Shown here: positions 1 through 64,000 of the stretch, piece by piece | Numbering within the stretch: position 1 is the stretch's first letter | Layout of the letters: each line of letters opens with the position of its first letter | Assembly (NCBI GenBank): GCA_946699065.1 | Contig: CAMPDV010000042.1 | Span: forward strand, 434,001-498,000 | DNA: 64,000 bases | Direction: 5' to 3' | Source: Loxodes magnus | Taxonomy: Eukaryota; Ciliophora; Karyorelictea; Loxodida; Loxodidae | Notes under the pieces: model-generated | The model's input: only the letters and a program-made list of their open reading frames with translations | The model's database searches: none | Told to the model about the DNA's origin: nothing | Made by a program: the position numbers and the translations under genes

Positions 1-2
1 TC

Positions 3-1926
3 TAAATAATTCAACTCATTAATTCTTTTAGTTTCATGCAATCCATCCAGTTAAGCTACTAGGATATAAGACCTAGCAACTTTTATTAAGTTAACTCTGA
101 AATTAAAATTTCTAATTTTGTGGAAAGTTAAGTTTTATAAGAGATTTCAGATTTGAACAAGGAGCAATACTTTATATATGAGACAGTTAACTATCAATCA
201 CCTGAAAAAAAACAGTTATATAGTATTAGAATTTTAGAATGAGAGAGCTAAGAAATAAATTAATATAAGTCAGATGTCTTTTCACTTGGTCTTTCTGTAC
301 TACAATTCCTTACCATGTTCAAAGTATAAAACTATGATTAAGATTAAGTTTCCGAATCTTTAATTGACATAAAAAATTAAAAATTGCAACTCTTATTGAA
401 AAAAATGCTTACTTTCGAGGCTTAATACAGACCTGACTTTTTAGAATTAAAGTAGTATGTTCAATCAAATTAAAACGACCTAGATAATTTATAACCAATG
501 AAGAAGGTAGAAACTCAAAGATAATAGTCAATGAAGAAAGTTGAAACTCAAAGATCATATAGCGTTTTTCAAGTCTCTGGAATTTAAAACCCTCATAGTC
601 CTAAAATAAATTAATAGTAACTAGAGAATTAATCTCAATGAGAAGTAGTATAGCACAGTTCAATCTAATAAACTGACTAAATAAGTTCTATCAAAAATCC
701 TAGATAAAGAGCTTAAACATTAGCATAATTTGACTAAAATAATCCAATTCAAATAAATTTGCTAAATTTAAAAGAAGGAAAATTGTTTTTGGATTGCATC
801 TTTAGAAATAAAAATTTCATTTAGTTCAAATATTTATCTTAGAGAGTTTATGTAAAGCATCTTAGAAATTCACTTAATAATGCTAAAAATGAAAATCAAT
901 TCCATAATAACTAAAACCTTTGCTTGCAATTTACCAGAAATACTACTTAAGAGTTAAGATCATTATGTAGATAAAACGTACATAGTTAGTTGTTTTAAGG
1001 CTTACTAAAAAATGTTGATAGTCAAACCTTTGATTTGATGGCATAAGATTATGTATCTGATTGTTAAATCCTAAAGCAAGCTTTGAATTACGAATAGTAA
1101 GATGTTCTAGAAATTCTGGAAAATCTGCAAATTATAATTTCGAATCAAGCTAAAAAGACAGAACTAGATGAATTCTATCTAAAAGTTATAAGCAATTACT
1201 CTGACTTTATGAAGATAACGAATAAATTAGCGTAAATTAACAATTAGCAAGATAAAGCTAAGACTGTAAACAACTTCATTCAGGAATATTTTGAAAATAA
1301 TAAGCAAGAATAGGCATAAACTTTCGCTAAGAAAACCTTTGATATGAAAGACAAGCAAATATGATAGATCAAATTGAATGCGCTAGCAAAAAAATAGCAA
1401 TGAAATGTAATTTAAAAAGAGATGCTAAGTAAATCTAAAATAGTCAAAAAATTAACACCTGATGCTTTTGTAGAAATAGCGCTTAAATATGATTAGAAAG
1501 ATTTAGCAATTTAATGGTCTATGCAATACCTAAAAAACAGCGATTAAACCATTTACTTGCTAGATTATCTAGAGTAAATTTTAATACAGTAAAACAAGAG
1601 AAGCTTTAGAGCTTGCTATCAAAAATAACAGAAAAAGAATATTCGAAGAAATTGTTGAAGGAAAGAGAAAAAAAATTCAGTAAGACTTAACTCAGAAACA
1701 TTTTACAAGAGTTACCAATACCCAAAAAATGGAACTTTTAGATTTAAAGATATTTCTATAAAAATCTTCATCAATACTTCCCTTTATTAAAAAGCTAAAC
1801 AAACCACCTATTTACATAATAGATAATATCCTAAATCCTTTCAATATACAGAAATAATTCAGGCTATGTATTATAATAAATATATTTCACTACAAAGTTT
1901 TTCCCGCCATTACTCCCCCATTTTGA
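3..1926 (+). CDS. Pseudokinase with long C-terminal helical region (5' partial)
   Basis: The gene enters the window inside a protein-kinase domain. The catalytic loop reads YQDIRPSN, so the loop Asp is kept but His and Arg of HRD are lost and Lys is replaced by Arg. The DFG position reads NFV, which removes the Mg-binding Asp. Later landmarks are intact: SPE for APE, SDVFSLG for subdomain IX, and a final RPDF. A long Lys/Gln/Asn-rich helical tail follows, with a directly repeated in-frame segment MKKVETQR near 498-557. A 16-nt intron (1574-1589) restores the frame into a coding-like C terminus that stops at TGA 1924. TGA is read as Trp several times. It is probably a catalytically dead scaffold; the family is not recognised. 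Confidence 0.7.
1574..1589 (+). other. 16-nt intron in the pseudokinase gene
   Basis: GTAAATTTTAATACAG has GT/AG ends. Removing it joins two coding-like frames (LLDYLD then KTREALELAIKNNRK). Without removal the continuing frame is less protein-like, so this intron rests on composition, not on homology. Confidence 0.6.
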
Positions 1927-2385
1927 TATAAAATAAGTAAACATCAAAAAGCTTAATAGATAATATAAGATATTAATTCTATCTTTGCTCAGACAAACGT
2001 ATACTTTTTATTTAATTATATTTATTTAATGTATTAAGCCAAGATTACCTATATTGAATGCTAAAGTTTTATATACTAAATGGTTTAAAGCACTTGTTAT
2101 TTTTGGCTATCTTTAGTATCATAAATAGTTGAAATTAAATAAAAAATTTTAAATTTATTTTCAACTTTTAACAACTATGCAGCCTAAATTTTTAATTCCT
2201 AATAAATCTTCCTTTTTCCAATCTTTGTACTAAGAGTAAAAGAAAGAGTCTCTAAAATTATATCTTAAAGTGCTAAAGCATTAATTATTTTTGACTATAG
2301 TAATACTTGGAGTATAATAATGTATTAAATTGCTTTAATTTGAATAGTAGTTTATTAATAGATAATTAAAAGCCTTATTTAAATA
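1927..2385. other. Intergenic spacer
   Basis: AT-rich spacer between two + strand genes. It should hold the pseudokinase 3' end and the promoter of the MAM33-like gene. I see no repeat or RNA gene. Confidence 0.6.
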
Positions 2386-3255
2386 ATGCTGAACTTCTCT
2401 TCTTAACTTATTAGATTGTCTAAATATCAATCCATCAAACCACTCTAATATTTCTATGCTAGAAGTATTAAAAATAAAAATCCTGACGTAACTTCTATTT
2501 TAGTTTGGTCCTTAAACAAGTAACTTTAGTATGAGTAAAGAAAATACCATCCTGATGAAGAAATAGATAAGTTTATATAAGATAATCAACTTGAGGTTAT
2601 AGAAGATAAATACGATACCTATGTAATTAAGATGAAAAAGCCAATTATAAGTTAAAATAAATCTTTTCACATTAGGTTTTGCGCCAAAACACCAGATAAT
2701 GAGGAGAAGGAATAGTAGCAAAGTCCTACTTATATGGAATTTTTAATAGCTATAGTTGATAACTCAAATAACTCAGCATTAGTATATGACTGTTCATCTT
2801 TAGACACTGAGATATAAATTAATAAAGTAGCATTCGCATCAAATTATACTGAATTTTAAGAAGACTACAGAAAAACCGAAAGAGAACTATTCTAAGGCCC
2901 ACAATTTAGTTCTCTTGAAGATTCGCTTTAAAAAACTTTATTAGATTATTTAAAAGAGCATGGAGTTAATGAATACTTAATTATGTTTATAGAAAGCTAT
3001 TCAATGGAAAAAGAATAGAGATTATTCATGAATTGGATAAAGTTTTGTAGTGCATGTGCAACCATTTCTTCCTAACAAAGTAATTTAATTTAAAAATTAA
3101 TTTTCCATTTACAATAAATTTATCTATTACCTTAGAATTTGTATTATACTTTAAGCATTAAGGACTATTTCTATAGTTAATATCAAAGAAATCAGAACTA
3201 GTTATTCGTATTCCTGTTTTCTCTTTTAATCTTCAGTTTACTATTTTTGATTTGA
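2386..3255 (+). CDS. MAM33/p32 (C1QBP) family mitochondrial protein
   Basis: The protein begins with a basic, hydroxylated, acid-free stretch typical of a mitochondrial presequence. The family core follows: EEIDKFIQDNQLEVIEDK near residues 60-80, then ALVYDCSSLD, and the signature C-terminal helix LEDSLQKTLLDYLKEHGVNE near residue 175. Members form acidic doughnut trimers in the matrix and assist mitochondrial gene expression. Clear homology ends near 3060, but the frame stays free of TGA to 3253, adding about 65 residues that finish in a hydrophobic run. That tail is atypical and may be intronic, read-through or a genuine extension. The ATG at 2386 is the first in frame before the presequence-like segment. 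Confidence 0.8.
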
Positions 3256-3940
3256 TAAGATAATTTGAAAGATAAAATTACTTTTATATTTTTCAGATTT
3301 AAAGTTCCATTAAGGAGATTTAGCTTGCTTTGTGAAAAAATCATTCTTCATATACTATGAAACCTAATTTATCTATCTTTCAATTTTTTTAGTTTTAATA
3401 CTCCTACTTTTATTATATCTTTTATAGTTTTTAAAGAAAATAAGGAAATATTTTATAATTCTTAACTAGATCTAATTAATGAAAGAGAATCTGAAATAAG
3501 CGTAGCATCTATTAAATATGTAGCCATATAAGTAGATTATAATGATAAAAATTAATTTATTATAAAGAAAATAAATAATAAAAAGTGGAATCATATAACT
3601 AACACACAGTAAATCTCTCTATAATTATTTTAGGAATATTAAAATCATTTTAATTTCCTAGAGTCTTAAAACATTATTCTATGTGTTTTTCTAAGAAGAT
3701 AACATATAACTTGAAAAAGCCTAAAGTCGTATTAAAGTTATATTGAACTAGCAGCCTTCTTTCATTTTTAATTTATCTCTAGATAAAGAAATTATAGATA
3801 GAATGATAAATTAGTGTATTAAGATGCAAAATTAAATAAAAGTTAATTAATTTAAGGATTCTAAATTCATATCATATACATAAACTCACTATCTAAATCT
3901 TCTGAAATTGTATTTATTAAAGCCTTTTCTTAGAAATTGA
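3256..3940 (+). CDS. Possible coding region after the MAM33-like gene, function unknown
   Basis: In the same frame as the MAM33-like gene and beyond its TGA there is a coding-like stretch, first hydrophobic, then charged (for example NERESEISVASIKY near 3480). A 16-nt GT/AG intron at 3683-3698 would carry it into LEKAQSRIKVILNQQ and on to a TGA at 3938. No in-frame ATG lies between 3256 and the charged part. So either it belongs to the upstream gene with the TGA at 3253 read as Trp, or its start lies in an exon I cannot place. Its 3' end would overlap the opposite-strand phospholipase B-like gene by about 70 nt. No family is recognised. Confidence 0.3.
3683..3698 (+). other. Candidate 16-nt intron
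   Basis: GTGTTTTTCTAAGAAG has GT/AG ends and the same length as other introns here. Its removal joins two open, coding-like frames. Support is compositional only. Confidence 0.35.
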
Positions 3941-5603
3941 ATTCGTTTCATTCAAAATTAAATTTTTCTGCTTGACCGTAGTGAGCAACATCAGGGAAAT
4001 CATTTCAACTAAAGGGCTTGTGATTCTAATATGTTGGTCCGCTAATTGCTAGAAAATTTAGATTATTTAACATTTCAATATTGCCAACTTTTGAATCCGT
4101 TCCGCCATAAAGATAAAGATAGGATAAATTTTCACTTAAATCGTATCTAGCTGAAATTGCATCTCAAGGATGAGAAACATTAACCATTTGTGGAACTTTT
4201 CAAGTATTAAGTTACATAAATCACTAAATATCCTATAAAGAATGTATGCTCTCTTGATATTCTCTAAATATTCTAGCTCTTGAATCTTAATTATAATCGT
4301 AAAAGAATCTTATTTAATCCTTATAAACCTAATATCCTGCCTTTTAAGAGGTTATTTTAAATGTTGGAAAATTATAGCTGCCTCAATATTCATATTTTTC
4401 TAGATATGGTATCGCATTTTCATAATAGCTACTTCCAGGTATTTACTCCAGCACTAAAAAACTAAAGTTTTATTTTTTTAAGACAGTTTCCAAATTTATA
4501 ACCATTCATTATGAACTATAAGATCCTGGTAAGATAAATTCCATTCAATTAACTCATTCCTATACATTTGACGCAAGTGCATTTGCTGTCATTATTCTAA
4601 AGAAGTTCATTATACTTTAGTCAGGATCAAGAAAATACTCCTTATACAAAAATGTGTCATATACTTCTAAAGAAGTTTCTGTTATCATTAGTTTAGAGCC
4701 AAAATTCTTTTTGATTATATATCATTCATCTGTACTCGATATACAGCCAGGATAACTTGACATCGTAATCTACATTAAACTAGGGAAGTTATATATCTTT
4801 AAAATTCGATTCATTTCAGAATAATGTTCTCAAGTTGTATGTCCTATTAATAAATCCTTCATTATCTTTTCCTTTTTATTATACTAATAAATAGGTTTTA
4901 TCAATACACTGCATCTTTGTCTATATATACTATTTTTTCTCCACTATATAAGGCCATCCTTTTTAATATGTTCCAAAAGATTGGCAAAATAAGTTTTAGA
5001 ACCACTATCTCCATCAAAATTTTTAAATCTCTTTCTAACTTTTCATCCAAAAGCCAGTTCAGAAGTAACTCCATCATCATTTATAAAAAATAGAGTTTCC
5101 ATCGTAATCTTTTTAATATCTAAACTATAATACTTTGAGTTTCTATATCCCTTCAACATTCCCTCTAGTTAATTATAAAATAAGACTACTTTCTACCAAA
5201 ACTTAAACTCATCTTTATTTGAAAGTAAATCTAATTTCTTTTCCATATTCTTAATTCTATTCACTTGAATCTGGAGGTAATCGTTCAAAATATCAAATTC
5301 ATCTTTCTTAAAGGAAAACAAATTTTTTACTCAAGAGCTTATTTAAAAAGCTGTTAAATATCCTTCAAGATAACCTGCATAATATAACTAGTCTTTTAAT
5401 GAGTATTAAGGATTTGTTTCTACGTAAATTTAATCCCATCCTATTTTTTGCATATCATCAGAGTATTCAGCATAAGCAATAAACTAACTTTTCTTATAAT
5501 TAAAAATTTCAATCTTAGAATCAATAACGAGGACACTTAAAATCTACTTAGCAGTAGTTTCTAGTATCAAAAAGCAAAGGATTATAATTAAAGCACTACT
5601 CAT
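3867..5603 (-). CDS. Phospholipase B-like protein (PLBD family)
   Basis: This is a 578-residue secreted or lysosomal hydrolase of the N-terminal-nucleophile type. It starts with a signal peptide (MSSALIIILCFLILETTA) and shows the family blocks in order: WDQIYVETNP and AGYLEGYLTAF near residues 45-75, CSVLIKP with the conserved Cys at residue 231, then GHTTWEHYSEMNRILK, TDEWY, and near the C terminus LAISGPTYQNHKPFSW and FNFEWNEF. The Cys is the residue freed by self-cleavage in characterised homologues. Length fits the family (about 550-590). About a dozen in-frame TGAs fall at Trp, including the conserved TTW and FSW. The stop is TGA at 3867-3869. Confidence 0.92.
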
Positions 5604-6159
5604 CTTTACTTTATATATAAGTGCCTTTAAATACTATCTTTATTCTTAGAAATAAAACTACAAAAATGAGTCAAAATTAATAATCTATAACTATGCTCGT
5701 TTTATATTCAAATGGTACTTAGAAATATATTTTTCTTTAAAATGCTCTCAATATGAATTCATATTTATAGAGGGTTTTATTATTTAAATATCTTTATATA
5801 CTTACTCTTTATTTAGGATAGCTTGTATCTGTTGCTTAATTTCGTTAAGTGAAAGCTATAAAATAAGATTTTGCTTATCTTTGCTAAGTATATTTTATGC
5901 CTTTGGCTTTGCTTTTATATTTGTGATTCTTGTATCCTTCTTAATTTAAAACTTGATTGATATTTAATCTTAGTCTTATTGTAAAAATTTAGCATAAATA
6001 AGTGAGATAGTTCTAAATTAAACCTCAGAGAGAAAAGCATATAGATATATGGTTTTTGTGATGGGTTTAGAGAGTAGATATAAAGGAAGATAGTGAGTTT
6101 AAATTTAAAGAGTTTTCGATCTTTTTCTTAAATTTAAATATTAAAGCTATTAACTAAAA
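5604..6159. other. Intergenic spacer between divergent genes
   Basis: This spacer separates the starts of the minus-strand PLBD gene and the plus-strand armadillo gene, so it should hold both promoters. It is AT-rich with no clear motif, repeat or ORF. Confidence 0.5.
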
Positions 6160-9100
6160 ATGGGAAATGTTGGCGATATCTTTAGTAGCAATGAACAAAA
6201 AACTGAAGAAACCACTAAAGAGGGCGAAGAAAATAATGAAGAAAAAAAAGGCGAAGATTAAGCTTAAGGTTAAGAAGAGGATTCAGAAGATTCTGATGAA
6301 AATAAGGTATCAAATACAGAGTTAATCAAAAAGATCTAAGAAGAAAAATAAAGCACTTGAATCTTTAAAGATGATTAATTAGTTCAAATTTTAGTAAAAA
6401 ACTTAAAGGAATAACAAGAAAAAAGGGAAAATGGAGAAATGTAGAATTTAGAATATATTGCAATATAAAACTTGTTACAAAAAAAGATTTTAGAAAAACT
6501 AAATGAAATAACTGAAGAAAATTAGGCTTAATATCATGTATAAAGATTTGAAAAAGAACGAGCATCAATGTTCATTATAGCTAATGAACTTCGCTCTATA
6601 AAAGTGGTAAATGAAGAGGAAACAAGTGCAAATTTAATTGAAATATGCAGGATCTGCTTGCTAAAGAGTGAAATTTTAAACAAACGTTTTGTTGATGCTG
6701 GAGGTCATATAATGATTGTCTAAAATGTTCTTAGTCGAAGTTAAAAAATATAGTAGGCAAGTTCGATTTGCTTAGCAATTTTGAGTGAAAGAAAAGAAAA
6801 TATGAAAGATCTAGAAAATGCTTAGATAATTCCAACCTTATTAATATCAACAATGGACGACAACTTGAATATAAAATACTGAGCTATATTTACGATATTT
6901 AACTTTAGTGAAGCTAGTGAAATTTATAAAAAGCAGATTGTTGATAAGGAGCTAATTTCTCCTTTGATTAAAATAATAATTACTAACACTAATCTCATGA
7001 ACTAATTTAAATAAGCTTAGTAAAAAATAGAAAGTATAGCTGATGTTTTTGTGAAGAATGCAGAGCAAACTAAATGTGATATTCTAAAGAAAAGAGTCGA
7101 ATCTTCGGCTAAACTTATTTTAAAAACCCTTGATGCTTTGATATCTCTGGCAGTATTAAATGAAGTCCCTTCTTAAATAGATTCTTATGGAGGGCTTCCT
7201 TTTATAGTAGACTTGCTAAATCATCACGATGTAGATATTTAGAAAAAAATATTGAAGTTATTGGCAATTGTAGTATGTACTCCATATATTTGTGTGAAAG
7301 TAGGCAAGCATGAAACTATTAAGCAAATAATAGAAATATCAAATAATAAAGAAAATCCAGAATTAAGTTTAAGCGCTAACTAGGCTCTAATGTAGCTTTG
7401 CTTAGATGCTAGCAATATTCGGTTTATTGAATAATAAGGAGCGCTATAAAATGTGCTATCATTAACTAAAATTTCGCTAGATGACAATTAAGAAAAGGCA
7501 AAAGAAGTTATAAGTTCATTATAAATGTTTTGCCGTTAAGCACCTTATCTAAAGCTTCAAAATATTTACATGCAGATTGTTACTCCTTTACTAACTCTAG
7601 TATAGTTTGATCAACACGATATTACTAATAAAACCCTCAGAGCGCTTGCAGATTTAAGTTTGAGACAAGATTGTATAAAAAAGATAGTGGAAGAAAATGG
7701 GCATCAAATTTTATATGAGAAAATCAAAAATATGAAGGTAAATGAAGAATAAGGAGAAGAAGAGAAAATGTATGCCGTAAGGGCTCTTACAAACCTTTTT
7801 ATCTTAAATGAAAACGTAGCTGTCATTAGCCAGAATTAAAGCATAGTCGATTTCATCATTGATTTGTAGCATTTTACTGGAAATAATCCAAAAGTTAATT
7901 TTAGTATCATTAATGATACTAAGCTATGCCTTAGTCTTTTAAATTAAAATTGTAATTGTTTATTTAGAAATTTAGGCCCCTTTAAAGCAGAGGTTCTACT
8001 ATCTAATGCAAATGCTATCTTATGATTTTGATCAATATCCAGATATCATATGCAAAGCAGGTGCAGCTTTGTCTAATATGGCAACTTGCTACAGATCTTC
8101 TCTCAAGAAATTTAATTTTACTAACTTTCTTATCAAAATGATAAATTCAAGTCATCCTAGCATTGTTAGAGAAGGATGCAGAGGTTTATTTGCCATTTGC
8201 TCACGACCAAATGATTTAAAGCTTTGGTTTAAATTTGAGGGAAATAAAAAGAGTATGGATTCTGCAACCAATCAACAAATTATTGAGCATGGATGTGTTA
8301 AAAAGCTTCCATAAAAGAAAGGCTTATATAAAAACTGGGGGGCATGATTCGCTTACGAAGATGTATTAGAGCTGACTGAAATAATTACTTTTCCTAAAGA
8401 AGATTTTTAATGAACTATAAGCTTTTGGACTGTATTTCCCTTACCATAATATAAAAATAAAGCAAGCTAAACTAACATATGAAGTTATCATACTCTTATT
8501 CAAAATTCATATGGTTTAGGTGGTTGGGTTGTTGTTTAAAATGATCATGAAACTTTAGGCTTATTCGATGAAGAGACAGGATTATTTGTAGCATGCGAAA
8601 AAAAATTATCAGCTCTCAAAAATGGATGAAACCATATTTTGCTTACATATCATAGAAAAATAAGAGAAAAAGGAGAAAAAAAAGAAAAAGGAGTTGTAAA
8701 GTTCTGATTCAATGGAAATGAAGAAGGGAAAAGAGCAGTTACTTTAAACTCTAACATAAAGTACATAGGGAACAATAAATAAGGAGATGAACCATTTGGA
8801 GTAATTTGTGATTTAAGGATTTATCCATTTGCCATTCCAGATCAAGCTTAGATTAATAAAATAAATTAAATGAAACTTAATAAATAGGATTGCGAATCTC
8901 AAGATGATTTCAAATGGGTGGGTGAGATCTTTAAATACAACGATGATATATTATAAGGGATGCCTGATTGAATTTGGGAAACAATTAATTCTCAAGGAGG
9001 CATAAACGATTTATTATAAGCCTTAAGAAAGGTTTCAAATGATGATACGATCATAAGCATTCTTAAATGTCTAGGGCTTTTAGCTACTAAACGTATAATT

Positions 9101-9229
9101 TTTATTATAGATTCAATAAGAATTGCAATAATTCGTTCTGGAGTGATAGAAGTTTTAAGAAATATAATTAACAATGATAATAAGCAAATTTAGATAGAGG
9201 CTAGTAAAGCATTACTCAACTTATATTGA
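6160..9229 (+). CDS. Armadillo-repeat protein with concanavalin A/LamG-like domain
   Basis: The product is 1017 residues, with one 16-nt intron at 7952-7967. The N terminus MGNVGDIFSS has a Gly at position 2 and could be myristoylated; an acidic low-complexity stretch follows. Most of the first 680 residues are helical ARM-type repeats (for example LLNHHDVDIQKKILKLLAIV). Near residues 740-900 a beta-rich segment with TISFWTVFPL and WNHILLTYHRK resembles the LamG/concanavalin A fold. A second short helical block ends at LLNLY and TGA 9227. The intron is needed to join SLLNQN to MQMLSYDFDQYPDI. Ciliates have many large ARM/lectin-fold proteins without assigned roles; a scaffold function is a guess. 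Confidence 0.8.
7952..7967 (+). other. 16-nt intron in the armadillo gene
   Basis: GTAATTGTTTATTTAG has GT/AG ends. It shifts the reading frame exactly from the upstream 600-codon frame to the open frame that starts before 8006, which continues coherently for 400 codons. Confidence 0.8.
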
Positions 9230-9531
9230 GAGAAACTTATACTTTATTTTCAAAATTATTAGATCAATATTATTCACTATCCTCTCTACCTGAAATATTA
9301 TTAATTGCTTTAATATTCTTTAATACAATCTAAAATATAATAAAACTTAATATTTTCTCTTATCAATTACTAGGAATATTTTAGAATATAAAGGCTTGGT
9401 CTTCAAATTTTATAAAATATAAATTTAGTAACTAAAACATTGATATTTAAAAAATGAGATTTAAATGAAAAAGAAAGGGAAGCACAATTAAAAAATAAAT
9501 TCATTTACGCTGTGATCTTTATTAAGCATTC
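9230..9531. other. Intergenic spacer between convergent genes
   Basis: AT-rich spacer between the 3' ends of the armadillo gene and the small minus-strand gene. Nothing recognisable is seen. Confidence 0.5.
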
Positions 9532-9765
9532 TCAATTTAGAGATTTCTATTTAAGATCTATTTCTATTTCTTCCTTTTTCTGAAGATTTATTTCTTCTCT
9601 GTTTAATCCATAAAGCAGATTTTCAAACTTTGTCGGCTTGTTTCAGTCTTCGCTTCATTAATCTATATCCACCTTTAAGTCAAACTGCCTTTCTGAGTGC
9701 TAATCAAATTCATAAAAATCATCATCATGACGAAATGTTCTAACCTTTTCGCGCACTTGACTCAT
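9532..9765 (-). CDS. Small acidic protein, unknown
   Basis: This is a 77-residue, highly charged protein with DDDFYEFD near residue 14 and the Trp-rich acidic segment DQWSEDWNKP near residue 35, followed by a Lys/Glu helix. Two of its Trp codons are TGA. The pattern of two acidic aromatic patches plus a C-terminal helix is vaguely like the proteasome-lid protein DSS1/SEM1, but the spacing and acidity do not fit well, so I do not assign it. It has a clean ATG and a TGA stop. TTTTCCC lies 46 nt upstream at 9812, a motif seen in other spacers. Confidence 0.55.
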
Positions 9766-10130
9766 TTTTAAACTTTAAACTTTTAAATTTTAAACAAAGA
9801 AATAAATCTAATTTTCCCTTTTTCAGCCTTAAACTAAAAGGCCAATAAAAAATATGATTGTAAACTTTTAATAACTTTATGCATATAAAATGTTTAGGAA
9901 AAGCTAGATCTTTTATATAACATTTGGTTAATTTTCTGCTTATTAAATTAAACTTTACTAACTTTATAGACTTTATCGACTTTCTTCTATTTTGATTATC
10001 GTTTAAAAAAATTAAATTATCTTAATAGTTTATATTAAACAATAGAAAACATTTCCCTTTTTACTTTATAACTAGTCTTTACAATTTTAAAGCAAACGAC
10101 AAATAATAAAAACAAATAAGATGGAAAAGT
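9766..10130. other. Intergenic spacer
   Basis: AT-rich spacer between two minus-strand genes. It contains TTTTCCC at 9812 and TTTCCC at 10052, a short word that recurs in spacers of this window. Confidence 0.5.
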
Positions 10131-11513
10131 TCAGTTCAGCATTTCAATTTCTTGATCTTCTTCCTAATTTTTATTTAGTTGCTCCTCATCCTTCATTTTT
10201 AGCTCGTTTTGATCTTAAATAAGAAGAGAACTTCCTCTTGCTCCAGAAGCAGATATTCATACAAAATTTTCATTTTGCGTTAAACTTTTAAGCTCAAAAG
10301 CGTTTCCATAATCTTAGCCATCTAAAATGAAATGAATTTCTTTGTTTTTTATTTGTATCTCTACAGTACCTTAAACTTATACTTAGTGTCCATATTATGT
10401 TCTAATGTCATTATGCTCTTTTTTTGATTCATAATTATAAAAGCTCCATCCATGAGGTGTTTCTGAGAAAGCTTTACTTGTAATTCAGTTCTATCTTGAT
10501 AACCCAATTACAAAATAGATACTGTTCAATATTTAAAATTTTAGAGTTTGATAACTAACTTTATTGAGATCTATTGGAATATTTAAATATGCATTTCTAT
10601 AGATTCTATCCTAGAACGTAGCTTGCTTTCCATTGTTTGAAATAACTACTGTTTAATGCGAACTTTAAGGGTCGAATTAAAATTAGCTTCAGTCATAGTG
10701 TATAGGAATTTAGTCTTAGCTTATTTCTTATTGAAGCAGTTTCTGTGGTTTTAAATCGGTAATAAGCTACTGATAAGTTGATTAAGTATTTCAAAGAGAA
10801 AGCTTTTAAATTTAAGAGCTCATATCAGTCTATGCATTAATTTGTTTACTAAGTTAAGTTTGCATCTAATGTATTACCATATATAGTATCTAAATCTGAT
10901 TTTGAAAAGCTTCGTTTTATTACAAATTTTATTGAAGATCGTTTATTATCTGTTGCTACTTCAAGTTCTCGTTTTTAAGCATTTATATCTAGTTTTCTAA
11001 ATCTTGACAATCCAATAATTTCAGTTGCTTTATGTAATCCTTAAGAGATACAATACAATCATGTGTTTGATTGATATTGAAGTATTATTCGCATCTATTG
11101 CATAACTAAGTCTGTACAGCACATTACTTTTTATGTTCTTCATAGTCTTTTCTCTGTATTCATTAATCACATCCCTAATTAGAGCATCTCATTTTATAAA
11201 ATTCGCATAATTAATTTTCATGTTTCTCTAATTTCTCTAAATTCAAAACTGCTCCACAATCTTAATTTCTACACTTCACCTGCAACTATCCTATCATTTA
11301 CATTAATATTCTCCCGCACTTTCTTGTAACAAACTAATTCTTCCTACAATGAGGACAATTTGGAGATTTCTTTTTTCATAATTCAGCGCAGTATGAGCAA
11401 TAAGGTGTGGTACATTAGGTACATTCAACAGGATCTTCTAAAACATCTTAGCAAATTTCGCATATATAGTACTTATCAATTTCCTGCGCGAATATATCAG
11501 TTTAATAACCCAT
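10131..11513 (-). CDS. RING/TRAF-type zinc-finger protein with coiled coil
   Basis: The product is 460 residues and probably an E3 ubiquitin ligase. A C3HC4 RING finger occupies residues 18-56 (CEIC, CTQC, CSYC, CPHC). TRAF-type zinc fingers follow near 75-150 (CRNQDCG, HENQLCEFYKMRCS, HKKQCAVQ, CNRC). A Gln-rich coiled coil spans about 160-260. The C-terminal 180 residues are beta-rich (ISNNGKQATF, GWSFYNYES, IHFILDGQDYG, WISASGARG), which suggests a SPRY-like substrate-binding domain. RING-TRAF-coiled-coil proteins are abundant in ciliates. The stop is TGA 10131-10133; further upstream in-frame TGAs code Trp. Confidence 0.88.
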
Positions 11514-11614
11514 TATGATTATTATGTATAGAAATTATCCTTTTAGCTTTAAATTATAATTCTATTCATTGTATTTAAAATTAACTTAAACTACTAAAGC
11601 AAACATTTGATTTA

Positions 11615-12076
11615 AAAGAAATTAATATAATAAGCTATTTTTATAATCTACTCAGTAGTTAACTCTATCTCTTCATCTTTACTTTTTAAGCTTTCTTTTA
11701 TTTCTACATCTACATAATTTTATTGCTTTCATGAGTTTTTCTATTGAAGGTTCTTTAAATAATTTTGATAATTAGTTGAGATAAGAATATAACAGTATAT
11801 AAAATTATCATCAGAACATGTTATTTCTTTTCTGTTAAAATCAATTACTTTATATATTAATTATAATGCTAAGTTTATTAGTAAGCATATTAACATCCTG
11901 CTTACTCTTAGATATGCCTATTATAAGCAGACAGATTATATTTTTGTTAGCCTTATTTAAATCACCAGGTCAAAAATTATAATCTAATTATTTATTAGGC
12001 GAACGAAAAAGAATTCCTTTCCAGATTTTGTTTGAAAGTAGACCTCGATATTTAACTTATCTTCTTCAATAGGCAT
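11615..12076 (-). CDS. Uncharacterised ORF, 3' end not defined
   Basis: From an ATG at 12076 the frame reads MPIEEDKLNIEVYFQTKSG, then KEFFFVRLINNQ, then a Cys/Leu-rich stretch, and ends in a charged helix (VEIKESLKSKDEEIELTTEQ). One TGA is read as Trp. No family is recognised. No in-frame TGA occurs before the neighbouring RING gene begins, so a short intron near the 3' end or a missing boundary is likely. The beginning looks more protein-like than random AT-rich sequence, but this is a weak call. Confidence 0.4.
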
Positions 12077-13715
12077 ATATATAATTTATTTATAATGATT
12101 CTTTAAATTAAAAAGAACTTATCAATTATAAGTTACATATAAGCCTTTAAGCTTTATATCATAAAATCAAAGTCTCTCATTATAAATTCTTTTCGATTTT
12201 TAATTAATATAACATACTCTAAAAAGCTTAATTATCTCTCATTCAAACTAATCATTTAATATCATAAAAATTAATATTTATGATAATTTTCTTAACTTTA
12301 TTAAATAATAATTATCATATTATACTCAGCTTTTAACTATCCCTAAGGATAAAATATTTATTTTATAAATTATTATAATAGATTCATCTCTCACTTCTCT
12401 CTTCAGTATAACTTAATATTTGTTTTCCTTTCTATATCATTAATATTAAGAGGTACTTATGAGTTATAAAGTTACTAAAATCTGAAGTTTGCTAAAAAAC
12501 TAAATATTTTTGTTGTTAATTATAAATTTTCTTTGTTGAAGAGATTCTATATACTAGAGGATGATAATATAAGAGATTTAAATGTTATATATTATAGATT
12601 AATATTTAAATATCTTTAAGCTATTTATACTCTCTAGAAAAGTATCATTGCTATAGTTTAATTTAATTTTGTATAAGTTTGTATTATTATTACTTTTTTA
12701 TTAAGATAAAACTTTATTCTATTTTTAACTTTTAATCATGGCTTCTTAATATTATTTAAAACACTCTACTTTTGTTTTCTAATTTAAGATATAACTAAGT
12801 TTAAGAGTCAAAGTTAGTAAAAGTTTATATATTATTAAAAAAGAAAAGTTGATTGTAAGGAATCTCATAGAGCTAATACAGTAAGAACTCAAAATTAATG
12901 AAAGTATAATAGAATCTTGGGAATATATAATGAAGGGTTATTATACTGTTAAATAGCAGATAGTTTAATGTTAGTTTAGTACATTTATTAAATTAATATA
13001 CATCACAAATAAAAGTTTATAAGATGCTTAGTAGAAATATTTCAATATTTCTAGTCTATTATTAGGTTTAATATGTTGTAATCTTTCAATTATAAAGAAC
13101 TAGGAATCATTTAAACTTTGCAAACAATATTAATTAGATATATAAAAATATTTTAGGCTATCTTTCATCAATCAAAATATTCTAACTAAAAATAAAATCT
13201 ATTTTTCATAAAAATTATTTAAATAAAAGCAAAGTTAAGTTCAGAATGAATTGCCTTTTTATCCAATATTTAAAGAAAACTCCTCATTATGTTAAAAAAT
13301 AAAATTTTTATTGGTATACTTTTAACCTTAAGAGAGTATTTAAATTTAGAAATATCAGAATCGAAAATTCGTATAATACTCCAAAAGCATATAAGCATAG
13401 GAAAGAAATTAATTGATATTCAGTTAATTAAGATATTTAAAGAGATTAAAATATCCTTAATTTATATAGTTCATATTTATTTCTGCTAGATTATAAAATT
13501 TCTTTTTAAGCTCAAGAAAATAATTTTAAAATTAATTTAGATAGATAAAATAACTTCAAGTTGTAAGATTTAAATAAAAGTAAGTTTTAAAGTTAAATTT
13601 ATATATGATAAATGTATATGAAAATGCTTTTACATTTAGTTATTTTTATAATAAAAAAAAGCGGAGGAAGAAAATTAGATTAGATAAAAAGTAAAAAACT
13701 ATTTTATAAGAATTT
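12077..13715. other. AT-rich spacer
   Basis: This is 1.6 kb of low-complexity AT-rich DNA. One plus-strand frame is TGA-free from about 12838 to beyond 13490 but shows no clear codon-position bias or family motif, so I did not call it. No RNA gene or repeat was seen. Confidence 0.5.
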
Positions 13716-14498
13716 TCATTATTTGTTACTTAGTTCCCTCAGGGCTACAAGGGCATTCTTTTGAACCATGAATTAATTCTTAAGTTATTCTTAGTCGTAA
13801 ATTATTGGGTTAATTCTAATAACGCAAACTTAGCCGTTAGTTTAATAAAATTCTTCACAAATTTTCTTAATAGTTTTTATATGGTTTCCTACACCAATTT
13901 CTAGGATGACTGTTTAATTTTTGTTTCAAAGCATTTCTTTTCATATTCTCATTACTTTATGCTTTTGCTCTGCGGAACGGTCTTAATTTCATAAAGGATC
14001 ATTAAAAAGACAAATATTAGGTCTTGCAAGTTTTTTGCAGTGTGGACAATGAGGAAAATCTTCTAATTATTTAGCATCTTCCTTTATTTGTCCCTTTGCT
14101 TGCCATATGTCAAATTTGCAAATATTTATACACTGTAAATAATTTATATTTCCATGAACTTCTCATATTATATCTTCTGAGAATCCTGCTTTTTAAAAAT
14201 GTCCATCCACATTAGATGTTATAATGAAAAAATTTTTGTCCTTTGAAAGGTTTTTTAATATCTAATATCCTTCATGAGGTTCAGTTCTTTCATACATGAA
14301 ATATCTAGATGAATAAAAATCCCAAGCTAACTGAGGTTTTTACATAAACGCTTTTCGCGTAGCAAGATCTTCAAATTCAACATTTTTGTAAATCCCTGTA
14401 GTTCTATAATCAGGCAATCCACTATCAACTCCCATTCCTGCTCCTGCTAGTACTATCATATTAGGAGAATTATCTACTATTTTTCTTAGCAACTACAT
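13716..14498 (-). CDS. SIR2-family NAD-dependent protein deacylase
   Basis: This is a 260-residue sirtuin. The Rossmann signature GAGMGVDSGLPDYR starts near residue 19, TSNVDGHFQKAGF near 94 corresponds to the TQNID motif, and VHGN has the catalytic His at residue 115. A zinc site is suggested by CINIC near residue 120 and CPHC about 25 residues later. RPNICLFND and EIGVGNHIKTIKK near the end are the remaining NAD-binding strands. These enzymes remove acyl groups from lysine using NAD. Ser replaces Gln in the TQN motif, as in a divergent subgroup of the family. Four in-frame TGAs code Trp. The product is compact and lacks targeting extensions. Confidence 0.9.
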
Positions 14499-15174
14499 TT
14501 CCAGATAATATAAATTTAGTCTTTTATTATCCAATAATATGCTTATTTATCTAGATATTTAGCATATTTTAACTTCCAATTTTAAACCTTTTTATTTACT
14601 TTAATTTGCTAGCTCTATCTATTTTCTATTTATGCTTATATTTCAACACTTTATTTCCATACTATTTAGTTTACTCTTACTAATACTTATGCATAATATA
14701 CTCTATAGATAAATTACAGTATTAGATATGAATACTTACAGCTATCTTAGGTAATTTAAAGAATTATTTTGGAATTAATAAATTTTAACAATTTTAAAAT
14801 GATTTAATATAATATAATTAATTGACTCTGCAAACTAGTCTAAAAGCAGCAATAATTCCTACAGTTAAAGATTTTCAAATTATTGAAATATATAATTATA
14901 ATTTTATAGCTGAAACTATTAAAACCTTTATTTTCTTATTTATCCTTAAGAGTAAAACTAAATTTAGTTATCTTACTATGTATATAAATAGATATATCTT
15001 AATAACTTTCTAAATTTGGTGTTAAAAGTATCTGTTGAAGTACATACGAACTATCAAAGATCGTGATATTTCTATATTATATGAAATAAGAAAAATTTAG
15101 TATGCAGTTAATGAATAAATCCCATTTTTTCTGCTTATTATTGCTATAATATTTCCCCTCCTAAGTATTTAAAG
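14499..15174. other. Intergenic spacer between divergent genes
   Basis: AT-rich DNA between the sirtuin start (minus) and a plus-strand gene. It should hold both promoters; no motif stands out. Confidence 0.5.
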
Positions 15175-16092
15175 ATGAGTGGTTAATGTAATAGAGTTTT
15201 AAATGTTACAATTAATGAATCTATTAAAAGCAATTATTTTAAATATAAAATGATAAAAAGTAAATATTACAAAAAGAAACCAAAAGAGTAAAATTGACAG
15301 CTACTTCCAACCTTAAACTTATCACCTAAGTATTCTGTTATACAGAGAAGCATGCTAGGGTAAAGCGTAAAAAGAGATATGACAGATCTGAATAGTGATG
15401 ACTGACTGGAAATATCTTAAAGAAAATAAAATCATATATTGTTTTCTAATGACATTATTAAAAGACATAATGAAACTCTCAAAACTTTCAATCGTAATTC
15501 AAAAAATTTAACAAAAAGGAACAGATTGAAAAAATCTTAAAACTGTACCTAGGTGAATCAATTAGATCTTTAGTCTCTATTAAACAGTTAAAATAGATAA
15601 CCCTTGCTAAGTTTTTTCGATTTTACTAGTTAAAAAGGAAGCAAAAAGTAATTTAAAAAACTAAGAAAACTAGAGATGTATAAAGAAAGTGAACTATAGA
15701 AGAAGACTTAATAAATACTTAATAGGAATTAATTATCTTAAAATACGCATACTTTGTCCCCAAAGTATCAGAGTCAAACATTTGTAAAAGAATTTCGACA
15801 AAAGAATATAAAATAATAAATAAAAAAAGTTAGCAAAGGTAAAGATAAGTTCTAATTAAAAAAATTGAAAAGTATGAAATCCTGATCTATTGATACTCTC
15901 TAAAACATTTAAAGTAATTATGAGAAAAATAACCTAAATATCAAAATTCCTTAGCTAGATAAAGACAAACATTTTTTGAGTTATAGATCTATTAATAGCC
16001 AATTTAACAGTCCTGTGTTGATAGGAAGTAAATACTTATCCAAAGATAACTCAACTGAGTATATAGATAATAGTAATTAGATTAATATTTGA
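15175..16092 (+). CDS. Basic low-complexity protein, unknown
   Basis: The product is 305 residues, rich in Lys, Ser, Asn and Gln, and predicted mostly disordered. Segments such as MTDLNSDDWLEIS and NSQFNSPVLIGSKYLSKD are typical of ciliate regulatory or cytoskeletal proteins. No domain is recognised. Codon-position bias and steady composition from 15175 to TGA 16090 support real coding. A second in-frame ATG at 15250 is an alternative start. Two TGAs are read as Trp. Confidence 0.6.
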
Positions 16093-17065
16093 TTTTATTT
16101 AATAATTTCAAATTTTCTTTTAAACTTACAAAGAAAGCAACCCTCTTTAATAGCACTTATAAATAATTTATTCCTTCAAGTTATTTTAAAAATGAAAAAA
16201 ATCAAATAATAATGCATAAACTGAAAGCAGATAGTAGAGAATATTAAAATAAGCAACTTGATATCTTTATTATAAGTGAGTAATTAAGAAATATCTAATT
16301 TTAATGATAAGAACTATTTAATTTATTATCTAAATCCAGTAAAATGCAAGCCTAGTACCCCAAGATATCAATAACTACAATAATTATAGAATTTTAGTTT
16401 TATAAATGAATAATTATACTAATGTTAGGTAATCATTGTAATTTTAAGCTTAATTAAATTAATAATTATTTATATAGCAATCCTTATTTTCTCTTTTCTT
16501 ACTTTGATAATTATATACTCTTATCTTTTAATATCTGCTAGTATGAACTTATTATAAATTTTGATTATTACTATTTATTACTATTTAAGTTAAAAAATAT
16601 AATCATAATTCTTTAGAAATAAGATTAAAATGAGGAGAAAAGGGAAAATATAGAAATATTAAAGAAAAGCTTAGAAATTCTTATGTTTTATTAATACAAT
16701 TGTAAAGACTAAAAATTTAGGAATTATAATAAAGAAATCAATAGTATAAAAAAGTTTATTTATCCATACAACTATTACACTAGGTTATTCCTTAAGTATC
16801 TATAAGTTCATATTAAATATGAACTTATAGATACTTGAAACTGGCCACTAAGATTATAATATATAATTTAGAGTTATTATGGCATTCTTATTTAACTATA
16901 TAAAGAATTATAAATTTTCTTTTAAGAACAATTACTTAAAGACTTTTTCGCTCAAGACTAGGAATTAAAATATTTATAGATAAGGAAGTATAGTGGAAGG
17001 ATAAATCTCATTTAATTATTTGATAGTTAATTAAAATTATTATTGATTAAAGATTATTTATAGCT
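16093..17065. other. AT-rich spacer carrying a perfect-arm palindrome
   Basis: Spacer between the convergent ends of a plus-strand and a minus-strand gene. Apart from the palindrome at 16794-16836 and GGGAAAA at 16642, I see no gene-like structure. Confidence 0.55.
16794..16836. repeat. 43-nt palindrome with 21-nt perfect arms
   Basis: The arm begins AAGTATCTATAAGTTCATAT; the second arm is its exact reverse complement, with one unpaired central base. Such length and perfection are not expected by chance even at this AT content. It could form a cruciform or RNA hairpin at the 3' side of two convergent genes. Confidence 0.9.
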
Positions 17066-18508
17066 TCATAATTCCATTTTGCTACTTTCTTTCCTTTTCT
17101 AAATCCAACCATCAATCTCTTCAAAAGTTTTGTTTGTTGACCAAAAATAAGGTTATTTATCAGTTCGTGCCAGGAAATATAAACTTGGATATCCATCAAT
17201 TCTGAACTTAGGTGGAATATCATTATTAATAGCATCATATTTAGCTATTACAATATCTGATTCTCTATATTTTTCTGCTAGCTTTTCTCATATAGGAAAT
17301 AGCTTTTTACTATGATTGCACCATGGAGAGTAAAACATAATAAAGTAATCTTTAGTAAGATCTTGAAAATACTTTTTATAAGTTTTCCCCACTATTTTCA
17401 AAATGTTCTACTCATATAAATCCTAAGGTTCTGGTTCAGACCTTACAAAAACATCTAATTTATCTTCCTAAAATTGGTTTAAGAATTACTATATTTTTTA
17501 TAACTAAAGCTTTTAGTTATCTATTGGGTCCTCCAATACGTATTTTGTAGCTTCATTTTTTATTATTATGAAAATATTTTATTTAAGACTCAAAGAGTCT
17601 AAATAATCCTGCATTATCGAATTATCAACTAATCCTAATGAAACGTTTTTTTCTAAGGTTTTAATTCTATTTCATAGATATTTCACATTTTTTGGGGATT
17701 TTTCGTGGTGAGCATCAGTGATAAGAAGACCAAAAGGTTTTTTAAAGGTTTATAAATATGATTGGAACTAAGGATAATAAAAGACGTGCTTATTGATGAT
17801 GTTATTATCAATCCATTACTCTAATTCCTCTTTATTACTAAAGCTTTCTTTTATAGTGTAATCATCTGAAATGAATTTTGGATAAATAGTAACTACTCCT
17901 TCTTTTTCTAAATGATACTCATCTAATACATCTTAAAAGTCTCCTCATTAATACGAAGCGAATTTATACACATCTATTTTTTCACTAACAATTTCTTTGA
18001 ACCATAATTAGGCATCAGATTCTTTAGGGAAAATTCCTACTACAAAAGGATATTCAGGAAACTTAAGTCTTAGCTTTTTTAAATGAATCAACTTTTTTAG
18101 CTCTTCTTTTAAAGTAAACTTTCCTTAAAAGAATGATATTATACCTTCTGCAGTTCTTGGACCTTCATAAGGATTTGGTAAATTTTCATTAGGAAAGTAA
18201 AACTTTATAGTTGGATAATTAACAACATTCATCTAGTTTGCCAAATCTTAATTTTCAATCAGCGTTCCATCCACTTTAGCTAATTTAATTTTTGCATCTT
18301 TAAGCTTTTCAGCAACCTTATAATACTCAGGCTCTAAGATTCTACAACTTTTGCACCAAGGAGCATAAAATAAAATCACTCTCATATCATTTTAAAATCT
18401 TGAAAGCCAAGTATCAAATGCATTACTTTTAAGTTCATATACAAAATCTTGCTAGAAGTATTAGCAAGTAGATATAAAGAATCACATGCAAATAATAACT
18501 AATTTCAT
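17066..18508 (-). CDS. Protein disulfide isomerase-like ER protein
   Basis: The product is 480 residues with a signal peptide (MKLVIICMWFFISTCQ). The first thioredoxin domain has FYAPWCKSC with redox Cys at residues 52 and 55, and YPTIKFYF for the cis-Pro loop. Two non-catalytic thioredoxin-like domains follow. The last domain has FYSPWCNHSKKL (Cys 397, Ser 400), so the resolving Cys is missing there, and its cis-Pro loop is GYPSLYF. The C terminus SKMEL resembles a KDEL-type ER retention signal, which supports the TGA at 17066 as the true stop. Domain order a-b-b'-a' and length match PDI. It probably catalyses or chaperones disulfide formation in the ER, with one normal and one crippled active site. 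Confidence 0.9.
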
Positions 18509-19084
18509 CTTATAATTTATTATTTAAGAAACCTTACTATTTTAAACTTCTGCTTATTTAAATTTACAAATCTATACCTATTATAGCTTTATCTCTTTCT
18601 AAGCTAGACTTATATTTACTATATAATTGTTAATCTTATTCTCTTTATTGTCTATGAAGTAATATTAAAGATTAAAGCAAGGATAAATAGTCAAATTTTA
18701 CGAATAAATTAAGGTAGGAAAATGAATAAACATATAATAAAGTAAAATGATAGCTTAAGCTAAAGTTTAGCTCTTTATTTTATTAATGCAATTTAAACCA
18801 TAAAATTGTTATAAGCTTATTATATCTAAATCTCATTTAGTTCTCTTTTATTATATAGTCCCCATTTCTTACATTTATCAATCGATTTATGTAAAAAGTT
18901 TTACTATCTATGATATAGATTTATTAAAAGCTGTCTTAAATTATATATATTTATTAAACAATAAAGCATTCTAAACTAAAGATTTAATAGAAAATAAAGA
19001 AGGATAATTAAACTTTTTTGGTAGTATAATCTAGATACTTACTTTGATTTAAAAGATCAAACGAATATAAAAATTAAAAGAATA
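18509..19084. other. Intergenic spacer
   Basis: AT-rich spacer between two minus-strand genes; nothing recognisable. Confidence 0.5.
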
Positions 19085-20212
19085 TCATTTATTATATTTG
19101 GCATTCAAATAGCGCAGATATTTTTCTAAGTTTAGTTTATGCTAAGTAGTGTTAATTGCTTGGCATGAAAATTATCCATCTTCAACATAAAGAATTCTAT
19201 CAGCGTAGCATTCTAGATCTGGATTATGTGTCACCATCACAATTGTTGTTGTTTTATTTATTTCAAGTAGCAAATCCATAATTTCGATGGTATTAGTTGT
19301 ATCTAGATCACCAGTAGGCTCGTCTAAAAGTAAAATTTATGGGCTATTAGAAAGCGCTCTCGCTATTGCAACTCTTTATTTTTCTCCTCCTGATAATTCA
19401 GAAGGTAAGTGATTAGTTCTATCTTTCATATTTACTTTTGCTAGTAGCTCTTTTGCTCTTTCTTTCCTTTTCTTTTCACTCATTTAGTTAGCTAACATCA
19501 TAGGGAGCTCCACATTTTCCAAAGCAGTCATTGTTGCCAAAAGATTAAAGCTTTGAAAAACAAAACCAATATGCAACATTCTTAATTGAGACAGATATTT
19601 ATCAGTAGCATTTTCAGTTATTTCTTAATTAAGAATTTAAATTCTGCCACTTGTAGGCTTATCAATAGTTCCAAGCATGTTTAAAAGTGTAGTTTTTCCT
19701 CCTCCACTTGGGCCACGAATTATAACAAATTCACCTCTTTTTATAGGTTGAAATTCGCAATTAGGAGCTAGAGAAATGTCTTTTAAAGCACTAATTTCTT
19801 CATTTTAGAGTTTGTATATTTTATACAAATTTTCACATTATAGAACTGGCTCTCCCAACTACTTTGTAACCATTTATACTTGCAACTATTAGTTTTAATT
19901 TATTTGATCTATTGTTGGATACAAAGGTAGATTTGAAGGATTTTATTGGATTTATTCTATCTAATTTTAAATGTTTTCAGTACTTTGAGCTTATTTAAGT
20001 TAAGGGTCAAATTATTACTGATATTATGATTATACCAATTCTTACCCTTATAAGCTAAAAATTTAATTTTCAGCATTATTAGATTATTAGGATAATTTTT
20101 CATATGATAGTGACATTTCTTTTTAAATAATTTCTTCTTCTGGAGAACTTGTTCCACTTCTTGAGTTGGGTTTATTCTAATTAAGATTATATAATATGTT
20201 GTCCCCCTGCAT
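19085..20212 (-). CDS. Stand-alone ABC transporter ATPase, LolD/MacB-like
   Basis: The product is 375 residues. The first 120 residues are Gln/Asn/Ser-rich and probably disordered. The ATPase domain then shows Walker [10 protein letters not shown] from residue 167, Q-loop [10 protein letters not shown], signature LSGGEKQ, Walker [13 protein letters not shown] and the switch His in VTHN. There is no membrane domain. Sequence style is that of bacterial LolD/MacB/FtsE-type ATPases, which also occur as soluble subunits in protists. The partner permease is not in this window. The Q-rich extension is unusual for the family. The stop is TGA 19085-19087; the Gln of the signature motif is encoded by TAA. 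Confidence 0.92.
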
Positions 20213-20694
20213 TTTATTGTATTACTAAATTATTTAATTTTAATTCAATGCAATTCTAATAAAACTCTTCTTTCTAATGTTCTCATATATTGTCACTATT
20301 TAAATTAATTATATTGACTAAAATCATTTATATTAAAATTTCTATAATTAACCTCTATCCTTTGATAGAGAAACGCACTTAAAAATTTAAATAAGCTATA
20401 TTACTTTATATTCTAAGTATGATCATTAATATTTATATTCAAGCTTATTGTATTTCTTAAATGATTATTTTGTAGAATCTTAATAGCCTTCAAATAAATG
20501 TAATAGCTTTAGTTATAATTTAATGACACAAAGGATTATCTTAAAAATAGGGAGGTTTATTTTGCGTTTCGTTGAATATCAATTAATTTATAGATTCTAA
20601 ATAGCGTTTAAACTTAATTTAGTTTTTAGCTCTAAGAGAATACATAGATTAATAGCATATGGTAATAAGTTCCAGTACTTTATTCTATAATAAA
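20213..20694. other. Intergenic spacer
   Basis: AT-rich DNA upstream of the ABC ATPase gene; nothing recognisable. Confidence 0.5.
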
Positions 20695-21105
20695 ATGAAA
20701 TCACTTTTAATATGCAAGGTATAAAATGTTTTGGCTTTAATAAGTATTTATGCTATAATAAACAACTAAAGGATACTCTTCTTTAACTTTTATGGATATT
20801 TTTCGATAAAAAATTAGAAATATCACAAAGACTAAGAGGAAAACAATTACTAATAAGTAGATTTTATAAAATATCACTTAAAAATAAAATATGGTAAATT
20901 AACTATGGAATCAGTCAAGTTTAAATAAAAAGTATATATGTATAGTTTACCTTAATTGTATATGAAGAGTTAATCACATAACAACTTAGAAGCCTAAGTT
21001 ATAGATATGATATATCTTCTTTAATTTAGTAAGAGATATAAAACAAAGATAAACTCCAGGAAACTAAGAATTATTGCTCTTCTAAAGAACTAAAAAAATG
21101 GTTGA
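20695..21105 (+). CDS. Possible small membrane protein
   Basis: This open frame of 136 codons starts MKSLLICKVQNVLALISIYA, so it begins with a possible signal anchor, and continues with a Lys/Tyr/Gln-rich soluble part (KVYMYSLPQLYMKSQ). G is most frequent in codon position 1 and least in position 2, as in confirmed genes nearby, but the bias is weak. No family is recognised. Chance open frames of this size are common with only one stop codon, so confidence is low. Confidence 0.25.
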
Positions 21106-21552
21106 TATAAATCTACTAGCAGCAGTATTATAATCTATAAAATATTGAAATATGATATACTATTATATAATTATTACAAATGTATCTTAAGTTAGATATC
21201 ATATAACTTAAAGATTTAAATACTGTCTCATTTCTAATTATTAAGAAAACTAAAATGATATTAATAATATTTTTATCTACGTTAAACTACATTAACGGAG
21301 TAGCAAATAGAGACTTCTAATAAGAATATTTAAATTATAAAAGGAATTTTAAATAAAAATGGCACTAACTTATAAGCAATGTAGTATCTTTTACTTAATA
21401 GAAAATATTATATTTAAGATTAATTTTGATTTTATAAAGAAAACTAAATAAATTATTTGATATAGGAAGCCAAAAAAGATTAATAAAAAAATTAAATAAA
21501 AAACAACCCCAAAAAGTTTTAAATATCACTCTTGATAATCTAAGTAGCTTAT

Positions 21553-22496
21553 TCAAAATAGAATAAAGGTATGATCTAGCCTGAATATCTAAATTTGAAC
21601 TTATCAACTAAGCTTTTAAAATTTTTATATATTTCCTAAAATTTCTGTATATTAGAGTTAAGTATGCTTAGAGCTTTCTCTATTTCTGTGGGGTTAAAAC
21701 ATTAAGCGATTGTTAAAACTTGATCTTATTATCCACAAGAAATAAAAGCAGCACATAGGGAACTCGCAGCTTAAATAGAAGGAAGTTATTAAGAGAAGTC
21801 ATAGAAATGCTATCCAAGTTGAAGAATCAAATGAGCTGTTTTACTAATAAAATCGCTTGGCTTATATAGATAAATTAGCATTGTTAAGAATTCATAAGCA
21901 TGAGGAACACACATTTTATACTACAATGCCTCTAAAATATTTTTTTCAAAGTTCTTTATTTCAGCAATACTAATTTTCGAGTGGGCAACTTTCTCATAGA
22001 TAACTTTGAGTTATAATGGAACGACTTCTTCAAATTTGCTTGCTATAAACATGCAAGCTACTCCTAAAGCATGCAACTCCTAGGTTTATAATGATCTAAC
22101 TTCCCTTTAAAAATAATTATCCATATATCTAATTGCTAAAAATAAGACCTAATCACTTTGCTTAAAAGCTGTAAGAACTTCAATCATTCAATCCACCATA
22201 AAAGCTCTCTAATCCTTTGTTATTTTGTGATTGGATAAGAAGTTATCTAATTAGAACTATTTTTCTTTGTTTTTTAAACTGTCCCACTGTTGTTAACCAA
22301 AGTTATCTGCATTTAATTAATCAAGGGTTTTATTAGGAGGTACTATAGGTAATGTTACCCTAGGAATATTAATTATATTTTGCAAGACAAATTACTACTA
22401 GACTGATACTTAAGACTCCTTCTTTTCAATGTTTGATACAATCTTTAGATTTTCCTTGTTTTCAAAATTGTTTCCAGCTTGATAAAAAGTAAGCAT
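21553..22496 (-). CDS. Cyclin (A/B-like cyclin box)
   Basis: The product is about 307 residues. The cyclin box begins with RAFMVDWMIEVLTAF near residue 110 (the MRAILVDWL motif) and continues through FLAIRYMDNYF, ACMFIASKFEEV and FEKNILEAL. The C-terminal cyclin fold follows (PHAYEFLTMLI, LPSIQAASSLCAAF). It should activate a cyclin-dependent kinase. The box ends near VDKFK. Without splicing the frame stays open through AT-rich sequence to 21228; removing a 20-nt GT/AG intron at 21581-21600 gives a TGA after 8 codons. The N terminus has no obvious destruction box. The exact 3' end is inferred. Confidence 0.85.
21581..21600 (-). other. Candidate 20-nt intron near the cyclin 3' end
   Basis: On the minus strand GTTCAAATTTAGATATTCAG has GT/AG ends. 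Its removal gives a nearby TGA where the cyclin family normally ends. An alternative 20-nt intron starting 9 nt upstream gives the same downstream frame. Confidence 0.45.
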
Positions 22497-23120
22497 TTTC
22501 CTTAATTATTACAAAATCCCTTGCCGCTTTATATACCAATTCAAATGCTTTAAATAATTGAATTTTTCCCTTTTTTAAATTACTTTTTAGCTTTAATAGC
22601 ATTTTTAGCTTTAAAATTCAATTTCAAAAAACTTTCAAATGTTAGTGCAAAAACTTAATTAATGAGCTTGTATTTTTGAGTATGTAGTAATTATGCAATT
22701 CAAATCTTACATTCGTTATTTAAAATAGCTAGTGAGAAATCTTAGTTCTCTTAACGTATGAAAAGTTAAAAATATTCACTTATTATCACTTTTAAAGGGA
22801 AAGGTAATTATAATTATCTAGTTTTTCCAATGATAGTAGATATATAAAGTTTAACAAAAAGTAATAGATTAAAAAAATGATTTAATCAGTAAATTTCAAT
22901 TTTACAATATAAATGTAATAGCTTAGGAGAGCAGTCAATTAAACTATTAGCTAAAGATAAAAGTTCTAAGTTAAAGGATTTTCATGCTAAAATATCCCTA
23001 TCGTTATTTCTGAATCAAACGGTTTAGCATAACTTATATAACAAATAAGCTTCTGCATAATGAACTCAATAGTAATCATTAAATCTAAAAATTAATAAGT
23101 AGATAAAATAAATAAATAAA
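22497..23120. other. Spacer upstream of the cyclin gene
   Basis: AT-rich, with TTTTTCCC at 22563, about 70 nt upstream of the cyclin ATG. No gene-like structure is seen. Confidence 0.5.
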
Positions 23121-23129
23121 TTTGATTAT

Positions 23130-23163
23130 AGAGCGCGTAGCACTCTCGTTGGTGCGCAGCTCT
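23130..23163. repeat. GC-rich hairpin at the edge of the structured island
   Basis: AGAGCGCG pairs with CGCAGCTCT (one bulged A) around a 17-nt loop. It is a sharp GC peak in DNA that is otherwise about 80 percent AT. Confidence 0.7.
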
Positions 23164-23181
23164 TTAAAAAAAAATGTTTCA

Positions 23182-23310
23182 TACTGACAAGAATGTTTGT
23201 TACTGATAAAATTATCAGATACTGATAAACCTTGTTCAATACTGGTATAATTATTCAGTACTGATAAAAATGTTCAATACTGATATAATTTTAGAATACT
23301 AGTAATCTTT
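23182..23310 (+). repeat. Seven-unit 19-nt tandem array
   Basis: Units begin with TACTGATA or a close variant at 23182, 23201, 23220, 23240, 23259, 23278 and 23297. Spacing is 19 nt in all steps but one (20 nt). The first half of the unit is conserved; the second half varies around NNTGTTCAA. The phase is regular and non-coding. Confidence 0.85.
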
Positions 23311-23317
23311 AATATTT

Positions 23318-23451
23318 GCTGGAGGTCCAAGGACATGGCATGATTGTGTCTCATTGCATCACCAAAGCAGAGGACGACATGTGTCAATTATGGGTACTTA
23401 AATTCCCCACCTCTGATGAAGCTCGCAATATTATTTCTTTTTCGTTCCAGA
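23318..23451 (+). ncRNA. Structured RNA-like element, copy A
   Basis: This GC-rich element shares a 61-nt core (23361-23421) with copy B. Shared parts are ACCAAAGCAGAGG, TTATGGGTACTTAA, TTCCCC and CCTCTGATGAAG. CAGAGG can pair with CCTCTG, GGG with CCC around a TACTTAA loop, and flanking CTGGA with TCCAG as a closing stem. Differences between the copies include single-base indels that break any common reading frame, which argues against coding. The RNA class is not recognised. Confidence 0.5.
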
Positions 23452-23479
23452 ATTAAAAATAAATTAAGCCAAGCCAGTG

Positions 23480-23619
23480 TCGAAGGTCTAAGAATCTTAT
23501 GTCTCGAGGCCAAACCAAAGCAGAGGAAGACATAAAGTCGGTTATGGGTACTTAACTTCCCCAACCTCTGATGAAGATGACCTTGTTGTTCACCTTCGAA
23601 CAACTATGGCGGTTTTTTT
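23480..23619 (+). ncRNA. Structured RNA-like element, copy B, with T-run
   Basis: This is the second copy of the element, core 23514-23576, 153 nt downstream of copy A. An 8-bp closing stem pairs TCGAAGGT (23480) with ACCTTCGA (23592). TTATGTCT pairs with AGACATAA internally, and CAGAGG in that loop can pair with the downstream CCTCTG, making a possible pseudoknot. GGTT..GGG pairs with CCC.AACC. A run of seven T at 23613-23619 would serve as an RNA polymerase III terminator. No known family (snRNA, SRP, RNase P, tRNA) fits. Confidence 0.55.
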
Positions 23620-26600
23620 AAAAAATAATAATATATCCTAAACTTTTAAAATGATATTTTGAACATGATAATTTAATTAGTATACTTTAACTTATAAACC
23701 TAAATGTAAAATAAGTTAGATAACTAAGTGGATGCTTTAGTATATATTAGTAATTTAAAATAAGCTTTACTAGAAGGAAATTAATTATAATTGACAACTT
23801 GGATTTTATTTAATAACTAAATAAGATTGAAATTTTAAAAGTGCAAAATAAAGTGAAGAAAAATGAAGAGAAAAGTGCTAAATTGAAAAGTTGATTCTAC
23901 CCTTATTCCATCCTTTTTATTCTTAAAGTATTTTGAGATAATCATAAATTGTATAGTATGATATTAAATTATTTGCAATTAAATGCTTGCTGATAATTAA
24001 ACCTATACCTCTATGATATTATATTAATTTGTTGGAATAGTAAGTAAAATATAAAGCAAGTATTAATGATATTTCCAAATTTAAGAATAAGCTTCAAAAT
24101 CCAAATAAACATAAAGTTCTTATTTAATTAATTAAGACTGTAATATATAAAATTAATTAGATAATAGACTAAATATAATTAATTTAATAAAATCTAGCTA
24201 TTGCTTCTAATATTAAATAAGTTATTTTAGATACTATTTTATAATGTAAATTCTTCTTTATTTACTCTACTTCGAGTTTTTAAAAACAAGTAATTAGCTC
24301 ATTTATTTTGGATAAATTATAAAGTTAGTTAAATACGTTCTGATCATGCTATAGCAGGTTATCCTCTATTTTAATTAGAATTTTAGAAAAAATGACTCTT
24401 AATTAAATGAGGAGTATTTCCTTTATAACTCTATTTAGTGGATATATTATAAAAAAGTTTATAAATAAAATTCCTTTTAAATGAAGCAAAATAATGATAA
24501 TATGCACTATTATATTGGTTTGTCTATAAGCATTATAATTAATTTATATAATATTTATTTAATCTACTTATGCTTATATTTTATATCTCTAGATTAAGTA
24601 TAAAATTTAAACTTTTTTGTTATAATTTATCAAGAGCACGCTAGTCTAGAATATAACCATAATTATCTTCTCTTTTTAATTTTAATTTTAATGTTTATTA
24701 TTAATTATATATTCCTTTTACTTTGTTTAGGTTGTTCAATTACTTATTTGCTCTAGTTTTTCTATTTCAATACCAAAAATTATAAAAAATCAGAAATGTA
24801 ACTTAGTATGCATATGTAGTCAAGAGTTGCTAAGAATTTAGTTTGTTTTCTAATATCTTCATATGCATAACAAAAGGTTATGCATTCTACTAATCCAAGT
24901 AGTTAGATTGGATAAGTTATATTTAGATTTGCTATATATAATTACATAAATCTAATTCTTGTTTCTGGATATTTAATAATAAATATGTACTATAAATAAA
25001 TTTTATTTTTCTTAGCTAAACTTAAATTACACCTTTCAGTTAAAAGTATTAAACTAGTTTTTATTTAGTTGGAAACTAACTAAATATAATTGTATTAAAT
25101 AAATCTTTAAAATTTCAATTTTTATAATTATTACTTTCTTAATTATTTATGCAATACTTTAATCTAGCTTTATTAATTATTATTTAGTTAGCTACTTTTT
25201 CTCTTTTTATTTTTGGATGAATATTTTAATTTAACTAGAAATGTATTTACCTTTAAATGTTCTCCATTCTCTAATATTTTTTCTTGTGGGTTTATTTAAG
25301 TTTTTAGTATTAAGCTGCCATTAAGGCAAATAACCTTAAAAAGCATATTTAAAATTTGAAAATAGCATTAATATTTTCTTATTTTCCAGCTTTTAATAGC
25401 TATCTATGGAATATTTGTTTTACTCTAATCTTTATATATAATCTAAAGCTTCAGGCAATTAATTAATTAATTTAATTAACAGGTAAATTTATAAAATTAA
25501 GATTATGATACTACCAAATGATAATAAATTAAGCTAAGGAAGTTAATAAAAATTATCCTTATGCAAAAAACATTTAATAAACGGTCAAGCTCAAATTTAT
25601 AACTTTAAAGTATATTTAAAATGAATGAATTATCTTAATAAATACTAAGCTTTATATTTAAGCTATTAGATAGTAATTTTACTTAGTCTTCTAATATATT
25701 AAAATATTTATCTATTTTATAGCCTTATCTATATAATTTAAATTAAAGAGCTAATTCAATATTGCAATTTTAATTTATTACTGATTAAGTATCTAAATTA
25801 AACAGTTCATAAATCAAGCTAGTATTTATTTATTTCTATTATATATATCTTTTTCAAAATGTACTTACTATAACCAAATTATCAAATGCCTAGGCTTTAT
25901 TCTCTGTATTAATTATTAGTTTACTCCTTAAGTTTTAAATAAAGCTTATAAGTAATTAATGCTAAATGTTCAAGTAGTTTTAAATATGTTTTTAATATAA
26001 TCCTATTTCATAGCTAGCTCTTATTAAATACCTACTATTAGATAAGAATTTATAATACTATTTAATAATATACATATATTGCTATTTTATCTTATTGCTA
26101 TAGATTATCTTCGCTTTATATTCCTCAGCTTAAGCATTGCTTTAGTCTTTAAAACTGATACTTTTAGGTAGTTAAAATATAAAGGATAATTAACTATCCC
26201 CACTTCTATTTTTAGTTTTAAATATGGTATTTTCTCATAACCTCTCATATAAGCTAAGAACTTATATTAAAAAATGAAATTAGTTTATCTTAATATTTTA
26301 GCATACTAAGACTTAGATTTTCTCTACATTTTATTTTAATTTGAAGCTAAAAAGCAATAAAAATTCGATAAAATAAAGGGAAAATAATAGTGTTTATATA
26401 ACCTAATGAAAGCAATAAGTTTAAAATAAGTAGTAACTCTAAATAGCAATAAGATACTATTATTCTATCATTTTAGTTGCAATACAGGTAATTTCAATTA
26501 GCATACTTAGCTTGCTAATAAGTTATGATTAAATTAAGTAAAATAGTTGTAATAATAAAGCTAGCACATAATTTTTAGGAATTGTAGGAGTATAATGATA

Positions 26601-26858
26601 CTATTTAAATATTTAGTTATTAGTTGAGAAGTCAAATTAGCCTTACTATTATATAATATATAGAACAAACTGCTATCTAATTTTATTTTACCAGATTACT
26701 TGTTATATTATTAGGCTTAAGCATTAACAAGGGTGAAATAATAGTTTTCCTGGCTAATTATAGATAGTTAGAATGGGAATTTTTTAGTGTATAACAACTA
26801 GTTAGGATCTTCTTTTAAAATAGTGCTTTTAACAATAGGTTAGATATTTATTAATAAA
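23620..26858. other. AT-rich gene desert
   Basis: These 3.2 kb are low-complexity AT-rich DNA. I found no frame with coding-like codon bias on either strand, no RNA-like GC peak and no long repeat. GGGAAAA occurs at 26378. It may be spacer, regulatory DNA or remnants of germline-type sequence. Confidence 0.5.
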
Positions 26859-28211
26859 ATGAAAATCAATAAGGATAGTAGAATATCTCCTAAGTATCCT
26901 TTAGTGGTAAAACTGGATTAATAAGAAATATTTAAATAAGAATTAAAGCAAGAAATCTAAGATACCTTATAAATTACCGCTTTAATGTAATAAGCTTTTT
27001 AGAATAAGAATAAGAAATTAAAGTCTGCTTTAGTAAAAGAAGATCAGAATCACAAAGAAATAGAATAAAAAATTAGCGGTAAGAAGGTAAATAAAATTAA
27101 AGTGATTAACAAATTTAAGAATAATCCTACACTAGAGGCTTCAATTAAGTAATTCCTTATAAGTAGAAGCAAAAAAAGTCTTTCTCCAAGCTCATTTCCT
27201 GTAGATAGATTAGAAAAAAGTTATATAAACAATTTAAATTATGGAAAATAAGGAACATTAGAGTGAGATAATATAATTAGTAGATAACAAGCTGGCTACG
27301 ATTATCCAAATAATTTAGAAGAAGATATAAATACAGTTAACGATAAAAATTAGACTTAAAAAAATCTATACTTCAATACTTAAGACTGAATAAATGCTGT
27401 TTAAGATAAAATTAACTAGAATAATAAAAAATAGTAAAAGAACTAAAAGAATAGAACTTTTAGAAAAGATAAAATAAAGTAAGAGAATAAATCCAACTTC
27501 TAGAACTAAACTTCTTTAAGGCTTTCTTGTGGGGGTGGATTTAACTCTGTTTCGAAAATGCATGAAGAATCGTTGCCATAATTTGTGACTTAAGCAATTT
27601 CAAGAGGAAGATTGAAGCCAATGCTATAATAGAGTAATTAAAAACTTTTAAACAACTAATGAGTTCTTTCAACTAGCAGAGACTAAAAAAATACTTCTTA
27701 GTAAAGAATTCACTCATCGTCGAGCAAAGTCTAATAGAAGGCTAAATATTTTAAAGTTTATAATTAGTAGTAGAATTATAACTATGTATCCCCTTAATAA
27801 GAAGATTAGAAGCTTAGAGATCTTAATAATTAAATAGAATAAATAATCTAAGGAAGTTATGTTTTGTTCTGTAAAAGAAACACAAATGCTGTTGAAGATT
27901 ATTTCTAGAAATAAGGAGATTAGAGAGACTAAGAGACTTAGTTTTAATAGAATGACTAAAAGAAAGAAAATACTTAGACGCAATAATAATAAAATAATGA
28001 TGGAGAAAACGAAGTTCGAATAGTTAATTTATAAAAAACTGACGAATAAAACGAAATTTAAAAACAAAATGAACATAACGATTAAGAAGTGAAGCCTGAT
28101 TTATAAATATAAGGAATCAACAAAATTGCTACAATTCCTAAAAGCAAAAATTTTTCACAACCCAGGCTAATAAGTAAAAATAAAAGGCTTATACATAAAT
28201 TTGAAAACTGA
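26859..28211 (+). CDS. Gln/Asn-rich disordered protein, unknown
   Basis: The product is 450 residues starting MKINKDSRISPKYPLVVKLD. It contains a short helix near residue 20, a basic segment KKVNKIKVINKFK, a Gly/Ser patch (LSCGGGFNSVSKMHEE), and long Gln/Asn tracts in the C-terminal half where most Gln codons are TAA or TAG. It ends SKNKRLIHKFEN before TGA 28209. Three in-frame TGAs read as Trp. No domain is recognised; such proteins are common in ciliates and may be prion-like or regulatory. Continuous coding character over 1.3 kb supports a real gene. Confidence 0.65.
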
Positions 28212-28760
28212 TTTATAAATATAATTAGTTAGTAACTTTCTTTCACCTTTTCTTATTTTTTCAAATAATAACTCTCTAACTTAAATTAGAATTAGAATCT
28301 AATAATTGTTTAAACTTTAGAAATTACATAAATGCTTATATCCTTGGTGTAAAAGGCGGTATGGCTTTTAACTTAAATTATCGCAATTTAATTTAAATAC
28401 ATATATGTTTAATTTAAAGTAGCCTGGCTATATTAATTTTACCTTTCTATTAAATGTCTATTAATCATTTTCTGTAGTGATATACTTTTCCCTTTTTATA
28501 CTCTTTACTTCTAAAATTAAATATTTTATGCTTACTTTGAAAAAAGGTAATCAGATAGTAGCATAAAACATCAGGGAAATAAAACTAAATTTATAAGCGT
28601 GAATAAATATTTTCCCTCAGTTATTGAATAAATATAGCATAACTTAATTAAAATAAGTATATCTCATCAAGCTTAAGAACTGAGAAATATAGTTATATAT
28701 CATCTAATTTTAGATTGGAACTTATTACTTGATATGCTTGTTTTTCTGAAATTTATTTAA
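28212..28760. other. Intergenic spacer
   Basis: AT-rich DNA with TTTTCCC at 28486; no clear gene. Confidence 0.45.
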
Positions 28761-28970
28761 TCAAACCAGTGAAATCTATCAGCATATATATGTAAAAACT
28801 AAATCAACAAACTCTAACAAAATTAGAGTTTAAATTAGTTGCAAGAAGAAGGTTACAGATAGCATTGATTTTAATTCCTGGCAAAAGGATTTTAAGGTAG
28901 AGACAATAAAGGATATGATAGTTTCTATAGTTTCAGGTAAACTTAAAATGATAAATAAAAAGGTTTGAGA
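28761..28970 (+). CDS. Possible short coding region, unknown
   Basis: One frame reads NKIRVQISCKKKVTDSIDF and on through NSWQKDFKVETIKDM, with a ubiquitin-like rhythm and G enriched at codon position 1 as in confirmed genes. A 16-nt GT/AG intron (GTTTCTATAGTTTCAG) after KDMI would bring a TGA four codons later. No start codon could be fixed. The call is tentative. Confidence 0.3.
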
Positions 28971-29164
28971 GTATGATTTTATATATAGAATAGACTTAAA
29001 GTATAACTTATGTTTTGTATTAAAGAGGGAAATAAAAGTACATAGTAAAGTTTAAAAACATGCTTAAAGTTTATAAACAAGAAAGTTAAATAATATAACT
29101 CATATGAACTGTTATATTTATATTTTACTAGAGTTCGTTTCTTCAATTATTCTAAACAAAAGAA

Positions 29165-29857
29165 ATGGAAAATAATAAAGAAGGAGTAGTATAGCTATCA
29201 GAAGAAAGCTAGGAGGATGAAGATTGGATTTAGTGATTTTGCAGTCTTGAGGGACATGAATTTTTTTGTGAAGTTGATAAAGAATTTATTAATGATGACT
29301 TTAATTTATAAGGGTTGAAGAATAAAATTCAGAAAATTAAAGAAGCTAAAAATATGATTTTATCAAAAGTACCTAAAGAAGAAGAACTGTAAAAGGATGA
29401 ATTTTTAGATATTTACTAGGAAGCAACTGATTTATATGGCTTAATACATGCTAGATTTATTTTAAGTCCTAAAGGCCTTCTTTCTATGAAAGAAAAATAT
29501 CTTTTAAGTAATTTTGGTACTTGCCCTAGATTGCTATGCTAAAGGTAGAAAGTTTTACCTATTGGCATGTCAGAAGAACTAAGGACATGTAGAGTAAAGA
29601 TATTTTGTCCGAAATGTGAAGATGTTTACATACCAAAGTAAAGATATGCAGATGTAGATGGGGCTTATTTTGGTTTTTCTTTCCCTCATTTATTTATGAT
29701 GACATTTAAAACTTTAAGTTGTAATAGTACGATAGAATGATTCACTCCTAATATATATGGCTTTAAAATTAAAGGCAAGAGAGGTTCCCAATTTTGCGAG
29801 CGGAAGAAAATTACTCAAGAACAGATGAAAGGCATTTTAAGTTTGAATATATAGTGA
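29165..29857 (+). CDS. CSNK2B: Casein kinase II regulatory subunit beta
   Basis: The product is 230 residues, normal for CK2 beta, which dimerises and holds two catalytic alpha subunits. Landmarks in order are [20 protein letters not shown] near residue 20, the acidic loop with KEEELQKDE, GLIHARFI near 85, the zinc-finger Cys pairs CPRLLC and CPKC, DGAYFGFSFPHLF and the C-terminal YGFKIKGKRG. The second Trp of WIxWFC, invariant in the family, is encoded by TGA, which is direct evidence for TGA as Trp. A second TGA codes Trp in IEWFTPN. The stop is TGA 29855-29857. Confidence 0.97.
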
Positions 29858-29943
29858 ATTCGCAAATTCTAATGTTTAGTTAAAATTAATTTCCTTATTT
29901 TAAAAATTATCTAAATATAGACCAATTCAAAGAAACTTAAAGC

Positions 29944-30330
29944 ATGGTATTAGTTTAATTATCCTTAAAGCTTCACTAAGAAGAAGAGGAAAATAAATTA
30001 TATTATATGCCTTATATTGAAAAGATACGTAGAAAAGTAAATTATCTAATGAAGCAATGATTTAATTATAAGTATAATTAAAATTTATAGACTAAACATT
30101 TTAGAAGTTAATTGTACCTTAAGCTTTTTGTATCAACACTAAAAAGATTTATAACTTTGAAAACAATTAAAAATGAATAAATTACTTAAGCAAAAAAAGG
30201 AATATTTGTAATATTTAGATCTCAAATCTAGATCTGCTAGTTGAAAGATTAAGATAATTAGTTTAAAGGAGAAAGATTTGATAAATTTCTGGAAAACATT
30301 GTACATGCAAAATCATTCTAGTAATTTTGA
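29944..30330 (+). CDS. Possible small basic protein
   Basis: This is a frame of 128 codons starting MVLVQLSLKLHQEEEENKLY and continuing with a Lys-rich helical part (YIEKIRRKVNYLMKQW), 87 nt after CK2 beta. One TGA reads as Trp. It ends at TGA 30328. No family is recognised, and chance frames of this size are frequent here, so it stays tentative. Confidence 0.35.
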
Positions 30331-32089
30331 CTTTTCTTTTGGCTAGCTGTATCATATAGTATACTATAAAATTTAAGGTTTAATAATTCAAAGCTTTATA
30401 TAGCAAATAATACAAATAATTAAAAAATACATTGCAAGTAAAAATTTTGTAATTTCAATTATAAAATTAAGTAAAAATAAAAAAGCAAGCTGAGTAATAT
30501 TAGCTAATATAGGAATAACACATTTAAACATCACTTTTACAAAATATAATAAATGAAATCTAATAAGATCACTAAATAATTTATAACTATGTTTGAAAAT
30601 TTAATCCGTAAAAGTTATAAATTTAATATTTGATTTAAATTAACTCTAATCATTAACTAAAACTATTAACTTAAAAAAATTATATAACTAGTAAGTCCAT
30701 TTAAAGCTGCACTTAAATCTTATTATTAATGCTTTTTGTCAATTTAAATCCTTGTAATATATAAGATAAACGAAGTATGAAATAAAGTGAAATAAGCTTT
30801 AATTTAATGTATTGATGTTATAGTATACTATTTTTAAAGATAAGCTTATAAAATACCTTTACTATATTAGTATACGTTATTTAGTAAAATTTTATTTGAT
30901 ATAGATAAAATTGAATGTGCATATAGTGTTTCACATTAAATATTCTAAATAAATTACTTTATTTATCTTTGCTAGAAAGGATTAATATTAGGGAATGTAA
31001 TAGTCATTTCCTAAAATAGTTCTATAAGAGTATTATAAATGCTATTTTTACTATCTATTTTTATTTGATAGTAAGGAATTAATTTTATTTAACTTTAGCA
31101 AGCCATATCAATAAATTAAAAGTTATATAGAAATGCTTAGTTTAAACTATTTTAAAGTATTTAGCCATTTAGTCCTAATTTATTAAATAGCAAGCTTAAT
31201 ATATTGCTCTATTTTCTAAGATTTCAGTTAGCAAATTAAAGAAATAATTTATAAATATTTATCTTTATCTAGCTTAAAATACTATACTAAGCAGTTTCTA
31301 AGAATTCTTTTATTTCATAAAACATAAAAAATTAACCAATTACAAAAGATATACCTTGCTGCTTTAAACGGCTCACTAAATTAAATAAAAAGGAATAATA
31401 ATTTGATATGGCTTATATCTATTGACTATGAATTACTATCACTAGCTGAATTAAAATTCTTAACTATAATATAAGTTTAATTTAGCAATAAACAATTGCA
31501 ATTAACTTTTAAGTTATCAGTACCTAATATCTTACTAATTTTATGAATGTCTTCTATTTACTATGCTTTTGCTTTATTTACTAACTAAATTTTATAGTTT
31601 CGACAGAAAAGACATGAAATATAAGTTTAGTAATAAAATGATTAAGAATATGCATCTAGATTAGTATGAAATAATTATATAAGTGAAGCTTTCAAAAATT
31701 TAATTGACTTCCATTTAGTTATTTATTTGTAAAATGCCTGCTTATTTAGTATTCAAGAGAATTTAAAAAATTTAGGAGGATATAACCAGCCAATAATGTT
31801 AGCTTAGGATGGTAGTGAATTAAGAGACTTACTTAAATTACATCTGCTATGTAGGAGTAATCTAATAAAAAACTAGAGTTTGTAAATTTGCTTAATTAAG
31901 ATAAAATAGAGAATGATATTTAATTAATTAATTCAAAATATAAATAAGCAAAGCAAAAATCAAAATAAGTCTGAAATATCTAATTAATAATGGTAAAATA
32001 GTGCTTTGCAGCTTGGAATAAGAAGAGTAGTGCTAGTTAGTAGGTTTTAATAATGAAAATGTAATTAATACCAAGTAAAACTTAAATTA
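30331..32089. other. AT-rich spacer
   Basis: These 1.8 kb are AT-rich with no coding bias or repeat that I can defend. Confidence 0.5.
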
Positions 32090-32338
32090 AAATATTGTGC
32101 AGTTGCATCCAGTCTGACTATAATTAGCGTTATCCTAATTATATTACTTGTAACTCTCAACTTCAATAGTCTCCGCCAAAGCATCCTTATTATCTGTTGC
32201 TTCATCCTTAAAACTAACTTTTTTCTTTATTTTAACCTATTACATTTTTAATTTTCCCTTCTTACTCTGCTTAATAGTTGATTTAGGATATGTTTTGAAT
32301 TATGTTTGTGTGCTAGTTTATGCGCTTTCTTAATCCAT
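32090..32338 (-). CDS. Candidate protein phosphatase 1 inhibitor-3-like protein, 3' end open
   Basis: From ATG 32338 the frame reads MDQESAQTSTQTQFKTYPKS, a Lys-rich stretch, then KKVSFKDEATDNKDA near residue 40, and later GCNCTIF near residue 80. KVSF fits the PP1-docking RVxF motif, and the order RVxF, DN, then a Cys-rich CC-I-hydrophobic motif is that of inhibitor-3/Ypi1. The gap between DN and the Cys motif is longer than usual, so the assignment is uncertain. After the Cys motif the frame runs on in AT-rich sequence without TGA; the true end or an intron was not located. It is divergent from cactin. Confidence 0.45.
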
Positions 32339-32753
32339 TAATTTTAATTATAACTTTATCTTTACTCTAAATATCATAAAACACACTTGAAGCAAAAAAT
32401 AAATCTATCCTAATTATGTAATTCCTCTAAGGGCTAGTAATTAAATAGCATAGCCAACAAGAAATAGAGTAATGCACCAATCTAAACTCACTATTATTGT
32501 TACCATTCAATCATATAATGAAGTAGATAGGAAAGAGAATAGTAACTTAGTTACATAAATGAATATTATAAGCATTAGCATGAAAGATATAAGAAATAGT
32601 ACTAGTTATTTTATATTTTAGACTTCTTTTAGAGATTGAAATAATCTTATTATCTGTTAGAAGGCTAAATATGTAAATTATATTAGTCTTTTATATTCAG
32701 AATAGATAGAATTTGTATTAATCTAGATTAATTATTCATCTTTTATAAATACT
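32339..32753. other. Spacer between divergent genes
   Basis: This separates the candidate PP1-inhibitor ORF (minus) from cactin (plus) and should contain both promoters. Nothing recognisable is seen. Confidence 0.45.
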
Positions 32754-34085
32754 ATGGATAAATAGAAGCTAACGGATGCTTGGATTAAATAAGAAAATAA
32801 GTTTGAGCTTGAATAGTAAATTGCAAGAGTTAAGTAAAGAATACAGAATAGAAGAGCTGGATGCTTCGAACGACTAGTGCAGCTTTTTCTGTAATTCTAG
32901 GGTTAATATCCTATAAGTATGAATCAGAGTCAGCAAATATTGCATGAGCCTTATTTACTTCTAGAAAAATTAAATCCTGAATAATTAACTAAGCTTCAGA
33001 AATAAATAGAGCAGCACATATTATTAGAATAAACAAATGCTTCTTCAGAAGGAGTTAGATACTGAAGTAATTTGTTGATAATTTCTCGTGAGTAGGAATG
33101 AAAGAAGTTAATACCTGAAGATATTTAATAGGATGTTGAAGAATTTTTAAACAATAAAAATTATTAAGAACTAAGCTAGATATAAACTGAAGCAGATTCT
33201 TAAGATAATGATCCTTATTGAAAGGCAATTCTTGCTAAAACCAAAGTAAACCTAGCTAAACTATGGCTTCGAGAGTTTAGTTAGAAGTCTAAAGAAAAGT
33301 GATAACGTTAAAAATTCAGTAAGATAAAAGAGCAAGGATAAGAAGAAAACAAATAAGAAGAACTTAGCCCAAGACTATATGAAGAGAAGGACTTATAAGA
33401 GTTAAGTATTGATGCTCATGATATATATACAACTGAAGATTATATGGCTATTCATGAAAAAGTGAAGCAAGAATTGTTCTTTTAATAACGGTAAATATTG
33501 CTTTAAAACATGTAAAAACCTTTATAGGAATTGCAGAGCGAAAAGACTGAGTCTTGCTATTCAAGATATAACGTTTTTAAGCAAGAAAAGATTTATAAAA
33601 GGGATATCAAAGATACCATGTTTGAAAAATTAAAATTTGATATTGAAAAAAAAATAGATGTAAAAACTGAAATTGAGTAGTTACCTGTCTAGCAAATTTT
33701 TAGCACTTGAAATAAAAAGTATGCTCCACGTAAACCAAGATATTTCAACAGAGTAAAAACTGGCTATGAATGGAATAGATACAATCAAACTCATTATGAT
33801 ATTGATAATCCACCTCCTAAAACAGTTTAAGGATATAAATTTACACTCTATTACCCAGATCTTATTGATAAATCCAAACCTCCATAATTTTATCTAGAAT
33901 AGGATGGAACTAATCAAGACACAGTTATAATTCGTTTCCATGCGGGTCCTCCTTATGAAGATGTTGCCTTTAGAGTAATAAATAAAGAATGGGAATTTTC
34001 TGAAAGGTAAGGATTTAGAAATCAGTTTGATAAAGGAATTTTCTATCTTCACTTCAATTTTAAGAGACATAAGTATAAAAGATGA
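32754..34085 (+). CDS. CACTIN: Cactin, spliceosome-associated protein
   Basis: The product is 443 residues. The C-terminal cactin domain is very clear: RKPRYFNRVKTGYEWNRYNQ near residue 325, then THYDIDNPPPK, QGYKFTLYYPDLIDK, IIRFHAGPPYEDVAF and the final FNFKRHKYKR. The conserved middle begins near residue 10 with WIKQENKFELEQQ and includes MNQSQQILHEPYLLLEKL and YWKAILAKTKVNLAKLWLR. Cactin binds the spliceosome and is needed for accurate splicing, which is of interest in a genome with introns of 16-20 nt. The metazoan N-terminal Arg/Ser and coiled-coil part is missing. Five TGAs code Trp. Confidence 0.96.
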
Positions 34086-34533
34086 TCAAGAACAACTATA
34101 CATTTTATTTACTTCTGCTTATAGGCTTTTTATACTACTTTCTTTATTAAAGATCTCATTTACGTTAATTTTATCTTATTCGAAATGAAGATCTTTCTGC
34201 TTTTTTAAACTTAGACTAAATATTAATTCAAATGTGTATTCACTTACATTACAACTAAATTTGTTAAGGTTTCCTTAATTATTAGTATTAGATATCTTTA
34301 TACTCCTCAAGAAGTTAAGAAGCATTTAAAAAATGATAAGCTTATATTAATGAAAAATATTAAATGTTAATTGAAAAGTATATAAATCAAAGCTTTAATT
34401 AAAAAATATATTAATTGGATAGGTTTATTAGTGATATTACTAAAGAAATGGATTAAGATTAAAAAATTAAATGTTTTAGCTAAAAATAGAGATAAATTGT
34501 CTTAAATTTGTTCAAATATTCATAAATTACAAA
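34086..34533. other. Spacer between convergent genes
   Basis: AT-rich DNA between the 3' ends of cactin and the EF-hand gene; nothing recognisable. Confidence 0.5.
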
Positions 34534-35373
34534 TCATTCCTATTCACTTTTATATTGCTGGAAAACAGAAACAAGGTCATAGATATTTATTACTCCTTGA
34601 TTCTTTTCATCAAACTTCTTAAAAATCTGTTCTAGTTGCTAATTAGTTAACCCTATTTGCATATTAGAAAAGCAATCTATAAAGTCCTGCTTTTTAATTT
34701 TTCCGTTCTTGTTAACATCTCAGATTTCTATTATTTGATTTAAATTTAGCTCTAATCTGTTGAATGTTTTATCCATTCTTTTGAAAAAATTATTAACAGA
34801 AGACTAAGGTAAAGCTTATTTTGGTGTCTTTTCTTCAGGCTACTCTTATTATTATATAAACTAATTATATTCAATCTTGCTTTCAGAATTCGAGAGCTTG
34901 CAAATAACACTAAAGAGTTCATCTTCAGATATAGGTAAATTAAATGATCTAATTACTTTTATAAATTAATCATCTGTGATAAACCCAGTTCCACTTATAT
35001 CAAATATAGAGAAAGCTTTCTATATTGGTAAATTTCTCATATTTCATATCAGTCTTGTAAGAACTTCTTCCTTAAAAGGTTTTCTCTAGAATACTTAATA
35101 GCAAAATCTACTATACTCAATCATACTTTTTTTATATTTGGTTTCTCAATAATCAGGTTGTTAAAGAGAAATCGAGTATTATAATAATTACTAAATTTCT
35201 GAAGGATTAAGAATTCCAAATCTTTCTATTATACTTGTAAATACACTTTGCAATACATTACCTGATTTTTAGGGATCAGCCTTTTGGAAAACATTAAGCA
35301 AATTGATAGAGTTAGTATGAATGTATTACTTAATTTTAGTTAAATTTTTTTCTAGTTAATTTTAAGTATCCAT
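34534..35373 (-). CDS. EF-hand calcium-binding protein
   Basis: The product is 279 residues. EF-hand-type loops are visible as FDISGTGFITDDQF near residue 127, IWDVNKNGKIKKQDF near 217 and FDEKNQGVINIYDL near 253. The first two keep acidic or polar residues at loop positions 1, 3, 5 and 12 or close to them. The N-terminal 110 residues are helical with degenerate EF-like spacing (VFQKADPQKSGNV). It is probably a calcium sensor or a ciliary calmodulin-superfamily protein. No targeting signal is seen. Trp codons at YWETK, IWNMRN and IWDVN are TGA. Confidence 0.85.
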
Positions 35374-36866
35374 AGTATTTAATTAAAACACTCCTTTATT
35401 TATTTCTTTTTTATTCTCTTTATTTTACTTTTTCATTATCATGGAAGTTATACTTTTTTAGTTAAAATTGATTCATATAGATTACATAAGAATGGAAATA
35501 ATATAATGCTTTCATTCTTTTTATGTAATAAAATTGAGTGTTTCTCTTTATAAAGCTAATTTTTTTCTATTTTATTAATGATTTTAGCATGTCTCATTTT
35601 GAAGTATGATGAAATTATAAACCTTCTTCCTTTTATGTTAAGAAGTGGTAATATTATGCTTAATACAAATGTTTTACTTTAATTTTAAATAAAATTTCAA
35701 CAAATTAATTAAGAGCATTAGGATATTAATTTTAGCATATAGTAATAGTGTTTTCTAATTGCGTTATTTGGAAAATCAAAAATTTATTCGATTTTTGCTA
35801 TTATTTTGGATTTTGTTGAAAAAATGCCTTTTAAAGACTGTTCTAAGTTGTATAATTAGTAAATTTATATTTACTAAAATTTTAAAAAGTCTTTGCTTCA
35901 TATTGAAATCAAGAAATCAATTATTTAGATTAGAAAAAATTTTCATTAGGAATTTACCAAGATATACAAGATAGAAGGAGCTTATTAATTCCTTTATAAA
36001 TCTAATTTAAAGTTAATAGTTTAATAAATTTTAGTCCTTCTAATTAAAATAATTGACATCATCAACTTTTAATATTTCAACTTTAATGGTGTATCGCTAT
36101 AATAAAATGATCTCATTTTTCTGTTTTTTCTTAATTTATTTTAAATTATAGACTTTTTCAAACTCTTAACTATAATTTAAGGACTTTCATAATTAGACTT
36201 TTCTGTTGTCTTCATTTTTTCTTGTTTTTATTTGAGCAACTTAAAGAGCATGATTTAGCTTTATATTTATTAAAGATGAAATTATCTAAGTTAGATTTTA
36301 ATGTCAAAACAATATTACAATCGTAAATTAAAGACATAATTAATATTTAGGGAAAGGAGGATATCGGAGTTATCTTATTCTTAATCAAATAATAATCAAA
36401 AAATTTCTTAGATAGCAATTAATTTCTTATCTTAAGTTAACTTCATAAGGTGAGCTCTTCCGTTAATAGTGAATAATGTTATATAAATTTGCGTGATTCA
36501 TTGCTAGATCAGGTCACATAATTAAAATAAGCAGGGAATCATAGTCTTACTTATCTAAATGAGCAGTTAGGGTTAAGAATTTTAAGTTGGCTTTTCCTCA
36601 TACAAGTAAATTAGATGAATTTAAGTAAGTAAATACCCTTTTTAATTGACAAATATAATGAGGTGGATCTTGGCTAAATATAATTAATTAGCAACCATAA
36701 AAATTAGTTTTGATTCACTATAAATGAGTTATTAAGTCTGCTTTGCTATATCATACCTTACTGCTAGATCTAATAGTTTAATATGTTTGTAGATTCCATT
36801 TTGTTAAATTTAATTTTTATCAGTCCAACTGAAGAATCAAATTAAAAAAATAAAAATAAAAATAAA
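35374..36866. other. AT-rich spacer
   Basis: 1.5 kb between divergent EF-hand and AP-4 beta genes. A hydrophobic open frame at 35759-35974 has no ciliate-code support and is judged random. No repeat or RNA was seen. Confidence 0.5.
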
Positions 36867-39062
36867 ATGAGGCCAGGCACCGTACCACCTCCAGCACCAC
36901 AATATTTTGTTGATATGAAAAAATGGGAAGTAAATGAACTTCGTTAGTTGCTTAAAAACGTGCAAACAGAAAAAGACTAGAACAAAAAAAGAGAAGTTAT
37001 CAAAAAGGTTATAGCATATATGACTCTTGGTATTGATGTTTCTAGACTTTTTTCAGATATGGTTATGGCATCTAGCACCCCTGATCTTGTTTAGAAAAAA
37101 ATGATTTATCATTACTTAGTAAACTACGCGGAAAGTTAGCCTGATCTGGCTCTTATGGCTATTAATACTTTTTTAAAAGATTGCAAATAGTCCCCAGATG
37201 CTAAAGTTAGAGGACTTGCATTGAGAACTCTGTGCTCACTCAGAGTTAGCAGTACTTTCGAATATCTTTAGCAAGCAATTACCGAAGGACTCAATGATGG
37301 AGATCCTTATGTAAGAAGGACTGCAATATTAGGAGCATTAAAGCTTTGGCGAGGATAAAAAAATAATGATTTTATTGATACTTTATATGCAATGATAAGA
37401 GATCCTGATCCTACTGTAAGCACAAACTCTCTTCAAGCTTTAGATGAAATGCTATAAGATGAAGGGGGAATTGCTATTAATAGAAAGATGATTGTTTATT
37501 TATTGAACAACATTAAAAAATATAACGAATTTGGTTAGCAAGTAATATTAGATTTAGCAGCTAGATATGGTCCAAAAGATGAGGAAGAAAAATTTGATAT
37601 AATGAATATTTTAGAAGACAGATTGAGACATAGCAGCAGTTGCGTTGTACTTGGCACTATAAAAGTTTTCATTAACTATACTAAAGAAGATTAATATCTT
37701 AAATAGCAAGTCTTTTAGCGAGTAGCAACTCCTCTTATAACTCTTATGGTAGGTGGTGAAACAGTTGGATCCTTCGAAATGACTTTTACAATTCTAGCTC
37801 ATATTTACTAACTTATTTTGGATGGTGCTGCTCCAGTTTTCGAGCCTGAATATAAATAATTCTTTTGTAGATATGACGAACCCTCATATATAAAATCTAT
37901 AAAACTTGATATTTTAACACTCATTGCCAATGACACTTCTTTACATGATATTCTTAATGAAATGACTGAATATGTTACTGATGTAGATAATGATTTGGCA
38001 AGGAAATGTTTAGAATCAATGGGTAGAATAGCTTCAAGGCTACCTTCTGCAAGTTATCCGATTTTTCAAACTCTAATTAAATTTTTAGGACTGGCAGAAT
38101 ACGTATAATCTGCAGCGTTGGCTGTAATGTAAGATTTATTGCGTAGTTATGATTTGGCAAGTGAAGTACCTTAAGTTATTTAGGCATGTCAAGACAGTGT
38201 ATTAGATCTACCAGCAAAACAAGCCTTTATATGAATGTTGGGAGAATACGATATTGAAGAGGGTCCTTATATATTAGAGCCTTTTGTAAACAATGTGAAA
38301 GAAACTCCCACTCTTATCCCAATCTTATTATCAGCTTGCGTTAAATTATTTTTCAGAAGAGCTCCAGAGGTATATCCCATACTTTAAAACTTATTTAAGA
38401 ACATAAGTGATATTGATAATCCTGATTGGAAAGATAGAACTATGTGGTATTATGAGTTATTAAAGAACCCCGAGCTAGCTAAATAGGTAGTTTAATCTCC
38501 TCCTAAGCTATAGCTTGAACCAGCTAAATCTAAAATTTCATAAGAGGAATTCAACACTTTAGCTGTCATTTACCAAAAACCTCTTCCTAAAAAATAAATT
38601 GAAGCTTAGGAAATTACTTTTGATAAAACAGCTGAACTTGATTAAGAAGAGTATCAAGATAACTGGTTTAAATGGGAAACTGCAGCATAATTTTAAAGGA
38701 AACTATCAAGACCTGTTACTACAGAGGAGATGGAAAGTATGATGGCATAAAAAACAATTAATTGCATCGCTAGTGGAGAACCTGAGGAAGGATAGCTGAA
38801 ATTCTATTTCTATGCAAGAAATGAAACTGGACTTGTTCTCAGTGAAGTTTTGGTACAGCAAAGTGATGTTACAAGTATGGTTCAAGATTACACACTTTCA
38901 GCAGTAGTAAAAAGCTAAAGAGAAGATTTAACAAACGCTTTTGTGAAATGTTTCGAAAGTGCAATAGCTTCTATTATAGCAAGCAATACCTAATAAGTTC
39001 AATAGCAATAAGAACCACCTAAAGTTATCGAGGCTAATATAATTGATCTTATAGAGGGTTGA
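36867..39062 (+). CDS. AP4B1: AP-4 adaptor complex subunit beta
   Basis: The product is 731 residues. The N-terminal adaptin trunk is unmistakable: MTLGIDVSRLFSDMVMA, MIYHYLVNYAESQPDLALMA, then GLALRTLCSLRV, DPYVRRTAILG and RHSSSCVVLGTIKVF. FFCRYDEPSYIKSIKLDIL and AFIWMLGEYDIEEGPYILE match the AP-4 beta branch better than AP-1/2 or AP-3. A linker near residues 540-600 leads to a small C-terminal appendage ending IIDLIEG. AP-4 forms a clathrin-independent coat at the trans-Golgi. The conserved Trp of FIW is TGA; the stop is TGA 39060. The mu subunit of the same complex is at 50177-51529. Confidence 0.93.
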
Positions 39063-40601
39063 GTGATAGACCTTTAATAATCTTATACATTTATATTTTA
39101 AAGCTTAACATTTAAAATCTTCGTTTTTCATCATTAAATCATCTAGTAATAAGATCATCTTCACACCATGCTAATACTTATCAATTAAATCTTTATTTGT
39201 ACCAGAAGACCTAATAAAATAATTCTGGAAATATAAATAAAATAAGCTTAATTAATATAATTAAATAAGCATATATTATAATTCCTTATATTTATCCATG
39301 TACTATTTTACTCTAGCTACTATATTTAATTTACTAATCTAAGAATGCTTAAAGCTTTGCTAAGACTTAATGTATCTTTAATTTATTTAAAATATCTTAT
39401 TATAAGAGAGATCTTTGATTTCCTTTATATTTTAAAATTGATACTCTAAATATTAAAATTATAGTAAATGAGAATATTCTATAATTGATTATAGCAAAAA
39501 TAGAGATTAATATGAAGAAAAAAGATAAAAGACTTAAGCAAAGATTGATATGAAAGTAATTGATATCTCTTGATAATAAATATTATAAAATATCATAATA
39601 AACCATATATTTAATCATGCAATCATTAATATATCAATAAGAAGAATTACCCATTTAGCAATAAATCATTGAAAATCACTTTTATTTACATAAAATTAGA
39701 GCTTACGCTAAATTAAATTTTGCTGAAAAATATAGCATCAAATATTTAACTCTTAAGCTAAGTTTTATATATTAGATATAATTACTAATAAACAATACAC
39801 TTATAGTGTAGACATTTAATTAGACTAATAGAAAATATTAAAAATAAATTAATTTAAATATAAGAAACTAATAAAAGGGAAAAATAACATTTTTGACATT
39901 AATTAAAATAAATCTTATCTAATAGCCTAAGGCAAAATAGATATGGTACGTAATCCAAGGAACTTATTTCATATTAGCGCCAAAAAATAAATTAGAGAGT
40001 TTTAATTATCTTTTAAATTAATTATAAAATAAGATTATATTCATTTATTATCAAACTATATCCAACAAATTATGGAACTTTTATCTTTTTCAAAAAAAAT
40101 TTTTGCAAAATACTCGAAAAAGTTTTTGATTATAATCTATATTTAATTTTATGGCTTTTATATAGAATTTAGCTTTGAAAGGGAAAAATAAAAAAAAGTT
40201 AATAGTGATTTAATAAACAACAATCCTAGAAATTGGTTTCTAGTATTTATCTTTTGTTTTGAAGTTTAAGGATAAATAATGGTTTATAAAAGCGGACAGT
40301 TAAATAAAATTTTAATGATATCTGATATGCTTGCTAATAGATAAACTAAAAATAGTAAATATTAAACTAAATAACATTTAGTTATCTATAAAATTATCTT
40401 ATTTGATAAATCATTTGATGAACTTTTAATTAATGAATATAAAGCTTCAAACCATTATAAAAGTTTAAATATTAAGAGACTGCCAAAATAGTTCTTGATA
40501 TTTATTTAAAGGATTATTTTTATAATTGATAGAAGGAAAATAATTTTTTAAGATATTCTATTTGAATTTAGTGAAAAGAAGTTATCAATTATAAATATAA
40601 A
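39063..40601. other. AT-rich spacer
   Basis: 1.5 kb of AT-rich DNA upstream of the LC8 gene. GGGAAAAA occurs at 39877 and 40181. No gene-like frame is seen. Confidence 0.5.
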
Positions 40602-40871
40602 ATGGTTGAAAAAGTTGCTGTTGTAAAAAGTGCTGATATGATAGAGTCAATGTAGTAAGATGTAGTTGACTGCTCTAATTACGCGATAGATGCATTTGAT
40701 AACGACAGGGATGTTGCTGCCTTTATTAAAAAAGAATTTGATAAAAAACATAAGCCAACATGGCATTGTGTTGTAGGTAGAAATTTTGGAAGCTTAGTAA
40801 CTCATGAAACCAAACATTTCATATACTTTTACTTGGGATAAGTATCTATATTGCTCTGGAAATCAGGTTGA
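40602..40871 (+). CDS. DYNLL1: Dynein light chain LC8
   Basis: The product is 89 residues, the exact family length. [20 protein letters not shown] is followed by the core [20 protein letters not shown], then [19 protein letters not shown] and WKSG at the end. LC8 is a homodimeric hub that binds short linear motifs in dynein intermediate chains and many other partners, and is part of axonemal and cytoplasmic dynein. The stop is TGA 40869. Gln residues use TAG and TAA. Confidence 0.97.
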
Positions 40872-41189
40872 TTGTAAGTTCATAACATATCACTTCATAC
40901 ATTAAGTTCTTATAATGCTATAATTATTCATAATTAATTTGCTTGCATTATTTATTGTTATGAAGATATTAAAAAATGATATTTAAGGCTTATTATAATC
41001 ATAAAGAGTAAATTGTAAAAGAACTACCTTTGCTTAAATTATTTTTTAAAATTGAGTTATATATTTCAAGTTTAGTTTATTTTAACTTCTACATATTTAT
41101 ATTTTACCTATCCTTGTCAAGGTTTTTCACTATTTTCTTTCTATCCTTTCTTATCTATCTGTTTTGAATAGTGCTCTTTATTTATCTCT
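40872..41189. other. Spacer between convergent genes
   Basis: AT-rich, no recognisable element. Confidence 0.5.
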
Positions 41190-42315
41190 TCATCCATTCC
41201 TAAATTATGACTTAAACAAAAGATTACCTTCTTCAGCTTCGTTGATTGAAGCTAAATCAGCTTTATATGTAAAGCCTGGATAAATTACTTCTCCCTTGTT
41301 TTTTTTGAGCCATTAATTATCTTAAATTGTAGAATCGATAGCTTTTTCTTCTGTGTACAACTTATCAAAATTTCGAAGATCCGTTTTTGACTATAAAAGT
41401 GGTTTGAAAGGAGCTTGTATTTTCTTTTATTCAAGCAAAGTCCAGTTTACTCCTCTAAAAAAAGGATGAAGCTTTGCTTATCTAGGATTTTATAATCTGT
41501 GCTTAGGCTAAATTTATAAAATTTACATCAGCTATTAATAGTTGAGATAATAGATCACATGCTTCTGGAGAAAATTCAGGCTTCATTTATGCTGGTTTGC
41601 TTACTATGTCTCTCATCATTTAATCTTAATTTTAATTGTAGAAAGGTGGCAAACCTGAAAGCATTTCATACATTAAACAACCTAAACTCCATCAATCAAC
41701 TGCTTTTGAATATCCTGAATACTGAATTATCTCTGGAGCTATATAGTCAAAAGAGCCGCAAAAAGTATAAGTATGTTAATCTTACATCATTCCTTGTTTT
41801 GAAAGTCCGAAATCAGTTAGTTTAATATGACCACTCTCATCTAAAAGGCAATTTTCAGGCTTTAAATCTCTATAGATTATTCCATTTTCATGTAAATATT
41901 CAAGCGCCAAAATAAGTTCTGCGGAGTAGAATTTAGTCTTAGCTTCGTCGAATTTTCCTGCATTTCTTAAATGATAAAAGAGTTCTCCTCCAGGACAGAA
42001 TTCCATTACAAGATACAACTTATTAGCAGTTTAGAAAGCATAGACAAGACTTACTAAAAATGGACATTTATTATTTTACAATATTTTCCTTTCGTTTTCT
42101 ACTTATTCCCTATTTTCCTATTATACAACTTGCTATTTTTAAAGTATTTTCATGGCATAAACTTAGTGTGTATCTTTTTTCCTAACCATTAAAACTTTTC
42201 CAAAAGCTCCTTTACCTAAAGTTTTTTCAATATGAAAGTTTTTTTTATTGACTTATTTGCTTGTGTAGTTCAAATCATCTTCTTCAATTTATTTTTAGTA
42301 TTTACACATGCCCAT
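41190..42315 (-). CDS. AGC-family serine/threonine kinase
   Basis: The product is 368 residues with one 19-nt intron. The Gly loop is LGKGAFGKV from residue 33, with the ATP Lys at 56 (YAMKIL). The catalytic loop is YRDLKPEN, the metal site TDFG, and the activation segment [12 protein letters not shown] carries the Thr normally phosphorylated by PDK1. DWWSLG follows, its first Trp encoded by TGA. After splicing, IADPKHRLQ and [10 protein letters not shown] match the family exactly. The C-tail has IQAPFKP and a hydrophobic-motif-like YPGFTY. It is closest in style to S6K/PKA/AKT kinases. The N terminus MGMCK could be myristoylated and palmitoylated. There is no PH domain. Confidence 0.95.
41508..41526 (-). 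other. 19-nt intron in the AGC kinase gene, fixed by homology
   Basis: On the minus strand GTAAATTTTATAAATTTAG is removed between the Asp and Pro codons of the invariant DPxxRL motif. The protein is in frame on both sides only after removal. Confidence 0.92.
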
Positions 42316-43290
42316 TTAATTCTTCCTTTATAATTAATAGCCAAATTATTAAATAAAGCACTTTTTCCTTATTTTATTTAATCTCCTTTACAGTTAAAAA
42401 CAAATTTCCTTATTTTATCCTTAATTTATTACTCCTTTACATTCTAGCTTTTGTTCCAAATCTTTCCGCTTAATGTCCCTTTGTTTTTTCGATTTTTGCT
42501 GTAAATAAACTAGAAAATCTTTTGGCAAAAATACAATTTTGAAGATATTCTCATTATAAAGATAAATTAAGAGCCATTTAGTTACTTTGAAGTAAGTAAG
42601 ACAGGAAAAAAGATAAACGAAAAGTTAAAAGTGCAAACATAATATATCAAAACCATATAAAATATGAAAATTAACATCTTAGAGATTTAATTGCTATTTT
42701 GTCCATTATTCAAATAATCATTCAGGCAGTTAAAATACTACTATTGCTTTACTATTTTTCTCCTCTATATTTTACTAAAACCTTAAAGAAGTTATGCTCA
42801 ATGATTCTACAAGATATTTAAAGAAAATGTAGAGTCTTAAAGAAATTCATTAAGTTTTAAATTATATGCTAGTTTAAATAGAGATAGAAAAACTTCTACC
42901 ACTTTAAAAGTTAAAGTTAAAATTAGTTAAATGCCTAAAATAGTAAATTATAGAAGCTTAATATGAAAATAAAATAACTAGGACTCTTATATACTATCAT
43001 AATAACCAATTCTTAAATATTTTTACAAGAAAAGCATAACCAACAATATTAGTTTTCGCTTAATATCTACAACTTATATATATTTTAATTTTAGAAACAA
43101 AATTTGTTGCTTAAATGGATAGAAAATATTTTTAGTAAGTAAAGTTTAAGAATTATTATAGGTTGATTTGTTTAAAAATAAATGAGTTTATTTAGAAGAA
43201 ATAATAAAATTGATATGTTATTCTAAGATTAGACAGCACTTTAAACAACTTGTGCTAATTTAAAAGGAGATGTTGCAGTAAATTCTAATT
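42316..43290. other. AT-rich spacer
   Basis: About 1 kb upstream of the AGC kinase and downstream of the MFS gene, both on the minus strand. No element is recognised. Confidence 0.5.
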
Positions 43291-44829
43291 TCAATTCTTA
43301 TTAAATTAGGTTTTATTTTCATCGTAGTATTCTGTCATCTGAATGTCTTCGTTGACTTCACTTAATGGTTTAGCATTCTTTTCCAAACTAATATTTTCGC
43401 TATCCATTCCCCATAATTTAGCGGTAATTCCACCAAAGAGCATAAGTAAACTTGCTAATATGTAACCATAGAATAAATATGTACGTGATTCACTTCCAAT
43501 TAAAAAACCAAAAAATAAAGGTCCTGAAACTCCACCTACTAAAGTACCCAGTGAATAAAAAGAAGCAATTGCTACAGCTCTAACTTCTAAAGGAAATGCT
43601 TCACTAATAGTTAAGTAGGCTGATGAAGCTCCTGCAGAAGCCACAAAGAATATAATACTTCAGCACAGAGTCATTTAAAAAGCTGTTTAAATTATTTCAT
43701 TGATGAACAGTAGAGATGTGATACCCATCAAAACGCCTGAAATGACATACGTCGAACAAATCATTATTCTTCTGCCTAAAACATCAAAGAATCTACCTAA
43801 AGTTAATGCTCCTAAAAAATTTCCAGCAGAGAACGGAAACAAATAAAATCCTAGGTCAGAGTTTTAGACTTAAAAAAATGTTTTCAGAATATCGCTATAA
43901 GTTAAAAAAATGGCATTATAAAAGAATGCTTAAGTTGCCATTAAAGTAAATGCTAAAAATGCCCTTTTAGGATAATTTTTTAGTGTAAGTCTTATTTAAT
44001 TTCTATAGCTCTGCTTACTTTGAACTAAATTTTTCACTCCAAAAACAGGCTCCAATTTCTTTTTTGTCTATCTTTCAATTTCTCTTTCTATTCTCTCAAC
44101 TATTATTTCTGCTTCTGATGCTTTGCCATGTGTAACTAGTCATCTAGGACTTTCTGGAAGCAATTATCTTAAGAATATGACAATAGAAGCTAAAAAAGTT
44201 CCAATGACAAACATAAATCTCCAACCTTTATCCAAAGTAAAGTATTACTCATTCAGAAAGAATAAACTTATTGCTGAAGCAATGAAAGACCCTATTCAAT
44301 AAGATCCATTAACAGTAATATTAATCTATCCCCTATATCTAGCTGGATTAAATTCATCAAGAACACTTGAGATGGCTGAGTATTCTCCACCTATTCCAAA
44401 GCCTGTTATAAATACAGAAGTAACAATTTCAGAAAAATTATGACTTAGGGAAGTTAGTAGCGTTCCTATAGCATATACTGCAGGAGTTATACTAAATATT
44501 TTCTTTCTCCCATACTAATCACTTAGAATACCAAAAAATAAGCTTCCTAATACACATCCTAATATATATACTGATCCACAAGCACTATAGTTATTATCCT
44601 TATCTTGTGAAAATATTCCTATCAAGTTACTGATATTTGTAACCTGTATTCCATCAAGAATCCACGAAATTCCCACTATCAAAATAAATTGAATATGCCA
44701 TTTTGACAAAGGAAGCCTATCTAGTCTTGTATGAATATTAGACTAATAGATCTACTGGCCAAAGTGATTTTCTTCGTCTACAATTTCATCACAAGAATTC
44801 TTTGTCTGCTTAAGCTTTTGTTTTTCCAT
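43291..44829 (-). CDS. MFS transporter, sugar/organic-ion type
   Basis: The product is 512 residues with about 12 membrane segments. Between helices 2 and 3 the MFS signature reads GILSDQYGRKK. Helix 4 has GFGIGGEYSAISSVLDEF. The motif LPESPRWL before the central loop is diagnostic of the sugar-transporter/SV2-like family, and its Trp is TGA. The second half carries GRFFDVLGRRIMI and EAFPLEVRAVAIA. A charged central loop and an acidic C-terminal tail are cytosolic. It probably moves a sugar, organic cation or phosphate across a membrane; the substrate cannot be read from sequence. The stop is TGA 43291. Confidence 0.93.
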
Positions 44830-45801
44830 TAAAATTAAAGAATCTAATATTTCTAAATAGGCTAATAATTTAAAAGGATTCAGTTTATCTATATTGCTTA
44901 CAATTCTAGAATAATATGACTTCCATATAATTAAGCATGCAGCTAGTAAGTAATACTACCTTTTATATTTAAATAAGAATTAATGCATCCTCTCCCTCAA
45001 AATTCAAAATAGTGCTAAAGAATAAGGCAGATAACCTATATTTAAATAAGCATAACTAATAAACTACATATAGAGATAATTTAAGAAAGACTAATTAAAT
45101 AATCATCTAAAGACTATCTTCAATTAAACTTAAGATAATTACCTTGAGGCATATGAGAGTTGTCCTTTATAAAGTTTATTGCTATTTTATTATAATATGA
45201 TTAATTTTATACTACAGCTAAATTAAACACTGATTATCTAATATGCTGTAAGACTTAATTCAATACTATTTTTCTTCTTAGAAGTTGGTTTAAGTAGTCT
45301 TTTTAAGAAAATAGAAAGGATTTAAGTTTAAAAGACAGATAATGGCGAAAATTATACATAAACGAGGGGTTAAATTGAAATTAAAGCTAAGAAAATATAA
45401 TAAAAAATTGAAAGACAAGAGAAGTAAGTTAAGATTGCTTATAAATAACTACTAAACTTGATATATTCGATATTTTACTCTTCTTTAACTATAAAATAAT
45501 AGAGTTTAATCTTATATTTAATGTTTATTATCAAGCCATAAAATTTTTAGTTTAACTCAGATAAAATTCTTAAAAGAAGCAAGTTACTAGTAACGAAAGC
45601 TAACTTTAATTTACTTTAAATTAGATAAATTATTTAAGAAAATGAATATTAATTAATATAAGTTTAGCTTTAGCAAGGATAATTAAATTAAAGAGCTACA
45701 ATGGTATTATATTCATTGATATAAATGCTTCATTCAACACTCTTAACTCTTTCTAAATATTTATTTGGAATATAAAGATTGTAAATCTATTTAATTTTTA
45801 T
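44830..45801. other. AT-rich spacer
   Basis: About 1 kb between two minus-strand genes. The frame of the downstream NDK-domain gene stays open into it, but without codon bias. Nothing else is seen. Confidence 0.5.
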
Positions 45802-48800
45802 TCATTAAACTTTTAATAACTTGCCTATTTTAGTATCTAAAGCTTAGCATTTTAAATAAATTAAGTCTATTATATTAGCTTCTGTTAATAGTATATTATC
45901 TTAAGTTTTATTTAAAATGTAATAAGCAATCGACTTAAGTTGTATTCTAAGTTTAGAAATGATTTATGTGTATTAATAGCTTTTTAGATGGAATAGTATA
46001 AGATTAAATCTATTAAAGTTCAATTTTTCTCTATATTTCATATTTTATCTATGTACTTCTAGAGCGTTCCGTTTTACATACTTAGCTTCTTTGCTATGAC
46101 TTATTTCTTAAAGTTCTATTTGAGATTTAAAATTCATTTTAGTTCTTTTTTCTTTACCTTGATAGAGTTCCAGCAGTTCAGACTCTTTTTTACTATTGTA
46201 CTATATTTTAACTGATATTATCGAAATTAAAGCAGTTCTTCTCAAAATTAACACAGTATGGTCACACTTTTCAAAGTTCTGATATAATACAGGGTATTTT
46301 TCATTTAATAACATTAAGCTTTTTGGTGTTATATCAATGCTGCTTGACATGAACTTGATGGACATTTTCTTGTATACTTTGTATTAAGTTTATATTATTA
46401 GTATACTTAATCGCATTTTAGTATGACATCAAGCTTTCTACCAACATACTATTGCTTTCTTGGACTACTCCATGAATAAAATAAGCTATACTAATTCAAT
46501 CTTTATCCTTCTTAGTTCCTAGTTTTTTTTTACTGAACAATACCAAAAGATTTTCTATAAACTGTTAGCTAAATTCAAGGGAGAGTGTGTATTCCTTTAT
46601 GTATCAGTATCCAATTGTCATTGCTAATTAAACAAGTCATATATCATTAACATGGCATTAGAGTAGGCAATCATTGATTGCTAGCACAGCCTTGAAATTT
46701 TTTCCCTATCTGAATAATGGAATTACTCTTTATAAATTTTGGCGATATTGAACTTAGTTTGCTTATAGAATGCCTGCTAATACTTACTTAAATATCCTTT
46801 ATAAATATTTTATTTCAAATACCATAAGGAAGAGTTGCAAAGCTCCTTGGCTTCCTTTAATTAGTTACTCTTTATATAATCTTCGCATTTTAAGCTCAGC
46901 TATTGAATAATCTTAAGTGCTTGCTATGCATCAATCACAATATTTTCCATTACTTGCATTGATTTTAATAAGAGTAAAGAATCATTAATTAGGAATATAC
47001 TTAATCATTCTAATTTTTCCTTTAAATAAGTAGCTATATAAGTGAAATGCTTATTATATATTATACTTAATTTTACATGATTTGAAATAAACTTTTCAGT
47101 TATAATATAAAAGTATACACTTGTTCATATTGTAACTTCGGCTTCTAAGCTTCCAACCTTCATATTAAGAGTCATAGGCGCTAAAGAGGATATTTCTTGG
47201 AGTTAGTTGAGTATGTAGGGAAGTTCTATGGAAATTGTCATACTATTCTCACTTAATGTTACTCTATCTTAGAATTTTTAAACTATAGAAGAAAATTATT
47301 CTTATAATTCTTTATCAGGACTTTACAACGTCACACTCAGCTAGTTCCCGGCAGCTTCAAAGTTTATTTGATTATACAGCATCTTTTGAATAACTTATTA
47401 ATAGGGTTCAATTAATTTAATTCCTTGGTTTGACTTCTCAGTTGCCTTTGATAAATTATTATTTTCCAAAGTTGCTAAATCTTGTGACTCACTTAGCTTG
47501 AATAATTATTTGATACCAGTAGAAGAAATTCAATCTATATTCTATTAGATATCCCTTAGAATGCTTTATTGAAGATCTTCTGTTTTTGTTTTTTCTTCTT
47601 TTATGTGTCTTTTCATAAAAGACTGCTAAATTTTTTCAGAATCCCATTTCTGAGTATTTTCAACCTCTTTTAGCGTATCAAACTAAATTTAAATTAGTGA
47701 AGACATTCATTAAGAAGCCCATTACTCTTCAACATAGCCCCTCTTAGAGATATCAAGGTAATAATCATAGTATAAATTGAGCTTTTCCTAAGGAGTGGAG
47801 TTACTTGAACTTACGATTGAAAGGAACAAGCTTTGCAATAAAATACTATCTGAGGTTGGATCTTCAAATTATTCAATTCATTATTAAAATAATTTGGATT
47901 TGAACTTTAACTAAGGTATGCTTCTAGTCTTCTAGCTCTTCTTTTTAATAATTAGATCTTAAGTATTTGGCCAATATTACGGAATAATTTCCCAAGGCGT
48001 TTAAACATTTTGAGCTTCCTTACCTATTTTGACCATTTTATTTTAGTCTAAAAGAGATTTTAATGATTTAACAGATTGAAGAGCCAATTCTACGTCTCCC
48101 TTTAAGTTGCTTGAAATTTCGCTTTAAATAAATTCAGCAGCTAGGTTTATGTATCTCATGAAAGCCTGATAAAATTAAGCAAACACCTGATTTTATTCAA
48201 GTATTTCATTAGAAACTTTAAGGAAAGGGGTCTCATTCTAGAATTGAATTAGCTTAATATCTCCTTTGCAAACAGCGCTATAAGTAATTATAAGACTTCT
48301 TAGAATATTTTAGAACTCTGCCTGAAAGTTTTCTGACTTTAGATAGTAATTAACACCTGACTCTAGTAAAAGTTAATCATATGCTTCCTGCAAATTAAAT
48401 TCAAGTTCCTCTCCAAAGTTCTCTTTTTAAGGCTTTTGTTACTCAAGAACTTCAAGCAAATTCATTTTCTGCAAAATTTAAAAGAATTAAAACTGCTCTA
48501 AGGTTTAGGTCAATTGTATATCTTAGAAGGCATTTTGAAGCTAAAAATAAGTGACTTTGCAAAGTCCAATTTAGTGTTCTAATTCTTGATAACTATTGAG
48601 AACTTATTCTTAAAAAACTTTACATGAGCAAGGGATATATCTATCATATAGATATTCAATTATTTCAGTAAATTGATGAAGAATTCCTCTATCTAATGAT
48701 AGCACTAAATCAGCTTCTTTGTCATTTTTTTAAATAGCCTAAGCTCCTAAGTTTGTTCATAATTTCTCATGCTATTTTACGTTTACCTCTTAATTTCATT

Positions 48801-49962
48801 TTATATTAACTTGCGTTTAATTATTTTACTAAGCTTGATAAATTTTTCCTTAAATTGGCATAGATAAAATTTCATTTTTATCAAGAACAAAAACGTAGTT
48901 AGTGATTTCTTGGTTTTGCATAGGATCTGGTATAATATCGTTTTGGCTTTTAATTTCATTATTAGTAGCGTAATTTTGCTCACTAATATTTTTTTCTTCC
49001 CTACTTTAATCTTAAGACTGCTCATAATGATAAGCGTCCTAAGGCTAATCTTAATCGTTTTCTTATTAGTTAAGTCTGTTTTCTTCTTCATATTCAGTAT
49101 ATTTTAAATCTGTTTGTAGTTCTTCTTCTTACTTTTTCGCTTCCATTGCTTGTTATTCTCATTTAGCATCGTAAAACCACAAATCATTAGTGTTTTCCCA
49201 AGAGATATATTCGTGAAATTAAAACCAAGCGTTTATTTCTTTAAAAGCATTTTCTGTAGAATCAGAGCTATGAATAACATTTTTAAACAAGTCACAGCTG
49301 TTTTGATCTCTAATATATGAAGTAAGTTTCTGAACAATAGCGACTGCATTTTTACCTTCAAGAATGATAACAAGTACTGGACCTGATGTTATATATTTCT
49401 CGACATCAGTGAACTTCTATGTTTTTAAGAATTTGTGATAGTGCTTTTTTAGTTGCTCGTTTTATGCTTTTACCATTTTCATTGCTGATATTTATAAACC
49501 TTTTTGCTCAAAAATTTGTATTATTTCACCTACTAGTCCTCTTTGAATTGCATCAGGCTTTAGCATTACTAAAGTTCTCTCGGTGCTTTCAGATGTAGAG
49601 GGAATTGTAGCAGTTATCTTATGCAATTCATTTTTGAGAGTATTTTCTAGCTGCACCAGATCAGTAGAATTTATGGAAGTTTGAACACGAAGTCCTAAAC
49701 TCTGATTCTAGTGGTACGAACTAAAAATTTAGCCAGGCCTGTCATATAACCTTCTAAATGATCGAATGTTCATTGAAATTTATTCCTACCCTTGCATTGT
49801 CATATTGTTTGATTTATCCGTAGTTTAATGTTCTGAGGGATAAACTGAGTTCGACTCAGATAAATAAGTTTTTTCAGCCGAATGAAGTCTTCTATAAAAT
49901 TTATCGTCTGAGTAAGGATTGTATATTTGCAAAGGAATTAAACGTTACGGTATCTGTTCCAT
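45802..49962 (-). CDS. Large protein with N-terminal NDK domain and long helical C terminus
   Basis: A single uninterrupted frame of 1386 codons runs from ATG 49962 to TGA 45802. Residues 1-125 are Ser/Asn-rich. Residues 130-250 are a nucleoside diphosphate kinase domain: [40 protein letters not shown], and [20 protein letters not shown] with the phospho-acceptor His at 231. An acidic Gln-rich linker follows. The remaining thousand residues are helical and Gln-rich with no recognised domain (for example [20 protein letters not shown]). G frequency by codon position matches confirmed genes throughout and rejects the other two frames. NDK domains in such long proteins are typical of ciliary components, but the role here is unknown. 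Confidence 0.8.
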
Positions 49963-50176
49963 CTTAATAATAATTAATTATTATTTAAAATCAAATCAAT
50001 TTCATTTCCTTTTTCATATATCATTGAAATCGCTTATTGTTATACTGTTCTCTTTCTCGCTCTGTTTTATTCAGATACACTTATATATTTTTAGGAACTA
50101 CTTTATACTTCTAATTTACCTTAAAACACTATGGCTTAAATAAAGTAAAATTTTAATAAAATTAAGTTATTTAAAT

Positions 50177-51529
50177 TCAGAGACGACATACGTATGAAGA
50201 AGAATGTGTCACATATCTAACCCAACGACATGGAATTCCACTTCCCTTTTGCCCTCGCTCATCAATTTTGAGATACTTAACTTATAAATTAGAGACATTA
50301 TACATTGGTATTTCGAAAATCATGCTAAAATAGAAAATTACCTTATTGGTCCAAGCTCTTTTTTAGCTTATTGAATTGTACCGCTTTAACTAGTGGAAAT
50401 TCTAGCTCTAATGTTATGTTCCGAACCACCTTAAAATTTTTTAATAGTTCATTCCGTTATTTTATCTCCCTATTTATATTCCCAATTTTATCCGCTAGCT
50501 CCCTTAGGTAATTCGCAGTTCACAGATTGAGTGTGTCTAGGAACTGAAAATTTAATAACAACATTAGCTCCATATTATGCAGAAGGAAAGCAAGCTCTAA
50601 TTTTGATAACTAATTCTAATTTAAATGGTCCCTGCTCTTCTACAAAAGGAAAAATTCTAAAAGGAGCTTGATAATCTCCTGTAATTCTATAATTCATAAC
50701 TGTAAACTCTCCATCAGGAGGCTTTATTAAAACTCTTTTGAAGTCTTCAAATTCTTTCAAATCGACACACTCATGGAAGTTGCAATCATCAAGCACTATT
50801 CCAGGCCCGCCACCCCTCCTTCCAACAACAAGATCTTCATTAAGTCCTAGTTAAAGTTAAGGATTATTTTCAAGATACGACTTCATTTAAATGCATCCAT
50901 CGATTGAAGAGTTGATGACATATCCAGAGGAATTAAAGAGAACAGCAACCTTTTCAAAAATATCAACAAAAATCTCTTTTTTACTCTTTTTCATAGATTA
51001 AATTGGACGAAAAACTGCCATATGAGAAACAGTTGAAGTTTAAAAAAGATTAGGTCGAAGAGCCTATTTACTTTGATCGACAGCTATAGTTTCATTTACA
51101 ATATAAGGTCTAATTTATTCAGTTGAAACGGATTGAGGATATCCATAGTCTACTATTTCATCTAAAATTTCATACGCTAAGACGAAATTCTTTCTTATTG
51201 CTTCTTCAGATAAAACTCCACAAAAGTCTTTGATTACTTTAATAAGACACTGAATAATTTCTATAGTATAAGAAGGTGCTATATTTGTTAAGGTAGTAAC
51301 CACAAAGTAAAGATTGTTCTTCTTTAGGTAGATAAAGTTCACTCCTTCTATATTCTTAATTAAAATTTTACAAAAATGGGAGGTGCATCTCCTTTCCAAA
51401 GAGTGACTGTTCTAAAAAACGTTTCACATGCTTCTCTTTTTGTTTCTCCCCTGACTACAGTAAAAATTTACAATTTTTGGTAATAAGAGTATCACCTCTT
51501 GGGGAAAGAATAAAGAATTATTCCAACAT
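50177..51529 (-). CDS. AP4M1: AP-4 adaptor complex subunit mu
   Basis: The product is 433 residues encoded by four exons with three 17-nt introns. The N-terminal longin-like part reads MLEQFFILSPRGDTLITKNF, TLWKGDAPPIF, NNLYFVVTT and NFVLAYEILDEIVDYGYPQS, very close to plant AP-4 mu. The mu homology domain has EIFVDIFEKVAVLFNSSGYV, LNEDLVVGRRGGGPG, PPDGEFTVMNYRI and ends VRYVTHSSSYVCRL. It binds sorting signals in cargo and pairs with AP-4 beta, whose gene is at 36867-39062. Each exon joint falls inside a conserved block, so the introns are secure. Confidence 0.95.
50325..50341 (-). other. 17-nt intron in AP-4 mu, C-terminal
   Basis: GTAATTTTCTATTTTAG on the minus strand. Its removal joins KKELGPI to MIFEIPMYNVSNLQVKYLK, a conserved mu stretch. 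Without it the C terminus is nonsense. Confidence 0.93.
51355..51371 (-). other. 17-nt intron in AP-4 mu, second
   Basis: GTAAAATTTTAATTAAG on the minus strand. Removal joins WKGDAPPIF to NIEGVNFIYLKKN, as in other mu subunits. Confidence 0.93.
51455..51471 (-). other. 17-nt intron in AP-4 mu, first
   Basis: GTAAATTTTTACTGTAG on the minus strand. Removal joins DTLITKN to FRGETKREACETFFR, matching the mu N terminus. Confidence 0.93.
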
Positions 51530-51729
51530 TATAATTAAGACTGTTAAAAAAACTTTTATTTATAAATCTTTAAAGTTCTATTTCGATTCTGATTTATTAT
51601 TTTATCAGTTAATATAAGTATTTGTCTTTTATTATTATTAATAAAAAGATTTCATGCTTTAATTATTTATGCTATGAAATAATTAAACTTATTTACTTAG
51701 AAAATGAATTTTTTTATAAAAATACATTA

Positions 51730-52776
51730 TCAAGCTCTTTCTCCACTTTGACGAAGAATAGTTACTGCTCTTTTATACGCCTATTAAGCTATTTCCACTT
51801 TTCTCTTCCAATTTTAAAGTTATTAATATTTTTTCCTTAGTGCTTCCTTCTGATTCACATAGTCCATGACATTACTAGTCTCATCTAGCATATCCTATTT
51901 CAGTATTTAAATTTAAATATCATTCTTTATTTTTTTTTATTCTGTTGATATTTTATTAATTTCATTTTGCATTTTTTTCCTTTACTCATTGGCTGAATAA
52001 ATTCTCTCTTCTAGCTTATCTTTTGTAGAAGTTATTTCATTTAACTTCTTTTTGAGTGCATTTAGTCTTTATACAGTTTTACCAGTTGTCATTTTGAGAG
52101 ATATTAGTTTTTTGTTTCTCTCATTTATATCATTTACATGTTTTTTGTTTTCTATTTAAAGTTAATGAAAGTCAATGAATTTAAGATCATCACCCATACT
52201 GATTTTTTGCTTAATCTACAAGTTAGCTTTAGATATTTGATTATTTAATGCTATATTTTTTAACTCAAATTTGTCTCTGAGAGCTTCTTTTTGTCTCATT
52301 TTTTCTTCCATATATCTAATTATTCTTTCAGCTATTACTTTTCCTGTTTTAACATTTTCACTTCCCATTACAATATCTCTTTTAAATTCATATGCCTCAC
52401 GCTTTATTTCAGCGATAGCTAAATCTGTTTCCTCTAAAACTGCTCTAAGAGTTTCAAGAAGTTCTTCTGATTTTTTTCTTCCTTCTTCAATATTTTTTCT
52501 AAGAGATTCTAATTCAGCCTAAGCAATTTCATATTTTTCTTCAGCATTTAATTCTTTCTTTTCTTAATGAGCTGGTGCTTTTTTCTTCTTTTTCCCTTTT
52601 TCATTTTGTTCAAAGTTTTCTTCGAACTCCTCATCTTTTTTTTACCTAATTAAGTAAGATTCAAACAAATTATTTTCTCTTCTTTTTTACTCATTTTTCT
52701 TGCATATTTCCTCAAGTTCTTGAGACAATTTTTCAAGATTCATACGTTCATACTCTCTGATTACTAGTTCAGCCAT
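51730..52776 (-). CDS. CCDC113: CCDC113/CFAP263 ciliary coiled-coil protein
   Basis: The product is 348 residues, almost entirely coiled coil, matching the length of CCDC113. The N terminus has LSQELEEICKKNEQKRRENN and FESYLIR. A Lys/Glu linker follows. The conserved DUF4201 core reads KTGKVIAERIIRYMEEKMRQ, then SMGDDLKFIDFHQLQIENKK and HVNDINERNKKLISLKMTTG. The C terminus WKRKVEIAQQAYKRAV is also conserved. With CCDC96 it forms part of the axonemal radial-spoke/N-DRC bridge and basal-body-associated structures in ciliated cells. Expected in a ciliate. The stop is TGA 51730; no intron is needed. Confidence 0.95.
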
Positions 52777-53861
52777 TATGAAAGCTGAAATTATTTATCT
52801 TTAACAACATAAAGTTAATAGTGCTTTACTTAAATATTATAACTAATTTAATACTTTCTTTATAACTGCTTCTTAATGGAATAAACTTGATTTTTTATTA
52901 CGTGCCAGTCTATCACTATTATAAGGTTCTTTTTTTGTTTTTTATAAATGCTAAAAATATAAATAAGAACACTTAAAATAATGAACTATATTAGACGTAA
53001 TATATTTATAGTCATTTTAAAGATAAACTAGCTTGTTATGAGACATATTACTATATCATAGTATTGATTTAATTAAGATAGATGATTTGTAATTAATAAT
53101 GCAATAATTAGTAAAGCTGTTTAAAAGAATAAGCTAAGCTTATTATATGAGCTATATTATTACTTTACTGTTTTATTTAAAGTATTAACTAAGTTTGCTT
53201 AATCAACTACATTTTATTCTACTATCTTTTTTAGTTATCTTTGCTATTATCTTTTACAATTAGGATTTATTATTTTTTGCTTATTTAGCATATGAAAAAA
53301 GTAGAATTTTATATAAGATAAGGAGAGTATGTTTAAGCTGAGATATAGATAATTAAAGTTGAGTGTATAGATTCGCTTTACTGAATAAAGTTAGATTGAA
53401 CTATAGTATTGCTATTTATTGCTAGATATTCTTTTCATTATATTTATTTACAATTCCTATTACTTCTAGTAGCTTTCAGCTTAAACCTCATACACTCTTT
53501 AAGTATCTTTTATTATGAAACAGTTATAATAGAAATAATATTTAGCAGTAAGTATCTTTAAATTAGTTATAGGACTAGATATAATGCTATTAAGCTTTAG
53601 GATTTGGTAAATATGAAATATGAAGACTTTAATAAAAGTAAGATATTAATTATGGATTAGGCTTTATAATATACTCTAGTGCAATTATCACTTAAGCACA
53701 TTGCTTTACTTAAACAATGGTTGCAAATCTTTATTTAAATTAGATTATAATTGACCCTTATAATATATGTAGCACTGTAAAGTATAAATAAAGGCTGCTT
53801 AATAGTTTAAATTATAGATAGTTAGATATTAAATGCTTATTAATAAATTAAGTGTAGACGC
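52777..53861. other. AT-rich spacer
   Basis: 1.1 kb between two minus-strand genes, AT-rich; no recognisable element. Confidence 0.5.
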
Positions 53862-55142
53862 TCATTACTTAATATGAGAGTGCTAAATCAAATTCTGCTT
53901 CAAACTTTTATTTTGATTCTGCTTAGTGTAAATGCTGATTAGTAATACTCCAAATATAATAGACGATCCTCCTATAATTGTTCAAATCTAAACTGAAGGA
54001 TCCAATCCAGCTGCTCATGATAAGATACTTGAACTAAGTGGAAGAAAAGCCATAATTATGTTCATAGTGTTGAGAGGATAAGTTTAATTGCTTATGCAAT
54101 GAAAATGAAAGATGTTAGAAACTCCAGTAATAAAAGCAAAGAAAATCATAAAGTAAATGTACTTTTGATCCATTCAACCTATATAATTCCATTAAGCATT
54201 ATTGTACATATTGAAGTTAATTCCTTAGCTTATTGAATAAATAGTGTATATTGCTACTGTTATTGCTGCTCTATTAAATTAAAACAGGAAAAAGGGAACT
54301 TTTTACTCATAAGCATTTTAAAAGGTTATCATGAAACCTGCTTAGAATAATGAAGCTAGTAAAGCTGAGCAATCTCCTTTTGATACTTTTTAATTAATCG
54401 TAAAGGTAAATTTAGAAATTCCAGTTGTTGGTTCGTACAAAACTGGAAGAATAAATTCTTCTTTTTGTATATTGCTCATCTATATAATAGGAGATGGAAC
54501 ATAATACCCTTATTGAAAGTCTTGCATTATAAACAATATACCAGCAAAAATTATAAATATACCTCATAACATTTTTCAATCTAATTTTTTATCTTAAATC
54601 GCCTAATAAGAAGCTATGAAAGCAGGAAATGTTGTTAATATAAAGGTAGCATTTGCAGTAGAAGTTCAATTAAGACTATATGCGTAAGAGGCCATGCTTA
54701 AAGCTCAAAATGTTCCTGATAATAAAATTTGAAGCACATTTCTAAAATAAATTGCTTTTAATACTTAAAAAGACTTAGTCTGTGTAAATTCTAGAATTAC
54801 TAAAGGAAGCAAAGCTAATAATACAATCTACTCCCTTCAGTTTGTTTTCATTATGGGGGTCACTTCATGTAATCCATCTAAGAAGGGACCATTACTACTT
54901 CTAAAAACCATAAGAACAATCAAGAATAGGAAAGAAATGAGAGTTATTTAGCTTTAAGGTTAACTAAAGTAAATCATTTTTTACTATTAAATCTGAAAAG
55001 TTTGCTAACTTTGGCTTTCAAGATCAAATCAATATTCATCATTAGTTTTAATCAAATCATTTGGCAAATTAATCTCTTCAGATTGATTTAAGCTAAGACT
55101 AGAATTCTAGCCTATTCCCTTTATCTCATTTTTCTAACTCAT
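53862..55142 (-). CDS. EamA/DMT-type membrane transporter
   Basis: The product is 426 residues. An 85-residue polar N terminus precedes about ten hydrophobic segments, beginning ITLISFLFLIVLMVF. The third and fourth read LLSGTFWALSMASYAYSLNW and TSTANATFILTTFPAFIASY, typical of the EamA repeat in drug/metabolite transporters. A hydrophilic loop splits the two halves. The last helices are TMNIIMAFLPLSSSI and WTIIGGSSIIFGVLLISIY. The substrate is unknown; related eukaryotic proteins carry nucleotide sugars, amino acids or thiamine. Many Trp codons are TGA. The stop is TGA 53862. Confidence 0.85.
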
Positions 55143-55171
55143 ATTTAAAGTAAATGATTATCAAAGGAATC

Positions 55172-56263
55172 TCATTTAAAGAATAAGTTCTTTTAATTAT
55201 AATTATTAATATTAAGTTAAATTTATTACTTTAGATTACTTTTGTACTAATACCAATAAACTAATATTAGCAAGCTAAAAATTAATTAACTTTACATTTA
55301 CTTAAATCTATTTGATTTCATTATTGCAGGTAAGTTTGTAGGCTTGACCCAGTAAGGAGAAATATATGCTACTTAATATTTCTACTATGATTGAACTTTT
55401 TTATGGAATTCTTCTAGTTAATCTTTGAAATTAGGAATACTTGGAACGGTTTTATTTTCAATTTATTTAACTGATCTTGGAATACTATCGTAGGTTTTAT
55501 TTACATCAAAGCTATTTTTCTTTATCTGAGGACTAGTTTCTTTAGTTTATTTTATCTCTCTTTTAGTTTACTATAAGTTTTCATATTATTATTTAAAACT
55601 TTCTTTTATCTTTTGCTTATTTTGTTCAGAAAATCATCTTTATCTTATTTTTTGTCTTTTCAAGACTCTTTCATTTCTTTAAATTTGCTTCATTATATTT
55701 TCAAAAGGAATAGTTGCTCCTAAATCAAGAGATTTTAGTTTAAGGTTATTTTTTAGCTTCTACTTATCGTTATCTTTGTTTGTCTACTTTTAGTTGTATT
55801 GGATTTCTAAGCTTTTATTAAGTGCTATTTGGTAGTTGATATTATTGTCCGGCTTTATTTTTTATGGTCGTTTGAAATCGAATCGAGTTCTTACATGCTT
55901 AATAGGATCATAAGATTGCTAGACTACTTGCTTCCTAAGAAATTTTTGATTGTTATCATTGAATTCTTTATACCTGTTTTTCATAAATTTGTAAGAACCC
56001 AAATCTTCTTTAATATCCTTGGAATACAAAGCTCTCTCTTATTTTATGCCTGAAGGTGATCAAACCTATTCAAATTCCTTAGGAGCAGATTTTAATTGGG
56101 ATTGTCTAAATTATCGAGCTTAGTCAGTAATGGGATCATAAGTGTAGTCGATTTTATCTTTTCTAGAGAAGTAAATTTTGTCTTCATCATTTTTATACCT
56201 TCTCTAGAAAAGCTGATACGTAGTTAGGTTGGAAGTATTAAACAAGTCATTAATAGTAAGCAT
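55172..56263 (-). CDS. Uncharacterised basic protein
   Basis: The frame is up to 363 codons from ATG 56263. The first 100 residues (MLTINDLFNTSNLTTYQLFQ, YDPITDQARQFRQSQ) and a middle part (YDPIKHVRTRFDFKRP) look like conserved short motifs of a ciliary or cytoskeletal protein; the rest is a Lys/Gln-rich helix ending PYWVKPTNLPAIMKS. No family is named. The last 45 codons before TGA 55172 are AT-rich and may be non-coding, with a missed intron giving an earlier stop. Its start lies only 46 nt from the divergent receiver-kinase gene, so the two probably share a promoter. Confidence 0.65.
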
Positions 56264-56309
56264 TTTGCCAATAAATAAGCATTTAGAATATATTTGTATA
56301 AATAGTTAA
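56264..56309. promoter_or_regulatory. 46-nt bidirectional promoter region
   Basis: Only 46 nt separate the ATG codons of two divergent genes. All core promoter signals and both 5' leaders must lie here or inside the coding sequences. The stretch is AT-rich without a recognised motif. Confidence 0.5.
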
Positions 56310-58841
56310 ATGGAAGAAGAAAAGCCTATTCATATTTTGATAGTAGAAGACGAAACTTTTTAACGTTTATCTCTAGTTGATATTTTGTAACTGTATCATT
56401 ATACAACTGATGAAGCTCCTAATGGTTAAATTGCTTGAGAAAAATTATCCAAGAAAGAAAATAATTATGACTTAGTTTTGCTTGACATTATGATGCCTAT
56501 TATGGATGGAGTAGAGCTACTGCAACTGATGAAATCTTCTGAACGTACAAAAGATATACATGTGATTATGATGTCTGTTGCTGAAGAAACTGAAAAGATT
56601 TAGTATTGCATTAAGCTTGGAGCGATGGACTATTTAATCAAGCCTATAAGATCTAATGATGCTATGTTTTTTGGCTAAAGGGTAAGAGAAGCCAACAGAT
56701 AAAGACAAAGAGCATAGCATAACTCAAACATGAACAGTCTTTCAAATTACGAGACTGTAAAAGAATTAGGAAAAGGAACAAGCGGAAAGGTAACTCTAGT
56801 TAAGCATAAGTAAACGGGATAATAGTATGCTCTGAAATAAATGTTTGTAGAAAAAATGAATTAAAAAGAAGCCTAAAATGCAGAAAATGAAGTTGCACTC
56901 TTGAAAGTTCTTGTAGCTCCTACAATAATTCGTTATTATCACTCATTTTTTGATAATGGATATTTAAATATTTTGATGGAATATGCCTCAGGGGGAAATC
57001 TGCATGATAAACTAATTATGTACAAGAATCAAAACTAAAAAGTCCCTAATAAGTAAATTTTGCAATGGATAGCTCAACTTGTACTGGGTTTGCTCTTTAT
57101 GCATAGCAAAAATTAAATTCATAGAGATATTAAAGCTCAAAATATGTTTTTAGCAGAAAATAATGTTCTTAAATTAGGTGATTTTGGAGTTAGTAAGTCA
57201 CTATCATAAACTTCTTAAGGTTTTGCTTATACAATTGCAGGAACTCCTTACAATATGGCTCCAGAAGTATGTTTAGGACAGTAATACGATCAAAGTGCTG
57301 ATATATGATCGTTAGGAACACTTATATATGAGATAGCAACACTGCAGAGACCTTTTGAGCATACAGAATTAAAAGGTTTGATTGATAAAATTTGCAATAG
57401 CGATTATGAGCCTATTTCAGAAAATGTTGATTCAAATATCAAAACTATCATTCAGACTACATTAAACAAAGATCCAAGTAGAAGACCATTAATATGAGAT
57501 TTAGCAAAATTTCCTTGCATAGAGCAAGAAATTATGGAGTTTTGTGAGAGAGAAAAATGCACTAATCAAATTTAAGTCGTTCTAAAATGTCCTCAATTCC
57601 AAAACAATTTAAGAGCAAACTTGCGTGAGCCAGTTAATTTAGTAGAGAGACTAGATATAGAAGATATTGCTAATAATATTAGAGCTGAAATAAAATTGAC
57701 AGACTATAAGATTAACTATTTTGGAAAAAAGTACCAAAACGTTTTTAGTGGCTATGACTTAAGCTAAATCTTAAAATAAAAATACTAATTTAATGACGAA
57801 AAAATAAGGAATACATGTGCTCAAATGATTGAAAAAGAACTGATATTTTAAGTGGAGAACTTGAAAACCTTTAATTAGAATTACTATTACTGATTCTTAT
57901 AAGATAAACCAAATAATGCTAAAAACTGTATTTATAACTGACAAAAGTAAGTTAGATCTCATACTTAAATAACTGCTGATTTAATATTCTTATTAAATCA
58001 GATGCTTAAATAAGTTAACGAAACCTAAGATTAAGAATTTCTATTTCAAGTTAAAAAATCAACAGACTATACTAAGTTCTAGAAAGCAATTGGAGAATTG
58101 CAAAAGCTAGATATTACAGGACTTTTAGAAGATGAGAAAATGTCTTTTTTCTTAAATTTGTATTAGATTATGTACATCCATGCCTAAATTGATAATGGAG
58201 GATAAGTGAAGGGTATAAAGAAGGGATTATTGTTCTATCATGATACAGGAAGCTAATTCTTCTATAGCATTTAGAATTATAACTTTACACTTGCAGAAAT
58301 TAAGCATGGAATCCTTAGATAGAATCGGCCTCCTCCTGGATGCTTTAGAAGAATATTAAAATCAGGAGATCCAAGATTAAACCTAGTAATTAAGTAGTAC
58401 GATCCAAGAATTCTTTTAATATGCTTCGATCCTGATTAAGGAATTCCTAATGCTCTAGAATTTTTTAATGATCTAAACCAATAAAATAGGCTAAGCGTAA
58501 AGACTGAAGAGTTTTGCAATAGAGAAATATGCTGGAATTAGATCTCTCTAGAACTGACTTTTCCAAAGCTGTTTTATGATTACATGAATGATTTTGGTGG
58601 AAATTTTGAGAAGATGTTATCTTTTGTATGAAAGTACTATACTTCAGTATAAGATAAAGTTGAATAAATATAAGAAAAAGTAAAGCAAAAAAAGATTAAA
58701 GTGTTTTATAGAGAATATAATTCAAAAGAATATATGGAATATAATTAGAAACTACAAGAATACATTGATAATATGTATGAACAGGAGAAAGTAACACTTG
58801 GAAAAGTTAATGAAAATAATGAAAACAAAAAATCTAATTGA
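56310..58841 (+). CDS. Receiver domain - protein kinase - DEP - DUF547 fusion protein
   Basis: The product is 843 residues with four domains. Residues 7-120 are a two-component receiver: ILIVEDE with acidic pocket residues 13-15, the phospho-acceptor Asp 59 in LVLLDIMMP, Ser 89 and Lys 111 (YLIKP). Residues 147-400 are an intact NEK-like kinase: LGKGTSGKV, Lys 176, HRDIKAQN near 271, GDFG near 291 and TPYNMAPE. Residues about 455-530 are a DEP domain (KNYFGKKYQNVFSGYDLSQI-like, MIEKELI, YYYWFL). Residues about 605-800 are DUF547 (FFLNLYQIMYIHA, EIKHGILRQNRPPPG, DPRLNLVIKQYDPR). A histidine-kinase phosphorelay may gate Ser/Thr phosphorylation. The stop is TGA 58839. Confidence 0.93.
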
Positions 58842-61033
58842 TAATAATTTCTCTATCTAAGCGGTTTTACATTATTCTATCAATGCTTAAGCAAATTATC
58901 TAATTCTACTATTAAGGAATGCTTATAAGTAGCTTTAACTTCCAATTTTAAAATTGAGTTTTTATTAAAAAAAATAAATTAAAATATATTTTGATACTGT
59001 AAAACCATTTTAATACCTTTTCTTTAATTTAATTATTTGAAAAGAAAGACAAATGTTTAGCTCTTTAAATTAGATAACTATAAAGCTAATTTGAATAATG
59101 TTCTTATACTTAGTAAATTTAATTTGGAGTTAGTTATTATAGAATAACGCACTCATAAATATAGAAATTCATTTAGTTAATATTGTAAACATTTTATATA
59201 AAAGTATCTTTATTTTAGTCAAGCAGGCATTTAAATTAGCTAGAATATCAGAAATCATACTAAGTTATTTATTAGATAATAAAAGAGAAAACTAAGTTCT
59301 ATAAGTTATTTATTTTAGTAATAATTTTAAAAATAAAAGCAGGATAAAATAATCTTTCTAATATATTTCCATAATAAGATTAATTATTAACTTTACTATT
59401 AAAACATATTTTAACAACCTAAGCCGAAATATTTTCGAAGCATTAATTTATCTAAAGACATAAGAACTTAAAGAACTAATAACTATTTAATTAGTATGAA
59501 ATACTAAAATTAAATTAATAAGTAAATTATATAATGTATAAAAGAACTCAAAATATAACCAATAAAAATAAGTTAGAACTAGATTTTCTTTGTACCAACT
59601 TCATTTTATTAAATTAATATAAATTTTCTATAAATAAAACTTTTATATCATTCAGAAATTATTAATTAGCAGCAATAAATTATAGAAGAAAGTGATTATT
59701 TCATTATGGAATAGAAGGGTTGCAGTATTTAGTATCTAGTTTAAATGCAAATAATTTGAAGTAATTGTAAAAACTTTATTTATAAGAGAAATTTTATTTC
59801 AGTTTGTGAAAGTAAAGCTCTATTATCTATTTTAATAATAAATAGTGTGCTATTTATCTCATAAGATATTGCTTTAACCATAAAATTTTCATTTTTCATA
59901 AAAAGATGCCATAAAAGTTAATCTAAATAATACTTAGAAAAAATTATTTGGTTTAAGCAAAGCAATTACAGTTATAATTAGAACAATTATAATTGAAAAT
60001 GCCTATTAAATATAAAGATTTCTACGTTATAGTAATAGAATAACTTAAAATATTAGAATCTCGCTTTATAGATATCAAGCATATTTTGCTGCTTTTTATA
60101 ATTATAATATTTACTAGCTTTAAAATATATTATCTAATTTATATGCTAAATTTAAAAATGATTAAGCTGCTTCATATAATAAAAACAAAAATAGCTCTAC
60201 TAAAATGAAACTAAAAGCAAGTTTAAATAATTAGTCATTTTTACTATTTGTGATTTTCCTCTTTTTTATAAATATATTAATAATTAGTTTAAATAAGGTT
60301 AATATATAAAGTTTCATAGCAATAAGTTATCAAGAAAATTTGATATTAATTAGATTTTGATTTTATCAATATAAACCACATAATTTTATTTTTACATAAG
60401 GCTTTTACGCTAGAAGCAAAAAAAAGTTCCAAAATTAGAAATAAACATAATAAAAGGTAATTTCGTTTAAATTTATTTATAAATTATTTGATAACCCATG
60501 TATTTGATATTCTATAAGTAGATAGATTAATTAAAATGAGATTTTATCCTATAAATGAAATTTAAATTTTTCCTTCATATAATTAATATTCTTTAAATAA
60601 ATTTCCTTTCTTACTAAAAGGAATATTAATCTGATCTAATAGGCCTATATTTAATAAGCTATCCTAGTAAGTATTTTCTTTAATTAGTGATGAGTATTTT
60701 ATATATTATATAATCTAATTTAATAAAGAAGCGTTTTAAATAAGCTTCACTAATTATAAATGATTTAATGTTTAAGAATTATTTGTTTAAATAGCTTCAA
60801 GATTAATAGAATGGAAGTGATATGAATGCTTTCTATATCTTAACATGACTAGTTTAGTGTAGATTAATAGAAAATATCTATAGATTAAGAATACTAATAT
60901 TATTCAATTCTATTACTATTTCTAAGTCCTTTCTATCTTTTTAAATATCAGAACTATTCTATTGCATCCCTTAACTAAACTAGTTAAGTAAATTTAAAAA
61001 TTCTCTACTTTTGTCAGATATGGAAACTGAGGT
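58842..61033. other. AT-rich gene desert
   Basis: 2.2 kb of AT-rich DNA between two plus-strand genes. No frame with convincing codon bias, no GC peak, and no long inverted or direct repeat was seen. A coding-like frame continues a little upstream of the next gene's chosen start. Confidence 0.5.
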
Positions 61034-62581
61034 ATGAAGGAATTGGTAGTTTAAGACGTTTGATATGTGAAAGAGCTTAAATGGAATAATAAAAGGAGCT
61101 TCTGAGGTATTTTAGATTTGATTAAATATAATTTTGATGAAATATAAAGTAAGAGAGTTATGAAGTTAAGAGAGATTTAAACTATAAAAATGTTGTCTAG
61201 ATATGTGATTTAGTAGATAATTCAGTTCTTGCTTACTTTCTTTGCCTATGGTTTATTATTTACAATTAGGCAAACTTGAAGCATGATTAAAGAAGATGTA
61301 CATTTGCAGCTAAATTTTTCCTATACTTTACTTGGAACAATTGATGCTGCATTTTTTTTTAGTTACTCCATAGCAAATTTTATAGGAGGTTCAATAGCTG
61401 ATAGATATAATAGAAAGCGTTTAATATTTTTTAGCAATTGTTCTACTGGAATTGTGTTTTTAATGATTGCTATATTAGGTTGCTTCTAGTTCAAAAATGA
61501 GTTTCTGTATATTCTTATGTTTATATTTTTAGGGGGTACTTAAGGATTCGTATGACCTCCATGTCTAGCTGTTTGCACTGTTTGGATTCAGTAGTCAATA
61601 AGAGCAACCGTTATGGGATTTTTTTTTATTTCACCTAACATAGGAAATGTAATAGGAGAGTAAGGAACTGGCTTCCTTTAACAATATGGTCATGTCTAAT
61701 GGTGAGTTCCTTGTGTTGGCGCAAGTTTACTTTCAATCCTAATTGGAATTTTAGTTCTATTATTTCTTAAGAATTCTCCATAAGAAGTAGAAATAGAAAA
61801 TTCTGATACTATAAGTTAAATTAATAATGAAAAAATACCTTAAGAATATTCAAGCCAAGCAACAGGATTTCTAGAGGCTCTCAAAATAAAAAGAGTGTTT
61901 GTATACGCACTTTCATATTTTTGCATAAGGCTTATAGATATAAGTATGATGTTTTGGCTTCCTACATTTTTAAAAGATGATTTGAATATAAATTCTTAAA
62001 ATACTGGATTTATAGCCAGTATGTATGAAATTGGATCTATTGTAGGTAGTATAATATCCGGATATCTCGTAAATTGTGCAGGAAAAAGAGCTGTTGTTAC
62101 AGTACCATGATTTATGCCATCTATAATATTACTCTACTTATTACATTCTTCTAAGTTTAATGCAGCAATCTTTATTCTGGTCTTTTTAATTGGAATGAGC
62201 GTTGGTGGAGCAGAAAATCTTATGGCAGCTGTTCCTACTGAAATAGGAAGTGATTATGAAATTCTGACTAATAAAAAAGTAACAGCTACCATTTCAGGGA
62301 TTATTGAAGGTATTGGATCTTTCGGAGCTGCGATAGGATAACTAATAATAGGAGAACTTTTTAGTAATTTTGGATGGGATTCAGTGTTTTACTTTTTATT
62401 TTGTAATTCTTTAATTATAGATGTTTGCATTATTAGTATTTTGCTAATAGTACCTTATTCTATTAGTGATGCTTTACATTTGTACAAACGCAAATTTCAA
62501 AAACAAAGCGAAAAACCAGTTTAAGTTCAACTTGCTGAAGAAGCTAACTTTATGGAAAGCAAAAGTTCGATTGAATAGTGA
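61034..62581 (+). CDS. SLC37/GlpT-like organophosphate:phosphate antiporter (MFS)
   Basis: The product is 515 residues with 12 hydrophobic segments. Helix 1 ends in LLFTIRQTWSMIKEDVHLQL, and LGTIDAAFFFSYSIANFIGG then SIADRYNRKRLIF match the sugar-phosphate antiporter family SLC37. Later blocks are GTQGFVWPPCLAVCTVW, FISPNIGNVIGEQGTGF and VGGAENLMAAVPTEIG. The central loop is acidic. Members exchange glycerol-3-phosphate or glucose-6-phosphate for phosphate, at the plasma membrane or ER. The start at 61034 gives a plausible cytosolic N terminus (MKELVVQDVWYVKELKW); ATGs at 61160 and 61190 are alternatives. The stop is TGA 62579. Confidence 0.88.
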
Positions 62582-63219
62582 AACAATTTATATATTATTA
62601 ACTTAAAAGACAAGCAAATAGATTAAAGCTTAGCTATTCTACTAAATCTATTCATCTAACTAAACTATTTCTTTATAACTCAACACTCTCAAATCATCAT
62701 CATTATAATACCTAATTTTGGCACTTTACTAATTCCTAATATGTAAGGTTGCAAAATATAATTGTAACTACTTCATCTAAATCTTTGATTAAGAGAACTA
62801 TATTTAATGCTTAAATATAACCGTATATCTACTTAGGCTGCTTGATATTTTAAGAAGTTGTTTTAATCACGGTTATGAAATAACATATAGCCTTGCATAT
62901 AAGCAGCTATTATCTAATAAACTAATTTAAATGCAATAATTAGCAGAACATATAGAAAATTACTGAAGACTAGCAGTTTATATATAATTCTATATAAGAA
63001 GCATTTACTACCCTAATACTAATCCCTTAATATTACCAATATTATGAATAATCCATTAAAATATACTATTTAAAGACATTTTAATAAGCGTTTTTCACTT
63101 TATCAAATTTAATTAAAGTTGAAGCTTAAAACAACTGATTTTTATGCTTAATATGATATTATAAGCTAAGACAGTAAAAGTGAGGATAATAAGCTATAAC
63201 TTATTTTTTAATTATATAA
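62582..63219. other. Intergenic spacer
   Basis: AT-rich spacer between two plus-strand genes; nothing recognisable. Confidence 0.5.
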
Positions 63220-64000
63220 ATGAATGATAAGTTAAGTTTACCTATGTTGATAAGTCCTAAAGGCAAAGCAACCATGCTTGACTTGCACATTACTAATTAG
63301 AAATGGAAGAGTCCCTTTTAAGAAAATCCTTTGGAAATTTAGAAGAAGAGAATAAAAAAATAGCTATCAAGTCCTAAAGTTGTGATGCAGGATATAAGGT
63401 CTAAGTATTTCGATAATTCTTCAACATTTGCTAAGTCAATCTAAATCCCAATTACTGAGAGATCCTTACCAAAGTATTTTCAAGAAACTGTAACTTAAAC
63501 TAAACAGTCAAGTCGCAAAAACATTTCGCCGCCAAGGATCTAGAGCAACGCAATAGCTTTGATAAAGTAAAGAACTTAAATTTTAAAGCAAATGATTGAC
63601 TTCATCAGAAATGAAAAACTTTACGATGCTTCTCAAATGAATTCACCTGACATTTCTAGCAAAATTAATGAAATCACATAGAAACTAAAGCAAACTTTAA
63701 CTTTAAATAAAGAAACTGAATTAACCACTTTTATTAAGTCCTTACGTTAAAAGCATAATGAAGCAGTAACTCTGAAATAGAATATTTAGACATTTTAATA
63801 GCGAATCTTCCTTAGAGAAATAGAAAATCAATCTATGCAAGAAAAAATTGAAATCTTTCAAGATGATTTGAACTAGGCCATTCAAGAAGGAAAGTAAGAA
63901 GAATAAAGATAAACTTAATAAAATGAAAGAAGAAAGCAGATAAATTTCAGGCAAAATCAACCTGTAGAGCATGAAGTAAATGCAAACACTAAACTTAAAC
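63220..64000 (+). CDS. Coiled-coil protein, 3' partial
   Basis: The reading frame of at least 260 codons starts MNDKLSLPMLISPKGKATML and runs off the window. The first 100 residues are Ser/Lys/Pro-rich (LSSPKVVMQDIRSKYFD, SSRKNISPPRIQS). From residue 115 a helical coiled coil begins (LKQMIDFIRNEKLYDASQ, ISSKINEITQKLKQTL, MQEKIEIFQDDLNQAIQEGK). No TGA occurs in it. No family is recognised; a cytoskeletal or ciliary role is possible. Confidence 0.65.

Follow-up and report, generated by a model that had tools for sequence, protein, structure and literature searches.

A receiver joined to a NEK-like kinase in Loxodes magnus: a candidate end point of a histidine phosphorelay

Could a bacterial-style phosphorelay address a eukaryotic Ser/Thr kinase within one and the same polypeptide? 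The question is raised by a gene of the ciliate Loxodes magnus, found in a 64,000-nucleotide stretch of contig CAMPDV010000042.1 (the whole of which is called the window below), for which a preliminary description had reported a receiver, a NEK-like kinase, a DEP and a DUF547 domain following one another in a single frame. The assembly containing the window comprises 705,730,643 bases in 7843 contigs. It is described as a 706-Mbp macronuclear assembly read by genetic code table 27, in which TGA serves both as tryptophan and as stop and 93% of introns are 25 bp or less (PMC11441545).

Domains of the window gene and of its paralogue

The presence of the four domains in one frame was confirmed, and a second gene of the same build was found on another contig (C77). 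The relevant features are as follows.

56310..58841, forward strand: receiver-kinase gene, 843 amino acids plus a TGA stop under code 27, readable without assuming an intron
56334..56657, forward strand: receiver (Response_reg), Pfam residues 9-116, 6.7e-24, with E13, D14, D59, S89, Y108 and K111
56484..56486, forward strand: codon of D59, the predicted phospho-acceptor
56748..57506, forward strand: Ser/Thr kinase, NEK-like, Pfam Pkinase residues 147-399, 5.7e-60
57699..57893, forward strand: DEP, Pfam residues 464-528, 1.5e-5, below the cut-off and supported by fold comparison
58122..58514, forward strand: DUF547, Pfam residues 605-735, 2e-16
C77:217759-220161, reverse strand: paralogue, 800 residues in a single frame that carries all four domains, ordered as in the window gene

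The two proteins are 51% identical over 799 columns by BLASTP (52% in the alignment), silent sites between the genes are saturated (dS), and amino-acid change has been slower in the four domains than in the linker and the tail, the latter being 16.7% identical with a dN of 1.03. Judged by these comparisons, the window gene and its paralogue are an old duplicate pair that has kept all four domains. The pair also bears on the reading of the code, as 53 codons of the window gene change their meaning between table 27 and table 11. In-frame TGA at W43, W333, W528 and W544 corresponds to TGG in the paralogue (positions 41, 329, 518 and 534, respectively), and W396 and W774 are encoded by TGA in both copies. 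The tryptophan kept at the four former sites supports the code as read, and the frame thus does not arise from the choice of code. A scan of codon usage along the window, trained on the gene and its paralogue, placed the receiver-kinase frame at the top of 11 segments. The uninterrupted frame originally proposed therefore stands, with 843 residues open under code 27 and its domain order repeated by the paralogue.

The receiver, claimed at the outset to be intact (Asp 59, Lys 111) and to precede the kinase, scores well beyond the Pfam cut-off of 30.2 bits for Response_reg (PF00072) in both the window gene (84.6 bits) and the paralogue (84.8 bits). Its catalytic set, E13, D14, D59, S89 and K111, together with the aromatic Y108 at position K-3, is complete in both copies, and covers the DD, phospho-Asp, Ser/Thr and Lys positions by which receivers and their roles are defined (PMC8510515). 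Among nine stretches compared between the copies, this domain ranks first in identity (64%, dN 0.29). By name, the closest solved receivers are response regulators of chemotaxis, sporulation and the PleD type, the best of them at 6.5e-14, with plant ARR1 ranking lower at 3.4e-11.

Behind the receiver, the kinase domain retains the motifs of a catalytically complete Ser/Thr kinase, as had been proposed: the glycine loop (G154, G156, G159), K176, HRD (271-273), N278, DFG (291-293), PE (318-319) and R392, all shared with the paralogue. Its activation loop carries T308, which we take to be the position at which NEKs have their activation-loop threonine. Across receiver and kinase, all 26 motif positions of our own choosing are equal in the two copies. 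Compared with solved structures only, and setting aside a chain named as a PKR/NEK-type chimera, the window kinase is closest to NEK1 (3e-55) and NEK7 (7.9e-46), the first non-NEK being PKA (4.9e-37); the paralogue kinase likewise matches NEK1 (5.1e-60) and NEK7 (8.6e-50), while its match to NEK2 (2.2e-41) is level with that to STK24 (5.2e-41). By sequence similarity among solved structures, the kinase domain of both copies is thus nearest to the NEKs. It is 61.5% identical between them (dN 0.32), compared with 18.5% (dN 1.03) for the short linker, residues 119-146, that separates it from the receiver.

The C-terminal half fared less uniformly. DUF547 (PF04784) is recognised by its profile at 60.6 bits in the window gene and 54.3 bits in the paralogue (cut-off 27; 3.6e-15 in an in-frame domain scan of the latter), and is 50% identical between the two (dN 0.44). 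DEP (PF00610) stays below its Pfam cut-off of 32.7 bits, both in whole proteins (25.2 bits in the window gene, 26.9 in the paralogue) and when cut out as a domain (29.7 and 31.4 bits), with 37% identity and a dN of 0.54 between the copies; fold comparison of the model nevertheless supports a DEP fold. Prediction of the whole protein from the two-row alignment gave a mean pLDDT of 35.6 and a pTM of 0.22, and a model of residues 429-781 reached a mean pLDDT of 42.9 and is usable over the DEP part only, DUF547 lying under 50 in the models. No solved relative of DUF547 was found by phmmer up to E 1. The Pfam search of the code-27 translation hence upheld Response_reg, Pkinase and DUF547, leaving DEP to the fold comparison, and the two domains on whose detection by profile the preliminary description had staked its reading, receiver and DUF547, both exceed their cut-offs in both copies. 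Its phrase 'membrane-associated' would apply by analogy with other DEP domains.

A genome search with DUF547 returned two places from three candidates, the window gene and the paralogue, so both DUF547 places found belong to proteins of the receiver-kinase type.

Histidine kinases in the genome, and a likely one beside the paralogue

Histidine kinases are on record in other ciliates, with phosphorelay sensor kinase families expanded in six hypotrichs (PMC10946202) and histidine kinases reported in Paramecium bursaria (PMC4029085). In the Loxodes assembly the receiver family yielded 394 candidates, an incomplete list from which the window gene's own receiver is absent; all 50 places that were scored lie above the cut-off. 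From 30 loci, eight were read with their flanks, and seven of these carry an in-frame HATPase_c, one with a HisKA match as well, below its cut-off. On the strength of these domain matches, the genome contains numerous hybrid histidine kinases, their count being inflated by near copies on different contigs (e.g., L095 and L096). When all frames up to about 1.5 kb away were scanned at the 30 receiver loci, the paralogue alone turned out to have the kinase, a scan that is blind to exons further off and excludes the other 364 of the 394 candidates, 20 of them scored.

Two arrangements were observed in the receiver list as a whole. Contig C72 holds seven listed places between 275 kb and 675 kb, forming a local cluster; the two that were read, L090 and L093, carry HATPase_c. 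Loci with equal scores recur elsewhere (L094-L100 and L113-L116 on contigs C2049, C2071, C2390 and C792; L108-L112 on C140 and C210), on four contigs at a spacing of about 13.65 kb, a pattern suggestive of a duplicated segment bearing histidine kinase genes, or of haplotypes kept apart.

The immediate surroundings of the two receiver-kinase genes differ in what was recognised there.

C77:220212 (first ATG), forward strand: hybrid histidine kinase frame L117 (L003 (C77) 3213 onward), HATPase_c 2.7e-19, receiver 3.5e-24
55300..56263, reverse strand, end provisional: divergent frame beside the window gene, about 320 residues

Frame L117 stands head to head with the paralogue, its first ATG, a putative start since the frame stays open upstream under table 27, lying 50 bp from the ATG of the paralogue (C77:220161, reverse strand). 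By eye, its N-terminal part is hydrophobic, and an H-box (HEIRHP) and motifs for nucleotide binding can be made out; HisKA was not found in it by Pfam. The expected number of receivers no more than 2.5 kb away from any one gene, to either side, is about 0.01, or 0.02 for two genes, an expectation that is built on the incomplete list of 394 candidates and on 229 Mbp of unmasked sequence (PMC11441545), and that ignores clustering such as the seven listed places on C72. This adjacency is the best hint of a route from a histidine kinase to a NEK-like kinase.

The divergent frame next to the window gene, whose first ATG is 46 bp from that of the receiver-kinase gene, has no confident Pfam domain (sole match OEP, 17.9 bits against a cut-off of 22), and is probably a separate gene sharing a promoter region. 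Since the window gene too has a divergent neighbour, at 46 bp, close divergent starts may be ordinary in this genome, and adjacency taken by itself weighs little. No histidine kinase was recognised beside the window gene, the other genes around it having ordinary Pfam assignments:

51733-52785, reverse strand: CCDC113/CCDC96
50347-51219, reverse strand: adaptor medium subunit
47134-49665, reverse strand: nucleoside diphosphate kinase
36825-39059, forward strand: adaptin with beta2 appendage
17072-18451, reverse strand: thioredoxin (two stretches)
32751-34037, forward strand: cactin

The histidine-kinase input suggested initially therefore gains from the HATPase_c found at seven of eight receiver loci, one of them about 50 bp from the paralogue, but not from the surroundings of the window gene itself.

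Known proteins of related architecture

Each part of the protein has relatives in other settings. NEK1 and NEK7 offer the closest solved kinase domains to both copies, and human NEKs, to our knowledge, are devoid of receiver, DEP or DUF547 domains. In plants, DEP and DUF547 occur together in DEP-glutaredoxin-DUF547 proteins, with a glutaredoxin in place of receiver and kinase. The receiver has the same catalytic set as bacterial CheY, Spo0F and PleD, unlike which the window protein has a NEK-like kinase as its output. Among prokaryotes, none of the 3901 stop-to-stop frames (80 or more residues, phmmer at 1e-5) in the best 80 of at least 455 confirmed loci had a match to more than one of the four domain queries; 75 of these 80 loci matched the receiver query only, two the kinase only, and three both in different frames. 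Viral contigs contained one receiver-only locus and none with both alignments, and plasmids searched with the DUF547 part gave no match. A DNA pattern for a DUF547 motif pointed to three places, which were judged to be chance because their frames are only 29 to 65 residues long.

Fusions of receivers and protein kinases do exist in eukaryotes. Rim15, a fungal kinase of the Greatwall family with a C-terminal receiver, likewise unites protein kinase and receiver in one protein, and is counted among the fungal response regulators (PMC8510515). Its phospho-Asp has been replaced in Ascomycota, by Glu in most entries, Ala in S. cerevisiae and Gly in C. albicans, and is present in Basidiomycota and Mucoromycota (PMC8510515). 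The window protein differs from Rim15 in placing its receiver before a kinase that is NEK-like and not Greatwall-type, and from the ascomycete members in keeping the phospho-Asp, D59; DEP and DUF547 do not figure in the part of PMC8510515 drawn on here. Another protist example is the oomycete Phytophthora infestans, for which one eukaryotic protein kinase (ePK) of group OTHER is tabulated with Response_reg (Table 2, PMC3019232); in the sections of that source used here, this kinase is absent from the novel combinations named, and its domain order, family and any DEP or DUF547 are not given. With a fungal and an oomycete precedent, the protein represents no new category, and the earlier remark that no described protein was known to have this exact order agrees with our finding none with receiver, NEK, DEP and DUF547 in that order in the open-access literature searched.

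A probable response regulator with a kinase output, and the alternatives

These observations favour, with a probability of about 0.6, a protein that acts as a response regulator with a NEK-like Ser/Thr kinase as its output, in which a phosphorelay to D59 would set the kinase, and DEP and DUF547 would place it. D59 would receive its phosphate from a hybrid histidine kinase, either without an intermediate or by way of an Hpt carrier; the S89/Y108 switch would then alter the receiver surface, and this change could pass through linker 119-146 to turn the kinase on or off, with DEP and DUF547 directing it to a membrane or to a partner. We infer phosphotransfer, the direction of the switch, targeting and the partnership with L117 alike from sequence. 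A wider proposal is more tentative, and we would put it somewhat below even odds: a full two-component pathway of Loxodes would lead to a eukaryotic kinase at its end, and one copy would be kept with a hybrid histidine kinase as a gene pair in bacterial style, both transcribed from an intergenic stretch of about 50 bp.

The poor conservation of the linker speaks for a different account, in which the receiver is a docking or dimerisation module resembling a pseudo-receiver, and control of the kinase lies with DEP/DUF547 or with its activation loop. A phosphorylation-independent mode has indeed been proposed for ascomycete Rim15 with its replaced phospho-Asp (PMC8510515). In both Loxodes copies, however, none of the five catalytic residues has been lost, nor has the K-3 aromatic, and the receiver is the most identical stretch compared, which makes docking without phosphorylation unlikely. 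Signal flow might also run in reverse, the kinase being the sensor side (via DEP/DUF547) and acting on partners from the phosphorelay that the receiver binds. Sequence gives no direction, and the histidine kinase adjoining the paralogue could be substrate as well as donor, but an N-terminal receiver with its effector behind is, from textbook knowledge, the usual layout of response regulators, and we consider this reversal less probable still. That two genes, or the pieces of a misassembly, were joined by a permissive code deserves mention since table 27 has no fixed stop and makes long frames cheap, 53 codons here differing from table 11. A second contig with the same order in one frame, and with TGG at four of the in-frame TGA sites, rules this out, and the idea is rejected as having next to no likelihood.

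Should the wider proposal hold, a histidine phosphorelay would switch a NEK-type kinase directly, with no MAP-kinase cascade intervening. In the eukaryotic cases known to us, a phosphorelay reaches its kinase by way of a separate protein (e.g., Ssk1 on Ssk2), or the receivers are degenerate, as in ascomycete Rim15. A fused, fully equipped receiver-NEK kinase beside a candidate histidine kinase would make one-step coupling testable, and would also provide DUF547, a domain of unknown function, with a signalling context. NEKs have ties to cilia and to cell division, and ciliates would therefore be an apt place for such coupling.
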